Below, piece after piece: positions 1 through 64,000 of a stretch of 64,000 nucleotides of DNA. The position numbers and the translations under genes are program-made. The notes below the pieces were generated by a model that worked only from the letters and a program-made list of their open reading frames with translations, ran no database searches and was not told the DNA's origin. This DNA is from Phreatobacter stygius (GTDB taxonomy: Bacteria; Pseudomonadota; Alphaproteobacteria; Rhizobiales; Phreatobacteraceae), in NCBI RefSeq assembly GCF_005144885.1, contig NZ_CP039690.1, positions 5,531,001 to 5,595,000 of the forward strand, read 5' to 3'. Every line of letters starts with the position of its first letter. Positions within the stretch are counted from its first letter, which is position 1.

Positions 1-963
1 GACGTCGAAGTCGACGGTCCGCGCATCAGCGTAACGGTCGAGGTCAGCGACACGAGCACCGCCGCGCTGGTCTGGAGCGAAAGGTACGGGCGCCCACTGG
101 GGGCCGTGCACGAAATCCGAAGTGAGATCGCCAGTTCGGTCGCTTCCGCGCTTGATCTGCATATCGCAGTCGCGGAGGCCCGCCGGGCGCTCTCCTCGCC
201 GTCGAACCTCGACGCCTGGGCCGCCTACCATCTGGGCGTTGCCGAGATGTATCGATTCGACCGCGAAGGAGCCGAGCGCGCCGCCGCTCGGTTCGAGCAG
301 GCGATCGAGCGGGAGCCAGGCTTCGCGAGAGCTCATGCCGGACTTTCGTTCGCGCATTTCCAGGGGGCGTTCCAGAGATTCGCCGCCGACCGGGCCGCCG
401 CGATCGACAAGGCACGGCGCTCGGCGGAGACGGCCGTCGCGCTCGACCCATTCGATCCCTTCTGCAATTTGGTGACGGGGCGCGTGGCCTGGCTGATCGG
501 CGACCTCGAAGGCGCGCGACCCTGGCTGGACCGTGCGATCGAGCTCAACCCGAACTACGCCCAAGGCAAATACGCCAGCGCCTGGACACGGACGCTGCTG
601 GGCGAAGGATCGAGGGGGCGGCGGTTGGTCGATGCCGCCATGGAGTTGAGCCCGCTCGATCCGCTGCTCTACGCCATGCTTGCCGTCAGAGCGTTCACGC
701 ATATCCTACAGGGCGAAACTGCCGAGGCCGCGATCTGGGGCGAGCGCGCGGCAAGGGCTCCCAGGGCCCATCCCCTCATCGAATTGATCGCTGCGGTCAG
801 CCACGGCCTGAACGGCGACGACGAGCAGGCGAACAGGTGGTTCGCCTCGGCGCTCAGGCGGCAGCCCGACCTGGGGCGCGAGGCGTTCTTCGAGGCCTTT
901 CCGTTCGGCAACGATGCCGTTCGCGTCCGTATCAACCAGGTGCTTCACCGCATTGCAGTGTGA
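1..963 (+). CDS. TPR-repeat regulatory protein, C-terminal part (5' end outside window)
   Basis: The reading frame is open from base 1, so the true start lies upstream and only the C-terminal 320 residues are seen. The first ~45 residues (motifs ISVTVEVSD, LVWSERYGR) match the TolB/FlgO-like segment that precedes TPR arrays in adenylate-cyclase-like or OmpR-type winged-helix regulators. The remainder consists of TPR-like helical pairs with recurring signatures such as 'A..FEQAIEREPGFARAHAG' and 'RAIELNPNYAQG'. The family usually carries an N-terminal cyclase or winged-helix DNA-binding domain. That domain is not visible, so the output activity cannot be stated. The role as a cytosolic signalling or transcriptional regulator is inferred from this architecture only. 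Confidence 0.8.
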   Translation, partial: DVEVDGPRISVTVEVSDTSTAALVWSERYGRPLGAVHEIRSEIASSVASALDLHIAVAEARRALSSPSNLDAWAAYHLGVAEMYRFDREGAERAAARFEQAIEREPGFARAHAGLSFAHFQGAFQRFAADRAAAIDKARRSAETAVALDPFDPFCNLVTGRVAWLIGDLEGARPWLDRAIELNPNYAQGKYASAWTRTLLGEGSRGRRLVDAAMELSPLDPLLYAMLAVRAFTHILQGETAEAAIWGERAARAPRAHPLIELIAAVSHGLNGDDEQANRWFASALRRQPDLGREAFFEAFPFGNDAVRVRINQVLHRIAV

Positions 964-1059
964 GGGTCGCTACTCGTTGCGCATGATTTTGATGGTGCAA
1001 GCCGGGTCGGAATCGGGGCTGATGGAGGTCACCCGCGCAGCCGGTTCCCGGAAAAAAGC

Positions 1060-2742
1060 CTATGTCAGGGCGACGATGGCCGGCCCGAGCACGGTCAGCA
1101 CGATATTGCCAATGGCGTAAGGCACGGTGAAACCGAGGGTCGGCGCCGGGCTTTCGGCGAGATCGCAGGCCGCCAGCATGGCTGCGTCCTGGGTCTGGGC
1201 GCCGGCGAGCGCGCCGACCAGCAGCACCGGGTGAATGCGCAGCAGGTAATGCCCGACATAGAGACCGACGAGCTGCGGCAGCAGCGTGACGACGACGCCG
1301 GCGACAAGGATCGTCAGGCCCGCCGTACCCAGCGCTGAGGCCGCTTGCGGCCCGGCGGTCAGGCCGACCAGGGCGCAGAACGAGGCGAGGCCGAAATCCC
1401 ACATGATCTGGGTCGCGGCGGGCGGCACCGGCGCAGCGGCCGGGCGGCGGGCATGCCACCAGCCGAAGGCGAGACCCGCGATGAGCGCCCCGCCACCGGC
1501 CGACAGTGTCACCGGAATGCCCTTGATGGTCAGGCTGACGAGGCCGATCAGCACACCGGACAGAAGGCCCGCTGCGAGAAAGGCGATGTCGGCCCGGTTG
1601 CCCTGGCTGGCGAGCGTGCCGATCAGGGGCGCGGTCGCGGCAAGCCGATTGGCGGGGCCGGCAAGGGTCAGCACGTCGCCGGGCATGAGCACGGTCGTGG
1701 CGGTTGCGGGAATGTCGTGCGCCTGCCGGCGGATCCGCCGCAGAAACAGGCCGTGGCCCATCTCGCCGACTTCGGCGACGGCGTCGCGCAGGGTCATGCC
1801 GGCGAAGCGGGACGCCAGCACGACTTCGGTGCCGGGACCGGTGAGGTCGATGACCAGGTCGTCAGCCGAAACCTCGTCGCCGATCCGGGCGGCGGCAGCG
1901 ACCATGGCGGGCCGATAGCCCTGGATGGCGACGAGATCGCCGCGTCTGACCACCAGCTGGGAATGGGGTTCCATGTCGACGCCGCCCCTGCGGATGCGCG
2001 CCACCGCGGCCAGCGGGCCGATCTCGGCATCGAGGCTTTCGATGGTCATGCCCTCGGCGGCGCTGACACGGAACACCCGGGCGACCAGCGTGCGGAAATC
2101 GAGCAATGGCGCCTTGGGTTCGGCGCCGTCGTCGCCGGCATCCAGCGCGCGAGCCGAAGCCTTGAGATCGACGCCGATCAGGCGGGGCGCGATCTGCGTG
2201 CAGAACAGGATGACGCCAATGGTGCCGAAGATATAGGTGAGGGCAAAGACCACGGCCGCCTGGCCCTGGATCCGGTTCAGTGCCGCAGCCGGGAGACCCA
2301 GCCCTTCGAGCGCGCCATAGGCCGTGCCGAGCATGGCCGTCTGGGTCAGCGCGCCGGCGGCGAGCCCTATGGCGGTGCCCTGGTCCAGCCCGAACAGGCG
2401 AACGACCGCGACGGTGCCGGCAAGGCCGACGGCCGCCACCACCAGGGTGACGATGGCGAGCGGCAGGGTTTTCCGGCCGAGCGAGGCGAAAAATTGCGGC
2501 CCGCTCTGGAAGCCGACCGCGAAGACGAAGAGCAGGAAGGCGACCGATTTCAAGGTCGGCGACAGGTCGGGCACGGCCGCACCGAACAGGGCGCCGACGA
2601 GCGTTCCGACCAGCAAGGTGCCGGCGGCGCTGCCGAAGGAGAAGCCGCCGAGCTTCTGCCGCCCGAACAGGACACCGAGCACGATGGTCAGGAACAGCAT
2701 GGCCTCGGGCGAGGCGACCACCGTGCGCAGCGGTTCGGGCAT
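1060..2742 (-). CDS. AspT-family amino acid antiporter (second of tandem pair)
   Basis: 560-residue inner-membrane protein with the AspT/YidE layout: about five N-terminal transmembrane segments (residues ~10-185), a large cytoplasmic region (~200-375) holding two TrkA_C/RCK_C-like domains, and a second hydrophobic block (~385-555). The family exchanges an amino acid for its decarboxylation product; the best-known member is the aspartate:alanine exchanger. It starts 12 bases after the stop of the upstream paralogue, behind an AAGGGGG ribosome-binding site, and is the last gene of a gadB-aspT-aspT operon. The N-terminal half keeps the Gly-rich GALTQTAMLGTAYG segment of the family. From context, glutamate/GABA exchange is the best guess, though aspartate/alanine is equally compatible with the fold. 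Confidence 0.88.
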   Translation of the reverse strand: MPEPLRTVVASPEAMLFLTIVLGVLFGRQKLGGFSFGSAAGTLLVGTLVGALFGAAVPDLSPTLKSVAFLLFVFAVGFQSGPQFFASLGRKTLPLAIVTLVVAAVGLAGTVAVVRLFGLDQGTAIGLAAGALTQTAMLGTAYGALEGLGLPAAALNRIQGQAAVVFALTYIFGTIGVILFCTQIAPRLIGVDLKASARALDAGDDGAEPKAPLLDFRTLVARVFRVSAAEGMTIESLDAEIGPLAAVARIRRGGVDMEPHSQLVVRRGDLVAIQGYRPAMVAAAARIGDEVSADDLVIDLTGPGTEVVLASRFAGMTLRDAVAEVGEMGHGLFLRRIRRQAHDIPATATTVLMPGDVLTLAGPANRLAATAPLIGTLASQGNRADIAFLAAGLLSGVLIGLVSLTIKGIPVTLSAGGGALIAGLAFGWWHARRPAAAPVPPAATQIMWDFGLASFCALVGLTAGPQAASALGTAGLTILVAGVVVTLLPQLVGLYVGHYLLRIHPVLLVGALAGAQTQDAAMLAACDLAESPAPTLGFTVPYAIGNIVLTVLGPAIVALT

Positions 2743-2754
2743 GACGCTTCCCCC

Positions 2755-4455
2755 TTAATGCGCCAGCACCATCGCGACATAACCGAACACGGTGAGCAGC
2801 ACGCCGGAGACCGCATAGCCGACGGGAAAGGCGATCCAGGGCACATTGCTGCCGATCTCCTTGGCCGCCTCCCGCGCCGGCCCGGAATGGCTGCGCGCGC
2901 CGGCCACCCCGCCCATCAGCAGCGCCGGGTTCATCCTGAAGACGTGGAAGCCGATGGCCCAGACCACGAAGGGCGGCACCGAGCAGGCGAGGAAGCCGAC
3001 GATGAAGATCTTCAGCGCGATCGCGCCGGTCAGCTGCGACAAGAGGTCGGCGCCGGCATTCACCCCGACGATCGCGACGAAGACGATGAGGCCCATGTCC
3101 TCCAGGATATTGCGCGCGGCATTCGGCGTATTGCCGAAGAAGCGCAGCCGCGACACGACCGACGACACGATGATGCCGGAGACCAGCAGGCCGCCGGCAT
3201 TGCCGAGGCCGACCGCCGCACCGAAAGCCGGGATCTCGATCAGGCCGATCAGGAAGCCGAGGATCATGCCGAGGGACAGCGTGAGGAGATCGGTCGAGGT
3301 GTTGTGCCGGGCGACCCGGCCGACCATTTCGCCGGCCTTGTCGATGGCCGATTTCAGGCCGCTGAGGAACAGCACGTCGAAGCGCTGCAACTCGGTATCG
3401 AGGCCGATTGGAATCGGCACGCCACCACGCTCGATGCGGGTGAGTTGCACCTGGCCGGCGATCGGGGTCTGACGGTAGTCCCTGAGCTTGCGGCCGATCG
3501 CCTGCTTGCTGGTGACCACGATCTCGGCCTGGTCGAGCGGAATGTTGAGCACATGGGCATTGGGCACTTCCGGCCCGATGATGCCCATGTGGTCGGTCAG
3601 CGGCCCGAGGCCGCCGCCGAGAGCGACGACGTCGCCCTTTTGCAGGACCAGCGAAGCATCGGCGCCGAGCAGATCCGGGCCGCGCGCGACATTGTCGATC
3701 TGATATTCCGGATAGGCCTTGCGGAAGTCCGCGATGGTCTTGCCGGCGGTCTGGTCGCTCTCGACCCGGTAGGCGCGCCAGCCGAACGGCTGGTAGCCGC
3801 TCAGCCCGGCGTCGTCGACATTGGGAACGCCGTGCTCGGTCTCGTATTGCCGGGCCGCGGCCTTGGCGTCGACGCCCCACCAGCGCGGCAGATATTTGCA
3901 GATGAGAATGATGCCGACCGTGCCCCAGATATAGGTGATGCCATAAGACAGGGCGATCATCCCGGAGGCCTGCTCGGCCGAGGTCCCCGCGGGTAGTGCC
4001 ACCGCGCCCGAGGTCACCGCCTGTTCGGCCGAGCCGATGGCCGCCGACATGGTCATGGCGCCGGCCAGAATGCCGCCGGCCGCGCCGACCGGCAGGCCGA
4101 GCAGGCGGACGCCGGCGACCACGATGGCGAGGCCGAGGCAGGAGCAGAGCACGGCGAGGCCGGCGAATTTCAGCCCGTCGCCCTTCAGGCCGTTGACGAA
4201 GGACGGGCCGACGCGCAGGCCGACGCCATACATGAAGAGATAATAGAACAGGCTCTTGGTGAAATCGTCGAGGTGGAAGCGGACACCGAACAGCGAGCCG
4301 AGAATGGCGAAACCGCAGCCGACGATGATGGCGGCGGCAACCGTTCCGAGCCCGTAGCCCTTGACCGTCCAGCTGCCGATCCAGACCGCGAGGCCGACCA
4401 CCAGGAACAGCAGGACAAAAGGGTTGTTGCCGAGAAACTGCATGAGCCAGGTCAT
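2755..4455 (-). CDS. AspT-family amino acid antiporter (first of tandem pair)
   Basis: 566 residues, the same two-halves-plus-RCK architecture as its downstream paralogue, but diverged from it over most of its length. Hydrophobic segments occupy residues ~10-190 and ~385-565. The cytoplasmic middle contains two TrkA_C-like modules (for example 'VLQKGDVVALGG' and 'LQRFDVLFLSG'). An AAGGAG site sits 8 bases before the ATG. The gene lies 84 bases downstream of gadB on the same strand. AspT proteins work as electrogenic exchangers that, together with a cytoplasmic decarboxylase, consume a proton per cycle. Two adjacent aspT genes beside a decarboxylase are known from Comamonas with aspartate decarboxylase; here the decarboxylase is GadB. 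Whether the two proteins form a heterodimer or act separately cannot be told. Confidence 0.88.
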   Translation of the reverse strand: MTWLMQFLGNNPFVLLFLVVGLAVWIGSWTVKGYGLGTVAAAIIVGCGFAILGSLFGVRFHLDDFTKSLFYYLFMYGVGLRVGPSFVNGLKGDGLKFAGLAVLCSCLGLAIVVAGVRLLGLPVGAAGGILAGAMTMSAAIGSAEQAVTSGAVALPAGTSAEQASGMIALSYGITYIWGTVGIILICKYLPRWWGVDAKAAARQYETEHGVPNVDDAGLSGYQPFGWRAYRVESDQTAGKTIADFRKAYPEYQIDNVARGPDLLGADASLVLQKGDVVALGGGLGPLTDHMGIIGPEVPNAHVLNIPLDQAEIVVTSKQAIGRKLRDYRQTPIAGQVQLTRIERGGVPIPIGLDTELQRFDVLFLSGLKSAIDKAGEMVGRVARHNTSTDLLTLSLGMILGFLIGLIEIPAFGAAVGLGNAGGLLVSGIIVSSVVSRLRFFGNTPNAARNILEDMGLIVFVAIVGVNAGADLLSQLTGAIALKIFIVGFLACSVPPFVVWAIGFHVFRMNPALLMGGVAGARSHSGPAREAAKEIGSNVPWIAFPVGYAVSGVLLTVFGYVAMVLAH

Positions 4456-4539
4456 TCCGGCGTGCTCCTTGCGAGGTCCGCGCGTCCACCACGGCTGCCG
4501 CGGGCCCGAAAGCTCGCGGCAGCCGTGCTACGGTGCTTG

Positions 4540-5910
4540 TCAGCACTTGCTCGGTGAGACCTTGTGGGCGGCGTGCAACGTCGGCGCGGCGGCCGTGCCG
4601 CCGTGTTCGTCCAGCCACTGGCAGGCATGGATGATGTCGTCGGCCAGGCCGTTGATGACGTTGTGGTTGAGGTGCGGGCGCACGACCACGCGCAGGCTGA
4701 CCACGGTTTCGGCATTGGGCGGCATGGAATAGGCCGACAGGACCCAGCCGCGCTCGCGCACCTTGGCCGAGACGTCGAATTCGTTGAACTTGTGCTTTCC
4801 CTTCAACGTCACCGCCACGACCGGGATGCGCTGGGTCTTGTTCATGATCTCGAAATAGCCGCTGTCGACCAAGCGCTGGCGCAGGAACTCGGAATTCTCC
4901 ACCGTGCGCTTCATGATCTCGCGGTAGCCGTCGAAGCCGAGCCGGAGGAAGGCGTAATATTGATAAGCGATCTGCGCCGCGTTGCGGCTGAAGTTCAAGG
5001 TCGCCGTCGGCATCTCGCCGCCGAGATAATTGACGTAGAAGACCAGGTCTTCGTTGAAGATCTTGCGCTCGCGGAAGATGATCCAGCCCAGCCCCGGCGG
5101 CACCAGGCCGAACTTGTGGCCGGAGGCATTGATCGACTGAACCCGCGGCAGCCGGAAATCCCAGACATAGTCGGGATAGAGGAACGGGTTGACGAAGCCG
5201 CCGGATGCCGCGTCGATATGCATGGGAATGCTGCGACCGGTCTTCTTTTCATAGCCGTCGAGCCAGTCGTGGATCTCCTGGATGTCGTCATCCTCGCCGG
5301 TGAAGGTCTGGCCCGCGATCGCGACGATGGCGATGGTGTTCTCATCGACGAGCTTGTCCAGGTGCTCGGTCGTCAGGCGGTAATTGCCGGGCTTCAGCGG
5401 CGCGATGCGCGGCTCGACGTCGAAATAGCGCAGGAATTTCTTCCAGACGATCTGGACATTGCCGCCGGTGACCATGTTCGGCTTGGCGGAGTCCTTGCCG
5501 GCAGCCTCGCGCGCCTGCCGCCAGTTCCACTTGTGGGCGAGCCCCGCCAGCATGCAGGCCTCCGACGAGCCGACGGTTGCCGTGCCATAGGGCTCGACCC
5601 CCTTCGGGCCGTTCCACAGCTGATGCAGCCAGCGGACCATGCGCCCTTCCATGGCGAAGAGCTGCGGATACATGTCGTGATCGATGTAGTTCTTCAGGAA
5701 ATTGTTGCGGCCGATCTCCAGCGCCTCCGGCTCGGTGAAGGTCGTCACGAAGGACGACAGGTTCATCTCGGGCTTGGCGTCCATCCAGGCTTCGCTGTTG
5801 ACCGTTGCCTTGGCCGCGAAGGCCGACATGCCGGCCTGCGGGAAATGGTCTTCCGGCACCTCTTGATTGAACTGGTCGTAGAGCTGATCGAAAGGCGACT
5901 TGTGCTTCAT
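4540..5910 (-). CDS. gadB: Glutamate decarboxylase (PLP-dependent)
   Basis: 456 residues, close to the usual ~466 for bacterial GadB. It decarboxylates L-glutamate to GABA and CO2 in the cytoplasm, consuming a proton. The PLP lysine is Lys266 in the SINASGHKFG motif. The cofactor-binding Asp is in HIDAASGG (Asp233), and GTATVGSSEA (~110-118) forms the phosphate/substrate pocket. The N-terminal segment rich in Phe/Met (residues 1-60) is the part that in E. coli GadB mediates pH-dependent membrane relocation. A GGAG site precedes the ATG at 5910. It heads an operon with two AspT-type antiporters instead of the usual GadC (APC family). The C-terminus ends HAAHKVSPSKC; a C-terminal His-containing tail that plugs the active site at neutral pH is known in E. 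coli GadB and may exist here. Confidence 0.95.
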   Translation of the reverse strand: MKHKSPFDQLYDQFNQEVPEDHFPQAGMSAFAAKATVNSEAWMDAKPEMNLSSFVTTFTEPEALEIGRNNFLKNYIDHDMYPQLFAMEGRMVRWLHQLWNGPKGVEPYGTATVGSSEACMLAGLAHKWNWRQAREAAGKDSAKPNMVTGGNVQIVWKKFLRYFDVEPRIAPLKPGNYRLTTEHLDKLVDENTIAIVAIAGQTFTGEDDDIQEIHDWLDGYEKKTGRSIPMHIDAASGGFVNPFLYPDYVWDFRLPRVQSINASGHKFGLVPPGLGWIIFRERKIFNEDLVFYVNYLGGEMPTATLNFSRNAAQIAYQYYAFLRLGFDGYREIMKRTVENSEFLRQRLVDSGYFEIMNKTQRIPVVAVTLKGKHKFNEFDVSAKVRERGWVLSAYSMPPNAETVVSLRVVVRPHLNHNVINGLADDIIHACQWLDEHGGTAAAPTLHAAHKVSPSKC

Positions 5911-6010
5911 GATGTCGCTCCTGCCATGACGGGGCCAATGGCCTCGGCGGCGGCGGCGCGGACGGCGCGGCGCCTTGCCCCGCCGCCCGGATTAAGGGCG
6001 CGGGGAGCTT

Positions 6011-6030
6011 GGAGATATCGGGTGATCTCC
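6011..6030. promoter_or_regulatory. Inverted repeat upstream of gadB
   Basis: Six-base inverted repeat GGAGAT-N8-ATCTCC about 100 bases upstream of the gadB start, in the 205-base gap between gadB and dinB. It could be an operator or part of a leader hairpin. No known pH-responsive box was recognised, so the assignment is weak. Confidence 0.3.
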
Positions 6031-6115
6031 CGGAACTGGTCAGGATTTTCCCGCGATCCTGAGTTGCGCCGTGGCGATGGAGCCTACCCGGGGGCGCCTG
6101 CCGCCGGCCTGGCCC

Positions 6116-7210
6116 TCAGAGCGCCAGTTGCATCTGGACATCCGGCTCCGGGCCGTCCTCATCCAGCGAAGACAGGGTCACGCCCAGCAGGCGCACGCCC
6201 TTGCTGACCGGCAGGAGCGCGTCCAGAAGTTCGAAACTGACCCGCTCCAGTTCGTCCTGGCTGCCGATGGCGTGGGGCAGCGAGCGGCTGCGGGTCAGCT
6301 GCTCGAAATCCTGGTAGCGCAGCTTCAGGGTGACGGTGCGGCCGCGGACCTTGGCCTTGTCGCAATGGCGCCAGACCTTGTCGATGATGCCGGCGAGCGC
6401 CTCATGCATGGCCTGCCGGTCGTGCAGGTTGTCGAAGAAGGTGTTTTCGCCGCCGACCGATTTGCGCACCCGGTCCGGGCGCACCGGACGTTCGTCGATG
6501 CCACGCGCGATGGAATGGTAATAGGGCCCCGACTTGCCGAAGTGCTGCCGCAGGAAAGCGAGTGTCTGGGCCTTGAGATCGAGCCCGGTATAGATGCCGA
6601 GGCGGTTCATCTTGGCCGAGGTTGCCGGGCCGATGCCGTGGAACTTGCCGACCGGCAGCGTCTCGACGAAGGCCGGCCCCATTTTCGGGGTAATGACGAA
6701 GAGGCCGTCGGGCTTGCGATGGTCCGAGGCGAGCTTGGCCAGGAACTTGTTGTAGGACACCCCGGCCGACGCCGTCAGCGCGGTTTCGGCGCGGATCCTG
6801 GCGCGGATCTCCTCAGCGACAGCGGTCGCGGTCGGCAGGCCCTTGAGGTTTGCGGTGACGTCGAGATAGGCCTCGTCGAGCGAGAGCGGCTCGATCAGCG
6901 GGGTATAGTCGGCGAAGATCGCGCGGATCTGCAGCGACACCTCGCGATAGACCTCGAAGCGCGGCTTGACGAAGATCAGCTCGGCGCATTTGCGCCGGGC
7001 GGTGACGGGCGGCATGGCCGAGTGGATGCCGAACTTGCGGGCTTCATAGCTCGCAGCCGCCACGACGCCGCGCTCGCGCGCGCCGCCGACCGCCACCGGC
7101 TTGCCCCGCAAGTCCGGATTGTCGCGCTGCTCCACGGAGGCATAGAAGGCATCCATGTCGACATGGATGATCTTGCGTTGCTTCTCCGCTGCGAGGTCCG
7201 GCGACTCCAT
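6116..7210 (-). CDS. dinB: DNA polymerase IV (Y-family translesion polymerase)
   Basis: 364 residues. Error-prone bypass polymerase that extends past damaged template bases. The catalytic carboxylates are in HVDMDAFYASVE (Asp18, Asp20) and SLDEAYLDV (~residues 108-116). A helix-hairpin-helix thumb follows (~180-215, FHGIGPATSAKMNRLGI) and then the little-finger domain (~235-345). The C-terminal QMQLAL fits a beta-clamp binding peptide. It lies downstream of the GST gene on the same strand, separated by 49 bases that carry an inverted repeat, so it may be read by partial read-through. No GTTC/GAAC-type alphaproteobacterial LexA box was seen immediately upstream, so SOS control is not supported by the sequence. 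Confidence 0.94.
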   Translation of the reverse strand: MESPDLAAEKQRKIIHVDMDAFYASVEQRDNPDLRGKPVAVGGARERGVVAAASYEARKFGIHSAMPPVTARRKCAELIFVKPRFEVYREVSLQIRAIFADYTPLIEPLSLDEAYLDVTANLKGLPTATAVAEEIRARIRAETALTASAGVSYNKFLAKLASDHRKPDGLFVITPKMGPAFVETLPVGKFHGIGPATSAKMNRLGIYTGLDLKAQTLAFLRQHFGKSGPYYHSIARGIDERPVRPDRVRKSVGGENTFFDNLHDRQAMHEALAGIIDKVWRHCDKAKVRGRTVTLKLRYQDFEQLTRSRSLPHAIGSQDELERVSFELLDALLPVSKGVRLLGVTLSSLDEDGPEPDVQMQLAL

Positions 7211-7232
7211 GGCGCCATTCTACCAGGACGCC

Positions 7233-7256
7233 GCCGGCACGGCATGTCCTGCCGGC
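7233..7256 (-). terminator. Hairpin between GST gene and dinB
   Basis: Inverted repeat GCCGGCA-N10-TGCCGGC directly after the GST stop codon on the minus strand. There is no U-run after the stem, so it may be an attenuator or a spacer hairpin and not a strong terminator. Confidence 0.35.
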
Positions 7257-7259
7257 GAT

Positions 7260-7886
7260 TCAGGCCACCGGCTCGGTCATGGCCGGAAACGGCATGCGCC
7301 AGGCCTCCATCTGGTTCAGCCGGTCGTGCCAGCGGCCGACGGCGGGAAATTCGCCGAGCGGTATGTGCGCCCGGTCGGCGTAAGGCAGGGTTACCGCGAC
7401 GGCGAAGTCGGCGACCGTCAGGCCGTCGCCGACCAGCCAGTCGCGCCCGGTCAGGTGGTCGTTCAGGATGCCGGCATATTTGCGCCAATAGCGGGTCGCT
7501 TCATCAACCGCGGCGCGGTCGGGATCGCCCATCCCGAAACGCGGCTTGATCAGATATTCGAAATAGAGCGCGCCGCCATGGTGGGTGAAATGCTGGGCAT
7601 CCCAGCTCAGCCAGCGCATGATCTCGATCTGCCTGCCGTCATGTGGCCAGAGATCCGAGCCGACCTTGTCGGCGAGGTAACACATGATGGCATTGGACTC
7701 CCACAGCGTCCTGTCGCCGTCGGTCAGCACCGGCACCTTGCCATTGGGATTGATGGCGAGGAATTCGGGTTTCCGGTTCTCGCCCTTGCCCAAGTCGACG
7801 GGGACGAAAGTGACCGGGGAGTTGAGATAGCGGGCCACCGCGCAGGTCTTCCGCGGGTTCAGCGTGTCGCAATAATAAAGCTTCAT
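7260..7886 (-). CDS. Glutathione S-transferase family protein
   Basis: 208 residues with a thioredoxin-like N-terminal domain (residues 1-80: MKLYYCDTLNPRKTCAVARY, then NPNGKVPVL and WESNAIMCYLA, the glutathione-binding 'ESNAI' loop) and an all-helical C-terminal domain (~90-205). The start at 7886 is preferred because the beta-strand 1 motif begins there; an upstream in-frame start would add 23 unrelated residues. Such cytosolic GSTs conjugate glutathione to electrophiles or reduce them. It is 25 bases downstream of a GFA-family protein on the same strand, and the pair suggests a small glutathione/aldehyde detoxification unit. The substrate is unknown. Confidence 0.9.
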   Translation of the reverse strand: MKLYYCDTLNPRKTCAVARYLNSPVTFVPVDLGKGENRKPEFLAINPNGKVPVLTDGDRTLWESNAIMCYLADKVGSDLWPHDGRQIEIMRWLSWDAQHFTHHGGALYFEYLIKPRFGMGDPDRAAVDEATRYWRKYAGILNDHLTGRDWLVGDGLTVADFAVAVTLPYADRAHIPLGEFPAVGRWHDRLNQMEAWRMPFPAMTEPVA

Positions 7887-7911
7887 GGTGAATGTCCTTG
7901 GTCGGGTGGCG

Positions 7912-8361
7912 TCAGAGGTGGCGGGTGACGGCGGGGGCCGAGGACCAGTCGTCATTGCGGCCGTCCTCGTAGGTGATCGGTGCCGCGGCGAATTCCTCCG
8001 GCGTCACGTCGTCGAGCGTGTTGATGTTGACGGCGTGGAATGCGCCGCCCATCGGCTCGTAACTGGCTGACGCGAACGGATGGATGCCGCAGCGGCTGCA
8101 GAAGTAGTGGTGGATCTGCCGTTCGCCGAACTGGTAGTCCGACAGTGCCTCTTGGCCGGCGGTGACCCGCAGATCGGCCGGCAGCACGAAAGCCTTCCAG
8201 TAATGCGTCTTCAGGCAGAACGTGCAGTTGCAGCGGAAGGTGGAGGTCCACCAGACGCCAGGCCGTTCCGGCTCCGAGCGCTGGCCGGCCGGCGCAAGGT
8301 CGACACTGCATTCGAAGCGCACCGTGCCGCAATGGCAACTGCCGTGACGAAGCCTTTTCAT
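7912..8361 (-). CDS. GFA-family zinc protein (Gfa/CENP-V type)
   Basis: 149 residues with the zinc ligands of the GFA fold: SCHCG near the N-terminus (Cys9, Cys11), CNCTFC in the middle (~55-60) and FCSRCG (~95-100). Members include glutathione-dependent formaldehyde-activating enzyme and many uncharacterised homologues, so formaldehyde itself is not proven as substrate. It is the first gene of a GFA-GST unit. A 20-base perfect dyad lies 52 bases upstream of its start and is a good candidate operator. Confidence 0.9.
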   Translation of the reverse strand: MKRLRHGSCHCGTVRFECSVDLAPAGQRSEPERPGVWWTSTFRCNCTFCLKTHYWKAFVLPADLRVTAGQEALSDYQFGERQIHHYFCSRCGIHPFASASYEPMGGAFHAVNINTLDDVTPEEFAAAPITYEDGRNDDWSSAPAVTRHL

Positions 8362-8412
8362 GCGTCTGGTCCTCTGGGAGCTTTGAGCGGCTGGCGCGCT
8401 CGTCTGTCAGAT

Positions 8413-8432
8413 ACTTAACTTATCAGTTAAGT
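8413..8432. promoter_or_regulatory. Perfect dyad operator upstream of GFA gene
   Basis: ACTTAACT-TATC-AGTTAAGT, an eight-base perfect inverted repeat with a four-base centre, inside an unusually AT-rich patch. Its place, 52 bases before the GFA start, fits a repressor operator of ArsR/HxlR-like size. No regulator gene is adjacent, so the binding protein would be encoded elsewhere. Confidence 0.6.
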
Positions 8433-8621
8433 TTAAGATCAAGCGCGTCAGGCTGTCAACCGGCGGGTCGGCACACGGGGTGCTCGAGGGCGTGGGCCGA
8501 CGACCGACCAAGGTGTGGCTCGAAAAAATTGTCGGGGCCTGTCGAATGAAGCCGCGCTTGTTCGTCCTCGGAATAGCCCACGCCGTGGGCGTTACCTGAA
8601 GGCCGGAAAACGGAGGCACTC

Positions 8622-9065
8622 ATGACAACGACAGCCGAACAGACCCAAGTGACGCCGCCGAAGCCGCAGGTTCTTGGTGGCCTGTTGCCCTATCTCATGG
8701 TCGATGGCGCGGTGAAGGCCGGCGAATTCTACAAGCGCGCCTTTGGCGCCAAAGAGGTCTTCATGCATCCGGTCGACGCACAGGGCCGGACCATGCACCT
8801 TCATCTCCACATCAACGGCAGCTCGTTGATGCTGAGCGACGCCTATCCGGAATACGGCCAGCCCTTGGCGAAGCCGCAGGGCTTTTCGCTGCAGCTGGTG
8901 GTCGACGACATCGACGCCTGGTGGACCCGCGCGGTCGAGGCCGGCGCCGAAGTGGTCATGCCGGTGGAGCTGATGTTCTGGGGCGACCGCTACGGCCAGC
9001 TTCGCGACCCCTTTGGTTTCACCTGGGCCATGAACGCGCCGGTCAAGGCCGGCGGCGGCACCTGA
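8622..9065 (+). CDS. VOC-superfamily protein (PhnB-like)
   Basis: 147 residues. Single glyoxalase/bleomycin-resistance-type domain: GGLLPYLMVDGAVKAGEFYKRAF starts the first beta-alpha-beta module, and DRYGQLRDPFGFTWAM closes the second. The PhnB-like subfamily is common beside SRPBCC and YCII proteins; its substrates are mostly unknown. GGAGGC (8612-8617) lies just before the ATG. It is transcribed away from the GFA gene, sharing its 260-base upstream region. No function beyond the fold is claimed. Confidence 0.87.
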   Translation: MTTTAEQTQVTPPKPQVLGGLLPYLMVDGAVKAGEFYKRAFGAKEVFMHPVDAQGRTMHLHLHINGSSLMLSDAYPEYGQPLAKPQGFSLQLVVDDIDAWWTRAVEAGAEVVMPVELMFWGDRYGQLRDPFGFTWAMNAPVKAGGGT

Positions 9066-9113
9066 AGGGCGGCCTTACCGTCCTCCGGCCGTTCGAGCCC
9101 GCTTCGGGGCAGG

Positions 9114-9131
9114 GCCCGGCGCAGGCCGGGC
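9114..9131. terminator. Hairpin between convergent genes
   Basis: GCCCGGC-GCAG-GCCGGGC, a seven-base perfect GC stem in the 66-base gap between the convergent VOC and NTF2-like genes. It lacks a U-run, so termination is inferred from position only. Confidence 0.45.
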
Positions 9132-9581
9132 TCAGACCAGCCCGTGCTCCCGCATCGCCTGGTCTTCGTCCGGCGTGATGAAGGCGAAGATCTTCGGGCG
9201 GCCATCGGCGAAATTGAGGAAATAGAGGTTCTGGAAGGCAATCGTTCCGACAACGCCGTCGTTCGGCCGTCGATAGCCGAACTCCCAGTCGGTCCGCGCC
9301 ATGACGTTGCAGTCGTCCAGTTCGGTCACCGCGATATGGGTGATTTCGAAGCGATTGCCGCCGGCGTCGCGATAGCGCTGAAAAGCCTGGGGGATGGCCT
9401 TGCGGAAGGTCGCCTCGCTGGCGCCGCCGAACACGCCCTTCGGGCTGGCGCCGACGAAGAACGGTGCAAAGCCGGCGATGGTGCCGTCGACGTCCTGTTT
9501 CGGCGGGCTCTGCAGGGCGTCGTTGCTGCGCTGGCTATAGGCTTTGAAGAAGGCAATCGTCTGCGCTTCGAGCGTGGCCAT
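9132..9581 (-). CDS. NTF2-like (SnoaL/ketosteroid-isomerase fold) protein
   Basis: 149 residues starting MATLEAQTIAFF. An ATG at 9581 behind AGGA was chosen over a longer in-frame extension that has no homologous look. The pattern (N-terminal helix, 'HIAVTELDDCNVMARTDWEFGY', 'GTIAFQNLYFLNFADGRPKIFAF') is that of the cone-shaped NTF2 fold. These proteins range from isomerases and hydrolases to non-enzymatic ligand binders; catalytic residues cannot be assigned here. Confidence 0.82.
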   Translation of the reverse strand: MATLEAQTIAFFKAYSQRSNDALQSPPKQDVDGTIAGFAPFFVGASPKGVFGGASEATFRKAIPQAFQRYRDAGGNRFEITHIAVTELDDCNVMARTDWEFGYRRPNDGVVGTIAFQNLYFLNFADGRPKIFAFITPDEDQAMREHGLV

Positions 9582-9797
9582 GGGGGTCCTCCTGAACGCG
9601 CCCGATGCGGGCCGCGGTCTTAGTCGCGAACGCCGCGGTCCCGGCCATGGTTCCACCGACCGGCAGGGGGCCGCCCCGGCTCGGCTCGCATCATGGCAAC
9701 CGGGTGGCACGGGCGAAGCCGCGCCACCCGGTCTCTCCCCCTGAGCCGAGGCGGATCGGCCCCAAGGGATTTCGAACTGGATTGCGAACCTGGCCCG

Positions 9798-10916
9798 TCA
9801 GCTCAGCCGGTTGCGGAACATCCAGGCCGAGATCGGCATGGTGATGCAGGCGATGGCGCCCAGCGCCAGCATTTCCGGCGCCAGCTGCCGCAGGCCCGCG
9901 CCCTCCAGATAGACCTGGTGGGTGATGCTGATGGCGTAGCGCAGCGGATTGATCAGGGTGAAATATTGCAGCGCCGGCGGCATGTTGCCGACCGGAGCGG
10001 TGAGCCCGGAGAGCAGCATGAACGGCATGATCAGCACGAAGGACATGATCATGGCCTGCTGCATGTTGGCGGCGATCGACGAGACGAACAGGCCGATGCC
10101 GACGGCAGCCGCCAGGAACAGGAGAAGGCCGGAATAGAGCATGAGGTAGGAGCCGGCGAAGGGGATCTGGAACCACAGCTGGGCGACCAAAAGGATGGTG
10201 GTCGACTGGCTGAGCCCGACCAGCATGGCCGGCACGGCCTTGCCGATCATGATCTCGGTCGGGCGGAACGGCGTCACCAGCAACTGGTCGAAGGTTCCGG
10301 CCTCTCGCTCGCGCGCCACCGACATGGCGGTGAGCATCATGGTCATCATCATGGTGATCATGCCGATCATCGACGGGATCATGTTCCAGCGCGTTTCCAG
10401 GCCCGGATTGAACCAGGCCCGGGTCGAGATCCGGACCGGCGGTCCGGGCAGGCCGCGCGCCATGCGCCAATCCTCGGCAAAGCCGGCGGCAATGGCGCCG
10501 ACATAACCCTGGGCGGTGCCGGCGGTGTTGGAATTGCGCCCGTCGACGATGACCTGGAGCGGCGCGGCCAGCCCGGCCGAGAGCTGTTTCTCGAAATCCC
10601 GGCCGATGGTCACCACGACAAGGGCGCGCCGGTCGTCGATCAGCGGGCCGGCGTCGCCTGGCCGCAGCAGCGTCGCGACCCGGACGAACACGCCGGAGCC
10701 GTCGAGCCTGGCCGCGAAGGCCTGGGACGAGGCGCTGCGGTCGAGATCGACCAGCGCATAAGGCACGTTGTTCAGGTCATAGGTCGCCGCATAACCGAAG
10801 ATCAGGCATTGCAGGATCGGCGGCACCACCAGCACGACCCGGCTTTTCGGGTCCTTCAGCATGGCGAGCAGTTCCTTGCGGAACAAAGCGAGGATGCGGA
10901 ACAGCGTGTCGATCAT
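9798..10916 (-). CDS. ABC-2 type efflux permease (YbhR-like)
   Basis: 372 residues. ABC-2 permease with an N-terminal transmembrane helix (~20-40), a periplasmic domain (~45-165) and five further helices, including the 'REREAGTFDQLLVTPFRPTEIMIGK' cytoplasmic coupling loop (~210-235) typical of YbhS/YbhR/YhhJ. It is the last gene of a four-gene efflux operon, 4 bases after the paralogous permease. In E. coli the ybhGFSR products export cefoperazone and other compounds and also affect Na+/Li+ export; the substrate here is unknown. Confidence 0.92.
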   Translation of the reverse strand: MIDTLFRILALFRKELLAMLKDPKSRVVLVVPPILQCLIFGYAATYDLNNVPYALVDLDRSASSQAFAARLDGSGVFVRVATLLRPGDAGPLIDDRRALVVVTIGRDFEKQLSAGLAAPLQVIVDGRNSNTAGTAQGYVGAIAAGFAEDWRMARGLPGPPVRISTRAWFNPGLETRWNMIPSMIGMITMMMTMMLTAMSVAREREAGTFDQLLVTPFRPTEIMIGKAVPAMLVGLSQSTTILLVAQLWFQIPFAGSYLMLYSGLLLFLAAAVGIGLFVSSIAANMQQAMIMSFVLIMPFMLLSGLTAPVGNMPPALQYFTLINPLRYAISITHQVYLEGAGLRQLAPEMLALGAIACITMPISAWMFRNRLS

Positions 10917-10920
10917 GGCC

Positions 10921-12054
10921 TCACCCGAGCTCCTTGCGGGTGGCCCGCACCGACAGGGTCATGAGCACCGCGGCCATGCCGGCGAGCACCGCGGCATTGG
11001 GCCAGATGACGCTCCAGATGTCGCCGGCGAGGAACAGCGTCTGCAACAGGCTGACGAAATAGCGACCCGGGAAGATGTGGGTGATCAGCTGGATCGCCCA
11101 GGGCATGCTGGCGATGTCGAACAGGAAGCCGGACAGCATCATGGCCGGCAGGAAGGTCACGATCATGGTGATCTGGCTCGCCACGAACTGGCTCCTGGTG
11201 ATCGAGGAGATCAGCAGGCCAATGCCCAGCGCCACCAGCAGATACAGCGTCGAGACGGCGATCAGGATCACGAGCGAGCCGCGCAGCGGCACGCCGAACA
11301 GCAGCTTGGCTCCGGCAACGCAGAGCGCCAGTCCGACCATGCCGAGCACGAAATAAGGCACGGTCTTGCCGACCAGGATTTCGATCGGCCGGACCGGTGT
11401 GACGAACAGCGCCTCGAAGGTGCCGCGCTCCCACTCGCGCGCCACCACCAGCGCGGTCATCAGCGCGCCGATCAGCGTCATGACCAGCACGATCAGGCCG
11501 GGCACCAGGAAATAGGTGCTGTTATTGGCCTCGTTGAACCAGATGCGGTTGTCGATGGCGATGGTCGCACCGGTTTGCAGGTTGCCGCGGGCGCCCTCGC
11601 GCGCCTGCCAGCTGGCCACCGCGCCTTGCGCATAGGCGAGCGCGATGCGCGCCGTATTGGCGTCGGTGCCGTGCACGAGAATCTGGATCTCGGCCTGGCC
11701 GAGCGCGGCGTTGCGGGCAAAATCCGGCGGGATGCGCACGATCGCGCTGACCGCGCGCGTCAGCATCAGCCGCTCGGCCTCCGCCATGGTCTTCACCGGC
11801 ACGGCGTTGAAATAGCCCGACAGGCGAAAGCCCGACGCCGCCCCGCTGGCCTCCGCCGAGCTTTCCTCGGTGACGATCGCCACCGGCAGGTTCTTGACGT
11901 CGAAGGACAGGCCGTAACCGAACAGCACCAGCAGGACCAGCGGCATGACGATCCCGATGGCGATGCTGCTCGGGTCGCGGAACACCTGATAGGTCTCCTT
12001 GCGGATGAGCGCGGCCATGCGGCCGAGCGCGGCGAACCTGGCTGGCGCGATCAT
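10921..12054 (-). CDS. ABC-2 type efflux permease (YbhS-like)
   Basis: 377 residues, paralogous to the next permease: one N-terminal helix (~25-45), a long periplasmic segment, then five C-terminal helices. The coupling-loop motif 'REWERGTFEALFVTPVRPIEILVGK' lies around residues 205-230. The start overlaps the stop of the ATP-binding gene by four bases, which implies translational coupling. It should pair with the downstream permease as a heterodimer energised by the fused double ATPase. Confidence 0.92.
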   Translation of the reverse strand: MIAPARFAALGRMAALIRKETYQVFRDPSSIAIGIVMPLVLLVLFGYGLSFDVKNLPVAIVTEESSAEASGAASGFRLSGYFNAVPVKTMAEAERLMLTRAVSAIVRIPPDFARNAALGQAEIQILVHGTDANTARIALAYAQGAVASWQAREGARGNLQTGATIAIDNRIWFNEANNSTYFLVPGLIVLVMTLIGALMTALVVAREWERGTFEALFVTPVRPIEILVGKTVPYFVLGMVGLALCVAGAKLLFGVPLRGSLVILIAVSTLYLLVALGIGLLISSITRSQFVASQITMIVTFLPAMMLSGFLFDIASMPWAIQLITHIFPGRYFVSLLQTLFLAGDIWSVIWPNAAVLAGMAAVLMTLSVRATRKELG

Positions 12055-13856
12055 GCCGCTCTCCTGTCGGCCGGCTTCGCGTCGGCCTGGGCCCGCGCTT
12101 CGCGCGCGGCCTCGACAATGGCGATGAAGGCATCCTCCATGGTCGGCTCGCGGTCGTCACGCCGTGCGGCGCGCGAACGGATCTCCGCCGGCGTACCCTC
12201 GGCCAGCGCCTCGCCGGCATCCATGATGATGACCCGGTCGCAATATTCGGCCTCTTCCATGAAATGGGTGGTGACGATGACGGTCACGCCCTGTTCGGAC
12301 AGCGCGGTGATGCGGCCCCAGAATTCCCGGCGCGCCAGCGGGTCGGCGCCGCTGGTCGCCTCGTCGAGGAACAGGATTTCCGGTTCGTGCAGCAGCGCCG
12401 CGGCCATGGCCAGGCGCTGCTTGAAGCCGCCGGGCAGCTGGCCGCTCGGCAGGCGCGAGAATGCACCGAGCTCGAACTGCTCCTTGGCCCAGGCGATCCG
12501 GCCGGCCTTGCGGCTGCCGCGCAGGCCATAGGCGCTGGCGAAGAAGTCGAGATTTTCGTCGACGCTGAGATCGCCATAGAGCGAGAATTTCTGCGCGACA
12601 TAACCGAGCTTGCGGCGGGCCTCGGCGCGGGCGCTGCGCAGATCTTGGCCGGCGACCCGCAAGGTTCCGGCCGATGCCGGCAAAAGGCCGCACAACATGC
12701 GGAACGTCGTGCTTTTGCCCGCGCCGTTCGGCCCGAGCAGGCCGTAGATCTCGCCCTTGGCAACGCTGAAGCTGACCTGGTTCACCGCGATGAAATCGCC
12801 GAAGCGGCGGGTCAGATCCTTGACCTCGACGGCCGCGCCGTCGCCGGTGTCGCGCGGCCGGTCGAGCGTCATGGCATGAGCCTGGGCGCCGCCGCCGGCA
12901 ACCGCCCGGAACAACCGCATGAAGCCGTCCTCGAACCGGGGTGGAACCGGCTCGAGCGTCAGCGTGGCGCCGTTCGCCGCGAGTGGTGTCCGGTCATTGG
13001 CGGTGGCGCGCACCACCCGCACCCGGCCGGCCTCGGGTACCGCATCGACAATGCCGGATTGAACGAACAGGCGGGCCTGCAGCGAGCGCGCCGCCATGCC
13101 GTTGGGCGTATCGACCAGGAAGGTCGTCCCCTCGGCCTTGGCCGTCACCTCCGCCGGCGCGCCTTGCGCCAGCACCTGGCCGGCATGCATGACCACGGCA
13201 TGGTCGCAGAATTCCGCTTCGTCGAGATAGGAGGTGCTGACGATGACGGTGAGCCCATCCTCGCGCACCAGCTTGAGGACGATCTCCCAGAGCTCGCGGC
13301 GCGACAACGGGTCGACGCCGACAGTCGGCTCGTCGAGCAGCAGGAGCTCGGGTGCGCGCACCAGCGTGCAGGCGAGCCCGAGCTTCTGCTTCATGCCGCC
13401 GGACAGCTTGCCGGCCGGCCGTTCGGTGAACCGGCCGAGCTGGGTCATCTCCATCAGGCGGGGATAGATGTCCCTGCGGGCCGCCGCCGTGACGCCATGC
13501 AGATCGGCGTAGAGATCGAGGTTTTCCTGCACCGTCAGGTCCTCGTAGAGGCCGAATTTCTGCGGCATGTAGCCGATCCGGTCCTGCACGCCTTGAGGAT
13601 CGGCGGCGACCTGGATGCCGACCACGGTGAGCGCGCCGGCCTCGGCCTTCATGAGACCCGCGATGAGACGGAGCAAGGTCGTCTTGCCGGCGCCATCCGG
13701 ACCGACCAGGGCGGTCAGGCTGCCGGCGCGGGCCTCGAACGAAACGCCGGCCAGCGCCTTGACGATCTCGCCGGTGTCGCGCCTGAAGGTCTTGGCGATG
13801 TCGCGTGCCATGACCGGGGAGGGGCGGGACGTCTGGTCATCGGTCGGGGCGCTCAC
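12051..13856 (-). CDS. Fused double ABC transporter ATPase (YbhF-like)
   Basis: 601 residues containing two complete nucleotide-binding domains. The first has Walker A VGPDGAGKTTLL (~52-63), signature LSGGMKQK and Walker B LLLLDEPTVGVDP. The second has Walker A LLGPNGAGKSTT (~360), a signature altered to LPGGFKQR, and Walker B ILFLDEATSGADP. The LSGG-to-LPGG change in the second half suggests unequal sites. It overlaps the HlyD gene and the first permease gene by four bases each. It would sit on the cytoplasmic side and drive drug or metabolite efflux by the two downstream permeases. Confidence 0.93.
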   Translation of the reverse strand: MSAPTDDQTSRPSPVMARDIAKTFRRDTGEIVKALAGVSFEARAGSLTALVGPDGAGKTTLLRLIAGLMKAEAGALTVVGIQVAADPQGVQDRIGYMPQKFGLYEDLTVQENLDLYADLHGVTAAARRDIYPRLMEMTQLGRFTERPAGKLSGGMKQKLGLACTLVRAPELLLLDEPTVGVDPLSRRELWEIVLKLVREDGLTVIVSTSYLDEAEFCDHAVVMHAGQVLAQGAPAEVTAKAEGTTFLVDTPNGMAARSLQARLFVQSGIVDAVPEAGRVRVVRATANDRTPLAANGATLTLEPVPPRFEDGFMRLFRAVAGGGAQAHAMTLDRPRDTGDGAAVEVKDLTRRFGDFIAVNQVSFSVAKGEIYGLLGPNGAGKSTTFRMLCGLLPASAGTLRVAGQDLRSARAEARRKLGYVAQKFSLYGDLSVDENLDFFASAYGLRGSRKAGRIAWAKEQFELGAFSRLPSGQLPGGFKQRLAMAAALLHEPEILFLDEATSGADPLARREFWGRITALSEQGVTVIVTTHFMEEAEYCDRVIIMDAGEALAEGTPAEIRSRAARRDDREPTMEDAFIAIVEAAREARAQADAKPADRRAA

Positions 13857-14899
13857 GGCTGCCTCGCCGGAACGGCCGGGCGCTGGGCGGCCTCATTGCT
13901 TGCGGTTCCGCCATTGGCGGTCAACCGCACGGTCGCCGGCATGCCCAGGCGGAGCTGGTCGTCGGGATCCTCGACGAAGGCGCGGACCTCGTAGACCAGG
14001 CTGGTGCGCAGATCCTCCGTCTGCACGGTCTTCGGCGTGAATTCGGCAACCGGCGAGATGAAACCGATCCAGCCCTCGAACCGCTGCCCGGGGAAGCTGT
14101 CGGAGCTGACGTGAACGCGCATGCCGGACCGGACCTGGCCGAGCCGGGTCTCCGGCACATAGGTTCTCACCCATTTCGGCCGGATCTGGGCGAGCGAGAA
14201 CACCGGGCGGGTGGGCGAAGCCATTTCGCCCGGCTCCATCAGCCTGGAACGCACGATGCCGTCGATCGGCGAGGCGAGCTCGGTATCGGCGAACTGGCGC
14301 TGGATCAGGGCGAGCTGCGCGATATTGCCGTTCAACTGGGCTTCGGCCTGCGCGATGTCCTCGCGCCGTGGGCCGGCAATGGTCAGTTCCAGCGCACGCT
14401 GGCTGACCTCGACCTTGGCGTCGGCAACCGCCGCGGCGGCCTCGGCGCTGTCGAGATCCTGCTGGCTTCCCGCGGCGCGGTCGGCGAGCACCCGCCGGCG
14501 CTGATATTGGCCGCGGGCATTGGTGGCCTCCGCCTTCGCCGAGGCGAGATTGGCCCTGGCCTGGGCAACCTCTTCGGCCCGGCTGCCGTTGCGCAGGCGT
14601 TCGACCACCGAGCGCTGGGCGGCGACCGCTGCCTGTGCCTGATCGACCTGCGCCTTCAGGCGATCGCTGTCGAGCCTGGCCAGCACCTGTCCCTGGCGAA
14701 CCGACGCGCCTTCCTCGACCAGGATTTCCTTGATGCGGTCATTGCCGTTGAACGGCAGCGACACCTGGCGAAAGTCGACATTGCCGTAAAGCCGGAACTC
14801 GGCCTCGGCGGCCGGGCGTTTGACAAACCACCAGGCTCCGGCCGCGCCGGCGGCGAGGACCACGAGAACGGCAATGCGGCCAGGGGTGATCGTGCTCAT
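13853..14899 (-). CDS. HlyD-type membrane-fusion protein (YbhG-like)
   Basis: 348 residues. Short cytoplasmic start, signal-anchor helix (residues ~8-25: IAVLVVLAAGAAGAWWFV), first biotinyl-lipoyl half (~40-75), a long alpha-helical hairpin rich in Ala/Gln/Glu (~80-190), second lipoyl half with DTELASPIDGIVRSRLMEPGE, and a beta-barrel end. It bridges the inner-membrane pump to the periplasm. The ATG at 14899 was chosen because a longer frame would run into the operator region. First gene of the operon, divergent from the TetR regulator at 14991. Confidence 0.93.
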   Translation of the reverse strand: MSTITPGRIAVLVVLAAGAAGAWWFVKRPAAEAEFRLYGNVDFRQVSLPFNGNDRIKEILVEEGASVRQGQVLARLDSDRLKAQVDQAQAAVAAQRSVVERLRNGSRAEEVAQARANLASAKAEATNARGQYQRRRVLADRAAGSQQDLDSAEAAAAVADAKVEVSQRALELTIAGPRREDIAQAEAQLNGNIAQLALIQRQFADTELASPIDGIVRSRLMEPGEMASPTRPVFSLAQIRPKWVRTYVPETRLGQVRSGMRVHVSSDSFPGQRFEGWIGFISPVAEFTPKTVQTEDLRTSLVYEVRAFVEDPDDQLRLGMPATVRLTANGGTASNEAAQRPAVPARQP

Positions 14900-14923
14900 G
14901 GGCCGAGCTTGGGCCGATGTGTG

Positions 14924-14959
14924 ATAATTGTCAAATTCAAATTTCAATTATAGATTTGA
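14924..14959. promoter_or_regulatory. AT-rich operator region between efflux operon and CecR-like gene
   Basis: The 91-base divergent region contains nested inverted repeats: ATAATTG (14924-14930) with CAATTAT (14945-14951), AAATT/AATTT around 14938, and TCAAAT (14931-14936) with ATTTGA (14954-14959). This overlapping symmetry in an otherwise GC-rich sequence is what a TetR-type autoregulatory operator would look like. The binding protein is inferred to be the adjacent CecR-like regulator. Confidence 0.6.
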
Positions 14960-14990
14960 TTTATCCGCATTGGACCCTTATCCTGGCATC

Positions 14991-15674
14991 ATGACCGATG
15001 ACACGAGACTAGGCCGGCGGCCGCGCGGGCGCCGCGACGACGGCGCCGCCACGCGCCTGCAGATCCTGGAGGTGGCCGGCGAGGTCTTTGCCGAGAAGGG
15101 CGTCGACCGCGCGACCGGCAAGGAAATCGCCGAACGGGCCAAGGCCAATTCGGCCGCGGTGAATTATTATTACGGCGGCATAGACGAGCTCTATGGCGAG
15201 GTGCTGGTGGAGGCCCACCGGCGCCTTGTCGCCTATGACGTGCTGGCGGCGGTGGCCAAGGGCGAGGGCAGGCCGGAGGACAAGCTGCGCCGGCTGCTCG
15301 GGGTCGTGGTCAAGGCGATCATGGGCCCGAAAGGCTCGTCCTGGGCCTTGCGCGTGCTGAGCCGCGAGATCCTGGCGCCTTCCGCCATGTTCCACGTCTT
15401 GCGCGAGCGCGAGCTTCTGCCGAAGAAACAGCTTCTGGCCGGGCTGGTTGCCGAAATGCTCGGGCTGCCGGCCGATCACCCGGCGGTCTCGCGCTCCTGC
15501 ATCAGCATTGCCGCGCCCTTCGTCGTGTTGCTGATCGGCGACCGGCAGGTGGTGACGCAGATGTTTCCGGGCCTCGATCGCGACGAGCAGGCGGTGGACG
15601 CCATGGTCGAACATCTCATCCGCTTTTCGCTGGGCGGCATCGCCGCGATCGCCGCCGCCCAGCCGCAAGGCTGA
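14991..15674 (+). CDS. TetR-family regulator, CecR/YbiH-like
   Basis: 227 residues. The N-terminal helix-turn-helix (~25-70: TRLQILEVAGEVFAEKG, then KEIAERAKANSAAVNYYYGG) and a C-terminal ligand domain of the DUF1956/CecR type (~95-215). In E. coli CecR (YbiH) controls the ybhGFSR efflux genes, and the same arrangement is seen here with the divergent YbhG-like operon. That makes the assignment stronger than for an isolated TetR gene. The ATG at 14991 is preferred; an upstream in-frame ATG at 14928 would lie inside the operator. Confidence 0.9.
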   Translation: MTDDTRLGRRPRGRRDDGAATRLQILEVAGEVFAEKGVDRATGKEIAERAKANSAAVNYYYGGIDELYGEVLVEAHRRLVAYDVLAAVAKGEGRPEDKLRRLLGVVVKAIMGPKGSSWALRVLSREILAPSAMFHVLRERELLPKKQLLAGLVAEMLGLPADHPAVSRSCISIAAPFVVLLIGDRQVVTQMFPGLDRDEQAVDAMVEHLIRFSLGGIAAIAAAQPQG

Positions 15675-15675
15675 G

Positions 15676-15696
15676 GCTGGGGCGAGCCGCCCCAGC
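15676..15696 (+). terminator. Hairpin after CecR-like gene
   Basis: GCTGGGGCG-AGC-CGCCCCAGC, a nine-base perfect stem right after the stop codon. No U-run follows, so it may terminate weakly or stabilise the 3' end. Confidence 0.5.
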
Positions 15697-15734
15697 ACCC
15701 GCGAAAAAACCTGAAATCTCCGAGACACCAGGGC

Positions 15735-17396
15735 ATGGCCGCCTCGCACATTCTCATCGTCATCATCGCCGCCATCGCGCTGACCATCTTCGCCGACAAG
15801 CGCGGGATCCAGGCGCCCTTGCTGCTGGCGGCGGTCGGGCTCGCGGCCTCGTTCATCCCGGGACTGCCGCGCACGCAGCTCGAGCCGGGGATCATTCTCG
15901 GCCTGGTCCTGCCGCCGCTGCTTTATTCGGCGGCGGTCGACTTCTCGTTCTTCAGCTTCATGAAGCGGATCGGGTCGATCCTCAATCTGGGTGTCGCCCT
16001 GGTCGTGCTCACCACGGCGGCCGCTGGTCTGGCGCTCGGTTGGGCGCTGCCGGCCCTGTCGCTTCCGGCGGCCTTCATCCTCGGCGCGGTGGTCGCGCCG
16101 CCCGACGCGGTCAGCGCCGTTTCGATCGGCCGCAAGCTCGGCCTGCCGAACCGGCTGATGACCATTCTCAAGGGCGAAAGCCTGGTCAATGACGCCGCCG
16201 CGCTGACCCTGTTCAGCGTTGCCGTCGCGGCCGCGACCGGCCGGCACAACTTCATCGACAATGCCACGCTCTATTTCCTTTATGCCGCCGGCGTCGGCAG
16301 CGCGGTCGGCATCGTCCTTGGCCTTGTCGTGCACAGGATCAGGCGGCAGCTCGCCAACCCGACCCTGATCACCGCCCTGGCGATCGTCGTGCCTTTCACG
16401 GCTTACGCGCTGGCCGAGGAACTGCACGCGTCCGGGGTCATGGCGGTGGTCTTCGCCGGCTTCACGCTCGGCCACAACGCCACCGAACTGACCTTTGCCG
16501 GCCGCATTCAGGAACGCGAGGTCTGGCGCGTCATCGACACGCTGCTGGAGGCCTTCGTCTTCGCCTATATGGGACTGCAACTGCCCTTCGTGATCGAGGA
16601 TGCACGCGCCAGCGGCTTCGATCTGACCAAACTCTCGGTCGCCGCCGGCCTGGTGCTCGCCGTGGTCATCGTCATGCGCATCGCCTGGGTCATGCTGACC
16701 GCGGTCCTGGCGCGGCAGCGTCACAGGCGGCGGATGGCGCGCCTGGCTGGAACCGCGAGAGCCCGCGCCATGGCGCGTTCCTTGGCCGAGCCGCTGAGCT
16801 GGCGCGAGAACCTGGTCCTGTCCTGGACCGGCATGCGGGGCGTCGTGACGCTCGCCGCCGCCGCCGGCACGCCGCTCCTCACTGTCGCTGGCCAGCCGCT
16901 CGCCGGTCGCGAAGCGATCCTGCCGGTCGCCTTCACCGTTGCGATCGCCACCTTGCTGCTGCAGGGGCTGACGCTACCCTGGCTGATCAAGACGCTCGCC
17001 ATCGGCGACGCGCGCGAGGCCGACTATGTCAGGGCGCAAATGGCCTATGCCCGCAAGGTGATCGACGAGGCGACGGTCGCCGTGCTGGCCGACATGCGCG
17101 AGCAGCGGAACCCGGAAGTCGACATCCGCTTCGCCGCCCAGATGTTGCGGCGGGCACGGCGCGCGGCCGAGGCCCATGACGAGGACCTGCCCGGTGGCGG
17201 CACGGCCAAGATGGACGAGCGGCGCGACAAGATCCTGACGATCGCGCGCGCCGTGCTGGCCGGTCAGCGCCATGCCTTGATCGCCGAACGCGACGCCGAA
17301 CGGCTGGACGACGAGATCCTGCGCGAGGTGCTCGAAGATATCGACCTGGAACAGGCGGTCATCGCCCGGCGCAGCGAGCGCTCGGCCGAGCGCTGA
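15735..17396 (+). CDS. CPA1-family Na+/H+ antiporter
   Basis: 553 residues. About twelve transmembrane segments fill residues 1-425, with the conserved LGAVVAPPDAVSAVSI (~115-130) and LVNDAAALTLF (~150-160) motifs of the cation/proton antiporter core; the paired Asn-Asp is the transport site. A hydrophilic, charged cytoplasmic tail of ~125 residues (~430-553) follows, as in YjcE-like NhaP proteins. It exchanges cytoplasmic Na+ for external protons and helps pH and salt homeostasis. It stands alone between the CecR-like gene and a convergent hydrolase. Confidence 0.92.
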   Translation: MAASHILIVIIAAIALTIFADKRGIQAPLLLAAVGLAASFIPGLPRTQLEPGIILGLVLPPLLYSAAVDFSFFSFMKRIGSILNLGVALVVLTTAAAGLALGWALPALSLPAAFILGAVVAPPDAVSAVSIGRKLGLPNRLMTILKGESLVNDAAALTLFSVAVAAATGRHNFIDNATLYFLYAAGVGSAVGIVLGLVVHRIRRQLANPTLITALAIVVPFTAYALAEELHASGVMAVVFAGFTLGHNATELTFAGRIQEREVWRVIDTLLEAFVFAYMGLQLPFVIEDARASGFDLTKLSVAAGLVLAVVIVMRIAWVMLTAVLARQRHRRRMARLAGTARARAMARSLAEPLSWRENLVLSWTGMRGVVTLAAAAGTPLLTVAGQPLAGREAILPVAFTVAIATLLLQGLTLPWLIKTLAIGDAREADYVRAQMAYARKVIDEATVAVLADMREQRNPEVDIRFAAQMLRRARRAAEAHDEDLPGGGTAKMDERRDKILTIARAVLAGQRHALIAERDAERLDDEILREVLEDIDLEQAVIARRSERSAER

Positions 17397-17405
17397 CACC
17401 TCGCG

Positions 17406-18356
17406 TCAGAGCGGCATCGGCGCGTCGAGGAACGGCCGGGTGATCGCCGCGACCAGGTCGCCGCAGGTCAGCATGCTGAAATGGGTGGTGTCCGGCAGCA
17501 CGGCGAGCCGGCTGCTGGACAGGCCGCCAAGTCCCGCGGCGGATCCGCCACCGAGCCCGCCGCCGGCGCCGCCGCCGAGCAGCCGGAACATCTCGACCGC
17601 GTGCTCGGTGCGGACGAGATCGCAATCGCCTGTCAGGATCAGCACCGGCGCCGTGATCGCGGCGACCGCCGCCGACCAGTCATAGTCCCTGGCCAGCAAC
17701 TGGCCGGTCTTGGCGACCAGCACCGGCCAGTCCTCGGGTTTCGGTGCGACCTCGACATAAAACTGGTGCATCAGGCTGCCGGTCATCGCCGCGGCATTGT
17801 CCGATGTCAGCGCGGCCATGCCGGCCAGCACCTCGGGAAACCAGCCGTCGCGCCGGTAGGGCGTGGAGGCCACCACCAGCTTGCGCACCACCTCCGGGTG
17901 CCGAATGGCAGCCTGCAGGGCAACGCCGCCGCCAAGCGAAAAGCCGAAAAGGTCGGCGGTTTCGAACCCGAACTGCCCAATCAGCGCGGCGATATCGTCG
18001 GCCATCGCCTCATAGCTCAACGGCCGGTCGATATCGGCGGTATGGCCATGGGCCTGCAGTTCGACGGCAATGACCTGCCGGGTCCGGGCGAGAACCGGCA
18101 GAAGCTGGCCGAACAGCATGCCGATGGTGCCGAGCCCGCCATGCAGCAGCACCAGCGGCTCGCCGCTGCCGTGGCTCTCGCAATAGTGCTTCAGGCCGTT
18201 GACCGAGACATAGCCGGTCGCCGGAGCCGGGCCGGTCGGTGGCGTGGCGTCCGGCGCGAGCGTCAGGCGCGGCGCCGTCTCGGCGCGGCCAAGGCGCGGC
18301 GCGCCGAGCGACAGTCCCGCTGCCGCCGCGCTGACGATGAAGGTGCGTCTCAACAT
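17406..18356 (-). CDS. Exported alpha/beta hydrolase with glycine-rich insert
   Basis: 316 residues. The N-terminus MLRRTFIVSAAAAGLSLGAP is a probable Tat- or Sec-type signal peptide, and this start at 18356 was chosen for that reason. The nucleophile elbow is GFSLGG (~residues 150-155), the acid is in ILTGDCDLV, and the His in LPDTTHFSM. HGGLGT forms the oxyanion region. Between the acid and the His there is a Gly/Ala/Ser-only stretch of about 24 residues (LLGGGAGGGLGGG and following), absent from ordinary family members. The substrate is unknown; esterase or lactonase activity is plausible. Confidence 0.85.
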   Translation of the reverse strand: MLRRTFIVSAAAAGLSLGAPRLGRAETAPRLTLAPDATPPTGPAPATGYVSVNGLKHYCESHGSGEPLVLLHGGLGTIGMLFGQLLPVLARTRQVIAVELQAHGHTADIDRPLSYEAMADDIAALIGQFGFETADLFGFSLGGGVALQAAIRHPEVVRKLVVASTPYRRDGWFPEVLAGMAALTSDNAAAMTGSLMHQFYVEVAPKPEDWPVLVAKTGQLLARDYDWSAAVAAITAPVLILTGDCDLVRTEHAVEMFRLLGGGAGGGLGGGSAAGLGGLSSSRLAVLPDTTHFSMLTCGDLVAAITRPFLDAPMPL

Positions 18357-18392
18357 GGCCGTGGTCCTGAAACCGTCGATCGGAGCCTGCAG

Positions 18393-18433
18393 CGATGTCG
18401 TTGCCATCGATGTCGTTGCCATCGATATCGTTA
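18393..18433. repeat. 15-base tandem repeat upstream of hydrolase
   Basis: CGATGTCGTTGCCAT occurs twice head-to-tail (18393-18407, 18408-18422) and a third, partial copy follows to 18433. It lies just before the hydrolase start, in the 5' leader. If translation began further upstream it would encode a repeated MATTS pentapeptide. Confidence 0.75.
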
Positions 18434-18499
18434 CGTGGTTCGACGCGAACCGCGCGGCGCCCTCCGCCCGGGCCGGCAGGTGCGAGCCGAGCCAGCCGA

Positions 18500-18973
18500 T
18501 CATGGCGTCATGACCGGTGCCATCGGGCGATCATGGCCGCGCGTCGCCGTGCGCGACGGGCCGGTCATTGGGCCGGCTTCACCGGCCGGGATCACCTCGA
18601 GCCGCGAGACCGTGGTGAGCCTGGTCCGGCCGTCGAGCGCCTCGAAACAATGCGTCTCGATCATCAGCTTGTTCTGGTGGACACCTTCCATGTGGAAGGT
18701 GTTGACGATCCGTTCGGGCGCAACGACTTCGAGATAGATGCCCTTGAAGTGGTGGACCGCGCCATCCGGCGCATGCTGCTCGATCCGCCAGGCGCCGCCT
18801 GGCCGGACGTCCAGGGCGCGCACGTGATTGATCGAGCCATGCGGCCCCCACCACCTGGCCACATGGCGCGGATCGGTCCAGGCCTCGAAGACGCGGTCCC
18901 GCGGAGCATTGAAGGTACGGGTGAAGGTGACGACGGACCCGTCAAACGTTCCGGCATGGGCTGCGGCTGCCAT
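18500..18973 (-). CDS. SRPBCC (AHSA1/START-like) protein, C-terminal helix missing
   Basis: 157 residues. The first ~125 residues match the AHSA1-type fold (FTRTFNAPRDRVFEAWTDP, WWGPHGS, LDVRPGGAWRI, EVVAPERIVNTF). The last 30 (from PAGEAGPMTG) do not look like the amphipathic helix that normally closes the ligand cavity. They read as low-complexity sequence ending in PMAPVMTP. A frameshift or a small deletion near 18580 is likely. The start at 18973 was chosen over one 19 residues upstream because it follows a GGAG site. If the closing helix is truly lost the protein may be non-functional. Confidence 0.72.
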   Translation of the reverse strand: MAAAAHAGTFDGSVVTFTRTFNAPRDRVFEAWTDPRHVARWWGPHGSINHVRALDVRPGGAWRIEQHAPDGAVHHFKGIYLEVVAPERIVNTFHMEGVHQNKLMIETHCFEALDGRTRLTTVSRLEVIPAGEAGPMTGPSRTATRGHDRPMAPVMTP

Positions 18974-19142
18974 GGCGATCTCCCGCTCGGATGGTGCGCG
19001 GCGGCCTTCCGGCTGCCAACGCTGTTCCAAGGACGTTCGGGCCGACGGCCATTCGACAGGGCGAGTCGAATATTTTTTGGGGACACCGGCGGCGGCCTGC
19101 GGGACCGCATGCGCCGCCGGCGAAAAGGCGTCCTCCCGCCGC

Positions 19143-19676
19143 TCAGGCTTCCGCGGCAGCCTTCATGCTGGCGAGCCCGGCTTCGAAGTCTTTGCCGACC
19201 ATCTGGTCCATGTTCATGAACAAGCCCATGAGCTTGAACATGAACGGGCTCGGTCCGCGCATGGTCCAGGTGACCTGGGTCGCGTTACCTTTCGGCTCCA
19301 GCCTGAACTCCGCGGTGTTGTGCGCTTCGAAGGGCTTCAGGAAATCGAGCTTGATGGTGATCAGCGACGGCGGCGTGGTGTCGATGATCTCCATCCGCCC
19401 CTGGCCAACCTGCTTGTTGCCTTCCCACTCATAGACGGTGCCCTTGCCGGCGGGCGGGCCTGAGCGGCTGCGCTTCATCGCCGGGTCCTTGTTCTCCCAG
19501 GGCGACCAGGCGCCCCAGTTCTGGAAATCGTTGATCAGCGGGAAGACCTTCTCCGGCGGCGCCTGGATGGTGGCCGTGCGCTCGACGCGGAACGTGTCCG
19601 GTCTGGTCGCGGCATAGATGAGGATGGCGGCGATGAGCACGACGAGGACGAGCAGGATGATTGAGATAGTGGACAT
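19143..19676 (-). CDS. Membrane-anchored SRPBCC protein
   Basis: 177 residues: an N-terminal transmembrane helix (~4-25, ISIILLVLVVLIAAILIYAA) followed by a polyketide-cyclase/dehydrase-type SRPBCC domain (VERTATIQAPPEKVFPLINDF, WSPWENKDP, TQVTWTMRGPSP). This membrane-tethered form is widespread and uncharacterised. AGAGA precedes the ATG. It is on the same strand as the truncated SRPBCC gene 169 bases downstream, which may be part of the same transcript. A role in binding a hydrophobic ligand is inferred from the fold only. Confidence 0.86.
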   Translation of the reverse strand: MSTISIILLVLVVLIAAILIYAATRPDTFRVERTATIQAPPEKVFPLINDFQNWGAWSPWENKDPAMKRSRSGPPAGKGTVYEWEGNKQVGQGRMEIIDTTPPSLITIKLDFLKPFEAHNTAEFRLEPKGNATQVTWTMRGPSPFMFKLMGLFMNMDQMVGKDFEAGLASMKAAAEA

Positions 19677-19945
19677 GGATCTCTCCGATATGAAGTTCGA
19701 TGTTAGTTTCGCACGGGAAACAGCGCATGCAGCCGTTCATCGCGACGAAACAGGCCGGCCCAATCCATGGTCCCCGCAAGCGGGGAAGCGTCAGTCTCGG
19801 CTGGCATGGGAAGTCTCCGGGCGGTTCGTTTGCATGCGGGGTTTGGCGCCCGAAGGCATGCCCCAAGGACGAGCGAGGCTGTGGCTGATCGACACGACGG
19901 CTGAAATATTTCCGACGGGTGGTTGGCGGGACACCGGTCCGGACC

Positions 19946-21220
19946 CTAATGCGAGACCTTGGCGCCATCGCCCGGTGTCGCGTCTTCCAGCAACTGGTCG
20001 AGATGCATCCTGATATGCGCGGCTTCCGCCGCCGTATTGGCCAGCGCGATGGCCTGGTTGAAGGCGATACGGGCCTCGGGGATGCGGCCGAGCTGTTGCA
20101 GGAACGCGCCCTTCACGCCGAAGAAATAGAAATAGCCCGATAGTCGCGGTGCCAGCGGCTCGATCATCGCGAGCGCGGCTTCCGGACCGTTGAGCTTGGC
20201 AATGGCCACCGCCCGGTTGAGCGACACGACGGGCGAAGGCTGCAGCCTTTCGAGCCCGGCATAAAGCTGGTCGATCCCGGCCCAGTCGGTGTCCTCAGGC
20301 CTGGCGGCGCGGGCATGCAGCGCGGCGATCGCCGATTGCAATTGATAAGGGCCGGGGCGCCGGTGGCGCGTCGCCTTGTCGATCAGGGCCAGCCCTTCGG
20401 TGATCATCGTCCGGTCCCACAGGCCGCGGTCCTGGGCTTCCAGCAGCACGATGGCGCCGGCCGCGTCGAAGCGGGCAGGGGTGCGCGAATGCTGCAGCAG
20501 CATCAAGGCGCCGAGGCCGAGGATCTCCGGTTCGGCCGGGAACAGCCGGATCAGCAGACGGGCGAGCCGGATCGCCTCGTCGCAGAACGACCGGCGCAGA
20601 TCCTCCGTGCTGTCGGCGGCCGAATAGCCTTCGTTGAAGATCAGGTAGATCATCGCCGCGACGGCCGCCAGCCGCTCGGCCCGTTCCACCGCGCCGGGCG
20701 TTTCGAACGGCACATCGGCATCGGCGATGCGTGCTTTCGCCCGGGTGATACGCTGTTCCATGGCGCTGTCGCCAACCAGGAAGGCGCGGGCGATCTGCTT
20801 GACCGTCAGGCCGCAGACGATGCGCAGCGCAACGGCGATCTGCTGGGTCGCGGGCAGGTCCGGATGGCAGCAGATGAACAGCAGCCGCAGGATGTCGTCG
20901 CGGTAATGGGCGCCGTCGAGCCGTTCGGCCAGCGCCTCTTCGGCATCGTCGAGATCCGAAATGGCCTCCTCGTCCGGCAGCGGCTGCTGCTTCTTCAGCC
21001 GTCGCGTCGCGTCGAGCGCGACGTTGCGGCCGACCAGGATGAGCCAGGCGGCCGGATCGCGCGGCGGGCCGTTCTGCGGCCAGGTCCGCAGCGCCCGGAG
21101 GCAAGCCTCCTGGAACGCTTCTTCAGCTGTGTCGAGGTCACGGAAATAACGCAACAATGCGCCGAGAACCTGCGGACGGCTGGATGTCAGGGCCTGGTCG
21201 ATCCATCGGATGTCCGTCAC
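19946..21220 (-). CDS. ECF sigma factor with TPR-like extension (ECF42 type)
   Basis: 424 residues. Sigma region 2 (~10-75, TAEEAFQEACLRALRTWP) and region 4 (~115-170, VCGLTVKQIARAFLVGDSAMEQRI) are followed by a ~230-residue helical C-terminal domain characteristic of the ECF42 group. ECF42 factors have no anti-sigma partner and are genetically linked to YCII/DGPF proteins, as here: the start overlaps the YCII stop by four bases. In studied cases the extension is needed for activity and the sigma factor activates its DGPF operon under stress. A second ECF42-like unit lies at 34748-37049. Confidence 0.92.
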   Translation of the reverse strand: MTDIRWIDQALTSSRPQVLGALLRYFRDLDTAEEAFQEACLRALRTWPQNGPPRDPAAWLILVGRNVALDATRRLKKQQPLPDEEAISDLDDAEEALAERLDGAHYRDDILRLLFICCHPDLPATQQIAVALRIVCGLTVKQIARAFLVGDSAMEQRITRAKARIADADVPFETPGAVERAERLAAVAAMIYLIFNEGYSAADSTEDLRRSFCDEAIRLARLLIRLFPAEPEILGLGALMLLQHSRTPARFDAAGAIVLLEAQDRGLWDRTMITEGLALIDKATRHRRPGPYQLQSAIAALHARAARPEDTDWAGIDQLYAGLERLQPSPVVSLNRAVAIAKLNGPEAALAMIEPLAPRLSGYFYFFGVKGAFLQQLGRIPEARIAFNQAIALANTAAEAAHIRMHLDQLLEDATPGDGAKVSH

Positions 21221-21585
21221 GTTATGCCGCTCCCCGGAATGAAGATGGAGGTCGGGCGGATCTCATAGGAACCGGTCCCCGGATTGGCGCGCGCGAGATC
21301 CTTGGCGACCTCGAGCGCCTCGTCGAGCGAAGCGCAGTCGACCAGGTAGAAGCCGAGCAGCTGTTCCTTGGTCTCGGCAAAAGGCCCGTCGATGACCAGC
21401 GGCGGCTCTTTCCGGAAGGTGGTCGCGGCGGTGGTCGGCAGCAGCCGTGCGGTCGGCCCGAGCCGTCCCTGCTTGGCCAGTTTTTCATGGACCACATTGA
21501 GCTTGGCCATGACCGCGTCGTCTTCTTCCTTGGTCCAGGAGCCGACGACGTTCTCATCGTTGTAGCAGAGGATGGCGTAGAGCAT
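21217..21585 (-). CDS. YCII-related (DGPF) protein, ECF partner
   Basis: 122 residues with the DGPF-type motif IDGPFAETKEQLLGFYLVD and the ferredoxin-like YCII fold. The ATG at 21585 was selected because the conserved MLYAILCYND opens there; the frame upstream is non-homologous. Function is unknown, but these small proteins are the usual target genes of ECF42 sigma factors. The four-base overlap with the sigma gene indicates co-translation. Confidence 0.9.
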   Translation of the reverse strand: MLYAILCYNDENVVGSWTKEEDDAVMAKLNVVHEKLAKQGRLGPTARLLPTTAATTFRKEPPLVIDGPFAETKEQLLGFYLVDCASLDEALEVAKDLARANPGTGSYEIRPTSIFIPGSGIT

Positions 21586-21975
21586 GGGTGTTCCTCGTCT
21601 CGTGTGTAAGACGAACGAGTATGCCCCGAGCCGACAATGAGCCGCCAGAAAAAGCCGCCCGGACGGTGAAGCCCGCGGCGGCTTCTCTCGGTCGCAGGTC
21701 AGCGCACCGCCGACCGCGCCGGCCGCATTGTTTGTTGATCTCAGGCTGGTTTGACGGCTGGTGCCGCGGACAACGGAACACGACGCCAGCGCCGCAATGA
21801 GGCCGCCGCTGGCCTGGCTGCGGGTCCCGCCCGAATTTAATCCCGGGGTTTCGTCCGGGTCATCCGGGTTCCGCGTCGCATCGTCCGGGAACGACACCGG
21901 CAAACCGGGAGGGCCTCATGAAGGCCCTCCCCATCAGACCCTCGCGGCTGAACCGGGACGCTCGACTGGCCTCCG
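21586..21975. other. 390-base intergenic region
   Basis: No convincing gene is seen on either strand between the FAD oxidase stop and the YCII start. It must hold the promoter for the YCII/ECF operon on the minus strand. A clear -35/-10 of ECF type could not be picked by eye. Its only striking element is the perfect hairpin at 21907-21931. Confidence 0.6.
21907..21931 (-). terminator. Ten-base perfect hairpin after FAD oxidase gene
   Basis: GGGAGGGCCT-CATGA-AGGCCCTCCC, 45 bases beyond the stop codon of the oxidase on the minus strand. Only a short TTT follows on that strand, so it is a plausible but not classical terminator. Confidence 0.6.
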
Positions 21976-23358
21976 TCAGTGCATGGGCCTGATGTTCTGA
22001 TTGACGCGGAACAGGTTGGACGGGTCGTATTTGGTCTTGACTGCGACCAGACGGTCATAATTGTCGCCATAGGTGGCTTTCAGCCTGGTGTCGTCACCGT
22101 CGTCCATCATGAAGTTCACATAGGCGCCGCCATCCGAATAGGGATGCACGGCCTCCCAATAGCCCTTGGTCCAGCGGGTGATCGTCCCGGCGTTTTGCGG
22201 ATTGGCGTCGATGCCGGCGATGACCATCGACCAGGTCGCGTCGCGCGTGTTCCAGGCGGTGTCATTCTTGCCGATGCGGCGGACCGCGCCGTCGATCGGA
22301 TAGAGATGCATGAGCGACAGCGCGCTCGGCAGTTTGCGCGCCTCGGCAATATGGGCGTCGATCGCCGCGTCGGTCAGCTCCTTCACGAAATCGCCGCGCC
22401 AGTACCATTGCAGGCCTTTCGGGAAGAACGGATCGAACATGGACTGCAGCGCCGGATAGGGCATCTCGCCCATCCAATTGAACAGCGGCGGCGGCAGGGT
22501 TTCGAGCAGCTTGGCCATGATCGCCTGGCCCTTTTCGGCAGGGCCGACATAACAGGAGATGATGGCGCAGGCCTGCTTGCCCTGATGCTCGGCCGGGAAC
22601 GGGTCGACCGGTGGTACGGTCTTCAGGCCGACGAAAGTGCCGAGATCCTCGGGGGCGCCGGGCAGGAAATCCCGATAGGCCTGCATGACCGCGCGGGCAT
22701 CCTTGATGTCCCAGAAGACCGGACCGGCATAGACCATGTTCACCGGATGAGCCTGGAACAGGAAACTGGTGACGACGCCGAAATTGCCGCCGCCACCGCG
22801 CAGCGCCCAGTAAAGATCGAAATTGTCCGTCGCATTCGCGGTGACGATCCGGCCATCGGCGAGCACGACATCCGCCTCGACGAGATTGTCGATGGTCAGC
22901 CCATATTTGCGGGTGAGGTAGCCGGTGCCGCCGCCAAGCGTCAGGCCGGCGATGCCGGTGGTCGAGACGATACCGGCGGGCACGGCGAGCCCATAGAGAT
23001 GGGTGGCATGGTCGACATCGCCCTGGGTGCAGCCGGGGCCGACGCGCACGGTGCGCGTGGCGGGATCGACGCGCACGCCCTTCATCATGGCGAGATCGAT
23101 GACCAGGCCGTCATCGACGCTGCCGAGACCGGGCCCGCTATGGCCGCCGCCGCGGATGGCGATCCGGAGATCGTTCTCACGGGCGAAATTGACCGCGGTG
23201 ACCACATCGGCCGCGTCGGTGCAGCGCGCGATCATCTGCGGGCTCTTGTCGATCATGCCGTTATAGAGGCTTCGCACAGCGTCATAATCGGCATCCATTC
23301 GCGTAATCACCGGGCCGCGCATGTTGCCGATGAAGGTTTCGGTGGTCATGGCTTGCAT
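21976..23358 (-). CDS. FAD-linked oxidase, berberine-bridge family
   Basis: 460 residues. The N-terminal FAD-binding PCMH domain (~40-210) has RGGGHSGPG, whose His73 is the expected covalent FAD attachment site, and TTGIAGLTLGGGTGYL. The second attachment Cys of bicovalent members is not seen (YGLT occupies that region), so single covalent attachment is inferred. The C-terminal berberine-bridge segment ends in YDPSNLFRVNQNI, which is diagnostic. Bacterial members oxidise sugars, alcohols or secondary metabolites. AGGAGG sits 5 bases before the ATG at 23358. The substrate is unknown, and there are no obvious partners. Confidence 0.9.
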   Translation of the reverse strand: MQAMTTETFIGNMRGPVITRMDADYDAVRSLYNGMIDKSPQMIARCTDAADVVTAVNFARENDLRIAIRGGGHSGPGLGSVDDGLVIDLAMMKGVRVDPATRTVRVGPGCTQGDVDHATHLYGLAVPAGIVSTTGIAGLTLGGGTGYLTRKYGLTIDNLVEADVVLADGRIVTANATDNFDLYWALRGGGGNFGVVTSFLFQAHPVNMVYAGPVFWDIKDARAVMQAYRDFLPGAPEDLGTFVGLKTVPPVDPFPAEHQGKQACAIISCYVGPAEKGQAIMAKLLETLPPPLFNWMGEMPYPALQSMFDPFFPKGLQWYWRGDFVKELTDAAIDAHIAEARKLPSALSLMHLYPIDGAVRRIGKNDTAWNTRDATWSMVIAGIDANPQNAGTITRWTKGYWEAVHPYSDGGAYVNFMMDDGDDTRLKATYGDNYDRLVAVKTKYDPSNLFRVNQNIRPMH

Positions 23359-23636
23359 GATATCCTCCTACTTCCGCACGATGATCGGCTTGGTTGAATG
23401 AAGATTGCGCCCATCGCAGACGACAGGCAATGTCGGCTGCGTTGTACTTTCGCGCTGCTCAACCTTTCGTTCAAACGGACCGTGTTGGTCGCGGCGGAGT
23501 GCCCGCGACACGATGCCCGGACGGCCGCGCCACGGCATCGCCACGGCGCCATGTTGTCATAGAAGCTGTCGCATTCTCTTGCGCTGCAGCACGGTGGCTG
23601 GAAGGATGGGCATCACTCCAGGAGCGGCGCTGATCC

Positions 23637-26435
23637 ATGGCATTCGAGGCAGGCGAACCCACCCATCGCGAGCAGGATGCGACGGCATCCGAAGAGGATG
23701 CCCGTCTGCGCACGGATATCCGCCTGCTCGGGCGTATCCTCGGCGATACCGTCCGCGACCAGGAGGGCGAGGCGGTGTTCGACCTGGTCGAGCGCATCCG
23801 CCAGACCTCGATCCGTTTCCACCGCGACGACGACGAGCCGGCCCGGCGCGAGCTGGAGGCGATCCTCGACGGCATGTCGACGGCCGAGACCGTGCTGATC
23901 GTGCGCGCCTTCAGCTATTTCTCGCACCTTGCCAATATCGCCGAGGACCAGAACCATATCCGCCGGACGCGCCAGCAGAGCCTGGCCGGGGCGGCGCCGC
24001 GCGCCGGCACGCTCGCCAACGCCGTGGCGCGCGCCCGCGCCGCCGGCATCGGCCAGGCGGCGCTCCGCCGGTTCTTCGGCGAGGCCCTGGTCAGCCCGGT
24101 CCTGACCGCCCACCCGACCGAAGTCCGGCGCAAGAGCACGATCGATCGCGAGATGGAGATCGCCGCCCTGCTCGACAGGGCGGAGCGCACCCGGCTGACG
24201 CCCGAGGAGGTCGCGGCCGACGAGGAGCAGTTGCGCCGCGCCGTGCTGACGTTATGGCAGACCAACCTCCTGCGCCGCACCAAGCTGACCGTGCTCGACG
24301 AGGTCGCCAACGGCCTGTCCTTCTACGGCTATACCTTCCTGCGCGAGGTGCCCCGCCTGCATTCGGCGCTGGAGGACCGCCTCAACGCCGACCGGCCGCC
24401 TGACGACCCGGACGGGGAGGCGGAGCTCGCCTCGTTCCTGCGCATGGGCAGCTGGATCGGCGGCGATCGCGACGGCAATCCCTTCGTCACCGCCGAGGTG
24501 ATGCGCGGCACGCTGCGCATGCAGAGCACGCAGGTGCTGCGCTTCTATCTCGACGAACTGCACGAGCTCGGCGCCGAATTGTCGCTCGCCGCCCAGCTCG
24601 TCGCTGTCGATGCCGATCTGCAGGCACTCGCGGCGCGCTCGCCCGATCCCTCGCCGCATCGCCGCGGCGAGCCTTATCGGCTGGCCGTCTCCGGCATCTA
24701 TGCGCGGCTCGCGGCGACCGCCTTCGAACTCGATGGGCTGGAGGTGAGCCGGCACCCGGTGGGGGACGCCGCGCCCTATGCCACGGCCGCCGAATTCAAG
24801 ACCGATCTCGATGTGCTGCACCGCTCGCTGAACGCCAATCAGTCCGGCGTCGTCGCCCGCGGCCGCCTGCGCCTGCTGCGCCGGGCGGTCGACTGTTTCG
24901 GCTTCCATCTGGCAAGGCTCGACATGCGCCAGAACTCGGTGGTTCACCAGCGCACCGTGGCGGAGCTGCTCGAAGCGGCGGCGCCCGGCACGCGTTATGC
25001 CGCCATGGCGGAGGATGAACGCATTGCGCTGCTGACGGCCGAACTGAAGACCGCCCGGCCGCTGGCCTCGCCCTTTCTTGGCTACAGCGAGGAAACCAAG
25101 GGCGAGCTGGCGGTTCTGCGTGCGGCGGCGGAAGCCCACAGGGTCTTCGGACCGGCGGTCATCCCGCAAAGCATCGTATCGATGACCGAGGGCGTCTCGG
25201 ATCTCCTGGAGATCGCGGTGCTGCTGAAAGAGGTCGGCCTCGTCGACCCGAAGGGGTCGAGCCGGCTCAACATCGTGCCGCTGTTCGAGACCATCGCCGA
25301 TCTCAGGAATTGCGCCGGCGTGATGGACCGCTTGCTGGCCTTGCCGGAATATCGCCGGCTGGTCGACAGCCGGGGCGGCCTCCAGGAGGTGATGCTCGGC
25401 TATTCCGACAGCAACAAGGATGGCGGTTTCGTCACCTCGGGCTGGGAGCTCTACAAGGCCGAGATCGGCCTGATCGAAGTGTTCGAGCGTCACGGCGTGC
25501 GGCTCCGGCTGTTCCACGGCCGCGGCGGCTCGGTCGGCCGCGGCGGCGGGCCGAGCTACGACGCCATCCTGGCTCAGCCGGGTGGGGCGGTGAACGGCCA
25601 GATCCGCATCACCGAGCAGGGCGAGATCATCTCGTCGAAATATTCGAACCCCGAGGTCGGCCGCAGCAATCTGGAAATCCTGGCCGCCGCCACGCTGGAG
25701 GCGAGCCTGCTGCAACCGCAGCGCAGCGCGCCGCGCGAGGAATATCTCGCCGCCATGGAAACGCTCTCGGCCGCGGCCTATGCCGCCTATCGCGGGCTGG
25801 TCTACGAGACCGAGGGGTTCCAGGACTATTTCTGGGCGTCCACGGTCATTTCCGAGATCGCCACGCTGAACATCGGCAGCCGGCCGGCCTCGCGCACCAA
25901 GACACGCAAGATCGAGGATCTGCGCGCCATTCCCTGGGTGTTCAGCTGGGCGCAATGCCGGCTCATGTTGCCGGGCTGGTACGGTTTCGGCAGCGCGGTG
26001 GAAAGCTGGGTCGCCGAGCATCCGGACAAGGGCATCGCCTTCTTTCAGGAGCTCTATCGCGAATGGCCGTTCTTCCGCACGCTCCTGTCCAACATGGACA
26101 TGGTGCTGTCCAAGAGCAGCATTGCGGTCGCCTCGCGTTATGCCGAACTGGTGCCCGACGAGACCTTGCGCGAGACCATCTTCCAGCGCATCCGCGCCGA
26201 ATGGCAGTCGTCGATCCGCGCCTTGCTCGACATCATGGGGCACGACCGGCTGCTGCACGGCAATCCCTTGCTGGAGCGCTCGATCCGCAACCGCTTCCCC
26301 TATCTCGACCCGCTCAACCACGTGCAGGTCGAATTGCTCAAGCTGCACCGCGCGGAAAGCACCGACGAGCAGGTGCTGCGCGGCATCCAGCTCACCATCA
26401 ACGGCATTTCGGCGGGCTTGCGCAACAGCGGTTAG
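23637..26435 (+). CDS. ppc: Phosphoenolpyruvate carboxylase
   Basis: 932 residues, the normal length. Anaplerotic enzyme converting PEP and bicarbonate to oxaloacetate. The catalytic His lies in [12 protein letters not shown] (~158). Other markers are [14 protein letters not shown] (~283), LDMRQNS (~425), [11 protein letters not shown] (~588), [14 protein letters not shown] (~625) and the C-terminal SAGLRNSG in place of the canonical LRNTG. The terminal change Thr-to-Ser is conservative. The start at 23637 follows a GGAG motif at reasonable distance. It is monocistronic, divergent from the FAD oxidase. Confidence 0.96.
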
Positions 26436-26809
26436 GAGCACGGTCCGCCGGCAGGCCCCGAAAGCGGTCGCGGTCATGGCGCGGCGCCGGTCCAGTGCGG
26501 CTCCAAGCGAAGAGCGCCCTTGTCGAGCGATAGATTGCCATCCAATTTCCACATGAATCCGACAGACAATTCTGCATTGGTGGTAATATTGCTGGCGCAG
26601 AAAAATCGTCGATCAAAGAAAATGATCATGACGCCTTGTATTTCCAATCGCATTCGCCCATATTAGGCAGGTCGATAGACGGCCAGATGACTTGGCCTTG
26701 CGCAGAAGAAATTTCGCGCCAAGCTGATAATTTTCTAACCCGAAAATGCGATTTCGACGGTCCGCGGCATCGTGGGCAAGCAAAACCTATAGATGTGAAA
26801 GGGTTTCCC
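26436..26809 (+). other. 374-base AT-rich leader of cold-shock gene
   Basis: The region between ppc and the cold-shock gene is distinctly richer in A/T than its surroundings, especially 26520-26810, and contains no credible gene. Long untranslated leaders are a hallmark of cspA-type mRNAs, where they fold differently at low temperature. The promoter and exact leader length were not determined. Confidence 0.5.
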
Positions 26810-27022
26810 ATGGCTACGGGGACCGTTAAATGGTTCAATATCCAAAAGGGCTTCGGCTTCATTCAGCCGGATGACGGCGGCAATGATGCCTTCGTCCATA
26901 TCAGCGCTGTTGAGCGCGCCGGGCTCGGTGATCTGCGCGAAGGACAGAAGCTCGACTTCGAGCTCGTCTCCGACCGCAAGAGCGGCAAGATGTCCGCAGA
27001 CAATCTCAAGGCTCTGGACTGA
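26810..27022 (+). CDS. Cold-shock domain protein (CspA family)
   Basis: 70 residues, a single five-stranded OB-fold. RNP1 is KGFGFIQPD and RNP2 is DAFVHISAV, both binding single-stranded nucleic acid. The start MATGTVKWFN is the universal family start; an in-frame upstream ATG at 26636 would add 58 non-homologous residues. It acts as an RNA chaperone. A GC hairpin follows the stop (27033-27053) and a strong terminator follows at 27160. Confidence 0.95.
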   Translation: MATGTVKWFNIQKGFGFIQPDDGGNDAFVHISAVERAGLGDLREGQKLDFELVSDRKSGKMSADNLKALD

Positions 27023-27032
27023 TTGCACTGCC

Positions 27033-27053
27033 GCCGGCTCTTTCTGAGCCGGC
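27033..27053 (+). terminator. Hairpin directly after csp
   Basis: GCCGGCTC-TTTCT-GAGCCGGC, an eight-base perfect stem ten bases after the stop. It has no U-run; it may protect the 3' end or pause polymerase. Confidence 0.5.
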
Positions 27054-27159
27054 TGGCATTCTGCATCGCCAAATGAAGCCGACCGCGGATGTACCGGCGG
27101 CTTTGGTTTTGATGGTGCAGCAAGCATGATGCCCAACAAGGCGTTTTGGCGCCTTGATT

Positions 27160-27197
27160 GGCCCCGCACCTCGTGAAGGTCGCGGGGCCTTTATTTT
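27160..27197 (+). terminator. Intrinsic terminator downstream of csp
   Basis: GGCCCCG with CGGGGCC forms the main stem, with ACCT/AGGT pairing inside, followed by TTTATTTT. This is the clearest Rho-independent terminator in the window. Confidence 0.85.
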
Positions 27198-27268
27198 GTC
27201 GACCGCTGCATCGGCTTCAAGGAGCAGCCGCGCGCCCCGCGTCTCAAACTCAGGAAGGCTGGTCGATC

Positions 27269-27577
27269 ATGCGATATCTCGGCGGAATTTCCGGGAGCGG
27301 CGTGCTGAAATATGACGGCAAGGCGCATGCCCGCGCCTCCTATGATTTCGACGGCTTCTTCAAGGAGCCGCTTGGAGTGACCGGCAGCGGCGAGATCCAG
27401 CTGGCGCCCAGCGCGCTCAAGAGCGTGTTCGGGCGCAACGACGTCCAACTCCTCACCGATGACGGCCGTCTGCTCGATCTCAAATTTTCCGAGAAGGAAC
27501 TGCGCACCGCAAGCGACGTTGCTCATGTGGACGTCACGGGAGAATTGCCGACCGCTGGCGGCGCCTGGAGCCACTGA
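27269..27577 (+). CDS. Conserved small protein of unknown function
   Basis: 102 residues starting MRYLGGISGSGVLKYDGK. An AGGA motif lies about 15 bases upstream, a poor spacing, and the frame could extend further upstream, but the compact beta-rich sequence begins here. Alternating hydrophobic/polar strands (ARASYDFDGFF, VTGSGEIQLAP, VQLLTDDGRLLDLKFSE) suggest a small beta-barrel or sandwich. There are no cysteines, signal peptide or membrane segment. It stands alone between csp and manA. I do not recognise the family. Confidence 0.65.
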   Translation: MRYLGGISGSGVLKYDGKAHARASYDFDGFFKEPLGVTGSGEIQLAPSALKSVFGRNDVQLLTDDGRLLDLKFSEKELRTASDVAHVDVTGELPTAGGAWSH

Positions 27578-27772
27578 ACAGTCACTGAACGCGGCTTTCG
27601 GCGCCGTCCGTCATTCTGCCCGAAACAACTGATCGTCTCGGCCGATCCGCTCGGCCGAAACCAGCATGACCTCTTGGTGCGTGATCTCCCGGTGACGCTG
27701 GACGGCGTTTCTGGAGAGCATCGCCCGACATCATGCCGATCCCATCCGCGCGGCACGAACCAGGAGACGTCA

Positions 27773-28735
27773 ATGGCGATCGAACATGCCTGCGTGCGGG
27801 TGGTGCAGAAGCCGTGGGGCAACACCGACCTCTTGCCGTGGAGCGAGGTTCAGCATGACGGCGCGGCGATCGGCGAACTCTGGTTCCAGCGTGCCAACAT
27901 GAATGCGCCGGATCCGGCCTTGCTCCTGAAACTCTTGTTCACCAAGGAGCCGCTGTCGATCCAGGTCCATCCGGACGATGCCTTCGCGCAGTCGATCGGG
28001 CTTGGCAACGGCAAGACCGAGGCTTGGTATATCCTGTCGGCCGCGCCCGACGCCAAGGTTGCCGTCGGGCTGACGCGACAGCTGACAGCGGCTGAATTGC
28101 GATGCGCCATCGACGACGGCTCGATCGCCGGGCTGGTGCAATGGCGAGCGGTCGGCAAGGACGACATCGTCTATGTCCCGGCCGGCACCATTCACGCCAT
28201 CGGGCCCGGGCTGGTGCTCGCCGAGATCCAGCAGCGAAGCGACGCGACATTCCGCCTGTTCGATCACGGCCGTGTCCGTGAACTGCATGTCGACAACGCC
28301 GTTGCGGCAGCATTCGCCGGGCCGGCCGCCGAAAGCCAACCCGCCGCGAAGCGCCTGACCGACGCCAGGACCTTGCTGGTCGCCAGCCCCTATTTCGTCC
28401 TGGAGCGGATCGACTTCGCACCGAAATCGAACTGGGACATCGCGGCCGGGCAGGAGACCTGGCTGCTGGTCCTGGAAGGTCACGCCCAGGTCGGGCCGAT
28501 GAATGCCTTTGTCGGCGAGGCGATCTTCCTGGAGGCGGAGACCACCAGCATCCAGGTTGGCGGCGACGGCCTTCGGGCTCTGCTGGCCTATGCGGGCGCC
28601 GATCCCGTTGCGGGCCTCCTGCACAATCGCGATGGGCAGAATGTCGGTTTTCCGGTTCCCGGTCAGCCGCCGATAGCTCCTTTTCAACCGGCAAAGGCGG
28701 GGCCGCCGGCCGCCAAGACGGAGATGCGCCCGTGA
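27773..28735 (+). CDS. manA: Mannose-6-phosphate isomerase, class I
   Basis: 320 residues of a type I PMI cupin. It interconverts fructose-6-phosphate and mannose-6-phosphate. The zinc site is provided by the QVHPDDAFA motif (~residues 60-68, Gln and His), a downstream Glu, and the His of GTIHAIG (~137-143). The start at 27773 has AGGAGA 6 bases upstream. The stop overlaps the start of the glycosyltransferase by four bases. Its place as first gene of a mannose-handling trio suggests it supplies mannose-6-phosphate for GDP-mannose. No phosphomannomutase or guanylyltransferase gene is nearby. Confidence 0.88.
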   Translation: MAIEHACVRVVQKPWGNTDLLPWSEVQHDGAAIGELWFQRANMNAPDPALLLKLLFTKEPLSIQVHPDDAFAQSIGLGNGKTEAWYILSAAPDAKVAVGLTRQLTAAELRCAIDDGSIAGLVQWRAVGKDDIVYVPAGTIHAIGPGLVLAEIQQRSDATFRLFDHGRVRELHVDNAVAAAFAGPAAESQPAAKRLTDARTLLVASPYFVLERIDFAPKSNWDIAAGQETWLLVLEGHAQVGPMNAFVGEAIFLEAETTSIQVGGDGLRALLAYAGADPVAGLLHNRDGQNVGFPVPGQPPIAPFQPAKAGPPAAKTEMRP

Positions 28736-31017
28736 CCCAGCTGACCCGCCTGGCCTTTGTTGGCAATTCGCTGCCGCGCCGCTGCGGCATCGCCACCTTC
28801 ACCACCGACCTGCAGCAGGCGGTCTCGCAGGCACGCGCCGACGTCGAGACCGCCATCGTGGCGATGACCGACCACGGCCAGACCTACGATTATCCCTCCG
28901 CCGTTCGCCTGCAGGTCCACGATGACCTGATCGAGGACTACCAGCAGGCGGCCGACGTGCTGAATGCCGGTCAATTCGACGTCGTCTGCCTCCAGCACGA
29001 ATTCGGCATTTTCGGCGGCGAGGCTGGTGGTCACATCATGGCGCTGATCTCGCGGCTGACCATGCCGGTGGTCACCACGCTTCATACCGTGCTGGCCGAG
29101 CCGACGCCGGCGCAGCGCGGCGTCATGAACCAGATCGTCGATGCCTCGTCCAAGGTGGTCGTCATGGCCGAGAAGGCGCGTGACCTGCTGCGCACCCGAT
29201 ATCGGGTGCCGGCCGACAAGATCGAGGTCATCGCGCATGGAATTCCGGATTTCGCCTTCGTCGAGCCGGACCAGGCCAAGGCCGATCTCGGCTTCGCCGG
29301 CCGGTCCGTCATCCTGACCTTCGGGCTCCTGTCGCCCAACAAGGGCATCGAGGTGATGATCGACGCCATGCCGTCGATCCTCGAGAGCCGGCCCGATGCC
29401 GTCTATGTCGTGCTTGGCGCGACCCATCCCAATCTCGTACGGGACCAGGGCGAGGCCTATCGCGAGAGCCTGGTGACCCGCGCCCGCGCCATCGGCGTCG
29501 AGAACCACGTGGTGTTTCTCGACCGGTTCGTCGACCAGGCGACGCTGCTCGAGTTCATCGCCATGTGCGACGTCTATGTCACGCCTTACCTCAACGAGGC
29601 GCAGATGACCTCGGGCACGCTCGCCTACAGTTTCGGGCTCGGCAAGGCGGTCGTGTCGACGCCCTATTGGCACGCCCAGGAACTCCTGTCGGAAGGGCGC
29701 GGCATTCTGGTGCCGTTCGGCGATGCCAAGGCCATCGGCCGGGAGATCGCGGGACTGCTGACCAATGATGTCCGGCGCCAGGCCATGCGCAAGCGCGCCT
29801 ATGCGGCAAGCCGGTCGATGACCTGGGAGCGCACCGCCGAGCGTTATCTCTCGGTGTTCGAAACCGCCCGGCGCGGCCACAAGCTGCGGGTGGTGACCCG
29901 GCCCGACACGAGCCCGCCGTTGCGCGACAGCCAGGCCGCGCCGGAGATGCAGATCGGCCATCTTCTGTCGATGTGCGACGATACCGGCCTGTTCCAGCAT
30001 GCGGTTCATTCCGTGCCCGATCGCCATCACGGTTATTGTGTCGACGACAATGCCCGGGCCTTGCTGGTGGCCTGCGCGTTGAACAAGCCGGGCGAGCAGC
30101 GCCTGCCCGACGTGCTGACGACCCGCTTCGCGGCCTTCATCCAGCACGCCTGGAACCCCGACATCAGGCGCTTCCGCAATTTCATGGGCTTCGATCGGCG
30201 CTGGCTCGAAGACCAGGGTTCGGAGGACAGCCACGGCCGCACCCTCTGGGCCTTGGGCGAGTGCGCCCGGGGCGATGCCAGCCCGTCGCGGCGGCGCTGG
30301 GCGGCGGCCTTGTTCGCCGAGGCATTGCCGACGGTCGAAGGCTTTGCCTCGCCGCGCGCCTGGGCCTTCGCACTGCTCGGCCTCGACGCCTATTGCGCCG
30401 CGGTCGCCGCGGATTCGGTCGCCTTGCGCATCCAGCGGCTGCTCGCCGACAGGCTGATGTCGATCCTGGCTGCCGTCGAGACCGCCGATTGGGTCTGGTT
30501 CGAAGAAGGGCTCGCTTATGACAATGCGCGCCTGCCGCAGGCGCTGATCGCAACCGGCAGATCGACCGGCATGCCGGCGACGGTCGAAGCCGGCCTGCGA
30601 TCGCTGCGCTGGCTGATGACACTGCAGACCACGCCGGCGGGGCGGTTCAGACCGGTCGGCTCGAAGAGCTTCGGCGATATCAGGCAACCGCCAAGACCCT
30701 TCGACCAGCAGCCCCTGGAAGCCACCGCGACCATCTCGGCCTGCCTTGCGGCCTGGCGCGCCGATGGCGACGCTCAATGGCGGGCAGGGGCGGCGAGTGC
30801 TTTCGCGTGGTTCCTCGGCAGCAACGACCTGTCCTTGCCGCTGGTCGACCTCGACACCGGCAGCTGCCGTGACGGCCTGCATCCCGATCGCCGCAACGAG
30901 AACCGTGGTGGCGAGTCGGTCGTGTCCTATCTGCTCAGCCTTGCCGAAATCCGCCAGCTGGCGCGCATGACCGGCGATCGGGCCGCGCTCGCGCCGCTGC
31001 GTGCGGTGGGCGCCTGA
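28732..31017 (+). CDS. Two-domain GT4 glycosyltransferase with C-terminal helical barrel
   Basis: 761 residues, begins with GTG overlapping the manA stop. Residues ~1-375 form a GT-B fold: GNSLPRRCGIATFTTDL at the start, LTFGLLSPNKGIEVMI for the donor-site hinge, and QMTSGTLAYSFGLGKAVVSTPYWHAQELL for the nucleotide-sugar loop. Residues ~395-755 are an all-helical domain with HGYCVDDNARALL and WFEEGLAYDNARLPQAL repeats, resembling an (alpha/alpha) barrel of glycosidase type. No signal or membrane segment is seen, so it is cytosolic. It is likely a mannosyltransferase judged by its neighbours manA and GH130. The donor, acceptor and the job of the C-terminal barrel are not known. Confidence 0.88.
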   Translation: MTQLTRLAFVGNSLPRRCGIATFTTDLQQAVSQARADVETAIVAMTDHGQTYDYPSAVRLQVHDDLIEDYQQAADVLNAGQFDVVCLQHEFGIFGGEAGGHIMALISRLTMPVVTTLHTVLAEPTPAQRGVMNQIVDASSKVVVMAEKARDLLRTRYRVPADKIEVIAHGIPDFAFVEPDQAKADLGFAGRSVILTFGLLSPNKGIEVMIDAMPSILESRPDAVYVVLGATHPNLVRDQGEAYRESLVTRARAIGVENHVVFLDRFVDQATLLEFIAMCDVYVTPYLNEAQMTSGTLAYSFGLGKAVVSTPYWHAQELLSEGRGILVPFGDAKAIGREIAGLLTNDVRRQAMRKRAYAASRSMTWERTAERYLSVFETARRGHKLRVVTRPDTSPPLRDSQAAPEMQIGHLLSMCDDTGLFQHAVHSVPDRHHGYCVDDNARALLVACALNKPGEQRLPDVLTTRFAAFIQHAWNPDIRRFRNFMGFDRRWLEDQGSEDSHGRTLWALGECARGDASPSRRRWAAALFAEALPTVEGFASPRAWAFALLGLDAYCAAVAADSVALRIQRLLADRLMSILAAVETADWVWFEEGLAYDNARLPQALIATGRSTGMPATVEAGLRSLRWLMTLQTTPAGRFRPVGSKSFGDIRQPPRPFDQQPLEATATISACLAAWRADGDAQWRAGAASAFAWFLGSNDLSLPLVDLDTGSCRDGLHPDRRNENRGGESVVSYLLSLAEIRQLARMTGDRAALAPLRAVGA

Positions 31018-31054
31018 ACCTCCTGACATCCCACCTGAAACAACCGAGGGCCCT

Positions 31055-32353
31055 TTGTCTTCTGTCACATTCCTGAACCGGCAAGCTCTCTACCTGCGCC
31101 CCGACACGGCAAGGGTCATCGTTCGCCCGTTCAAGCCGACCACCGAACCGCGCGACCTCAAGCCGACCGACAAGACGCGGGCAAACCACATCGTCGACCG
31201 GGTGCTCGGGCTCGACCCGGAAGCAGCGGCCAGCCAGCTGGCGGACGTGCTGGAGAATTTCCAGGGCCGCCATCGCAACCTGCTCGCGATCTTCGAGGCG
31301 CGCGCCGACGAGATGGAAGAGGCTTTGATCGCCCACGCGTCGTTCAGCCGGACCCAACGGCAACTGCTCGGCGCCTATTTCCTCAACGAATATTCCTTCG
31401 AGGCTTCGGCCCTGTTCAATCCGAGCATCGTCTCGCATCCCGATCAGTCGGGGGCGCCGGAGGGCGGCCGTCGCTTCATCCTCAGCCTGCGCGCGGTCGG
31501 CGAGGGCCATGTGTCGTCGCTGACCTTCCGCTCCGGATCGATCGCGGCGGACGGCAGCGTCAGCGTCGATCCGACGGCGCGTCTTGCCGCGATGCCGAAA
31601 GTGGTCAGGCGGGTCGGAAGTCCTGAAGGCGACCATGTCGAGGTTGCCTTCAAGTCCGAAGAAGATATCAGCGAGCGGGTGATCTTCCCGGTCACCCAGG
31701 CCCAGTCGAACGGCATCGAGGATGCCCGTTTCGTTGAATTCGCCGATGACGGCAGGAAGACCTTTTACGCGACCTATACGGCCTATAGCGGCACGGGCAT
31801 CCGGTCCGAACTGATCGAGACCTCGGACTTCCTCTCGTTCAAGATGGTGCCTTTGCGCGGCTCTGCCGCCAGGAACAAGGGCATGGCCCTGTTCCCCCGC
31901 AAGATCGGCGGCCGCTATGCGATGATCGCCCGGCAGGACAACGAGAACCTCTATCTGATCACCTCGGACGACCTCTATTCCTGGGACGGCGGCGAACTGC
32001 TCCTGAAGCCCGAATTCCCCTGGGAGTTCGTCCAGATCGGCAATTGCGGTTCGCCGATCGAGCTGGACGAAGGTTGGCTCCTGCTGACCCACGGGGTTGG
32101 TCCGGTGCGCAAATATTCGATCGGCGCGGCGCTGCTCGCCAAGAACGACCCGTCCAAGGTGCTGGCGCGCTCGCGCGAACCGCTGCTGCGTCCGGAGCCA
32201 TCCGAGCGCGAGGGCTACGTCCCCAATGTCGTTTATACCTGCGGGGCCATGCGGCACGGCGACCAGATCGTCCTGCCTTATGCCGTCTCCGATACCTACT
32301 CCAACTTCGCGACCATCAAGATCGCCGCGCTGTTGAAGACCATGGAGAACTGA
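31055..32353 (+). CDS. GH130 family beta-mannoside phosphorylase
   Basis: 432 residues from a probable TTG start at 31055. An in-frame alternative at 31001 lies inside the preceding gene. Five-bladed propeller of GH130: [10 protein letters not shown] carries the conserved catalytic Asp, followed by [29 protein letters not shown], and [23 protein letters not shown]130 enzymes phosphorolyse (or in reverse synthesise) beta-1,4- or beta-1,2-mannosides, giving mannose-1-phosphate. It is the third gene of the manA-GT4-GH130 trio. It could recycle the product of the GT4 enzyme. Its 3' end overlaps the convergent AraC gene by 38 bases. Confidence 0.88.
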
Positions 32354-33245
32354 GCCCGGACGGCCGGCCGATGGGCGAGGCACCGGCTGTTGCCAGGATC
32401 CCGATCGGCACGCCGCCGTTGCGCGGCTTCGCCCGATCGCCCCTGGCCGCCTGGCGGAAGCGTCGCGGCGAGACGCCGGCGGCGCGGCGGAAGGTCCTGA
32501 TGAAGTTGGAGAGATCGCCGAAGCCGACGTCGAAGGCGATGTCGCCGATCGGCGTGACGTCGTCGGCCAGCAGGCGCGCCGCGCGGCGCAGCCGGCAGCG
32601 GACCAGGTATTGATGGGGTGTCACGCCGAGGACGCCGGAAAAGATGCGCAAGAAGTGAAAGGTGCTGAGGCCCGCCATCCCGGCGGCGGTCTCCAGATCG
32701 ATCGCCTCATGGGCGTGGGCGTCGATCCACTGCGCTGCGTCCACGGCGCGCCGACGGTCGCTGCCGGTTCCCGCGCCTGCCGGCCTGGCTTGCCCGGACA
32801 CCACGTCGACGAGCCTGGCGGCGAACAGCATGCCGATCTCGTCGAGCCCGATGTCGCTCGTCCCGTCGGCCGCGGCCTGGGCCAGCTCACCGACCACCAT
32901 CAGCTCGGCCAGCGGCGGCACGCATGAGATCTGCCCGAAGGACGGGCCGACGCCGATCGTCTCGATCAGCTCGGGCGAGAACCGGAACGCCAGACCTTCG
33001 CCGCCGCCGTCCTTGTGCTCATGCGCGCAGGAATAGTCCTGGCCGGCATGGCCGACGAGGATCGCTCCGGCCACGAGGTCGAAGGTTCCGCCACCCGCGC
33101 GATAGGTGAGGCTGCCCTTGCGCACATAGCAGAGCGACATCGTGTCATGCTGGGCGACGACCCGCGCGTTGCAACTGATATCGACGACCGCAAGTGATCG
33201 GTGTTCAGCCAGCGTCGTCGCCGATAGCGTCCCTGACGATTCCAT
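32316..33245 (-). CDS. AraC-family transcriptional regulator
   Basis: 309 residues. A cupin-like N-terminal sensor domain (~25-160) precedes the two helix-turn-helix units (~185-280: [19 protein letters not shown] and [28 protein letters not shown], the AraC signature). The ATG at 33245 was chosen because the longer frame has only basic, low-complexity residues. It lies directly downstream of a SnoaL-like gene on the same strand and may regulate it or the ADH remnant/OsmC genes further upstream. The last ~30 residues are non-conserved. Confidence 0.9.
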
Positions 33246-33290
33246 GGCGCGCAGGCTACTCCGACGGCAGTGCCTCCGTAAGGTGCTCAT

Positions 33291-33671
33291 CTAGGGCCCC
33301 TTGATGTAGCCCATGGCCTCGACGATGAGGCCGGCCTCGACGCGCATGAGATTGACGCCGCGCACCGAGCTCGCCTCGTCTTCGCCCCAGCGATAGCGCC
33401 AGCGGATGATCGCCCGCTCGCCGGCGACGAAGACCTCCTCGAGATCGAAACCGGTGCCCTCGGCGGAGGCGAGCCCCTGCCAGACCGCGAGGCAGGCCGC
33501 GCGCCCGACATGGCGCGAGCCGTCGGGAGCCGGCTGGGTGTTCTCGATCACACAATCCTCGGCCACCAGGTCGGCCAGAGCGGCCGGGTCGTGGCGCTGA
33601 AAGGCGTCGTTGAACCTGCGCATGATGTCGCGGGTCCGGTCGGATATCTGCGTGGCCTGGTGGTCATTCAT
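33291..33671 (-). CDS. SnoaL-like (NTF2-fold) protein
   Basis: 126 residues starting [20 protein letters not shown], with a GGAG site 8 bases before the ATG. The fold pattern includes [26 protein letters not shown] and [11 protein letters not shown], typical of small SnoaL/steroid-isomerase-like proteins. Its enzymatic role is unknown. It precedes the AraC gene by 45 bases and probably shares a transcript with it. Confidence 0.84.
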
Positions 33672-33728
33672 GGTCCGCTCCAAGGGTGTGCCGGGACGGC
33701 GGGGCGCGGGATGGCCGCCCTGTCGTGA

Positions 33729-34169
33729 TCACGCAGCCGGTTCGATCAGCCGGGCTTCGAGGGTGATGGTCGAAACGCCGGCCAGAGCGCGCGAGACCAG
33801 GCAGCGCTGCCTGGCTGCTTCGGCATGCTGCCGGAAGCCCAGGGCGTCGAGGCCGGGTACGGCGCCCGCGCTTTCAAGCGCGATCCGCGTGATGGTCGGG
33901 CCGGCCTCGGTGGCGCCGAGATGCACCCGGGCGATGGTGTGGATCGATGTCGGCGGGTGGCCCGCCGCTTCGAGAATGGCGGCCAGCGCCATGGAAAAGC
34001 AGCCGGCATGCGCCGCCGCGATCAGCTCTTCGGGATTGGTTCCCGGGCCGTTCTCGAACCGCGACGGGAAGGAATAGGCGCCCTCGAACGCGCCGCTGCC
34101 AAGGCGCAAGCGCCCCGCGCCTTGTTTCAACGAGCCCTGCCACTCAGCATCGGCCTCACGAATGGTCAT
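33729..34169 (-). CDS. osmC: OsmC-family peroxiredoxin
   Basis: 146 residues. Thiol-dependent peroxidase reducing organic hydroperoxides. The peroxidatic Cys is in [13 protein letters not shown] (~residue 56) and the resolving Cys in [11 protein letters not shown] (~118), both present, so it should be active. The start [10 protein letters not shown] at 34169 matches the family start. It follows the remnant of an alcohol dehydrogenase on the same strand. Typically induced by osmotic or peroxide stress. Confidence 0.92.
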
Positions 34170-34224
34170 TGTCGGTCCTTTGATTGGGGTGTTCTGGGAG
34201 CGGGCGACGGCCGGGGCTGCCGGG

Positions 34225-34467
34225 TCAGGCGCCGAGAATGACGACCTTGGCGGCAACGACCTCACCGGCGCCGTCGCTCAACGGCACGAGGTTGCGCTTG
34301 GCGGGCAGCGGATAGGTCTCCTGCAGGATCATCGTATCGCGCCGGTTGAGCGAGGCGGCACGGACGCGGATGACGATGTCGGTCGGGCCGGGCTCGGGCT
34401 GCGGCTGTTGGCGCAGGACGATGCCGTCGACGCGCCCGAACGTTTCCAGCTGATAGGCCTGCATCAT
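34225..34467 (-). pseudogene. Internally deleted zinc-type alcohol dehydrogenase
   Basis: 80 residues remain of what is normally ~330. The first ~70 are a good GroES-like N-terminus (MQAYQLETFGRVDGIVL, VIRVRAASLNRRDTMIL, NLVPLSDGAGEVVA). The sequence then jumps to AKVVILGA and stops, which resembles the last strand of the same family (KVVI near the C-terminus). Together this is best read as a gene with most of its cofactor-binding domain deleted. It keeps a start and a stop and might be translated, but could not bind NAD(P). An ATG at 34464 or 34467 can serve as start. Confidence 0.75.
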
Positions 34468-34747
34468 GGTCTCCAAATCAGGTCATGAGACGCCGTCATC
34501 CGGGCGCGCGAACGCTGCCCCGCCACCGGCAGGCTCAGGAACGACGTGCCGGTTTGTCGCGGCGCCGGCCATTGCCGTGCGGGCCGCCATCTCCGGGCCA
34601 AAGCCCGCCGATGGGGTCACCGCGGCCGCCGAAGCGCCATGCACAAAAGCTAGCACCGGGGGGTGGTGCGTGACTTGGAGGTTATTGCTGCGATCGTCGC
34701 AGCGGCCGGGTCGGCAAGCGGGGAAAAGCAAAGCGCGGCTCGCCGGC

Positions 34748-36025
34748 TTACTTCGCTTGCGCCCCGCCGACGCTTTCGGCGGCGCGGCCGAGCAGCACCT
34801 CGCGCTCGCGGGTGTTGCGGGTCAGCGACGCCGCCCGTTCGAAAGCCGCGCGGGCCTCGTCGAAACGGCCGAGCTTGAACAGGAAATCGCCGCGCACGCC
34901 CGGCAGCAGATGGTAGCTTTTCAGCGTCGGCTCGTCGGTCAGCGCATCGGCGAGCGCCAGGCCGGCGGCGGGGCCAAAGGCCATCGCATGGGCAACCGCG
35001 CGATTGAGTTCCACCACCGGCGACCCCGCGTTGTCGGCGAGTTCGTCATAGAGCGCGGCGATGCGCTGCCAGTCGGTTTCCGGTCCGGTGCGGGCGCGGG
35101 CGTGACAGGCGGCGATCGCGGCCTGCAGCAGGTAGGGGCCGCGGGTTCCGCTCAGCGCCTCGGCGCGGGCGAGCGCGGCAAGCCCGCGGCGGATCAAGAG
35201 GTGATCCCAGCGGCCGCGGTCCTGGTCGAGCAGCAGGATGGGCTCTCCCGACGGGCTGGTTCGCGCTCCGAAGCGCGAGGCCTGGATTTCCATCAGGGCC
35301 ACCAGGCCGTGAACCTCCGGCTCCTGCGGCACGAGGCCGGCGAGAACCCGGCCGAGGCGCATCGCCTCCTCGCAGAGCTGGGGCCGCATCCAGTCGTCGC
35401 CGGCGGTTGCCGTGTAGCCTTCGTTGAAGATGAGATAGACGACCTGCAGCACCGAGGACAGGCGGGCGGCCCGGTCGAGCCCGCGCGGCACCTCGAAGGG
35501 AATGTTTGCTTCGGCCAGCGTCCGCTTGGCCCGAACGATCCTCTGGGCGACCGTCGGCTCCGGCACCAGAAAGGCGCGTGCGATCTCGTCGGTGGTCAGC
35601 CCGCCGAGCAGGCGTAGCGTCAGCGCCAGCCGCGCTTCGGTCGACAGGACCGGGTGGCAGGCGGTGAAGATCAGGCTGAGCAGATTGTCGCCGACATCGT
35701 CGTCGAGGGCTGCGTCGATATCGGGAACGGCCATTTCGAGCTGGCCTTCGATCTCGAGCGTGATCTCGTCCTGCTTCTGCGCGAACAGCTTGTTGCGGCG
35801 GATCCGGTCGATGGCCCGGTTCTTGGCCGTCGCCATCAGCCAGGCGCCCGGCTTGTCCGGCACGCCGGTTTCCGGCCAGCGCTCGAGCGCGATGACCAGC
35901 GCGTCCTGGGCGAGTTCTTCGGCGAGACCGACGTCGCGCACCACCCGCGCGAGGCCCGCAATGAGCCGCGCGGCCTCTATCCGCCAGATCGCCTCGATGG
36001 CGTTATGCGTATCAGGTGCCTTCAC
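34748..36025 (-). CDS. ECF sigma factor with TPR-like extension (second ECF42 type)
   Basis: 425 residues, same layout as the protein at 19946-21220 but clearly diverged. Region 2 (~25-85, VGLAEELAQDALVIALERWP), region 4 (~130-175, LGGLTTDEIARAFLVPEPTVAQRI) and helical C-terminal extension (~190-425). It is the last gene in a line of two YCII/DGPF genes and a DUF899 gene on the same strand, its expected partners. The extension ends with a TPR-like repeat (FKLGRFDEARAAFERAASL). ECF42 factors act in the cytosol on stress promoters. Confidence 0.92.
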   Translation of the reverse strand: MKAPDTHNAIEAIWRIEAARLIAGLARVVRDVGLAEELAQDALVIALERWPETGVPDKPGAWLMATAKNRAIDRIRRNKLFAQKQDEITLEIEGQLEMAVPDIDAALDDDVGDNLLSLIFTACHPVLSTEARLALTLRLLGGLTTDEIARAFLVPEPTVAQRIVRAKRTLAEANIPFEVPRGLDRAARLSSVLQVVYLIFNEGYTATAGDDWMRPQLCEEAMRLGRVLAGLVPQEPEVHGLVALMEIQASRFGARTSPSGEPILLLDQDRGRWDHLLIRRGLAALARAEALSGTRGPYLLQAAIAACHARARTGPETDWQRIAALYDELADNAGSPVVELNRAVAHAMAFGPAAGLALADALTDEPTLKSYHLLPGVRGDFLFKLGRFDEARAAFERAASLTRNTREREVLLGRAAESVGGAQAK

Positions 36026-36149
36026 GGGGGCGGATCAGACCAGCTTCGGCCCGGTGGCGCAAGTCGGTGGTGCCGGCAAAAAACGCCGCCAGGACGTGGG
36101 GACAACCCTCGGCCTGGCGGCGCTTGTCAGCAGGTCTTCAGGCGGCCTT

Positions 36150-36551
36150 TTACGCCGGCGTCGCGGCTTCGCGCGGGTGGGGCGCGCAAGGCGCATCGTC
36201 GACATCATACATCTGGCGGATCTCGCTCTCGCCGTCCTCGCGCACCACGTCGAAGAAGCGCTTGCCCCAGGCGATGGCCTCGTCCTTCGATTTGACCTTG
36301 ACCATGCAGAAGCCGGCGATCAGCTCCTTGGCTTCAGTGAAGGGGCCGTCGGTGACGGTGATCTTGCCGTTCGTGCGCCTGATGCGTGCGCCGAGCGCGG
36401 TCGGCATGAGACCATCTGTCGCGATCAGCACGCCCGCCTTCGCCATGTCTTCGATCAGCCTGCCCATCTCGGCTATTTCCTCGAGGGCCGGGGGCAGGCC
36501 AGCCTCGAGCTTCTTGATGTCGGCAGGCTTGTACATCATCATGAAACGCAT
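36150..36551 (-). CDS. YCII-related (DGPF) protein, ECF partner
   Basis: 133 residues with TDGPFTEAKELIAGFCMVKVKSKDEAIAW and an MRFMMMYK start. The short ferredoxin-like fold has a C-terminal tail ending in EAATPA. It lies 124 bases upstream of the sigma gene and 63 bases after another YCII gene. It is probably induced together with the sigma factor; its biochemical function is unknown. Confidence 0.88.
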   Translation of the reverse strand: MRFMMMYKPADIKKLEAGLPPALEEIAEMGRLIEDMAKAGVLIATDGLMPTALGARIRRTNGKITVTDGPFTEAKELIAGFCMVKVKSKDEAIAWGKRFFDVVREDGESEIRQMYDVDDAPCAPHPREAATPA

Positions 36552-36614
36552 GGTTGTCTCCACTGAATTGCCTGCTTTCTGGGGGCCGCCTTCGGCCAGC
36601 AGGTTTTTTGTTTG

Positions 36615-37049
36615 TCAGCCCTTGTTGGCTTGCTTCGCGGCCTCGGCGCGCAGCCGGTCTTCCTGCTCGCGCAGTTCAGGCGTGAACTCGGCGCCGAAAT
36701 CCTCCGCTTCGAACACCTGGCGGATCTCGAGCTCGGATTCACCCTCGAACGGATTGGGGCAGCGCTTCATCCATTCGATCACTTCGTCTTTCGACTTGAC
36801 CTGCAGCAGCCAGAAGCCAGCGATCAGTTCCTTGGTCTCGGCGAAGGGGCCGTCAATGACGGTGCGGGTCTTGCCGGAGAACCGGATGCGCGCGCCCTTG
36901 CTGCTCGGGTGCAGGCCTTCGCCTGCCAGCATCACCCCGGCCTTGACCAGCTCTTCGTTGAAATTGCCCATTTCGGTCAGCAACTGCTCGCTCGGCATGA
37001 CGCCGGCTTCGGAGTCCTTGGTCGCCTTCACGATCACCATGAAACGCAT
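36615..37049 (-). CDS. YCII-related (DGPF) protein, ECF partner
   Basis: 144 residues, paralogous to the following gene, with IDGPFAETKELIAGFWLLQVKSKDEVIEW. The start MRFMVIVKA at 37049 follows AGGA; the frame further upstream shows no family resemblance. A charged C-terminal tail (~120-144, PELREQEDRLRAEAAKQ) is extra. The pair of YCII genes probably arose by duplication in front of the sigma gene. Confidence 0.88.
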   Translation of the reverse strand: MRFMVIVKATKDSEAGVMPSEQLLTEMGNFNEELVKAGVMLAGEGLHPSSKGARIRFSGKTRTVIDGPFAETKELIAGFWLLQVKSKDEVIEWMKRCPNPFEGESELEIRQVFEAEDFGAEFTPELREQEDRLRAEAAKQANKG

Positions 37050-37204
37050 CGTCCTGTTCCTTCTCGTTTGGAAAGCCTGGCATCCGGGCCATCGTGGCCG
37101 GATTGGAACCATCGCTTTGATGACACGACGAAGGCCGTCTTGCCGGATCGACACGCCATGCGAATTTTTTTTGAGGGAGCCCGGACGATCGCTGCCGGCC
37201 CCGC

Positions 37205-37975
37205 TCACGCCGAGGCTGTGCCGCCGTGGCAGCAGGTGCCGGGCGCTTCGCCATACTGGTCGTGAAAGCGCACCCAGTCGGCGCCTTCGCCCTGGTCGGC
37301 ACGCCCCTTTGGCGTCAGATCCAGGAAATGATGCGCGCCGAGCAGAATGTCGACGCCGCGCGTAAAGGTCGAATAGGTGTGGAAGACATCGCCCACGGCA
37401 TCCCTGGCGAAGACGCTGACACCCGGCAGGTCCGCATAGGCATAAGACGAGGTGCCGTAATTATAGCCGACATTGCCTGTCGCCACCTGGTCAGGGGTGA
37501 ACGAGACGCCATAGTCGTAATTGAACGGCGAGCCGGCCGACGATACCCAGTGGAAACGCCAGCCCATGCGCTCTTTGAACGCCGCGAGCTTTGGCCAGGG
37601 CGCCAGCGATACCGCGGTGAATTTCACGTCGTGATGCTCGAAATGCTGGCGCGCGCCATCGACATGGTCGGCGGAGAAGGAACAGCCGACGCAGGCCTGG
37701 TCGTCGCCGGGCGCGAACATCAGATGCTGGATGATCAACTGGCTGCGCCCGGCGAACAGGTCGGCGAGCGTTTCGCGGCCATGCGGCCCCTCGAAGACAT
37801 AACTCTTCTCGACCCTCACCCAGGGCAGCGTCCGGCGTTCGGCGCTCAGCGCGTCCAGCGCCCGGGTGAGTGCCTTTTCCTTGGCGAGCAGGGCCTTGCG
37901 CGCCTCGATCCACTCATCCCGCGATACGATGGCCGGCTGGGTCATGACATCGGTTGTCTTGGCGTCGGTGGTCAT
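37205..37975 (-). CDS. DUF899 thioredoxin-like protein
   Basis: 256 residues. Matches the DUF899 family: RDEWIEARKALLAKEKALTR at the start, FAGRSQLIIQHLMFAPGDDQACVGCSFSAD, then VSSAGSPFNYDYGVSFTP and VSVFARDAVGDVFHTYSTF near the end. The thioredoxin-like fold is predicted with a CVGC pair that could be redox-active. DUF899 genes are often found with YCII/ECF clusters. First gene of a likely four-gene stress operon; a palindromic CAACCGGTTG lies 78 bases upstream. Its function is not established. Confidence 0.88.
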   Translation of the reverse strand: MTTDAKTTDVMTQPAIVSRDEWIEARKALLAKEKALTRALDALSAERRTLPWVRVEKSYVFEGPHGRETLADLFAGRSQLIIQHLMFAPGDDQACVGCSFSADHVDGARQHFEHHDVKFTAVSLAPWPKLAAFKERMGWRFHWVSSAGSPFNYDYGVSFTPDQVATGNVGYNYGTSSYAYADLPGVSVFARDAVGDVFHTYSTFTRGVDILLGAHHFLDLTPKGRADQGEGADWVRFHDQYGEAPGTCCHGGTASA

Positions 37976-38363
37976 GGTGGCTTCCTCCGCGTGCCGTTTC
38001 GCGTCGCCGGGCGACGCTCCCGGGCAGCTCTAGTCTATCTGATTGTTATTTGCAACCGGTTGTGAGTTGGATGGAAAGTCCCGAGGCGAGCGGACCCGGC
38101 ATTCGGCGGGGCGACCGGCGGCATCGGGCTGCGCCATGACCTGGCTCCGTGTCGTCAATGCGAGCTTGGCCGGACTTATCCCGGACCTGCTTGCGCCTCA
38201 TGCCCCGGAGCAGAGGCCCCGATTGCCGAGCCTGCGGCGCCGGTGCTGCCTGACGTGACGCCATGGCGCTTGCCTGAGCCGGCGGGCCTCGTCCATGCTG
38301 CGTTCAAGCGGCTGATCACCGATCCAAGAAGACCGCTCAATGACTGCAGATGAGGAAACCCGA
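37976..38363. other. 388-base divergent intergenic region
   Basis: Lies between the DUF899 start and the Bug-type receptor start. It holds no convincing gene. It should carry both promoters. The stretch 38030-38065 is AT-rich and includes the perfect palindrome at 38053. Confidence 0.55.
38053..38062. promoter_or_regulatory. CAACCGGTTG palindrome upstream of DUF899 operon
   Basis: Perfect ten-base palindrome in an AT-rich patch (GTTATTTG before, TGAG after). It resembles ArsR-type operator centres and may control the DUF899/YCII/ECF unit. Confidence 0.45.
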
Positions 38364-39347
38364 ATGCCGAGCCGTCGTTCCGTGCTCGCCGCCCTCGGCG
38401 GCGCGCTTGCCATGCCCGCTCTTCGTAGCGCTGCCGCCCAGGACGCCTTCCCGAATCGACCGCTGCGCATGATCGTGCCGTTTCCGCCGGGTGGTTCGAC
38501 CGACGTGCTCGCCCGGGTCATCGGCGAGCGGCTTGGCGCTGGCCTCGGCCAGCCGGTGGTGATCGAGAACCGGCCGGGCGCCGCCGGCAATGTCGGCGTC
38601 GACGCCATCGCGCGCGCCGAGGCCGATGGTTATACCTTTGGCGTCTCCACCATCGGGCCCTTGTCGGCGCATGTGACGCTCTATGCCAGGCTGCCGTTCA
38701 ACCCCTTGACCGATTTCACCTATCTCGCCGACATCTACGAGATCCCCAACGTCTTCGTGGTCAATGCGCAGAACCCAGTGCGCAACATGCAGGAGTTTCT
38801 CGCCTGGGCGAAGCAGCGCGGTGCCGGCAAGGTCAGCTATGGCACGCCCGGGATCGGCACGACGGCACATCTCGGCACCGAGTTCTTCGCCCGCCGGGCC
38901 GGGCTCGAGCTTCTGCACGTGCCTTACCGCACCGGCGCGGTGGCGGTGCAGGACCTGATCGCCGGGCGTATCGATGTGATGTTCGACAACCTGCCGACCA
39001 TCATTGGCCAGATCCAGGGCGGACAGATCCGGCCGCTGGCGGTTTCCACCGCGCGCCGCTGGCCGGGCCTGCCCGAGGTGCCGACCATGATGGAAAGCGG
39101 CATTGCCGATTTCGACGTGACCTCCTGGTCGGGCATGATCGCGCCCAAGGGCCTGCCCGAACCGATCGCCCGGCGGCTGACCGCCGAGCTGATCAAGATC
39201 GGCCAGGACCCGGCCTTCCGCGCCCGCTTCGAGCAGATGGGCGCGGTCGCGACCATGAAGGGGCCGGAGGTCTTGCGCGCCCGCGTCGACGCCGAAATCC
39301 CGCGCTGGGCCGAGGTGGTCAAGGCCGCCGGAGCCAGGGTGGATTAA
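38364..39347 (+). CDS. Bug/TctC-family periplasmic receptor (orphan)
   Basis: 327 residues including a signal peptide MPSRRSVLAALGGALAMPAL with a twin-arginine-like RR and a cleavage region AAAQDA. GAGGAA sits before the ATG at 38364; an in-frame ATG at 38340 would add eight residues. Typical Bug signatures are MIVPFPPGGSTDVLARVI, NRPGAAGNVG, and GRIDVMFDNLPT. These proteins capture carboxylates for tripartite tricarboxylate transporters. No tctA or tctB gene follows, so it is an orphan receptor, as is common in this family. Ligand unknown. Confidence 0.92.
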   Translation: MPSRRSVLAALGGALAMPALRSAAAQDAFPNRPLRMIVPFPPGGSTDVLARVIGERLGAGLGQPVVIENRPGAAGNVGVDAIARAEADGYTFGVSTIGPLSAHVTLYARLPFNPLTDFTYLADIYEIPNVFVVNAQNPVRNMQEFLAWAKQRGAGKVSYGTPGIGTTAHLGTEFFARRAGLELLHVPYRTGAVAVQDLIAGRIDVMFDNLPTIIGQIQGGQIRPLAVSTARRWPGLPEVPTMMESGIADFDVTSWSGMIAPKGLPEPIARRLTAELIKIGQDPAFRARFEQMGAVATMKGPEVLRARVDAEIPRWAEVVKAAGARVD

Positions 39348-39425
39348 GACCTTCGGCGCAAGATATCGGGGTAATCCAACAGGTTGGCGCGGTGATCGGA
39401 ACCGGCACGTGAAGCGCCGCCCGCG

Positions 39426-40208
39426 TCACTGCTCCGGCCCTTGCCGTCCCGGGCGCCAGTCCTGCTTTTGCAGGCGCTGGCCCTCGGGCAGCGCCACCCC
39501 TACACGCTTTCGTGCGAACGGGCCGCCCGGTGCGAGATGGGCCATGACGATGTCGGCGACATCTTCATAGGTGACGGTGATCTCCGGCAGATGGACCTTC
39601 ATCGACAGCGACAGGGCAATGCGTGGCGCAAAGCGCGTCCAGGCGCCGAGCGGATAAGGCAGCACCTCGGTCGATATCCTCAGGCCCGCTTGTGGCATGT
39701 CGTCGGATGCCGGCACCATTGGACCGGGGCACATCAGCGACCACTCCGTCGCCGACCGCTTCAGCATCTGCCAATTGCGTTTGTGCACCTGGTAGATCGC
39801 CGGAACGCCGGGCAGGTCGGCGCCGAGATAGGGCGTCTGCGGAATATCCAGGGCCGCAGCGCCGCCGAACAGCCAGACCCGCCGCGGCTCCGGCATCACC
39901 CGCTCGGCCTGGCCGACGATCAGGCTGCAGATGCGCTCGAGCAATTGCGGCTCCGAGGCATGGCCGGCCGCGTTGACCACCGCGTCATGACCTTCGATCG
40001 CCTCGCCGACAGCACTCGGGTCGAGCGCGTCGCCTTCGACGATCCGCAGGCCGTCCGGCAGCATGCCGTGCCACTGTTGCAGCAGCTTCTGCCCGCTGCG
40101 GACGAAGGCGGTGACCTGATGACCCTGGCGGAGGCCGGATGCAAGCAGCCGCCGGCCGATATTGCCGGTTGCGCCGAAAACGATGACCTGGGTCGGTTGC
40201 TCCGCCAT
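39426..40208 (-). CDS. NAD(P)-binding atypical SDR (NmrA-like)
   Basis: 260 residues from the ATG at 40208. Rossmann motif GATGNIGRRLLASG at residues ~11-24, then GDALDPSAVGEAIEGHDAVVNAAGH. The Tyr-x3-Lys active site is not in the usual form, as expected for atypical SDRs that act as reductases or redox sensors. It is downstream of the HxlR-type regulator on the same strand by 114 bases. Substrate unknown. Confidence 0.86.
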   Translation of the reverse strand: MAEQPTQVIVFGATGNIGRRLLASGLRQGHQVTAFVRSGQKLLQQWHGMLPDGLRIVEGDALDPSAVGEAIEGHDAVVNAAGHASEPQLLERICSLIVGQAERVMPEPRRVWLFGGAAALDIPQTPYLGADLPGVPAIYQVHKRNWQMLKRSATEWSLMCPGPMVPASDDMPQAGLRISTEVLPYPLGAWTRFAPRIALSLSMKVHLPEITVTYEDVADIVMAHLAPGGPFARKRVGVALPEGQRLQKQDWRPGRQGPEQ

Positions 40209-40322
40209 GAGGGCTCCTCTTGCTCCATCATGCGCCTGCCATGCGGCTGAGCAAGTACGGCCTTGGGAGTCCTGGGGCAAGGCGGCTGAGAGCGCGGGAC
40301 CGCCCCAGAGAAGGCCGGCTTG

Positions 40323-40679
40323 TTATTCCGCGGCCGTGGCCGCCGGCTGGCCCGGAACCGCATAGGCCGTGCCCCATTCGGCCAGCGCATGCACGGCCTC
40401 ATTGAGCAGGGCGCCGGCCCGCGTCACCGAATAGTCCACCCTGAGCGGCAGTCCGTCGAAGGCTTCGCGGCGGATGACGCCGTCGGCCTCCATCTCCCGA
40501 AGTTGCTCGAACAAGATCTTCTCGCTGATGCCGGGCATGCGCCGCTTCAGCTCGCCGAAGCGGAGCGGGGCGGCATGCAGCTCCCACAGGATGACCGCCT
40601 TCCACTTGCCTCTGACAACGTCGAGCGCCGCCGACAGGCCGCAGGGGCTGGTCCAGGGTTTTTTCGCAGCCCGTCCCAT
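40323..40679 (-). CDS. HxlR-family transcriptional regulator
   Basis: 118 residues, winged-helix with CGLSAALDVVRGKWKAVIL and PGISEKILFEQLREMEADGVIRR, then the wing VDYSVTRAGALL. A single conserved Cys13 lies just before the first helix; in related HypR/YodB/QorR regulators this is the redox or electrophile-sensing residue. The gene is divergent from an imine-reductase-like gene across a 124-base region holding two overlapping palindromes. It probably represses itself, the SDR behind it and perhaps the divergent reductase. Confidence 0.91.
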   Translation of the reverse strand: MGRAAKKPWTSPCGLSAALDVVRGKWKAVILWELHAAPLRFGELKRRMPGISEKILFEQLREMEADGVIRREAFDGLPLRVDYSVTRAGALLNEAVHALAEWGTAYAVPGQPAATAAE

Positions 40680-40701
40680 TTTCGATCTCCTCAGATGTCT
40701 C

Positions 40702-40720
40702 TACAAAATTGTAAGTACTT
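40702..40720. promoter_or_regulatory. Probable HxlR operator
   Basis: TACAA-AA-TTGTA (40702-40713) overlaps AAGTACTT (40713-40720) in the AT-rich gap 22 bases before the HxlR start. HxlR-type proteins bind short dyads of this size. The assignment is by position and symmetry. Confidence 0.6.
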
Positions 40721-40803
40721 GAATTAATTTATGAATAGTCTGATTTGAACGGCGTGGCGACGACCTGGCCGGCCACGGCGCAACGACAGATAGAGCACTC
40801 GAG

Positions 40804-41676
40804 ATGAGCGAAGTCACGATCATCGGTTTGGGAGAAATGGGATCGGCGCTGGCCGGTGCAATGGTTCGGGCCGGACGCGATGTGACGGTCTGGAACCGCA
40901 CGGGTGCGAAAGCGGAGGGCCTGGTGCAAGACGGCGCGAGGCTTGCCGCGAGCGTTGCGGCAGCGGTCGGCGCGAGCCCGGTCATCGTCATCTGCGTCTC
41001 CGATTATGCGGCGACGCGCCGTGTGCTCGAGGGATCGCAGGTCGTCGCCGCGCTCGCCGGCCGGACCGTGGTTCAACTCAGCACCGGCACGCCACAGGAG
41101 GCGCGCGACACCGAGGCCTGGATCCGCGGGCAGGGGGCCGATTATGTCGACGGGGCAATCCTCGCCTGGCCGAGCCAGATCGGTGGCGCCGCGACCACCA
41201 TCCTCGCCTCCGGCGACGAGGCCGTGTTTCGGCGCCACGAGGCGCTCTTGACGACGCTTGCCGGCAATTTCACCTATCTCGGCGCGCCGGTCGGCCTGGC
41301 GGCGGCGCTGTTCTCCGCGGTGCTGTCTTATCTCGCCGGGCGCTGGATCGGGATTTGCCACGGCGCGCTGATCTGCGAGGCCGAAGGCATCTCAGTCGCC
41401 TCGTTCGGCGGCATGCTCGGCGATCTCTCCGGCATTCTCGGCGAGGATGCGCGCAATATGGGCCGGATCATCGAGACCGGCCGCTACGGCAATCCCGAAA
41501 GCACGCTGAAGACCGCCGGCGAAGATATCGGCCGGCTGGTGCAGCAGGCGGGCGAGGCCGGCATCAATGCCGAACTGCCGCGCTTTGCCGCCGGGTTGTT
41601 CCGCCGGGCGATCGATGCCGGCCATGGCGCCGAAGAACACGCCGCCCTGATCAAGGTGCTGCGCAGCGCGGCCTAG
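40804..41676 (+). CDS. Imine-reductase-like NAD(P)-dependent oxidoreductase
   Basis: 290 residues of the beta-hydroxyacid dehydrogenase/imine reductase superfamily. The N-terminal Rossmann fold has IIGLGEMGSALAGAMV and VWNRTGAKAE, where Asn-Arg-Thr favours NADPH. The 6PGDH-like helical C-terminal domain (~165-290) would dimerise. The IRED-like features are QLSTGTPQEARD and YVDGAILAWPSQIG. The usual catalytic Lys of hydroxyacid dehydrogenases is not seen. It stands opposite the HxlR gene and may be its target. It could reduce a cyclic imine or a related carbonyl. Confidence 0.87.
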   Translation: MSEVTIIGLGEMGSALAGAMVRAGRDVTVWNRTGAKAEGLVQDGARLAASVAAAVGASPVIVICVSDYAATRRVLEGSQVVAALAGRTVVQLSTGTPQEARDTEAWIRGQGADYVDGAILAWPSQIGGAATTILASGDEAVFRRHEALLTTLAGNFTYLGAPVGLAAALFSAVLSYLAGRWIGICHGALICEAEGISVASFGGMLGDLSGILGEDARNMGRIIETGRYGNPESTLKTAGEDIGRLVQQAGEAGINAELPRFAAGLFRRAIDAGHGAEEHAALIKVLRSAA

Positions 41677-41683
41677 GGCGAGG

Positions 41684-42355
41684 TCAAAGCGCCAGCTTCT
41701 TCGCTTCGATCCGGTTCGAGGCGGCCTCCACGGTGATCTCGTAATGGTCGGTCTGGACCACGTCGACGACGTTGCGAGGGCGGTGAGCGGCGACATTGAC
41801 GCCACCGGCATGGCGCAGGCTGTCATAGATGATGCCCGCGCCGCCGGCTGCGCGCACATCCTCGCCGAGGATCTGCGATGTGGCATAGCTGTCCAAGGCA
41901 TAGGCGCCGGGGCGGCTTGCTTGCTCGCCGCGGATGTCGAGATAGGAACCGGCAAGGCCGGAGGAATAGGCGCGGTATCGCCGGCCAGTCCCGATGATGC
42001 CGCGTGCCGCCGCCTCCCGCCGCAGGTGATGGCTGACCTCGACGACCGCGGTCACGAGTTCGGCCGCGGCATACCAGGCGCCGAGATCCGGGCCGTTGAA
42101 GCGCATGCCGCCGGGCGCGACATGCAGGAACGACGCCATCACCACGCTGGAATTCGGCCGGCCGTAGACCCATTCCCGTTCCGGCAGCCGCACCAGCCGT
42201 TCGGCCACCAGCCGGTCATTGGTCCAGCCGGCGAGTTCCATGACGGCGGCGAGATCGGCCGGTGTCGCCACCGTGTCGAACAGGCCGATGGGCGGGAATT
42301 GCGACGGGATCAGGCGATGGCAGGGCGCCGGTGCCGCGGCATGCTTGTCGCTCAC
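41684..42355 (-). CDS. RES-domain toxin
   Basis: 223 residues. RES family toxins are related to ADP-ribosyltransferases and deplete NAD+. The N-terminal CHRLIPSQFPPIGLFD supplies the Arg of the RES triad; Tyr in VYGRPNSSVVMASFLHV and RRYRAYSSGLAG carry further active-site candidates. It starts four bases inside the end of the antitoxin gene, the usual order and coupling of the system. It converges on the imine reductase gene with only seven bases between stops. Confidence 0.9.
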   Translation of the reverse strand: MSDKHAAAPAPCHRLIPSQFPPIGLFDTVATPADLAAVMELAGWTNDRLVAERLVRLPEREWVYGRPNSSVVMASFLHVAPGGMRFNGPDLGAWYAAAELVTAVVEVSHHLRREAAARGIIGTGRRYRAYSSGLAGSYLDIRGEQASRPGAYALDSYATSQILGEDVRAAGGAGIIYDSLRHAGGVNVAAHRPRNVVDVVQTDHYEITVEAASNRIEAKKLAL

Positions 42356-42891
42356 GAGAACACGATGTCCCCGTCCTGATAGAGCCGGAAGCCCTGGTCG
42401 ATACTGTTCGGCGCCATGTAGAAGCCACCGCGCGCGGCATCGAGGAAGCGCCGCACGGTGAGAATGCCGTCCTGGGTGCCGCTGGTGATCAGGTCAAGCG
42501 GCGGCCGGCCGCCAAACACCAGCGCCTGATGCGGGCCGCGCAGCCAGGCGACCTGATCGTGTTCGCCGGCAAAGAGCACGCCGAGAGCCTGATGCACGCC
42601 GAGCACCGCGGAAATGCGCAGCAGCACGTCGACATCCAGCGTGATGTCGCGATGTTCCCTGACCGCCTTGGCCCAGTGGTGATAGGTCGAGCGCGACGGC
42701 AGGCCGAGCGCCAGCCGGCGCTGCGCCTCGGTGAGGCCCCAGAGGTCGCTGATGACAAGAAAGGCGCGCAGGCCCGGCGCGCTCAGGCGCCGGCGGCTGG
42801 CCGTGTCGAAACGTTTCGGGTCGAGCCGCTGCGGGCCGGCCGGAGTGGGTTGTGCCGATGACAAGGCGCTGGCCGGCATGATGGTCTCCAT
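42352..42891 (-). CDS. Xre/MbcA/ParS-type antitoxin
   Basis: 179 residues from the ATG at 42891. Helix-turn-helix in the first half (LWGLTEAQRRLALGLPSRSTYHHWAKA), followed by the antitoxin C-terminal domain that occludes the RES active site (ALGVLFAGEHDQVAWLRGPHQALVFGGRPPLDLI). The complex with the toxin would repress its own promoter; two TAGACA copies lie just upstream. Together with the RES gene it forms a complete type II module. Confidence 0.92.
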   Translation of the reverse strand: METIMPASALSSAQPTPAGPQRLDPKRFDTASRRRLSAPGLRAFLVISDLWGLTEAQRRLALGLPSRSTYHHWAKAVREHRDITLDVDVLLRISAVLGVHQALGVLFAGEHDQVAWLRGPHQALVFGGRPPLDLITSGTQDGILTVRRFLDAARGGFYMAPNSIDQGFRLYQDGDIVFS

Positions 42892-42900
42892 GTCCTGATC

Positions 42901-42923
42901 TAGACATAGTCCAAATATAGACA
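42901..42923. promoter_or_regulatory. Direct repeats upstream of RES/Xre operon
   Basis: TAGACA at 42901 and again at 42918, 17 bases apart, immediately before the antitoxin start. They are suited to autoregulation by the antitoxin-toxin complex. They also overlap the region where the minus-strand promoter should lie. Confidence 0.55.
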
Positions 42924-43056
42924 ACTTTCAAGATAACCGCCGATCAGGGGCGAGGCCATTGGCGCAGCTTGGTCTCAAGTTCGCCGCTCTGCATCTTTAT
43001 CGTGTTGGGCCGACGGTGATCGTTCCGCCTATTCAATGGAAGAGGGAGGAGCATCG

Positions 43057-43503
43057 ATGTGCGATTACAGTCTTGAACATGTCGCCTCTCGGCCCGCAAA
43101 AGTGGGCGACGAGCTTATCTCGACCCGCTTCGCCCTGTCGCTCACACGCGGCTTTGCTTCATGCGGTGAGCCTGATGTGGCGGTGTGCCTGCTGCCGGGG
43201 ACGGAGTTGGTTTTCGAGAAGGAAGTCGTCCGGGAAAACATTCTCGGCTTCCTCTTCAACTTGAAGATCAGCGCCAGGGCAGCCCGCTTCAGGCACATCA
43301 ACGAGAATGTGCCGCGCGCGCATCACGATGCGCTGGAGTTTGCGGACGGAACGATCGTGCTGCTCACGCGGCTGCGTGAGGGACAGCGCGCGACCGTCCT
43401 GCAATTGCCGGCCGACCAGCGCGCCGAGAGGTTCGTGGAGCAGCCTGGCCCTACGGAAACCCGCGAGCCGCAGGCCGTCTGGTTCCTGCCGGGCGTGCCG
43501 TGA
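43057..43503 (+). CDS. Conserved protein of unknown function
   Basis: 148 residues starting MCDYSLEHVASRPAKVGDEL, with a strong GGGAGGA site 7 bases before the ATG. The segment VVRENILGFLFNLKISARAARFRHINE is followed by HHDALEFADGTIVLLTRLREGQRATVLQLP. There is no signal peptide or membrane helix. I know the MCDYSL opening from uncharacterised alphaproteobacterial proteins but not a function. It stands alone, divergent from the RES/Xre pair. Confidence 0.75.
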   Translation: MCDYSLEHVASRPAKVGDELISTRFALSLTRGFASCGEPDVAVCLLPGTELVFEKEVVRENILGFLFNLKISARAARFRHINENVPRAHHDALEFADGTIVLLTRLREGQRATVLQLPADQRAERFVEQPGPTETREPQAVWFLPGVP

Positions 43504-43598
43504 CCTCTAAGGGATCAGAAGCGCGCGGCTGAAACGCTGGGCCGTGCACCGGAATATCGGCGCCCGCGTGTCCGGTACGCGGGCGCCATTGGGAGCGT

Positions 43599-44372
43599 TC
43601 AGCTTCGCTTGCCGGCAAGCGCGAACATGGCGCCTTGCGGGTCGAGCGCCTGGACGATCCAGTCGCCGCCCGGCACCTCCATGGGCCCGTTCAGAACCTG
43701 GCCGCCGGCGGTCTTCAGGCGCTCGGTCGCGGCATCGATGTCAGCGACATTGAAATAATAGAGCCAGAACGGCACGGGAACCTCCGCCGGCTTGTTGAAC
43801 ATGCCGCCGATCGGCGGTCCGCCCGCGCCGAACAGCTGGTAGGTCCCCATCGGCCCCATATCGACCGCCTCGGCCTTCTGCCAGCCGAACATGTCGCCAT
43901 AGAAGACAAGTTCCTTCTCCCAGTCGACGGCATAGAGCTCGTGCCAGCCGATATGGCCGGGCGTGCCCGGCGCGACCGGCGGAATCGGGGCGGGGTTGGC
44001 CGACTTGAACAAGGCGAGCGCCGCCGTCTGCGGGTCGGCGACCACGGAGAAGCGGCCGATGTCGGGGATATCCTGCGGCGGAACATGGACGGCGCCGCCG
44101 AGGCGCTTGACCTGTTCGGTTGCGGCATCGACGTCGTCGACCGCGACATAACCGAGCCAGTGCGGCGGCACGCCCATGGTCCGGGCCTCTGCCGGCAGCT
44201 CCATCATGCCGCTGACCTGGGTCTCGCCCTGGGTGAACAGGGTATAGGCCATGCCCGGCTTGGACCCGTCCTGGGTGCCCCAGCCGACCACCTTGGCATA
44301 GAAGGCCTCGGCGGCTTCGGTATCGGTGGTCATCAATTCGTACCAGACAAAATCGCTCGGAGATTGGGCCAT
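43599..44372 (-). CDS. Two-domain VOC protein (Cfp30B-like)
   Basis: 257 residues with two tandem glyoxalase-like domains: residues ~5-125 (DFVWYELMTTDTEAAEAFYAKVVGW) and ~135-255 (GHIGWHELYAVDWEKELVFYGDMFGW). Such duplicated VOC proteins are known from Mycobacterium CFP30B and many soil bacteria. No metal-binding set is obvious. GGAG lies before the ATG at 44372. Function unknown; hydroxylase or dioxygenase roles are not supported. Confidence 0.9.
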   Translation of the reverse strand: MAQSPSDFVWYELMTTDTEAAEAFYAKVVGWGTQDGSKPGMAYTLFTQGETQVSGMMELPAEARTMGVPPHWLGYVAVDDVDAATEQVKRLGGAVHVPPQDIPDIGRFSVVADPQTAALALFKSANPAPIPPVAPGTPGHIGWHELYAVDWEKELVFYGDMFGWQKAEAVDMGPMGTYQLFGAGGPPIGGMFNKPAEVPVPFWLYYFNVADIDAATERLKTAGGQVLNGPMEVPGGDWIVQALDPQGAMFALAGKRS

Positions 44373-44467
44373 GGTCGCTGCTCCTGTCGGGACGGGCGAT
44401 CTTACACACCGGCGCCAGCCTCGCGAGATCGGGCGACTGCGGCATAACGGCCGGGTGCGCCGACGGG

Positions 44468-45358
44468 TTATCGCCGGCTGAATGTTCCGATCGCCACCCC
44501 GGTGAGGATCATCGCGGTCGCCAGGATCAGCGGCAGGTCGATGGTCTCGCCGAGCAAGAGCGCCGACCCGACAATGCCGACGACCGGCGTGCCGAGAATG
44601 CCGAGCGAGGTGGTGGTTGCCGGAACGCTGCGGTTGACCACCGCCATGGCCCAGAAGCCGAGCACCGTGCCGATCAGCACGTTATAGCCGAAGGCGAACA
44701 CCAGGGGCGTGGTCCAGCGGATGTCGGGCAGCGGCTCGAAAAGGAGCGCCAGGACGGTCAGCACGACGGTCGCCAGCAGGGTTTGCCATAGGCCGAGCTG
44801 GAACGGCGTCGAGATCCACTCATGCGCCCTGACATAGAGAATGCTGACCGACCAGGAGAGCGCCGACAAGAGCAGCAGGCCGTTGCCGATCAGGGCTTGG
44901 CGGTCGCTCCAGTCGAAAGCCAGCGGATTGAACATGACGACGAGGCCGCAGAGGCCGAGCGCGATGCCGATCAGACGGCTCGGCGGCATGTCCTCCTTCA
45001 GGAACAGCCAGGCGCCGGGTGTCACCCATAGCGGCGTGGTGTAGCCGAGCACGACCGAGCGGCCGGCCGGGACATATTTGAGGCCGGCCGCCATCAGCGC
45101 GGAAAAGGCCACCATGTGGAAGAAGCCGATGGCCACGATGACCGGGATGTCGCCCGGGCGCGGCAGCGCCAATTGGCCGCTGAACCACAGCAGCATGAGC
45201 AGCACGGCGCAGGCGATGCCGGTGCGGATCGCCACCGTCCACAAGGGCGTGACCTCGGCGACGATGATCTTGGTCACCGGCCAGTTGAGACCCCAGGCGA
45301 AGATCACGACGGCGAAAAGAACGAGGGCGGTGGTCCGGGAGATCTCGCGGTTCAGCAC
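44468..45358 (-). CDS. EamA-family DMT transporter
   Basis: 296 residues, ten predicted transmembrane helices in two EamA repeats (~10-140 and ~150-290). Markers are VVIFAWGLNWPVTKIIVAEV, YVPAGRSVVLGYTTPLWV and ATTTSLGILGTPVVGIVGS. It probably exports amino acids or related metabolites. It follows its own promoter and precedes a VOC gene on the same strand 95 bases away. The substrate cannot be predicted. Confidence 0.91.
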   Translation of the reverse strand: MLNREISRTTALVLFAVVIFAWGLNWPVTKIIVAEVTPLWTVAIRTGIACAVLLMLLWFSGQLALPRPGDIPVIVAIGFFHMVAFSALMAAGLKYVPAGRSVVLGYTTPLWVTPGAWLFLKEDMPPSRLIGIALGLCGLVVMFNPLAFDWSDRQALIGNGLLLLSALSWSVSILYVRAHEWISTPFQLGLWQTLLATVVLTVLALLFEPLPDIRWTTPLVFAFGYNVLIGTVLGFWAMAVVNRSVPATTTSLGILGTPVVGIVGSALLLGETIDLPLILATAMILTGVAIGTFSRR

Positions 45359-45669
45359 GGCCGGCCCGGCCTGCCGGCAAGGCGATTACGATCCCGGCCG
45401 GTTCGCAGCGACGCGGCCGGTCGGGCAAGGTCAACACTGAAGGGCATGCGGCAATCGGTCTCCTGGGCAAGGCCAGTCTGGCTTGCCGAGGCCGTCTGGG
45501 AAAGGACTGCTTCGCGGATCGGGACAAGGCCAATTCGCTGACCGCAAATCAGGGCCGCGCCGCCATGCCGTCCGAGCGGCCGATGCTTCGGTTAAACTCC
45601 GCGGGCCCGCCAAAGCTCTCCGATCGGCAGAATGGTTCAAGCATGATGTTTCCTCCGCGCCCCGACCGC

Positions 45670-46431
45670 ATGGACGCCATGGCCGTCGACGAGATCCGCG
45701 CCAATCTCGCCGCCGTCAGGGCGCGCGTCGACGCGGCCTGCGCGGCGGCCGGCCGCCGCCCTGATGACGTCCGGCTGCTGCCGGTCAGCAAGACGGTCGC
45801 GATCCCGGCGCTCAGGTCGGCGGTTGCGGCCGGCATCACCACATTCGGCGAGAACAAGGTGCAGGAGGCGCGCCTCAAGGCCGAGGCGCTGGCGGATCTG
45901 CCGGTCAGCTGGAGCGTGATCGGCCACCTGCAGACCAACAAGGCAAAATATGTCGCGCGCTTCGCGTCCGAATTCCAGGCGCTCGACAGCCTCAAGGTCG
46001 CCGCCGCGCTGGACGAGCGGCTGATGGTGGAGGGCCGGAGCCTTGACGTCTTCGTTCAGGTCAATACCTCGGGCGAGGCGAGCAAATACGGCCTGCCGCC
46101 GGACGAGGTGGAGCGTTTCGTCGCCGAGCTGCCGACCTTTTCCTGCCTCAAGGTGCGCGGCCTGATGACGCTTGCGGTGTTCACCCCGGAGGAGGCACGG
46201 GTGCGCACCTGTTTCCGGCTGCTCAAGGCCCTGCGCGACCGGCTGCGTGATGTGGCGCCCGCCGGCGTCGCACTGGACGAACTTTCCATGGGAATGTCCG
46301 GGGATTTCGAATGGGCGATCGCCGAGGGGGCAAGCGTCGTGCGTGTCGGTCAGGCGATCTTTGGCCGCCGCCCGACGGCTGATGGAACCTATTGGCCAGG
46401 CCTTTTCCCGGCGACCGAAACGGTGGATTGA
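45670..46431 (+). CDS. YggS-family PLP homeostasis protein
   Basis: 253 residues. PLP-binding barrel of the PLPBP/YggS family; the PLP lysine is Lys41 in LLPVSKTV. FGENKVQEA, WSVIGHLQTNKAKYV, VNTSGEASKYGL and LSMGMSGDFEWAI are all diagnostic. The ATG at 45670 is chosen because the family begins shortly before this helix, but starts at 45643/45646 are possible. It buffers PLP and affects amino-acid and keto-acid balance. It converges with the MocR gene. Confidence 0.92.
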   Translation: MDAMAVDEIRANLAAVRARVDAACAAAGRRPDDVRLLPVSKTVAIPALRSAVAAGITTFGENKVQEARLKAEALADLPVSWSVIGHLQTNKAKYVARFASEFQALDSLKVAAALDERLMVEGRSLDVFVQVNTSGEASKYGLPPDEVERFVAELPTFSCLKVRGLMTLAVFTPEEARVRTCFRLLKALRDRLRDVAPAGVALDELSMGMSGDFEWAIAEGASVVRVGQAIFGRRPTADGTYWPGLFPATETVD

Positions 46432-46454
46432 GCAGCCGATAACGGCGTCTGGCT

Positions 46455-47858
46455 TCAGCTGTCGAATATCCCGGCGAGTACGGTGAACACGGCGGGTTCC
46501 AGACATTGCGCCACGTTGAAGCGGAGATAGCCGCTGGCGCTCTGGCTCGGGCTGAAGGCATTGCCGGGCGCCAGCACCAGCTTTTCGGCAAGCGCGCGCC
46601 GCGCGATGTCGGCGGCGTCGATGCCGGGGGCGAGGCTCATCCACAGGAGCATGCCGGCGCGCGGCTCGACCCAGGGTGTCAGGCCGAAGTCCCGAAGGCG
46701 GGCCGCCACCTGGCCGCGCGCCCGCGCCAGCTTGTCGCGCAGAGCCTCGACATGCTTGCGGTAGGAGCCGTCGGTCAACAGCGCCAGCACCAGTTCGGCC
46801 GTGACCGGGCTCGAGCTGAAAGCGGTCGCGACCTTGAGATCGACCAGGCCCTCGATCCAGTCGGGGCGCGCGGCGACGAAGCCGCAGCGGACGGCCGCCG
46901 ACAGGGTCTTGGAAAAACTGCCGATATGGACGACCCGCTCGAACCCGTCGAAGGCGGCAAGCCGGGGCGCCGGCTCATGTTCGAAATCGGCGAAGATATC
47001 GTCCTCGACAATGGTCAGGTCATGGGCCTCGGCGAGCTTCAGCAGCCGATGCGCGGTCACCGCGGACAGGCTGGCGCCGGTTGGGTTGTGCGGCCCGGAA
47101 TTGGTGATGTAGAGGCGCGGCCGATGGGTCTTCAGCGCCTGCTCGAACAGGCCGATGTCCGGGCCGGTGGGCGTATAGGGCACGCCGACCACCTTGGCGC
47201 GGTGGGCCCGCAGCATGGCATGGAAGTTGAAATAGCCGGGGTCGTCGACCAGCACGACGTCTCCCGGCTCGATCAGCAGGCGGCAGACGAGGTCGATCGC
47301 CTGGCTGCCCGAATCGGTCAGCATGATCTGGCTCGGATGGGCCTCGATGCCGTGCTCCGCCATGCGGCGCGCCAGCAGCTGGCGTAGCGGCGCCAGGCCG
47401 AGCGGCGGCCCGTAATCGGTCAGGTTGACGGGATCACGGCGCGACAGGGCGCGCATGGCACGCCTGAGGCCAGCCTCCGGCATCCAGGAGGCCGGAAGCC
47501 AGCCGCAGCCTGGCATCAAGACCCCGTCGCCGGCCTCCAGCGCTTGCCGCGACACCCACAAGGGATCGATCGCACGGTCGAGCCGGGGCCCGGCATCGGC
47601 GAGCGAGAAAGGCGCCGTGGGGCCGGTCACGTAGAAGCCGGAACCGCGTCGCGGTTCGATCAGGCCCTCGGCGGCGAGGCGATCATAGGCATCCACCACT
47701 GTCGATTTGGATACGCCCAGAGCCTCGGCGCTGACGCGGATCGACGGCAGTTTCGCGCCGGCCTCCAGGGTTCGGCTGGCGATGCGCTTGGCGATCGTCC
47801 GCATGACCTGCGAGACCAGGGTGCCGTCTTCGACCGGGGCAGGGGTGAAGCGCCGCAT
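46455..47858 (-). CDS. MocR/GntR-type PLP-binding transcriptional regulator
   Basis: 467 residues. N-terminal GntR winged helix (~12-75: GTLVSQVMRTIAKRIASRTLEAGAKLPSIRVSAEALGVSKSTV) joined to a class I aminotransferase fold (~100-460). The PLP lysine is in HIGSFSKTLSAAVRCGF. MocR proteins sense amines or PLP adducts and regulate nearby genes. It is divergent from an EamA exporter across a 105-base gap with ACTGT/ACAGT repeats. That exporter is the probable target. Confidence 0.92.
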   Translation of the reverse strand: MRRFTPAPVEDGTLVSQVMRTIAKRIASRTLEAGAKLPSIRVSAEALGVSKSTVVDAYDRLAAEGLIEPRRGSGFYVTGPTAPFSLADAGPRLDRAIDPLWVSRQALEAGDGVLMPGCGWLPASWMPEAGLRRAMRALSRRDPVNLTDYGPPLGLAPLRQLLARRMAEHGIEAHPSQIMLTDSGSQAIDLVCRLLIEPGDVVLVDDPGYFNFHAMLRAHRAKVVGVPYTPTGPDIGLFEQALKTHRPRLYITNSGPHNPTGASLSAVTAHRLLKLAEAHDLTIVEDDIFADFEHEPAPRLAAFDGFERVVHIGSFSKTLSAAVRCGFVAARPDWIEGLVDLKVATAFSSSPVTAELVLALLTDGSYRKHVEALRDKLARARGQVAARLRDFGLTPWVEPRAGMLLWMSLAPGIDAADIARRALAEKLVLAPGNAFSPSQSASGYLRFNVAQCLEPAVFTVLAGIFDS

Positions 47859-47860
47859 CC

Positions 47861-47908
47861 GTACTGTTCCAGCCACCAATACAGTTTGGCCGAATTGTAC
47901 TGCACTGT
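47861..47908. promoter_or_regulatory. Repeated GTACTG/ACAGT sites between MocR and exporter genes
   Basis: GTACTG at 47861 and again at 47897 (36 bases apart), with an inverted ATACAGT at 47879-47885 and a further ACTGT at 47904. MocR regulators bind such spaced direct and inverted half-sites. It is a good candidate operator for both divergent genes. Confidence 0.62.
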
Positions 47909-47963
47909 CTCTGGAGAGGAAAGCCGTACCGGTCCACAAGCGTCATCCGAGGAGCTATCAGGC

Positions 47964-48851
47964 ATGGACACGGCGGCAAACGGCAGGATGAACGGTGCGC
48001 TGAGCGGTTGGCTCAACGGCTTTCTGGGCGTGCTCATCTTCAGCGGCTCGCTGCCGGCAACCCGTGTGGCGGTCGGTGGCTTCGATCCCTTGTTTCTCAC
48101 TGGCGCTCGCACCATCCTTGCGGCCGCGCTGGCGGCGGCGCTTCTGATCGGAACCGCGACGAAGCTGCCGGAACGGCGCGACCTCGCCTCGCTCGCCGTG
48201 GTGGCGCTCGGCGTCGTCGTCGGCTTTCCCCTGTTGACCGCGCTGGCGCTGACCCATGTCACTTCGGCCCATTCCATCGTGTTCATCGGGCTGCTGCCGC
48301 TGGCGACCGCGTTGTTCGGGGTCTTGCGCGGCGGCGAAAAGCCCGGTGCCGTCTTCTGGGTCTTTTCAGGTCTCGGCAGCCTGGCGGTCGCGGGTTTTGC
48401 CCTCGCCCAGGGGTTCGCCTTGGCGCCCCTCGGCGATCTCATGATGCTTGCCGCCGTCATCGTCTGCGGGCTCGCTTATGCCGAAGGCGCCGTCTTGTCG
48501 CGTCGGCTCGGCGGCTGGCAGGTCATCTGTTGGGCTCTGGTCCTGTCGATCCCGGTCATGGCGCCGGTGGCGCTCTACGCCTGGCCCGCGACATGGGCCG
48601 GCATCACCCCCGCGGCCTGGATCAGCCTCGGTTACGTCTCGCTGTTCTCGATGCTCATCGGCTTCGTCTTCTGGTATCGCGGCCTTGCCCAGGGTGGCAT
48701 CGCGGCCGTCGGCCAGTTGCAATTGCTGCAGCCCTTCTTCGGCCTCGCCATCGCAGCGACGCTGCTCGGCGAGCCGGTCAGTTGGCCAATGGTGGCGGTG
48801 ACGGTGGCCGTGGTGTTCTGCGTCGCCGGCGCCAAGCGATATGCGGCCTAG
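47964..48851 (+). CDS. EamA-family DMT transporter (MocR-linked)
   Basis: 295 residues, ten hydrophobic helices in two EamA halves (~15-145, ~155-290). Signature segments are GVLIFSGSLPATRVAVGGFDPLFLTGAR, LTHVTSAHSIVFIGLLPLATALF and GGIAAVGQLQLLQPFFGLAIAATLLGE. The start at 47964 has AGGAG 12 bases before it. Being divergent from a MocR regulator suggests export of an amino acid or amine that the regulator senses. Confidence 0.91.
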   Translation: MDTAANGRMNGALSGWLNGFLGVLIFSGSLPATRVAVGGFDPLFLTGARTILAAALAAALLIGTATKLPERRDLASLAVVALGVVVGFPLLTALALTHVTSAHSIVFIGLLPLATALFGVLRGGEKPGAVFWVFSGLGSLAVAGFALAQGFALAPLGDLMMLAAVIVCGLAYAEGAVLSRRLGGWQVICWALVLSIPVMAPVALYAWPATWAGITPAAWISLGYVSLFSMLIGFVFWYRGLAQGGIAAVGQLQLLQPFFGLAIAATLLGEPVSWPMVAVTVAVVFCVAGAKRYAA

Positions 48852-48865
48852 CGCCGGCGGGTCCG

Positions 48866-49171
48866 TCACGCCACCATGCGCAGGAAAGTCCGCTCTTCGC
48901 CCAGGATGAAGCGCTCTTCCTCGGCCATGCGGAAATTGGCGCGGCCTTCGTCATCGGCCCGGATGCGCGCCCGATAGGCCTCATAGGCCGCCAGGCTGTC
49001 GAACGAGATCAGGCCGAAGGCGATGTTGTTGGTGCCCTCGTGCGGCATCCAGTAGCCCAGGAGATTGCCGCCGCATTTCGGGATGATGCTGAGCCAGTTC
49101 TTGGCATAGGCCTCGAAGGCTTCGCGCTTGAACGGGTCGATCTGGTAGCGGATGAAAACGGTGATGGTCAT
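48866..49171 (-). CDS. NIPSNAP-family protein
   Basis: 101 residues. Dimeric alpha-beta barrel: [35 protein letters not shown] and [17 protein letters not shown]. The start at 49171 is the family start. NIPSNAP proteins are small and poorly understood; some act as isomerases or in redox stress. It is on the same strand as, and 92 bases downstream of, soxR. Confidence 0.88.
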
Positions 49172-49263
49172 GGCTTGCCTCGGTGGATGGAGCTGACCAC
49201 GGCGTTTTCGCATGGGGCGGAGCGCCGATGTTTCGGTCGCGGCCGAAGCGTCTGGGATACCAC

Positions 49264-49725
49264 TCAGCCCGGGTCGAGCAGGCGCGGTCCGGGACCGGCC
49301 GCCGACAACTCATCCAGCGGATTGCGCAAGGGGCAGGTCTTGATCGACAGGCAACCGCAGCCGATGCAGTCGTCGAGCCGGTCGCGCAGCCGCGTCAGTC
49401 GCTCGATCCGCGCGTCCAGATCGGCCCTCCAGCGTGCCGAGAGCAGGCTCCAGTCTTCGGTGGTGGGCGTGCGGCCGGCGGGCAGGGCGCCGAGCGCCTG
49501 CTTGATCTCGGCGAGCGGAATGCCGGTGCGCTGGGCCACCTTGATGACCGCGACCCGGCGCAGCACCTCGCGCGGAAAGCGGCGCTGGTTGCCGCTGTTG
49601 CGCCAGCTCCGGATCAGCCCCTTGGCTTCATAGAAATGGATGGTCGAGACCGCCACGCCACTGCGTGCCGCCAGTTCGCCGACCGTCAGGCCCTTGCCGT
49701 AGTCGCCGGGATCGATCCTGCCCAT
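49264..49725 (-). CDS. soxR: Redox-sensing regulator SoxR
   Basis: 153 residues, MerR family. DNA-binding domain at the N-terminus ([26 protein letters not shown]), long dimerisation helix (~85-118), then the [2Fe-2S] ligands Cys120, Cys123, Cys125 and Cys131 in [12 protein letters not shown], the exact SoxR pattern. Oxidation of the cluster by redox-cycling compounds activates transcription. A perfect SoxR box lies between this gene and the epoxide-hydrolase homologue, so that gene (and probably soxR itself) is the direct target. No soxS is present, as in most non-enteric bacteria. Confidence 0.95.
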
Positions 49726-49735
49726 GGGCGCTTGA

Positions 49736-49753
49736 CCTCAACTTTGCTTGAGG
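49736..49753 (+). promoter_or_regulatory. SoxR box within a plus-strand promoter
   Basis: CCTCAA-CTTTGC-TTGAGG, a perfect 18-base dyad that matches the known SoxR consensus. It sits right after TTGACC (49732-49737, -35-like). TAGCGT at 49757-49762 lies 19 bases from that -35, the stretched spacing typical of MerR-activated promoters. It reads toward the epoxide-hydrolase homologue. Confidence 0.88.
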
Positions 49754-49801
49754 TTTTAGCGTCTGGCGCCTCGACCATCAACATCGACTTCGGGGCCTTT
49801 G

Positions 49802-50929
49802 ATGAGCATCACACCGGCAACCTTCACCCTGCGCATTTCCGATCGGGCGGTCGAGGATTTGAAGGAGCGCCTGGCGCGCACACGCTGGCCTGATCGACAG
49901 CCCGATCGTTTCGATGACGGGGATGCCGATGGGCTGGGGCGCCTGGTCGCTTACTGGCGCGATGATTTCGACTGGCGCAGCGCCGAGGCACGGCTCAACG
50001 CTTTCCCGCAATTCAAGGTGCCGATCGGCGGCGTCGACTTGCATTACCTGCACGTCCCGGGCCGGGGGCCGGATCCGACACCGCTGATCCTCTGCCATGG
50101 CTGGCCAGGCTCGGTCTTCGAATTCCTCGGCCTGATCCCGCGGCTGACCGATCCGGCTCGCTTCGGTGGCGACCCCGCCGATGCCTTCACGGTGATCGCG
50201 CCGTCACTGCCCGGCTACGGCCTGTCCTACGCGCCGGGCCAGCCATGTTTCTCGGCCAATGAAACCGCCGGGCTGTTGATGCGCCTGATGACCGAGGTCC
50301 TGGGCTATCAAGGTTTCGCCGCCCATGGCGTCGGCTGGGGCGCCGCGGTCACCGCGCGGCTCGGCCATGTCCAGCCGGACCCGCGCGTCGCCATGCACCT
50401 GAGCCTGCTGTCGGGGCTGGCCGGCGCGCGGCCGTCCGGCACACCACCGGTGGAGCAGAAGACCTGTCTTGCCGAGACCGGCGAATGGCAGAGCCAGGGT
50501 CGGGCCTATGCCTTTGTCCGGGTGCCGCCGCCGCCAACCTCGGTTGGCGGGCCGGGCTTCGAACCGGCAGACCCCGCGACAGACCCCGCGGCGGGGATCG
50601 CCGGGGCATGCCCCGCCTTGCCGGACGGCGAGGCGGCCGTCACGCCTGACGACCTCCTGGCCAATATTTCGCTCTACTGGTTCACCGGTGCGATCAAGGC
50701 GTCGTTCTGGCCCCATTACACCCACCATCACGGGGCGCCGGTGCCTGGCGCCGCCGGCGAGGCCAGGCCGGCCAAGGAGAATGCGCGGCCGCAGCCGGCG
50801 GTGGCGCGCGCCGTCGGGGATGCCGGCCATTGGACCGTGATAGAGCGCGGCGGGCATTTCGCGCCAATGGCACAGCCCAAGGCACTCGCCGGCGATCTCA
50901 GGGAATTCTTCCGGCCGCTGCGCAGCTAA
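49802..50929 (+). CDS. Epoxide-hydrolase family protein lacking the catalytic Asp
   Basis: 375 residues. The N-terminal epoxide-hydrolase motif (residues 5-100, FTLRISDRAVEDLKERLARTRWPD) and the oxyanion HGWPGS are intact. The nucleophile elbow, normally HGGDWG, is HGVGWG here, with Gly178 in place of the nucleophilic Asp. The lid region (~225-310) is also unlike the family: PPPPTSVGGPGFEP replaces the usual conserved lid, and only LLANISLYWFTG remains recognisable. The terminal His is kept in GGHFA. It is probably unable to form the ester intermediate. The promoter carries a perfect SoxR box. Either a decaying gene or a repurposed binding protein. Confidence 0.82.
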   Translation: MSITPATFTLRISDRAVEDLKERLARTRWPDRQPDRFDDGDADGLGRLVAYWRDDFDWRSAEARLNAFPQFKVPIGGVDLHYLHVPGRGPDPTPLILCHGWPGSVFEFLGLIPRLTDPARFGGDPADAFTVIAPSLPGYGLSYAPGQPCFSANETAGLLMRLMTEVLGYQGFAAHGVGWGAAVTARLGHVQPDPRVAMHLSLLSGLAGARPSGTPPVEQKTCLAETGEWQSQGRAYAFVRVPPPPTSVGGPGFEPADPATDPAAGIAGACPALPDGEAAVTPDDLLANISLYWFTGAIKASFWPHYTHHHGAPVPGAAGEARPAKENARPQPAVARAVGDAGHWTVIERGGHFAPMAQPKALAGDLREFFRPLRS

Positions 50930-51055
50930 CCGATTCACCCGCCGCCCCGAACCGGCGCGCCGTCACTCCTTGTCCGGCGAAGCCAGGGAGGGCCGGCGCG
51001 CCGGGCCGCCGATGCACGTCCAACCCGATATCGGACGGCTCCGCGCGACAGGCAC

Positions 51056-51070
51056 TAGACGACCGGTCTA
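51056..51070. promoter_or_regulatory. NemR-like operator
   Basis: TAGAC-GACCG-GTCTA dyad 20 bases before the TetR gene, with a further TAGAC half-site at 51080. This resembles the TAGACC-N4-GGTCTA box bound by NemR/AcuR-type TetR proteins. Autoregulation is inferred. Confidence 0.7.
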
Positions 51071-51090
51071 ATTTGACGCTAGACAAACCC

Positions 51091-51732
51091 ATGGCCGAAC
51101 GCTTCGAAGACGCCCGCAACCACATCCTCGACTGTGGGCAATCGATCATCCTGCGGAAGGGCTTCGCAGGAACCGGGCTGAACGAGATCCTCGGCGCGGC
51201 GAATGTCCCTAAGGGCTCATTCTATCACTACTTCCGGTCCAAGGAGCAGTTCGGCTGCGCGCTGTTCGAGCGTTATGTGGCGCAGACCGAGCGAGGCATT
51301 ACGCTGGCCTTCGCCCCCGACGGGCGGACCGGCCGCGACCGTGCGCTTGCCTATGCCCAGGCCTGGCTCGGCGAGGTGGACGGCCGCTGCTGGGCCGACC
51401 GCTGCCTCATGGTCAAGCTGGCGGCCGAGGTTGCCGATGTCTCCGAAGCCATGCGTGGCATCCTGGCGGCCGCTATCGACCGCCGGATCGGCTGGCTCGC
51501 CGATGTGCTTGGCCAGGGCCTCGTCGACGGTTCGCTGCCGGCCGGCTTGCCGCCGCGCGAGACGGCGCAGATGCTGCATCACATCGGCCTCGGCGCGGCG
51601 ATGCTGAACCGGCTGCGCGACGACCGGAGCGCGCTCGATCAGGCGCTGGCTTCGATCCGGCGTTTGCTCGGCGCCGCCCCGGCCGGGACGGGAAGTGCTG
51701 TCATGATGGCATCGGCCACGCCGCCGCCGTGA
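51091..51732 (+). CDS. TetR-family regulator, NemR-like
   Basis: 213 residues. Helix-turn-helix in ARNHILDCGQSIILRKGFAGTGLNEILGAANVPKGSFYHYFRSKEQFG, typical of NemR/AcuR. The C-terminal ligand domain contains DRCLMVKLAAEVADVS, where the Cys corresponds in position to the electrophile-sensing segment of NemR. The start at 51091 is immediately downstream of the dyad operator. The next gene is a medium-chain dehydrogenase/reductase, likely its target. NemR-like proteins respond to reactive aldehydes, quinones or hypochlorite. Confidence 0.88.
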   Translation: MAERFEDARNHILDCGQSIILRKGFAGTGLNEILGAANVPKGSFYHYFRSKEQFGCALFERYVAQTERGITLAFAPDGRTGRDRALAYAQAWLGEVDGRCWADRCLMVKLAAEVADVSEAMRGILAAAIDRRIGWLADVLGQGLVDGSLPAGLPPRETAQMLHHIGLGAAMLNRLRDDRSALDQALASIRRLLGAAPAGTGSAVMMASATPPP

Positions 51733-51842
51733 CGGGGCATGGCCGCAAGGGAGAGCGCCGAAGCATCCCATGAGCTCCACTCCTCCATGGAGGGGCGCGT
51801 CACTGTGATCAGAACATTTGGTCTTTCAGGAGGAAAAAAATC

Positions 51843-52820
51843 ATGCGCAGCGTCATTCACTCCACCTTCGGCGACCCGACCGAGGTCCTGGTCCTGGCCG
51901 ACCGGCCGGTACCGCAGCCGGCCGCGGGCCAGATCCGGGTCAAGACGAGCTTCGCCTCGATCCATAATCACGACCTTTGGACCGTGCTGGGCAGCTATGG
52001 CTACAAGCCGAAACTACCGGCCATTGGCGGCACGGAAGCCGCCGGTGTGGTCGACGCGCTGGGCGAAGGGGTCGACACCGTCAAGGTCGGCCAGCGTGTG
52101 GTGGTCGCGGGGGTCAATGGGACCTGGGCCGAATATTTCGTCGCCCCGGCCAAGGTCGTCGTACCGCTGCCCGACGCCATCGACGACCAGACCGGCGCCC
52201 AGCTGATCGCCATGCCGATGAGCGCGGTCATGCTGCTCGACTTCCTGCAGCTCGAAACGGGCCAGTGGCTGATCCAGAACACCGCCAATGGTGCGGTCGG
52301 CAAGACCCTGGCCATGCTGGCCAAGGCGCGCGGCATCAACACGATCAACCTGGTGCGCCGTGACGCCGGGGTCGCCGAAATGGCCGAACTCGGCATCGCC
52401 AATGCGGTGTCCACCGCGGCGGCGGGCTGGCAGGATCAGGTGCGCGCCATTGTCGGCGAGACCTCGATCGGCCGGGCGGTCGATTCCATCGGTGGCAAGG
52501 CCAGCGGCGATCTCATGGCGCTGCTCGGCGAGGGCGGCGTGCTCGTTTCTTTCGGCTCGATGACCGGCGAGCCCATGCAGATCGGCTCCGGCGACGTCAT
52601 CTTCAAGCAGGCGACGGTCAAGGGTTTCTGGGCCAGCAAGATCGGCGCCGCGCTGTCGCCGGCCGACAAGATGCGGATGATCGGCGAATTGCTGCGCCTG
52701 GCCGCGACCGGTGCCTTGAAGCTGCCGGTCGAGGCGGTGTTCGACCTCGCCGATGCGGCAAAGGCCGCGGCCGCCAATGCCAAGCCCGGCCGCAAGGGCA
52801 AGGTGCTGCTCCGCGCGTGA
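51843..52820 (+). CDS. Medium-chain quinone/enoyl reductase
   Basis: 325 residues. GroES-like N-terminus (MRSVIHSTFGDPTEVLVLADRPVPQP, GGTEAAGVVDALGEGVDTVKVGQRV) and Rossmann domain with NTANGAVGKTLAMLAKARG in the usual AxGxxG position. No zinc-binding Cys set is seen, which places it with the zinc-free quinone oxidoreductase/2-enoyl reductase branch. A strong AGGAGG site is 9 bases before the ATG. Being preceded by a NemR-like regulator, it would reduce electrophilic enones or quinones with NADPH. Confidence 0.9.
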   Translation: MRSVIHSTFGDPTEVLVLADRPVPQPAAGQIRVKTSFASIHNHDLWTVLGSYGYKPKLPAIGGTEAAGVVDALGEGVDTVKVGQRVVVAGVNGTWAEYFVAPAKVVVPLPDAIDDQTGAQLIAMPMSAVMLLDFLQLETGQWLIQNTANGAVGKTLAMLAKARGINTINLVRRDAGVAEMAELGIANAVSTAAAGWQDQVRAIVGETSIGRAVDSIGGKASGDLMALLGEGGVLVSFGSMTGEPMQIGSGDVIFKQATVKGFWASKIGAALSPADKMRMIGELLRLAATGALKLPVEAVFDLADAAKAAAANAKPGRKGKVLLRA

Positions 52821-52848
52821 GGCGCGGAAGAGGCGGGCGGCGGTCGGC

Positions 52849-53784
52849 TCAGCGGCCGAGCGGCTCGCCCGCGCCGGTGCGCTCGGTGATCAGGCCGTAA
52901 TGTTCGACCCGGCGGTGGCGCGCGAAGTCGAAGATCGTCTCCTTGCCGAACCGGGTGTCGTCGAGGTCGCAGGCCACCACCAGCACACCGTCGTGCTCGT
53001 GGTCGAGCTCGCCGAGGATCTTGCCGTTGGGATCGACCACCAGCGTGCCGCCGGTCAGGTGATGGCCGTCTTCGGTGCCGGCCTTGGCCACCGCGACCAC
53101 GAAGGTCGAGTTCTGATAGGCGCCGGCCTGGACCGACAGGCGGTGGTGGAACAGCCGGTCTTCCAGGCCTTCGTCGCTGCGCTGTGAATTGACCGAGGGC
53201 GTATTGAAGCCGAGCACCACCATCTCGACGCCCTGCAGGCCCATGACGCGGTAGGTCTCCGGCCAGCGGCGGTCGTTGCAGATCGCCATGCCGACCAGGC
53301 CGCCCTCGAAATTCCACACCGGCCAGCCGAGATCGCCCGGCTCGAAATAGCGCTTCTCGAGATGCTGGTGCGAGCGGGTGTCGTCATAGTCGACATGTCC
53401 AGGCAAATGGACCTTGCGGTACTTGCCGGCGATCTTGCCGGAACGGTCGACCAGGATCGAGGTGTTGAAGTGCCGGCCCTCCGGCGTCAGCTCGGCATAA
53501 CCGAAGCTCATTGCCATGCCGAGCGCCCTGGCCTTGTCGAACAGCGGCGCGGTCGCCGCATTCGGCATGGAGGCCTCGAACCAGCTGTCGGCCTCGGCGC
53601 GGTCCTCATGGTACCAGCGCGGGAAGAAGGTGGTCAGCGCCAGTTCCGGGTAGACGATGAAATTCGCGCCCCTGGCATGCGCCTCGTCCATCAGCGCGAT
53701 CATCCGGCCGACGACATCGGCGCGGCTCTCGGCCTTCTGGATGGGGCCGAGCTGGGCGGCGGCGATGGTGACGATGCGAGGCAT
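52849..53784 (-). CDS. N-carbamoyl-D-amino acid hydrolase
   Basis: 311 residues of the nitrilase superfamily. The Glu-Lys-Cys triad is Glu47 in YPELALTTFFPRWY, Lys124 in KYRKVHLPGH and Cys169 in CNDRRWPE. The segment FPRWY and HLEKRYFEPGDLG match Agrobacterium D-carbamoylase closely. It removes the carbamoyl group from N-carbamoyl-D-amino acids. It is the last gene in a minus-strand operon with an M20 hydrolase (15 bases upstream) and a hydantoinase-like amidohydrolase. Confidence 0.93.
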   Translation of the reverse strand: MPRIVTIAAAQLGPIQKAESRADVVGRMIALMDEAHARGANFIVYPELALTTFFPRWYHEDRAEADSWFEASMPNAATAPLFDKARALGMAMSFGYAELTPEGRHFNTSILVDRSGKIAGKYRKVHLPGHVDYDDTRSHQHLEKRYFEPGDLGWPVWNFEGGLVGMAICNDRRWPETYRVMGLQGVEMVVLGFNTPSVNSQRSDEGLEDRLFHHRLSVQAGAYQNSTFVVAVAKAGTEDGHHLTGGTLVVDPNGKILGELDHEHDGVLVVACDLDDTRFGKETIFDFARHRRVEHYGLITERTGAGEPLGR

Positions 53785-53799
53785 GCAAAATGGTCCTGG

Positions 53800-55068
53800 T
53801 CAAAGGGCGGGTGAGATGGGTCCCGGAGCGGCGAGCCTGTGGTCGAGCAGACGCACGGTCTCGGCGAGCACGCGGGCGCCGGCTTCGGCCTGGGCCGGCT
53901 CGGTCCATTCCTCGGGGGTGTGGCTGCGGCCATCGCGACAGGGAATGAAGATCATGCCGATCGGCCCGGTGGCGGCGACGAAGACGCCGTCATGGCCGGC
54001 GCCGCTGGCGATCGGCTGGCTGGAATAACCGGCGAGCCGCGCCGCATCGGCCGCCGCCTGCTGGATCAGGGCGGCGCAGGCGGTTGGCGCGACATGCGAG
54101 ACGAGCTCGCGCCGGACCGTCAGGCGGAGCGCTTCGGTGCGCTCCCGCGTGGTCTCCAAGAGCTCGGCGCCGAAACGGTCGATGGCATCCTCGTCGGCGG
54201 AGCGAACCTCCAGCGACAGGGCCACTTCGCCGGGCACCGCATTGGCTGCGTTGGGCACGACGACGAGATGGCCGATCGTGCCGATCACCGGCCGGGCTGC
54301 CGCCTGCAAGGCCAGGGCCTTGGCATGCACCGCCTCGATGATCGCGGCCGCGCCGACCAGCGCGTCCGCCCGATAGGCCATCGGGGTGGTGCCGGAATGA
54401 TCGGCGCGGCCGGTGACGGTGATGCGCTCGCGGCGAATGCCGACGATATCGGTGACGACACCGATATCGCAGCCGGCGCTCTCCAGGATGCGGCCCTGCT
54501 CGATGTGCAATTCGACATAGGCTGCAACAGGTGCCGCCGCGGCGCGGCTGCCGAGTTCGTCCGGGCGGCCGCCGACAGCGAGCATGGCTTCGCGCAGGGT
54601 CACCCCGTCGGCGCGCTTCAGTGCCAGCATGTCCGGCGTGAGCTTGCCGGCATAGGCGCGGCTGCCGATGCAGGAGAGCCCGAACTCGCTCGGCTCCTCC
54701 GCCAGGAAGTCATAGACCTTGAGCGGATGGCGCAGCCGCTCGCCGCGTTCGGCGAGGCCTTGCGCGACTTCCAGGCCGGCGATCACGCCGAGGATGCCGT
54801 CGAAACGGCCGCCCGCCGGCACCGTGTCGGAATGCGAGCCGACGACGATCGGCGGCAGCGCCGGATCCGTGCCGGCCCATTCGCCGACGAGATTGCCGCC
54901 GGCATCGATCGAGGTCGCAAGGCCGCTCGCCCTAAATTCCGCTGCGAGCCAGGCCCGTCCTTCGATAAAGCGCGGGCTGAACGACCGGCGCGTCCAGGGC
55001 CGGTCGGGATCGGTGATCCCGGCCAGCGCCTCGATCCGGCGCCACAACCTGTCGCGGTCAATGGGCAT
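53800..55068 (-). CDS. M20 Zn-dependent N-carbamoyl/allantoate hydrolase
   Basis: 422 residues of the HyuC/AllC type. Metal ligands are in VVGSHSDTVPAGGRFDGILG (His, Asp), LAEEPSEFG (Glu-Glu pair), AYVELHIEQG (His) and SGAGHDG (His). The start MPIDRDRLWRRIEALAG at 55068 is the family start and overlaps the upstream gene by 11 bases. It hydrolyses N-carbamoyl-L-amino acids, ureidopropionate or allantoate. Coexistence with a D-carbamoylase means both stereo-forms, or two different ureido products, could be processed. Confidence 0.92.
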   Translation of the reverse strand: MPIDRDRLWRRIEALAGITDPDRPWTRRSFSPRFIEGRAWLAAEFRASGLATSIDAGGNLVGEWAGTDPALPPIVVGSHSDTVPAGGRFDGILGVIAGLEVAQGLAERGERLRHPLKVYDFLAEEPSEFGLSCIGSRAYAGKLTPDMLALKRADGVTLREAMLAVGGRPDELGSRAAAAPVAAYVELHIEQGRILESAGCDIGVVTDIVGIRRERITVTGRADHSGTTPMAYRADALVGAAAIIEAVHAKALALQAAARPVIGTIGHLVVVPNAANAVPGEVALSLEVRSADEDAIDRFGAELLETTRERTEALRLTVRRELVSHVAPTACAALIQQAAADAARLAGYSSQPIASGAGHDGVFVAATGPIGMIFIPCRDGRSHTPEEWTEPAQAEAGARVLAETVRLLDHRLAAPGPISPAL

Positions 55069-56431
55069 GGCGGCGTGATCCTGCTGACGCGGGCGGGACG
55101 AAACGGCCGTCGCCGGCCTGGTTGCGGATCCGGGTGCCGTCCCAGGCGAGCGCGCCGCGTAGATAGGTTGCCGCCACCCGCACCGAGAAGACCCGGCCCT
55201 CGAACGAGCTCCACTGCACCGCCGACAGGCTTTTCGACGGGTCGAACGGGAAGGCTCCGGGTTCGAGCACGACGACGTCGGCATCGGCGCCGGGCGCAAG
55301 CCGCCCCTTGTCGGCGAGCTGGAAGGCCCGCGCCGGACCCTCGCACAGGAGCTTCACTGCCATGGTCGGCGCGATGCCGCGCTCGGCGCAGCCGGTCCAC
55401 AGCGCCGGCAGCAGGGTCTCCAGGCCCGGTCCGCCCGAAACATTGGCGAAGACATTGGGATTGCCCTTCTTTTCCAGGCCCCAGGAGACATGGTCCGATG
55501 AGACGAAATCGCATTCGCCGCGCGCGATATGGGTCCACAGCCGGTCCATCTCGGCCTTGGGCCGGATCGGCGGATAATGTTTCGCCCGCGCGCCGAAGCG
55601 GCGGACATGCTCTTCCTCGTTGAGCATCAGATATTGCACGCAGGTTTCGATCGTCGCCTGGTGACCGGCCTGCCGGTACATGTTGCAGATCTCGAAACCG
55701 CGCGAGGTCGAGACGTGCACGGCATGGGCGCGCGCGCCGGTCTCCGCGCCGAGTTCGTAGATGCGGGCGGTCGCAAGGTTCTCGATCAATGGGGTATGGG
55801 CGCGGCCGAAGGCGTCCCAGCCGGTATCGCCCGCGGCTATGGCGCGCGCGATACGGGCTTGCGTCATCGCCTGGTCCTGGTTGTGCACGCCGCACAACAG
55901 GCCGCTCGGCGCGATCAGGCGGAAGGCCTCGAACAGCGTGTCGTCGGCGATGCGCGGAAAGCGCGTCGCATTGGCCTCGAACATCGAGAATTTGAACGCG
56001 CAGGCGCCCGCTTCGATCAGTCCGGGAATGGCGCCGAGGCCGTTCTCGATGGCGATGGTGGCATAAAGCGCGACATCGACCTGGGCCTCGCTCTCGACCC
56101 GCGCGCGCTTGGCCTCGAACTGGCTGCGGCCGGTCACCGGCTCGGGCTCGTCATAGGGCATCTCGACCATCACGGTGATGCCGCCGGCCGCCGCCGCCCG
56201 CGAGGCCATGCCAATGCCTTCCTGGCCGGCCTGGCTGCCGGAATGAACCTGTCCGTCGATGACACCGGGGATGATCCACTGGCCGCGAAAGTCCTCGGTC
56301 TTGTCGGCACCCGGCGGAGTCCCGTCGCCAATCAGTGCGACCTTGCCGTCGCGCACCGCCACGTGGCCGTTCTCGATGACGCGATCCGAAAGCACGATAT
56401 TGCCCCGGAGAACGAGGTCGAAATCACTCAT
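55058..56431 (-). CDS. Hydantoinase/dihydroorotase-like amidohydrolase
   Basis: 457 residues, TIM-barrel amidohydrolase. The first metal motif reads IDGQVHSG: the first His of the usual HxH is Gln61 and His63 is retained, as also in the DDQVH-type dihydroorotase branch. Lys147 in ACAFKFSMFE is the likely carboxylated lysine. Further ligands lie in HVSTSRG and SSDHVSW. With a D-carbamoylase and an M20 hydrolase in the same operon, ring opening of a hydantoin, dihydropyrimidine or allantoin is the best guess. First gene of the operon, divergent from lysR. Confidence 0.87.
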   Translation of the reverse strand: MSDFDLVLRGNIVLSDRVIENGHVAVRDGKVALIGDGTPPGADKTEDFRGQWIIPGVIDGQVHSGSQAGQEGIGMASRAAAAGGITVMVEMPYDEPEPVTGRSQFEAKRARVESEAQVDVALYATIAIENGLGAIPGLIEAGACAFKFSMFEANATRFPRIADDTLFEAFRLIAPSGLLCGVHNQDQAMTQARIARAIAAGDTGWDAFGRAHTPLIENLATARIYELGAETGARAHAVHVSTSRGFEICNMYRQAGHQATIETCVQYLMLNEEEHVRRFGARAKHYPPIRPKAEMDRLWTHIARGECDFVSSDHVSWGLEKKGNPNVFANVSGGPGLETLLPALWTGCAERGIAPTMAVKLLCEGPARAFQLADKGRLAPGADADVVVLEPGAFPFDPSKSLSAVQWSSFEGRVFSVRVAATYLRGALAWDGTRIRNQAGDGRFVPPASAGSRRHAH

Positions 56432-56534
56432 GGTCGTCTGCTCGCTGCCGTCCGGACCGGTCGACGGTTCGGTTCCGGCCGCGACCATAGCGGGCTGGTG
56501 TCAAGACCAGGACATGCTAATTCTCCGAGCATCT

Positions 56535-56549
56535 ATAATCCGAGGTTAT
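56535..56549. promoter_or_regulatory. LysR-type box before lysR
   Basis: ATAAT-CCGAG-GTTAT, fitting the T-N11-A rule of LysR-type regulators. It lies 10 bases before the lysR start in the divergent gap. A near-identical box is found at 57547. Confidence 0.7.
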
Positions 56550-56559
56550 GCCCGTGACG

Positions 56560-57465
56560 ATGAATCTTCGGCAGATCGAGATGTTCCGCGCGGTCATGAT
56601 GACCGGCTCGATCAGCGGCGCAGCGCGGCTCTTGTCGGTGTCGCAGCCGGCGATCAGCCGGCTGCTCGCCTATACCGAGGATCGCCTTGGCCTGACGCTG
56701 TTCGAGCGGGTCAAGGGGCGGGTGCAGCCGACGCCGGAGGCGCGGCGGCTGTTCATCGAGGTCGACCAGGTTCACCAGGGGGTGGCGCGGGTCAACGAAC
56801 TGGCCGACGAATTGCGGCGCGGCGGCACCGGCTCGGTGCGCATGGTGGCAAGCCCGAGCGTCGGCCATGTCCTGGTGCCCAAGGCGATCGCGCGTTTCCG
56901 TGCGCGCTTTCCCGAAGTGCGCATCGAACTGGAAATCCTGACGCTGTCCGAGCTGATCGCCAAGGTCGGCAGCAACCGAGTCGACCTGGCGGTCACCTCG
57001 ATTGCCGTCGACGAGCCGACGGTGACCTCGGTCTCCATCGGGGAGGGGCGGCTGCAGGTGATTTTCCCGGCCGACCATCCGCTTGGCGAAAAACGCATCA
57101 TCAAGCCAGCGGATCTCGCGCCCTATCCGATCATCAGCTACGGCCCTCAGACGCCTTACGGCATGATCGTCAACCGCGTGCTGATGAGCACCACCAAGCC
57201 TATCCGCGTGAACACCCAGGTGCGCTTCACGCCGAATGCCTGCAGCCTGGTACAGGCTGGCGCCGGCATCGCCATCGTCGACGATTTCGTGCTGATGGAC
57301 GGAGCCTGGCCCAATATCCAGTCGCGGCCGCTGGTGCCGAAGACGACCACCCGGGTGCATCTGCTGACCGCGCGTGTCGAACCGCTGTCGCGTATCGCCC
57401 GCAGCTTCGTCGCAAACCTCAAGGAATTGCTCGCCGATCCAGCGGAACCGCCGGGCAGGGGCTGA
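56560..57465 (+). CDS. LysR-family transcriptional regulator
   Basis: 301 residues. N-terminal winged helix MNLRQIEMFRAVMMTGSISGAARLLSVSQPAISRLLAYTE, then the periplasmic-binding-protein-like effector domain (~90-295). The start at 56560 gives the canonical MNLRQIEMFRAV; an upstream ATG at 56548 would overlap the box. It is divergent from the hydantoinase operon and followed by the ABC importer. A second matching box lies before the importer. It is the probable activator of the whole island. Confidence 0.93.
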   Translation: MNLRQIEMFRAVMMTGSISGAARLLSVSQPAISRLLAYTEDRLGLTLFERVKGRVQPTPEARRLFIEVDQVHQGVARVNELADELRRGGTGSVRMVASPSVGHVLVPKAIARFRARFPEVRIELEILTLSELIAKVGSNRVDLAVTSIAVDEPTVTSVSIGEGRLQVIFPADHPLGEKRIIKPADLAPYPIISYGPQTPYGMIVNRVLMSTTKPIRVNTQVRFTPNACSLVQAGAGIAIVDDFVLMDGAWPNIQSRPLVPKTTTRVHLLTARVEPLSRIARSFVANLKELLADPAEPPGRG

Positions 57466-57546
57466 CGCAGGACATGGCTCGTCAACCTTACGCCGTGGCT
57501 CCGGCGCGCATTTTCTGGGTTTATCAGGACATCTCCCTTCACCTCA

Positions 57547-57561
57547 TAACAAGGTGTTATA
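57547..57561. promoter_or_regulatory. LysR-type box before ABC importer
   Basis: ATAAC-AAGGT-GTTAT, a near-perfect dyad fitting T-N11-A and sharing ATAA-N7-TTAT with the box at 56535. It lies 79 bases before the receptor gene start, a normal activator position. Confidence 0.75.
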
Positions 57562-57639
57562 GCTTCGGCTGATCTTGGTATTTGATTTTACATCTCTCCT
57601 TGCCCCAGCGTCCTGCCGGGAACGCAATGGGAGAGAAAC

Positions 57640-58638
57640 ATGCCGGGCCTCAAAACATCCATCCTTGCCGTCGCCGCCAGCCTGGCGCTGGCCGCGATCG
57701 CGCCTGCCGGGGCCGCCGAACGTGTCACGCTGATGCTCGACTGGATTCCGACCGGCGACTACGCGCCCTATTATGCGGGGATCGCGTCGGGCATCTATCA
57801 GCGCAACGGCATCGAGCTCAGGATCGTCAAGGGCAACGGTTCGGGCGATACCTTGAGCAAGCTCGCCGGCGGCGCCGCCGATATCGGCATGGCCGACATC
57901 TCGGCGCTGTTCACCGCGCGCCAGCGCGGCAACATGCCGGTCAAGATGATCGCCTCGGTCTATGCCCATTCGCCGCATTCGCTGTTCGTGCGCAAGGATT
58001 CCGGCATCACCAGTTTCGCCGGGCTCGAGGGGCGGCGCATCGGCATCACGCCCGGCAACAGCCATAGGCTCTACTTCCCGGCCGTGGCCGCGGCCGCCCG
58101 TACCGATCCGAACAAGATCGAATGGGTGACGGTCGATGGTTCCTCCATGGCCGCGCTGTTGATCAGCGGCCGCATCGACGCCGCGCCGTTCTATTCGACC
58201 AATTTCTACTATCAGAACAAACAGGCCATGCGCGCCGGCCGGGAACTGGCTTTCCTGCCCTTCGTCGAAGCCGGCTTCTCGATCTATTCGCTGTCGTTCC
58301 ACGCGACCGAGGCGACTATCCAGAACCGCGCCGCGATGCTGCGCAACTTCCTGAAAGCCACCCGCGAAGCCTGGGTTGCGGCCCGCGCCAATCCGCAGGC
58401 GACCTGCGAAGCCCATGTCAAGCTGGTGCCGGAAGTGGCGCTGGACGATTGCCTGGGCAGCCTCAACGCCACGCTCGGCTTCATCTTCACCGACCACTCG
58501 GCCTCGGTCGGCCTCGGCGGCATCAATGACGAGCGCCTGGGCAAGACCTACGAGGTGGTCGCGGCATCGCAGAGCCTCGACACCCGCCTCAATCCGCGCA
58601 CCGCCGTCGACATGAGCCTGCTGCCGACCTCCCCCTGA
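57640..58638 (+). CDS. ABC importer substrate-binding protein (NMT1/THI5-like)
   Basis: 332 residues with a signal peptide (SILAVAASLALAAIAPAGAA, cleavage after AGA). THI5-like fold: VTLMLDWIPTGDYAPYYAGIASGIY, ADIGMADISALFTA, YAHSPHSLFV. These receptors bind pyrimidine-like or sulfonate/aromatic ligands. GAGAG precedes the ATG. It is the first gene of a receptor-ATPase-permease set inside the cyclic-amide island, so it may bind a hydantoin or pyrimidine-type ring. Confidence 0.92.
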   Translation: MPGLKTSILAVAASLALAAIAPAGAAERVTLMLDWIPTGDYAPYYAGIASGIYQRNGIELRIVKGNGSGDTLSKLAGGAADIGMADISALFTARQRGNMPVKMIASVYAHSPHSLFVRKDSGITSFAGLEGRRIGITPGNSHRLYFPAVAAAARTDPNKIEWVTVDGSSMAALLISGRIDAAPFYSTNFYYQNKQAMRAGRELAFLPFVEAGFSIYSLSFHATEATIQNRAAMLRNFLKATREAWVAARANPQATCEAHVKLVPEVALDDCLGSLNATLGFIFTDHSASVGLGGINDERLGKTYEVVAASQSLDTRLNPRTAVDMSLLPTSP

Positions 58639-58689
58639 CCAACAGCCGCTGCCGAAGGCACTGCGCCGAGGTGGGGGCAAGGACATTCC

Positions 58690-59469
58690 ATGATCGAAAT
58701 CAGCAATGCGGGCCAGGTTTTCGGGCCCGCCGGCGAGGGCGGCGTGCGCGCGCTCGACGGCATCAACCTGACCATCCGCGACCGCGAGATCGTCACGCTC
58801 GTCGGCCCGTCCGGCTGCGGCAAGTCCACCCTTCTGCGCCTGGTCTCCGGGCTGATCCCGCCATCCGAAGGGGCCATCCGGATCAATGGCGACAAGGTCA
58901 CAGCGCCGCGCCAGGACACCGGCATCGTGTTCCAGGCGCCGACCCTGCTGCCCTGGGCGACGATCTTCGAGAACGTCATGTTCCCGTCGAGCATCATGAA
59001 GCGCGACGACGCGGCGGCGCGTGAGCGTGCCCATGAGCTCCTGCGCGTCGCCGGCATCGCCGATTTCGCCGATCGGCGGCCGAAGCAATTGTCCGGCGGC
59101 ATGCAGCAGCGCGCCGCCATCTGCCGGGCGCTGGTGCACAATCCCTCGATCCTGCTGATGGACGAGCCTTTCGGTGCGCTCGATGCCTTGACCCGCGAGG
59201 TGATGACCATCGAGCTGCTGCGGATCTGGACGGCGACACCCAAGACCATCCTGTTCGTCACCCACTCGATCCCCGAGGCGGTGATCCTGGCCGACCGGGT
59301 GGTGGTGATGTCGCCACGCCCGGGGAGGATCGCCGAGATCATCGAGGTCGACCTGCCGCGGCCACGCAATTTCGCGCTGGCCGGGCACCCGGAATTCCAG
59401 CGTTGCGCCGAGCGCATCCGCAATCTCATTTTCGGCGACCAGGGGGCCCGGTTCGATGTCCAGCACTGA
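58690..59469 (+). CDS. ABC importer ATP-binding protein (SsuB/TauB type)
   Basis: 259 residues. Walker A LVGPSGCGKSTLLRLV (~38-53), signature LSGGMQQRAAICRAL (~136-150), Walker B ILLMDEPFGALD (~155-166). The D-loop and the switch His in TILFVTHSIPEA are present. It overlaps the permease start by 14 bases. It powers uptake by the permease encoded next. Confidence 0.94.
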   Translation: MIEISNAGQVFGPAGEGGVRALDGINLTIRDREIVTLVGPSGCGKSTLLRLVSGLIPPSEGAIRINGDKVTAPRQDTGIVFQAPTLLPWATIFENVMFPSSIMKRDDAAARERAHELLRVAGIADFADRRPKQLSGGMQQRAAICRALVHNPSILLMDEPFGALDALTREVMTIELLRIWTATPKTILFVTHSIPEAVILADRVVVMSPRPGRIAEIIEVDLPRPRNFALAGHPEFQRCAERIRNLIFGDQGARFDVQH

Positions 59470-60247
59470 CTTGCGCCGCCTGTTCAATTCCAGCCGGGAA
59501 TTCGTCATTCCCTTGGTCGCGCTGGTCATTCTCATGGTCATCTGGGAAGCGAGCGTGCGGTTCTTCGCCGTCCCGGAATATCTGCTGCCGGCGCCGAGCC
59601 GGATCTTCGAAGACACCTATGCGATGGGCTGGGTGGTCGGCGATCACACCATGGCGACGCTCAGGACCATCCTGTTCGGCTTCTTGCTGTCGATCGCGGT
59701 CAGCTTGCCGCTCGCCGTGCTGATTTCCTCGTCGAAGCTGTTCGCCGATGCGATCTATCCGCTTCTGGTGCTCACCCAATCCGTGCCGAAAGTGGCGATC
59801 GCACCGATCCTGGTGGTCATGCTCGGCCCCAATGAGCTGCCGCGGGTCATCGTCACCTTCCTGGTCGCGTTCTTCCCGCTGGTCATCTCGATCACCGCGG
59901 GCCTGATGGCGGTGCCCTCCGAACTGGTCGAGCTGTCGCGCTCGTGCCGGGCGAGCAAGCTGCAGGAACTCATACGCATCCGCCTGCCTTATTCCATTCC
60001 GTTCCTGTTTTCGGGCCTCAAGGTCGCCATCGCGCTATCGGTGGTTGGTGCGGTGGTCGGCGAATTCGTCGCCGCCGAAAAAGGGCTCGGCTATCTCATC
60101 ACCTCGGCCACCGCTTTCTTCAAGGTGCCGGTCGCCTTCGGCGCCATGCTGATCCTGGCCATTCTGGGCATCGTTTTGTTCCAGGCCATCGTGGTGGTCG
60201 AGCGGGTGTTCTTTCCCTGGGCCGCGGCCGAGGAACCGCGGACCTGA
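59456..60247 (+). CDS. ABC importer permease (SsuC/TauC type)
   Basis: 263 residues with about six transmembrane helices and the EAA-like loop (ELVELSRSCRASKLQELIRIRLPYSIPFLFSGLKVAIALSVVGAVVGEFVA broken here as ELSRSCRASK and LRIRLP-like). The start overlaps the ATPase gene. It forms the inner-membrane channel of the importer. GEFVAAEKGLGYLI is the C-terminal family motif. Confidence 0.92.
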   Translation: MSSTDLRRLFNSSREFVIPLVALVILMVIWEASVRFFAVPEYLLPAPSRIFEDTYAMGWVVGDHTMATLRTILFGFLLSIAVSLPLAVLISSSKLFADAIYPLLVLTQSVPKVAIAPILVVMLGPNELPRVIVTFLVAFFPLVISITAGLMAVPSELVELSRSCRASKLQELIRIRLPYSIPFLFSGLKVAIALSVVGAVVGEFVAAEKGLGYLITSATAFFKVPVAFGAMLILAILGIVLFQAIVVVERVFFPWAAAEEPRT

Positions 60248-60284
60248 ACGGACCGCGCGACAGCAATCGACGGGGATATCAGTC

Positions 60285-61802
60285 ATGAGCCAAGATCGAC
60301 GTTACCAGGTGGTTCGCAACGCGCTGGTGTTGCGGCCGGGCCAGCTTCAGGCCGAGCCCCTCGACATCCTGGTCGAGGGCGACACGATCCGCGACGTCGG
60401 CCCGCGGGGCCTGGCGGCGCCCGAGGAGGCGGCCGTCGTCGACGGCGCGCGCCGGCTGGTCCATCCAGGCCTCGTCAACGCCCACACCCATGGCCACGGC
60501 GCGCTCGCCAAGGCCATGGGCGATCGCTGGTCGCTCGAGCTGTTGCTTGCCGCGGGTCCGTGGATCAGCGGCAATCGCAGCCTCGAGGACAAATATCTCA
60601 GCGCCTCCCTGAACGCCGCGGAGATGGTGCTGAAGGGCACCACCGCCTGTTACGACCTGTTCTTCGAAGTGCCGGCGCCGAGCCTCGACGGCATGGCGGC
60701 GGTGGCGCGCGCTTATGGCGACGTCGGCATGCGCGCGACCATCGCACCCATGGTGGCCGACATGTCGCTCTATCAGGCGATCCCCGGGCTCTATGAAGCC
60801 TTGCCGGAGGCGCTGCAGCGCGAAGTCGACAAGATGCGCATGCAGCCCTACGAAGCGACGCTGCGCGACGTCGAGGCCTTCATGAAAGGCCAGCGTTTCG
60901 ACGGCGACCGGTTGAAGCTGGCGCTTGCTCCGACCATTCCGCTGCATTGTTCCGACGGGTTTCTCGGCGCCTGCCGGGATTGCGCCCGCCAGTTCGGTCT
61001 CGGCCTGCACAGCCACGTGGCGGAATCGAAGGTCCAGGCGCTCTCCGGCCTGAAGCGCTACAAGCGCACCCTGACGGCACATCTCGACGAACTCGGCCTG
61101 CTCGGCCCGCATTTTACCGTGGCGCATGGCGTCTGGCTCGACGAAGACGACATGAGGCGGCTCGCCGGTCATGGCGCCTCGGTAGCGCACAATCCCGGCA
61201 GCAACATGCGGCTCGGCAGCGGCATTGCCGACATGCGCGCGATGTTGAAGGCCGGGGTCAATGTCGCCATCGGTACCGACGGCTCCAACAGCGGCGACAA
61301 CCAGAACATGTACGAGGCGGTGCGGCTTGCCTCCTTCGCCTCGAAGGTGCGCGGCCCCGACTATACCGAATGGGTGACCACGCCGGAGGCGCTGCATGCG
61401 GCGACCGAGGGCGGCGCCCGCGCGCTCGGCTTCCAGGGCCTGATCGGCCGCATCGAGGCCGGCTACAAGGCTGACCTGGTGTTCGTCGACCTCGACCACA
61501 TCAACTGGCTGCCGCACAATCGCACGGTCAACCAGATCGTTCATGTCGAGGACGGCACTGCGGTCCACAGCGTCATGATCGGCGGGCGTTTCGTGGTCGA
61601 GGACCGCAAGCTCCTGACCGTCGACATCCGCGCCCTGGCCGGTAAGGCCGAAGCCGCGCGCGAGCGCCTGGCAGCCGCCAACGAGCCCATGCGGGTGCTG
61701 GCTGAAAAGCTGCAGGATGCGGTCGGCTCGTTCTGCGTGGGCCTGGCGCGGCAGCCCTACCACATCGATCGTTACGGCAGCCGGACAGGCGAGGGGGCCT
61801 GA
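60285..61802 (+). CDS. TrzN/AtzA-like amidohydrolase
   Basis: 505 residues. Metal ligands: VNAHTHGHGA (His-x-His), LHSHVAES (His), VAHGVWLDEDD (His) and GTDGSNSGDNQN (Asp). This is the subtype III amidohydrolase layout used by chlorohydrolases, guanine and cytosine deaminases, and hydantoin-type enzymes. It follows the ABC permease by 37 bases and is transcribed with it. It probably deaminates or hydrolyses the imported ring compound. The exact substrate is not predictable. Confidence 0.9.
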   Translation: MSQDRRYQVVRNALVLRPGQLQAEPLDILVEGDTIRDVGPRGLAAPEEAAVVDGARRLVHPGLVNAHTHGHGALAKAMGDRWSLELLLAAGPWISGNRSLEDKYLSASLNAAEMVLKGTTACYDLFFEVPAPSLDGMAAVARAYGDVGMRATIAPMVADMSLYQAIPGLYEALPEALQREVDKMRMQPYEATLRDVEAFMKGQRFDGDRLKLALAPTIPLHCSDGFLGACRDCARQFGLGLHSHVAESKVQALSGLKRYKRTLTAHLDELGLLGPHFTVAHGVWLDEDDMRRLAGHGASVAHNPGSNMRLGSGIADMRAMLKAGVNVAIGTDGSNSGDNQNMYEAVRLASFASKVRGPDYTEWVTTPEALHAATEGGARALGFQGLIGRIEAGYKADLVFVDLDHINWLPHNRTVNQIVHVEDGTAVHSVMIGGRFVVEDRKLLTVDIRALAGKAEAARERLAAANEPMRVLAEKLQDAVGSFCVGLARQPYHIDRYGSRTGEGA

Positions 61803-61808
61803 GCCCCC
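61793..61808. terminator. Hairpin at convergent stop
   Basis: GGGGGC-CTGA-GCCCCC straddles the stop codon of the amidohydrolase, between convergent genes. Short and without a U-run; termination is only suggested. Confidence 0.4.
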
Positions 61809-61818
61809 CGCCGCCGGC

Positions 61819-63366
61819 TCAGTCGATGTCGAACTTGACGCCCTGGGCGAGCGGCATGGCGCGGCCATAGTTCACCGCGCTGGTCATGCGCCGCATATAG
61901 GCCTTCCAGGCATCCGAGCCGGATTCGCGGCCGCCGCCGGTCTCCTTCTCGCCGCCGAAGGCGCCACCAATCTCGGCGCCCGACGAACCCATGTTGATAT
62001 TGGCGATGCCGCAATCCGAGCCGGTGGCCGACAGGAACCGGTCGGCTTCGCGCATGTCGGTGGTGAAGATCGACGAGGACAGGCCCTGCGGCACGCCGTT
62101 CTGCAGGCGGATGGCCTCTTCGAACTCGGAATATTTCAGCACATAGAGGATCGGCGCGAAGGTCTCCTCGACCACCGGGCCGGTCTGCTCCGGCGCCTCG
62201 ACCAGGGCCGGGCGCACGTAATAGGCGGAAGCCGAATGGCCGGCGGTATGGCGCTCGCCGCCATGGACGGTGGCGCCGATATCGCGAGCGGCCGCAAGCG
62301 CCTTCTGCATGCCGGCAAAGGCCGCCTCGTCGATCAGCGGGCCGACCAGGGCATCGCTTGCGATCGGGTTGCCGACCGAGACATTGGCATAGACCTGCTT
62401 CAGCCGCGGCACGAGCTTGTCATAGACGCTTTCGTGCACGATGAGACGGCGCAGCGTCGTGCAGCGCTGGCCGGCCGTGCCCATGGCGCCGAAGGCGATC
62501 GCGCGGAGCGCCAGGTCGAGATCCGCCGAGGGGCAGACGATCGAGGCATTGTTGCCGCCGAGCTCGAGGATCGCCCGGCCGAAACGCTTGGCGACCCGTT
62601 CGCCGACGATGCGGCCCATGGCGGTGGACCCGGTGGCCGAGACGACCGGCACGCGCGCATCGTCGACCAAGATCTCGCCGACGTCGCGGCCGCCGATCAA
62701 CAGCGTGGCGAGACCCTTCGGCGCGCCGTCGAACTTGGCCGCCACCCGCTCGAACAGCGCGGTGACGGCGATGGCGGTGAGCGGCGTCTTTTCCGAGGGC
62801 TTCCAGATGACGCTGTCGCCACAGACCAGCGCCAGGGCGGCGTTCCACGACCAGACCGCGACCGGGAAATTGAAGGCCGAGATGACGCCGACCGGGCCGA
62901 TCGGATGCCATTGCTCCATCAGGCGGTGGTCCGGCCGCTCGCTGCCCATGGTCAGGCCGTAGAGCTGGCGCGACAGGCCGACGGCGAAATCGCAGATGTC
63001 GATCATTTCCTGGACCTCGCCGAGGCCTTCGGAGACGATCTTGCCGACCTCGATGGTGACGAGCCGGCCAAGCGCTTCCTTGTCCTGGCGCAGGGCGTCG
63101 CCGAGCAGCCGCACCAATTCGCCGCGGCGGGGTGCCGGCACGGCGCGCCAGGCAAGATAGGCGTCATGGGCTTCGGCAATGGCCGCGCGGGCTTCCGCCG
63201 GCGTCGTGTCCTTGACCCGGCCAATGGTCTCGCCGGTCAGCGGCGAACGGACGAGGCGTTCACCGGATGAATAGACGTGAGGCGCGACCCCGAGCGATGA
63301 AAGGATCTGGGCGACCGCTTGCGCGAGGCCGTTCTCGGCCGGCTTCACTGCTGCTTGCTGAGTCAT
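61819..63366 (-). CDS. ALDH7-type aldehyde dehydrogenase (aminoadipate semialdehyde type)
   Basis: 515 residues. The catalytic Cys is in GTAGQRCTTLRRL, preceded by LELGGNNASIV, which is the ALDH7 form (Asn-Asn rather than Asn-Pro). NAD-binding FNFPVAVWSWNAALALVCGD and GSTAMGRIVGE are intact. The start MTQQAAVKP at 63366 has GGAG upstream. ALDH7A1/AmaB oxidise 2-aminoadipate 6-semialdehyde in lysine catabolism, which is the likely activity. It is on the opposite strand from the amidohydrolase and upstream of nothing on its own strand except the racemase gene. Confidence 0.92.
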   Translation of the reverse strand: MTQQAAVKPAENGLAQAVAQILSSLGVAPHVYSSGERLVRSPLTGETIGRVKDTTPAEARAAIAEAHDAYLAWRAVPAPRRGELVRLLGDALRQDKEALGRLVTIEVGKIVSEGLGEVQEMIDICDFAVGLSRQLYGLTMGSERPDHRLMEQWHPIGPVGVISAFNFPVAVWSWNAALALVCGDSVIWKPSEKTPLTAIAVTALFERVAAKFDGAPKGLATLLIGGRDVGEILVDDARVPVVSATGSTAMGRIVGERVAKRFGRAILELGGNNASIVCPSADLDLALRAIAFGAMGTAGQRCTTLRRLIVHESVYDKLVPRLKQVYANVSVGNPIASDALVGPLIDEAAFAGMQKALAAARDIGATVHGGERHTAGHSASAYYVRPALVEAPEQTGPVVEETFAPILYVLKYSEFEEAIRLQNGVPQGLSSSIFTTDMREADRFLSATGSDCGIANINMGSSGAEIGGAFGGEKETGGGRESGSDAWKAYMRRMTSAVNYGRAMPLAQGVKFDID

Positions 63367-63596
63367 GGAGCGTTCCTGCGTCGCGTGAGTTTCGCCGTGC
63401 CGGCCTGGACGGAGGGGCCGGTTCGCGCGTCCGATCCTAGCGCTTATCGGGCCGCTGCCGCCACGAAAAGCGATGTTCCGGCATGGCATCATGCGAAGCC
63501 GGAATGGATCGGCAGGCGAGAACGCCGCAGGCGGCGAGCAGAGGCTGCCCGCCGCTTGCGTCTGTCCCGGCCGAGACCGAGACGTACAATTGACGA

Positions 63597-64000
63597 TCAG
63601 GCGACGAGGAAGCCGGCGCCGACCGGATCGTTGCGATCGATCACCCAGCGCGCCGTGCCGAGCAGGCCGGCCGTGCCCTTGACGGTGGGGCGAACGGCAC
63701 GGGTGCCGTTGAGGCTGGTCTCGCCGATCAGGCAGCCTTCGAAGGTGCCGCTGCCGAGCAGGCCTTCCGAACGGATCGGCTGATGCAGCTTCATCAGCCC
63801 GCGCGCCTCATACATCGCCATCATGGCGCTGGTGCCGGTGCCGCCGGGCGAGCGGTCGAGCTGTCCGGCCGAGAAGACATGGACGTTCTTGTAGAAGGCG
63901 CCGTCGATGGTCGGCTCGTGCCAGAAGGTCACGAAGTTGAAATTGTTGATATGGCTGGAGGCCGGGTGCTGGATCGCCACCTTCTGGCGGAGCTGCTCGC
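63597..64000 (-). CDS. Proline-racemase family protein, C-terminal part (5' end outside window)
   Basis: 133 C-terminal residues; the frame is open through base 64000. The motif that normally holds the second catalytic Cys (DRSPCGTGTSA) is DRSPGGTGTSA here, with Gly instead of Cys. NNFNFVTFWHEPTIDG, LLGSGTFEGCLIGET and VKGTAGLLGTARWVIDRNDP fit the family's C-terminal half. Trans-3-hydroxyproline dehydratases have Thr at the same place, and other variants exist, so an altered reaction, rather than inactivity, is possible. The first Cys lies outside the window. Confidence 0.85.
   Translation of the reverse strand, partial: EQLRQKVAIQHPASSHINNFNFVTFWHEPTIDGAFYKNVHVFSAGQLDRSPGGTGTSAMMAMYEARGLMKLHQPIRSEGLLGSGTFEGCLIGETSLNGTRAVRPTVKGTAGLLGTARWVIDRNDPVGAGFLVA

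Follow-up and report, generated by a model that had tools for sequence, protein, structure and literature searches.

What does a gene trio that encodes a mannose-6-phosphate isomerase, a GT4 glycosyltransferase with an extra helical domain and a GH130 enzyme do in Phreatobacter stygius? The trio lies in the stretch of DNA analysed here, which we call the window (64,000 nt of NZ_CP039690.1, positions 5,531,001-5,595,000, forward strand). The literature that we found, in the portions available to us, mostly explains GH130 as a means of utilizing glycans from plants, yeast or hosts, and GH130 in ammonia-oxidising archaea has been interpreted as mannan degradation (PMC11131427 and PMC6657660, partial texts). 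In our view the three genes probably serve to make a mannose-containing sugar within the cell and to recycle it, and this sugar is perhaps a reserve or a stress protectant.

Results

Organization of the locus

Three consecutive plus-strand ORFs span positions 27773-32353 of the window (Table 1). A preliminary description of the locus had called them translationally coupled or adjacent, and this is what we found: the manA stop and the GT4 GTG start overlap by four bases (28732-28735), and 37 bases separate the GT4 stop from the TTG at 31055. The GH130 frame can also open at a GTG at 31001, giving 450 aa; since relatives align from TTG 31055, this TTG is the likely start and GT4 and GH130 are therefore likely to be adjacent without overlap. 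The ORF list also has the manA frame already open from an upstream TTG at 27674.

Table 1. Features of the locus (positions within the window).
Feature	Position	Strand	Basis or remark
Cold-shock protein; upstream context, outside the operon proper	26810..27022	+	PF00313
manA, divergent type I (class I) mannose-6-phosphate isomerase, 320 aa	27773..28735	+	ATG start
GT4-helical-domain gene, whole, 761 aa	28732..31017	+	GTG start
GT4 glycosyltransferase (GT-B) part, residues about 1-387	28732..29892	+	Pfam PF13439/PF00534/PF13692, fold matches
C-terminal helical domain, residues about 437-746	30040..30969	+	AlphaFold2 model; without Pfam family
Long GH130, 432 aa	31055..32353	+	PF04041, alignment to relatives; TTG start

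The family assignments made earlier also held, those of GT4 and GH130 through Pfam and that of ManA through a profile of the protein and its relatives, which matched Bacillus subtilis ManA (1qwr) at 4.4e-30. ManA, the sole TIGR00218 match in its genome, scored below the curated cut-offs of this model (58.2 vs 116.2 bits) and of PF20511 (18.6 vs 22). Residues His66, Glu83 and His141, which align with 1qwr and which we take to be the metal ligands of type I phosphomannose isomerase, are the same in all 19 sequences aligned, the window's included.

An unusual GT4 active site and an additional helical domain

Pfam matches in the GT4 protein cover residues 36-377, with none beyond 377. An AlphaFold2 model of the 761-aa protein consists of a GT-B half and a helical half (mean pLDDT 80.7); as its pTM is 0.50, the arrangement of these domains is uncertain. 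The GT-B fold matches of the model were GlgM, PimB', BshA, MshA and PimA, and trehalose and sucrose-phosphate synthases were also among them.

Canonical GT4 enzymes carry an EX7E motif and a pyrophosphate-binding Arg/Lys. The window GT4 has the GT-B fold in common with BshA, MshA, PimA and PimB', and its His118 and KG-motif Lys align with PimA, but, unlike these enzymes, it has neither the EX7E glutamates nor the Arg and bears a C-terminal helical domain. With three short companion GT4s that retain the canonical EX7E/Arg letters as the alignment reference, Gln291-X7-Tyr299 was found in place of EX7E and Leu199 in place of Arg, while Lys204 was kept. Across 16 diverse long GT4s, His118, Lys204, Gln291, Ser294 and Gly295 were invariant, and position 299 was Tyr in 15 and Gln in one. 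Given that the EX7E glutamates and the canonical Arg are replaced, the donor of this enzyme is unproven and a nucleotide sugar is not assured.

The preliminary description also spoke of an extra helical barrel. A helical part was confirmed by the AlphaFold2 model, in which residues from about 437 to 746 are helical, and by a profile match to PDB entry 7tem at 2e-16; this support reaches helicity and stops short of a barrel. The entry (YPO2471, a putative exported protein) was the one significant solved relative recovered with a profile of the helical domain alone, the next match being at 0.12, and the alignment fell mainly on the second half of the domain. A known Pfam family for the domain was rejected, the window's copy being without a match at E up to 1; one of 17 members matched GlcNAc 2-epimerase at 0.049, which is a hint only. 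The best 50 Foldseek matches of the whole GT4 model were GT-B type glycosyltransferases and therefore leave the helical domain unplaced. Asp, Asn, Arg, His, Trp, Glu, Tyr and Gln residues are kept in 17 of 17 sequences of the domain, and from the alignment these invariant polar residues look like those of an active site or sugar groove. Croceicoccus carries the two halves as distinct genes: on a single plasmid, the gene for the GT-B part lies about 14 kb from that for the helical part, and genes for PMI and GH130 are found no more than about 7 kb from the former.

Residues, fold and probable linkage of the GH130 enzyme

The PF04041 match of the GH130 (119.8 bits, cut-off 26) covers only residues 224-449 of the 450-aa frame, and the protein thus has a long N-terminal part; a helix-containing N-terminal extension (about residues 41-113) precedes the propeller part. 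In the available part of PMC4264767, an Asn and two Asp are listed as the mannose-binding trio of the -1 subsite in Teth514_1788/1789. Their equivalents in the window, assigned by alignment and in the case of Asn122 by motif, are Asn122, Asp223 and Asp413. All 31 aligned sequences, the window's own among them, have these three residues and also Lys275, Arg293, His346 and Tyr354. Among 23 diverse GH130s, short ones included, the Asn, both Asp, the Arg and the His were present in all 23, and Tyr354 and Lys275 were each kept in 22 (Asp replaces the former in L098, Arg the latter in L126b). Alignments to PDB chains, read together with the portion of PMC4599007 available, suggest a phosphate role for Lys275, Arg293, His346 and Tyr354. 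According to that portion, GH130 hydrolases are without basic phosphate ligands, a lysine marks beta-1,2 specificity, and GH130 enzymes act with inversion on beta-mannosides (PMC4599007).

At the specificity position the window has NK, as do the chains of Teth514, Lin0857 and Uhgb_MS, and NR is found in TM1225 and Uhgb_MP, both of which are listed as beta-1,4 enzymes in the accessible part of PMC8950772. The window's lysine would correspond to Lys199 of BT3780, the beta-1,2-type lysine. It is no strict linkage test, because the short GH130 of locus L088 has the lysine, yet is nearest to TM1225 (beta-1,4 type). Scores against two equivalogs for beta-1,2-mannobiose phosphorylase fell below their cut-offs (NF050092, 150 against 550 bits; NF052550, 146.4 against 450). 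The best fold match of the AlphaFold2 model (pLDDT 80.5, pTM 0.80) was Teth514_1788, a 1,2-beta-oligomannan phosphorylase, followed by the Thermoanaerobacter beta-1,2-mannobiose phosphorylase, with TM-scores of 0.73-0.75 by target length and 0.52-0.53 by query; these nearest solved folds are chains of 303 and 313 aa, compared with 432 aa in the window. The sequence gives good support to a phosphorylase-type enzyme that probably acts on beta-1,2-mannosides.

Conservation of the module

The GT4-GH130-ManA set is a real conserved module and no chance neighborhood. With one genome scanned per species, we obtained 35 loci encoding a GH130 relative, and GT4 adjoins GH130 in all 35. ManA matched in 21 of these loci, upstream in 20 and on the other side in one (L022, 37% identity); of the 14 loci in which it was absent, five are contigs cut inside the GT4. 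In a wider set of 61 loci, which contains the 35 and in which L034 and L155 are probably one genome, GT4 and GH130 occurred together in 60, and in the 61st the contig ends. A correlation of 0.87 between GT4 and GH130 distances in 22 loci was not used, as shared ancestry alone could yield it.

Within a sample of 387 alphaproteobacterial genomes, some GT4 match was found in 152 and a strong one (at least 330 bits) in 10, with the next genome at 58 bits; because at most two candidates were scored per genome, these counts are lower bounds. GH130 (PF04041) was found in 11 of the 387 genomes, and the 10 with a strong GT4 are a subset of these (Fisher p 6e-19, kinship ignored). In a phylum sample of 397 genomes the helical domain was present in 19 (a 20th match, of 19 bits, was set aside), 18 of which also have GH130; the match in the 19th (G530) is on a 6-kb contig. 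GH130 itself was present in 34 of the 397, including 16 genomes without the helical domain, all outside the class. The best matches of GH130s without the helical domain begin at profile positions 4-49, and those of GT4-adjacent GH130s at positions 83-87. Within the genus a match was found in two of 11 relatives, which argues that the module is accessory and not core metabolism.

Rearranged and plasmid-borne copies

Rearranged copies are the best evidence for a functional link within the set. In L094 the order is GT4-GH130-ManA. On plasmid pBAR3 of Sphingomonas bisphenolicum (L129) it is GroES, GroEL, ManC, ManA, GT4, GH130 and phosphomannomutase, and the run from ManC to phosphomannomutase is a GDP-mannose route. 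The order ManC-GT4-GH130 occurs in L131, L132, L139 and L141, which are one shared island on plasmids of S. paucimobilis, Sphingobium cloacae, S. sanxanigenens and S. koreensis; the island also carries GrpE, DnaK, a DnaJ-type protein and a HAD-IIB protein, and the two longer stretches hold Hsp20, a universal stress protein, Dps and pentose-phosphate genes.

Over all 16 plasmid records, ManC stands directly or one gene before GT4 in five and is absent in 11; PMI is annotated in five, a HAD-IIB protein in six and phosphomannomutase in one. All four HAD-IIB proteins scanned pass the Pfam cut-offs of both eukaryotic phosphomannomutase and Hydrolase_3, and three compared with NCBIfam passed only the general HAD-IIB model, so that they may be mutases or phosphatases. 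With ManC, phosphomannomutase, PMI and HAD-IIB partners in these records, a mannosyl donor for the GT4 is likely. Plasmids of Ilyobacter (Fusobacteriota) and Deinococcus carry the long GT4 with a short GT4, together with two GH130s in the former and one in the latter.

The genome of P. stygius has one GH130, one GMP/PMI (ManC) and two mutases of the PGM/PMM fold, which by our reading are one GlmM-like and one ManB/PGM-like enzyme. Since genes for ManA, ManC and a mutase are present, GDP-mannose can probably be made in this organism. The plasmid-borne ManC, PMI and phosphomannomutase partners and the conserved GH130 active-site residues bear out the earlier proposal of a mannose-centered unit with a phosphorylase-type GH130.

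Neighboring genes and stress context

The 14 genes scanned around the trio are PEP carboxylase, the cold-shock protein, a hypothetical protein, AraC, a berberine-bridge-type oxidase, SnoaL, OsmC, two sigma factors, three YCII proteins, DUF899 and a TctC receptor; no sugar importer or mannanase was found among the 14. We also surveyed 133 neighboring ORFs of 200-700 aa, up to four per locus at 38 loci, called by a simple script so that some may be spurious. The top Pfam families were transglutaminase core (6), MFS (4), GT4/GT1 (4) and alpha-amylase (3), and the transport families included MFS (4), branched-chain permease (2) and TctC (2). Among the best 25 of 147 families there was no importer family with more than four matches and no mannanase. 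A plant-mannan degradation locus is therefore unsupported by the neighbors scanned (14 genes; best 25 of 147 families). In four of the 61 loci the module is followed by a GH13 gene and a short canonical GT4.

A cold-shock gene lies within the stretch in nine of the 61 loci (eight if L034 and L155 are one genome), as against 0.69 expected from the density in the P. stygius genome with kinship ignored, and we regard this enrichment as a hint only. GroEL matched in six of the 61 loci, a count without a control. Chaperone, cold-shock, universal-stress, CsbD or named stress genes are present in eight of the 16 plasmid stretches (L128, L129, L131, L132, L135, L139, L140 and L141, four of which are the shared island), and no chaperone, cold-shock or named stress protein was found in the other eight (L126, L127, L130, L133, L136, L137, L138 and L142). 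An EcfG general-stress promoter upstream of the operon was rejected: one of 30 upstream regions matched, compared with 19 of 1450 control pieces, which is no excess over chance, and the single match is in the window's own upstream region, inside a neighboring ORF. A stress role for the module is a fair guess.

Discussion

Gene order, conservation, co-occurrence, active-site residues and the presence of GDP-mannose genes were observed directly, and a plausible scenario can be built around mannose 1-phosphate. In this working model, the evenly balanced reading that we favor, an accessory and sometimes plasmid-borne module would both make and turn over a mannogen-like beta-mannoside in the cytosol. 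ManA would interconnect fructose 6-phosphate and mannose 6-phosphate, and phosphomannomutase and the ManC guanylyltransferase, encoded elsewhere in the P. stygius genome and inside the cluster in some relatives, would provide mannose 1-phosphate and GDP-mannose. The GT4-helical protein would move a sugar, most likely mannose, onto an acceptor to give a primer or core, and the GH130 would reversibly add or remove beta-linked (probably beta-1,2) mannosyl residues using mannose 1-phosphate and phosphate. This cycle would yield a beta-mannoside or short mannan within the cell, equivalent in a bacterium to the mannogen of Leishmania; it may serve as a stress solute or a reserve. What we infer in this model are the donor, the acceptor, the linkage, the direction, the place in the cell and the physiological role. 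A bolder version is rather unlikely in our view: the GT4-helical protein, as a new catalytic type, would prime an intracellular beta-1,2-mannan that the long GH130 extends and mobilises, this glycan would be a stress-protective reserve, the module would spread on conjugative plasmids, and the helical domain would be a third enzyme activity, as yet undescribed, acting on the same glycan.

It had been proposed earlier that the bond made by the GT4 is the one phosphorolysed by the GH130, the mannoside thus being recycled to mannose 1-phosphate. GT4 is a retaining family. From GDP-alpha-mannose it would therefore give an alpha-mannoside, whereas GH130 enzymes invert (PMC4599007, partial text) and act on beta-mannosides (PMC4599007 and PMC8950772, both in part), so that the two bonds are probably not the same, and we find no support for this part of the proposal in its original form. 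Tight linkage and co-occurrence of GT4 and GH130 would fit such recycling, and the unusual GT4 active site leaves room for exceptional stereochemistry; we nevertheless regard it as quite improbable, and that the GT4 makes a primer or core on which the GH130 works is more likely. The loss of EX7E could also mean that the GT4 product is a small solute of alpha-glycoside type, or that the enzyme takes a different donor or a sugar phosphate, in the manner of trehalose or mannosylfructose synthesis, with the GH130 acting on a separate pool. The trehalose and sucrose-phosphate synthases among the fold matches, the HAD-IIB proteins with mutase/phosphatase similarity in six of 16 plasmid records, and the GH13 and short canonical GT4 that follow in four of 61 loci are in line with this, but the mannose-specific partners ManA, ManC and GH130 are commoner, and we think it very doubtful.

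A salvage route has been proposed for Thermoanaerobacter sp. X-514, where a GT4, two GH130s and a guanylyltransferase are in one cluster (Teth514_1785-1796; PMC4264767, partial text). In such a route imported beta-mannosides would be converted by the GH130 to mannose 1-phosphate and on to GDP-mannose for an envelope or glycan GT4. The same enzyme types are thus found in both, transporters occur near some copies of our module (in the numbers given above), and the TctC gene is 6 kb from the window's trio. The importer beside the phosphorylases that marks the Thermoanaerobacter arrangement was not found, though, either among the 14 trio neighbors or, beyond four matches, in the best 25 of 147 families from the 133 ORFs, and mannanase was absent from the same sets; we consider salvage unlikely. 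Synthesis and turnover of a mannoside of the cell's own making remains the reading that we prefer.

As far as the available text of PMC4264767 goes, the Thermoanaerobacter cluster resembles the module in combining two beta-1,2-mannoside phosphorylases, a mannose-1-phosphate guanylyltransferase and a GT4, the last likened by description, and differs from it in having an ABC importer and a GH5 and in having its mannose-6-phosphate isomerase elsewhere. Leishmania mannogen, as presented in the accessible part of PMC8950772, is a beta-1,2-mannan reserve with mannose 1-phosphate turnover and five-bladed propeller enzymes, features that our model would share. Its enzymes are GT108 transferases/phosphorylases and not GH130 in sequence, and no GT4 partner is named in that part of the source (PMC8950772). 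The preliminary description had recognised no described pathway with this exact set and fusion. For the exact set this stands, since our literature search, which covered titles and the beginnings of abstracts, returned no description of a GT4-helical/GH130/ManA combination; it does not extend to the related Thermoanaerobacter cluster, which has been described (PMC4264767, partial text). The module is a variant of GT4/GH130 mannoside metabolism, with an exact set that is new to the literature searched.

Of the 11 sampled alphaproteobacterial genomes with a GH130, 10 carry one that is tied to a GT4 dedicated to it, and in some clusters GDP-mannose genes are present as well. Because of these ties, a self-made mannoside is indicated in Bradyrhizobium and for plasmids of Rhizobium and Sphingomonas. 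Both the enzyme pair and the helical domain of the module are directly open to assay. If our model is true, the default reading of GH130 would shift from mannan degradation to a mannoside cycle.

Genes found beside the trio and rearranged copies

A short canonical GT4 follows a gene for a GH13 alpha-amylase-family enzyme a few kilobases downstream of the manA-GT4-GH130 trio in 4 of 61 loci, and in L093 this pair comes immediately after that genome's third GH130. The pair is a second sugar module, which may travel with the trio. In L136, the gene immediately after GT4-GH130 encodes an AGE-family epimerase/isomerase.

One protein cluster was found near the module in seven loci (L007, L016, L019, L025, L032, L033 and L103), and a Pfam scan of 133 neighbour ORFs matched a transglutaminase-like core in six; we infer that the cluster belongs to a transglutaminase-like family. 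Of 35 loci, two match the small ORF upstream of manA in the window (L007 at 75% and L020 at 58%), and a longer frame of this ORF (27158-27577) matched nothing in Pfam or NCBIfam.

The helical-domain gene of the Croceicoccus plasmid (L140) is separate from its GT4. On the L137 plasmid, matches to GT4 fall in several pieces spread across several annotated ORFs, and the nearby GH130 and PMI (mannose-6-phosphate isomerase) are each annotated as one gene. The GH130 of pISP0 adjoins copper-resistance genes; GT4 is absent from the annotations of the 15-kb stretch, and pISP0 was not among the 28 records matched in the GT4 search.

On two conjugative sphingomonad plasmids, ManC-GT4-GH130 lies in an island together with Hsp20, DnaK/GrpE/DnaJ, Dps, a universal stress protein, zwf and gnd, an arrangement that we take to resemble transmissible stress-tolerance loci.

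Coordinates of neighbouring and variant features
Feature	Locus	Position	Remark
Transglutaminase family protein	L129	1375-2154	From annotation
AGE-family epimerase/isomerase gene	L136	10673-11803	Rhizobium plasmid
Helical-domain-only gene	L140	33612-34655	Annotated hypothetical; product matches helical domain alone
GT4 in pieces	L137	7001-9325	Sphingomonas paeninsulae plasmid
Long-type GH130	L138	7079-8302	Plasmid pISP0
GH13 and short canonical GT4	L009	11561-14205	
GH13 and short canonical GT4	L012	11539-14231	
GH13 and short canonical GT4	L026	11041-13762	
GH13 and short canonical GT4	L157	11275-13911	
GH13 and short canonical GT4	L093	8091-12366	
Small ORF, 102 aa	Window	27269-27577	Between cold-shock gene and manA
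Stress and mannose island	L139	1-26247	Also in L141
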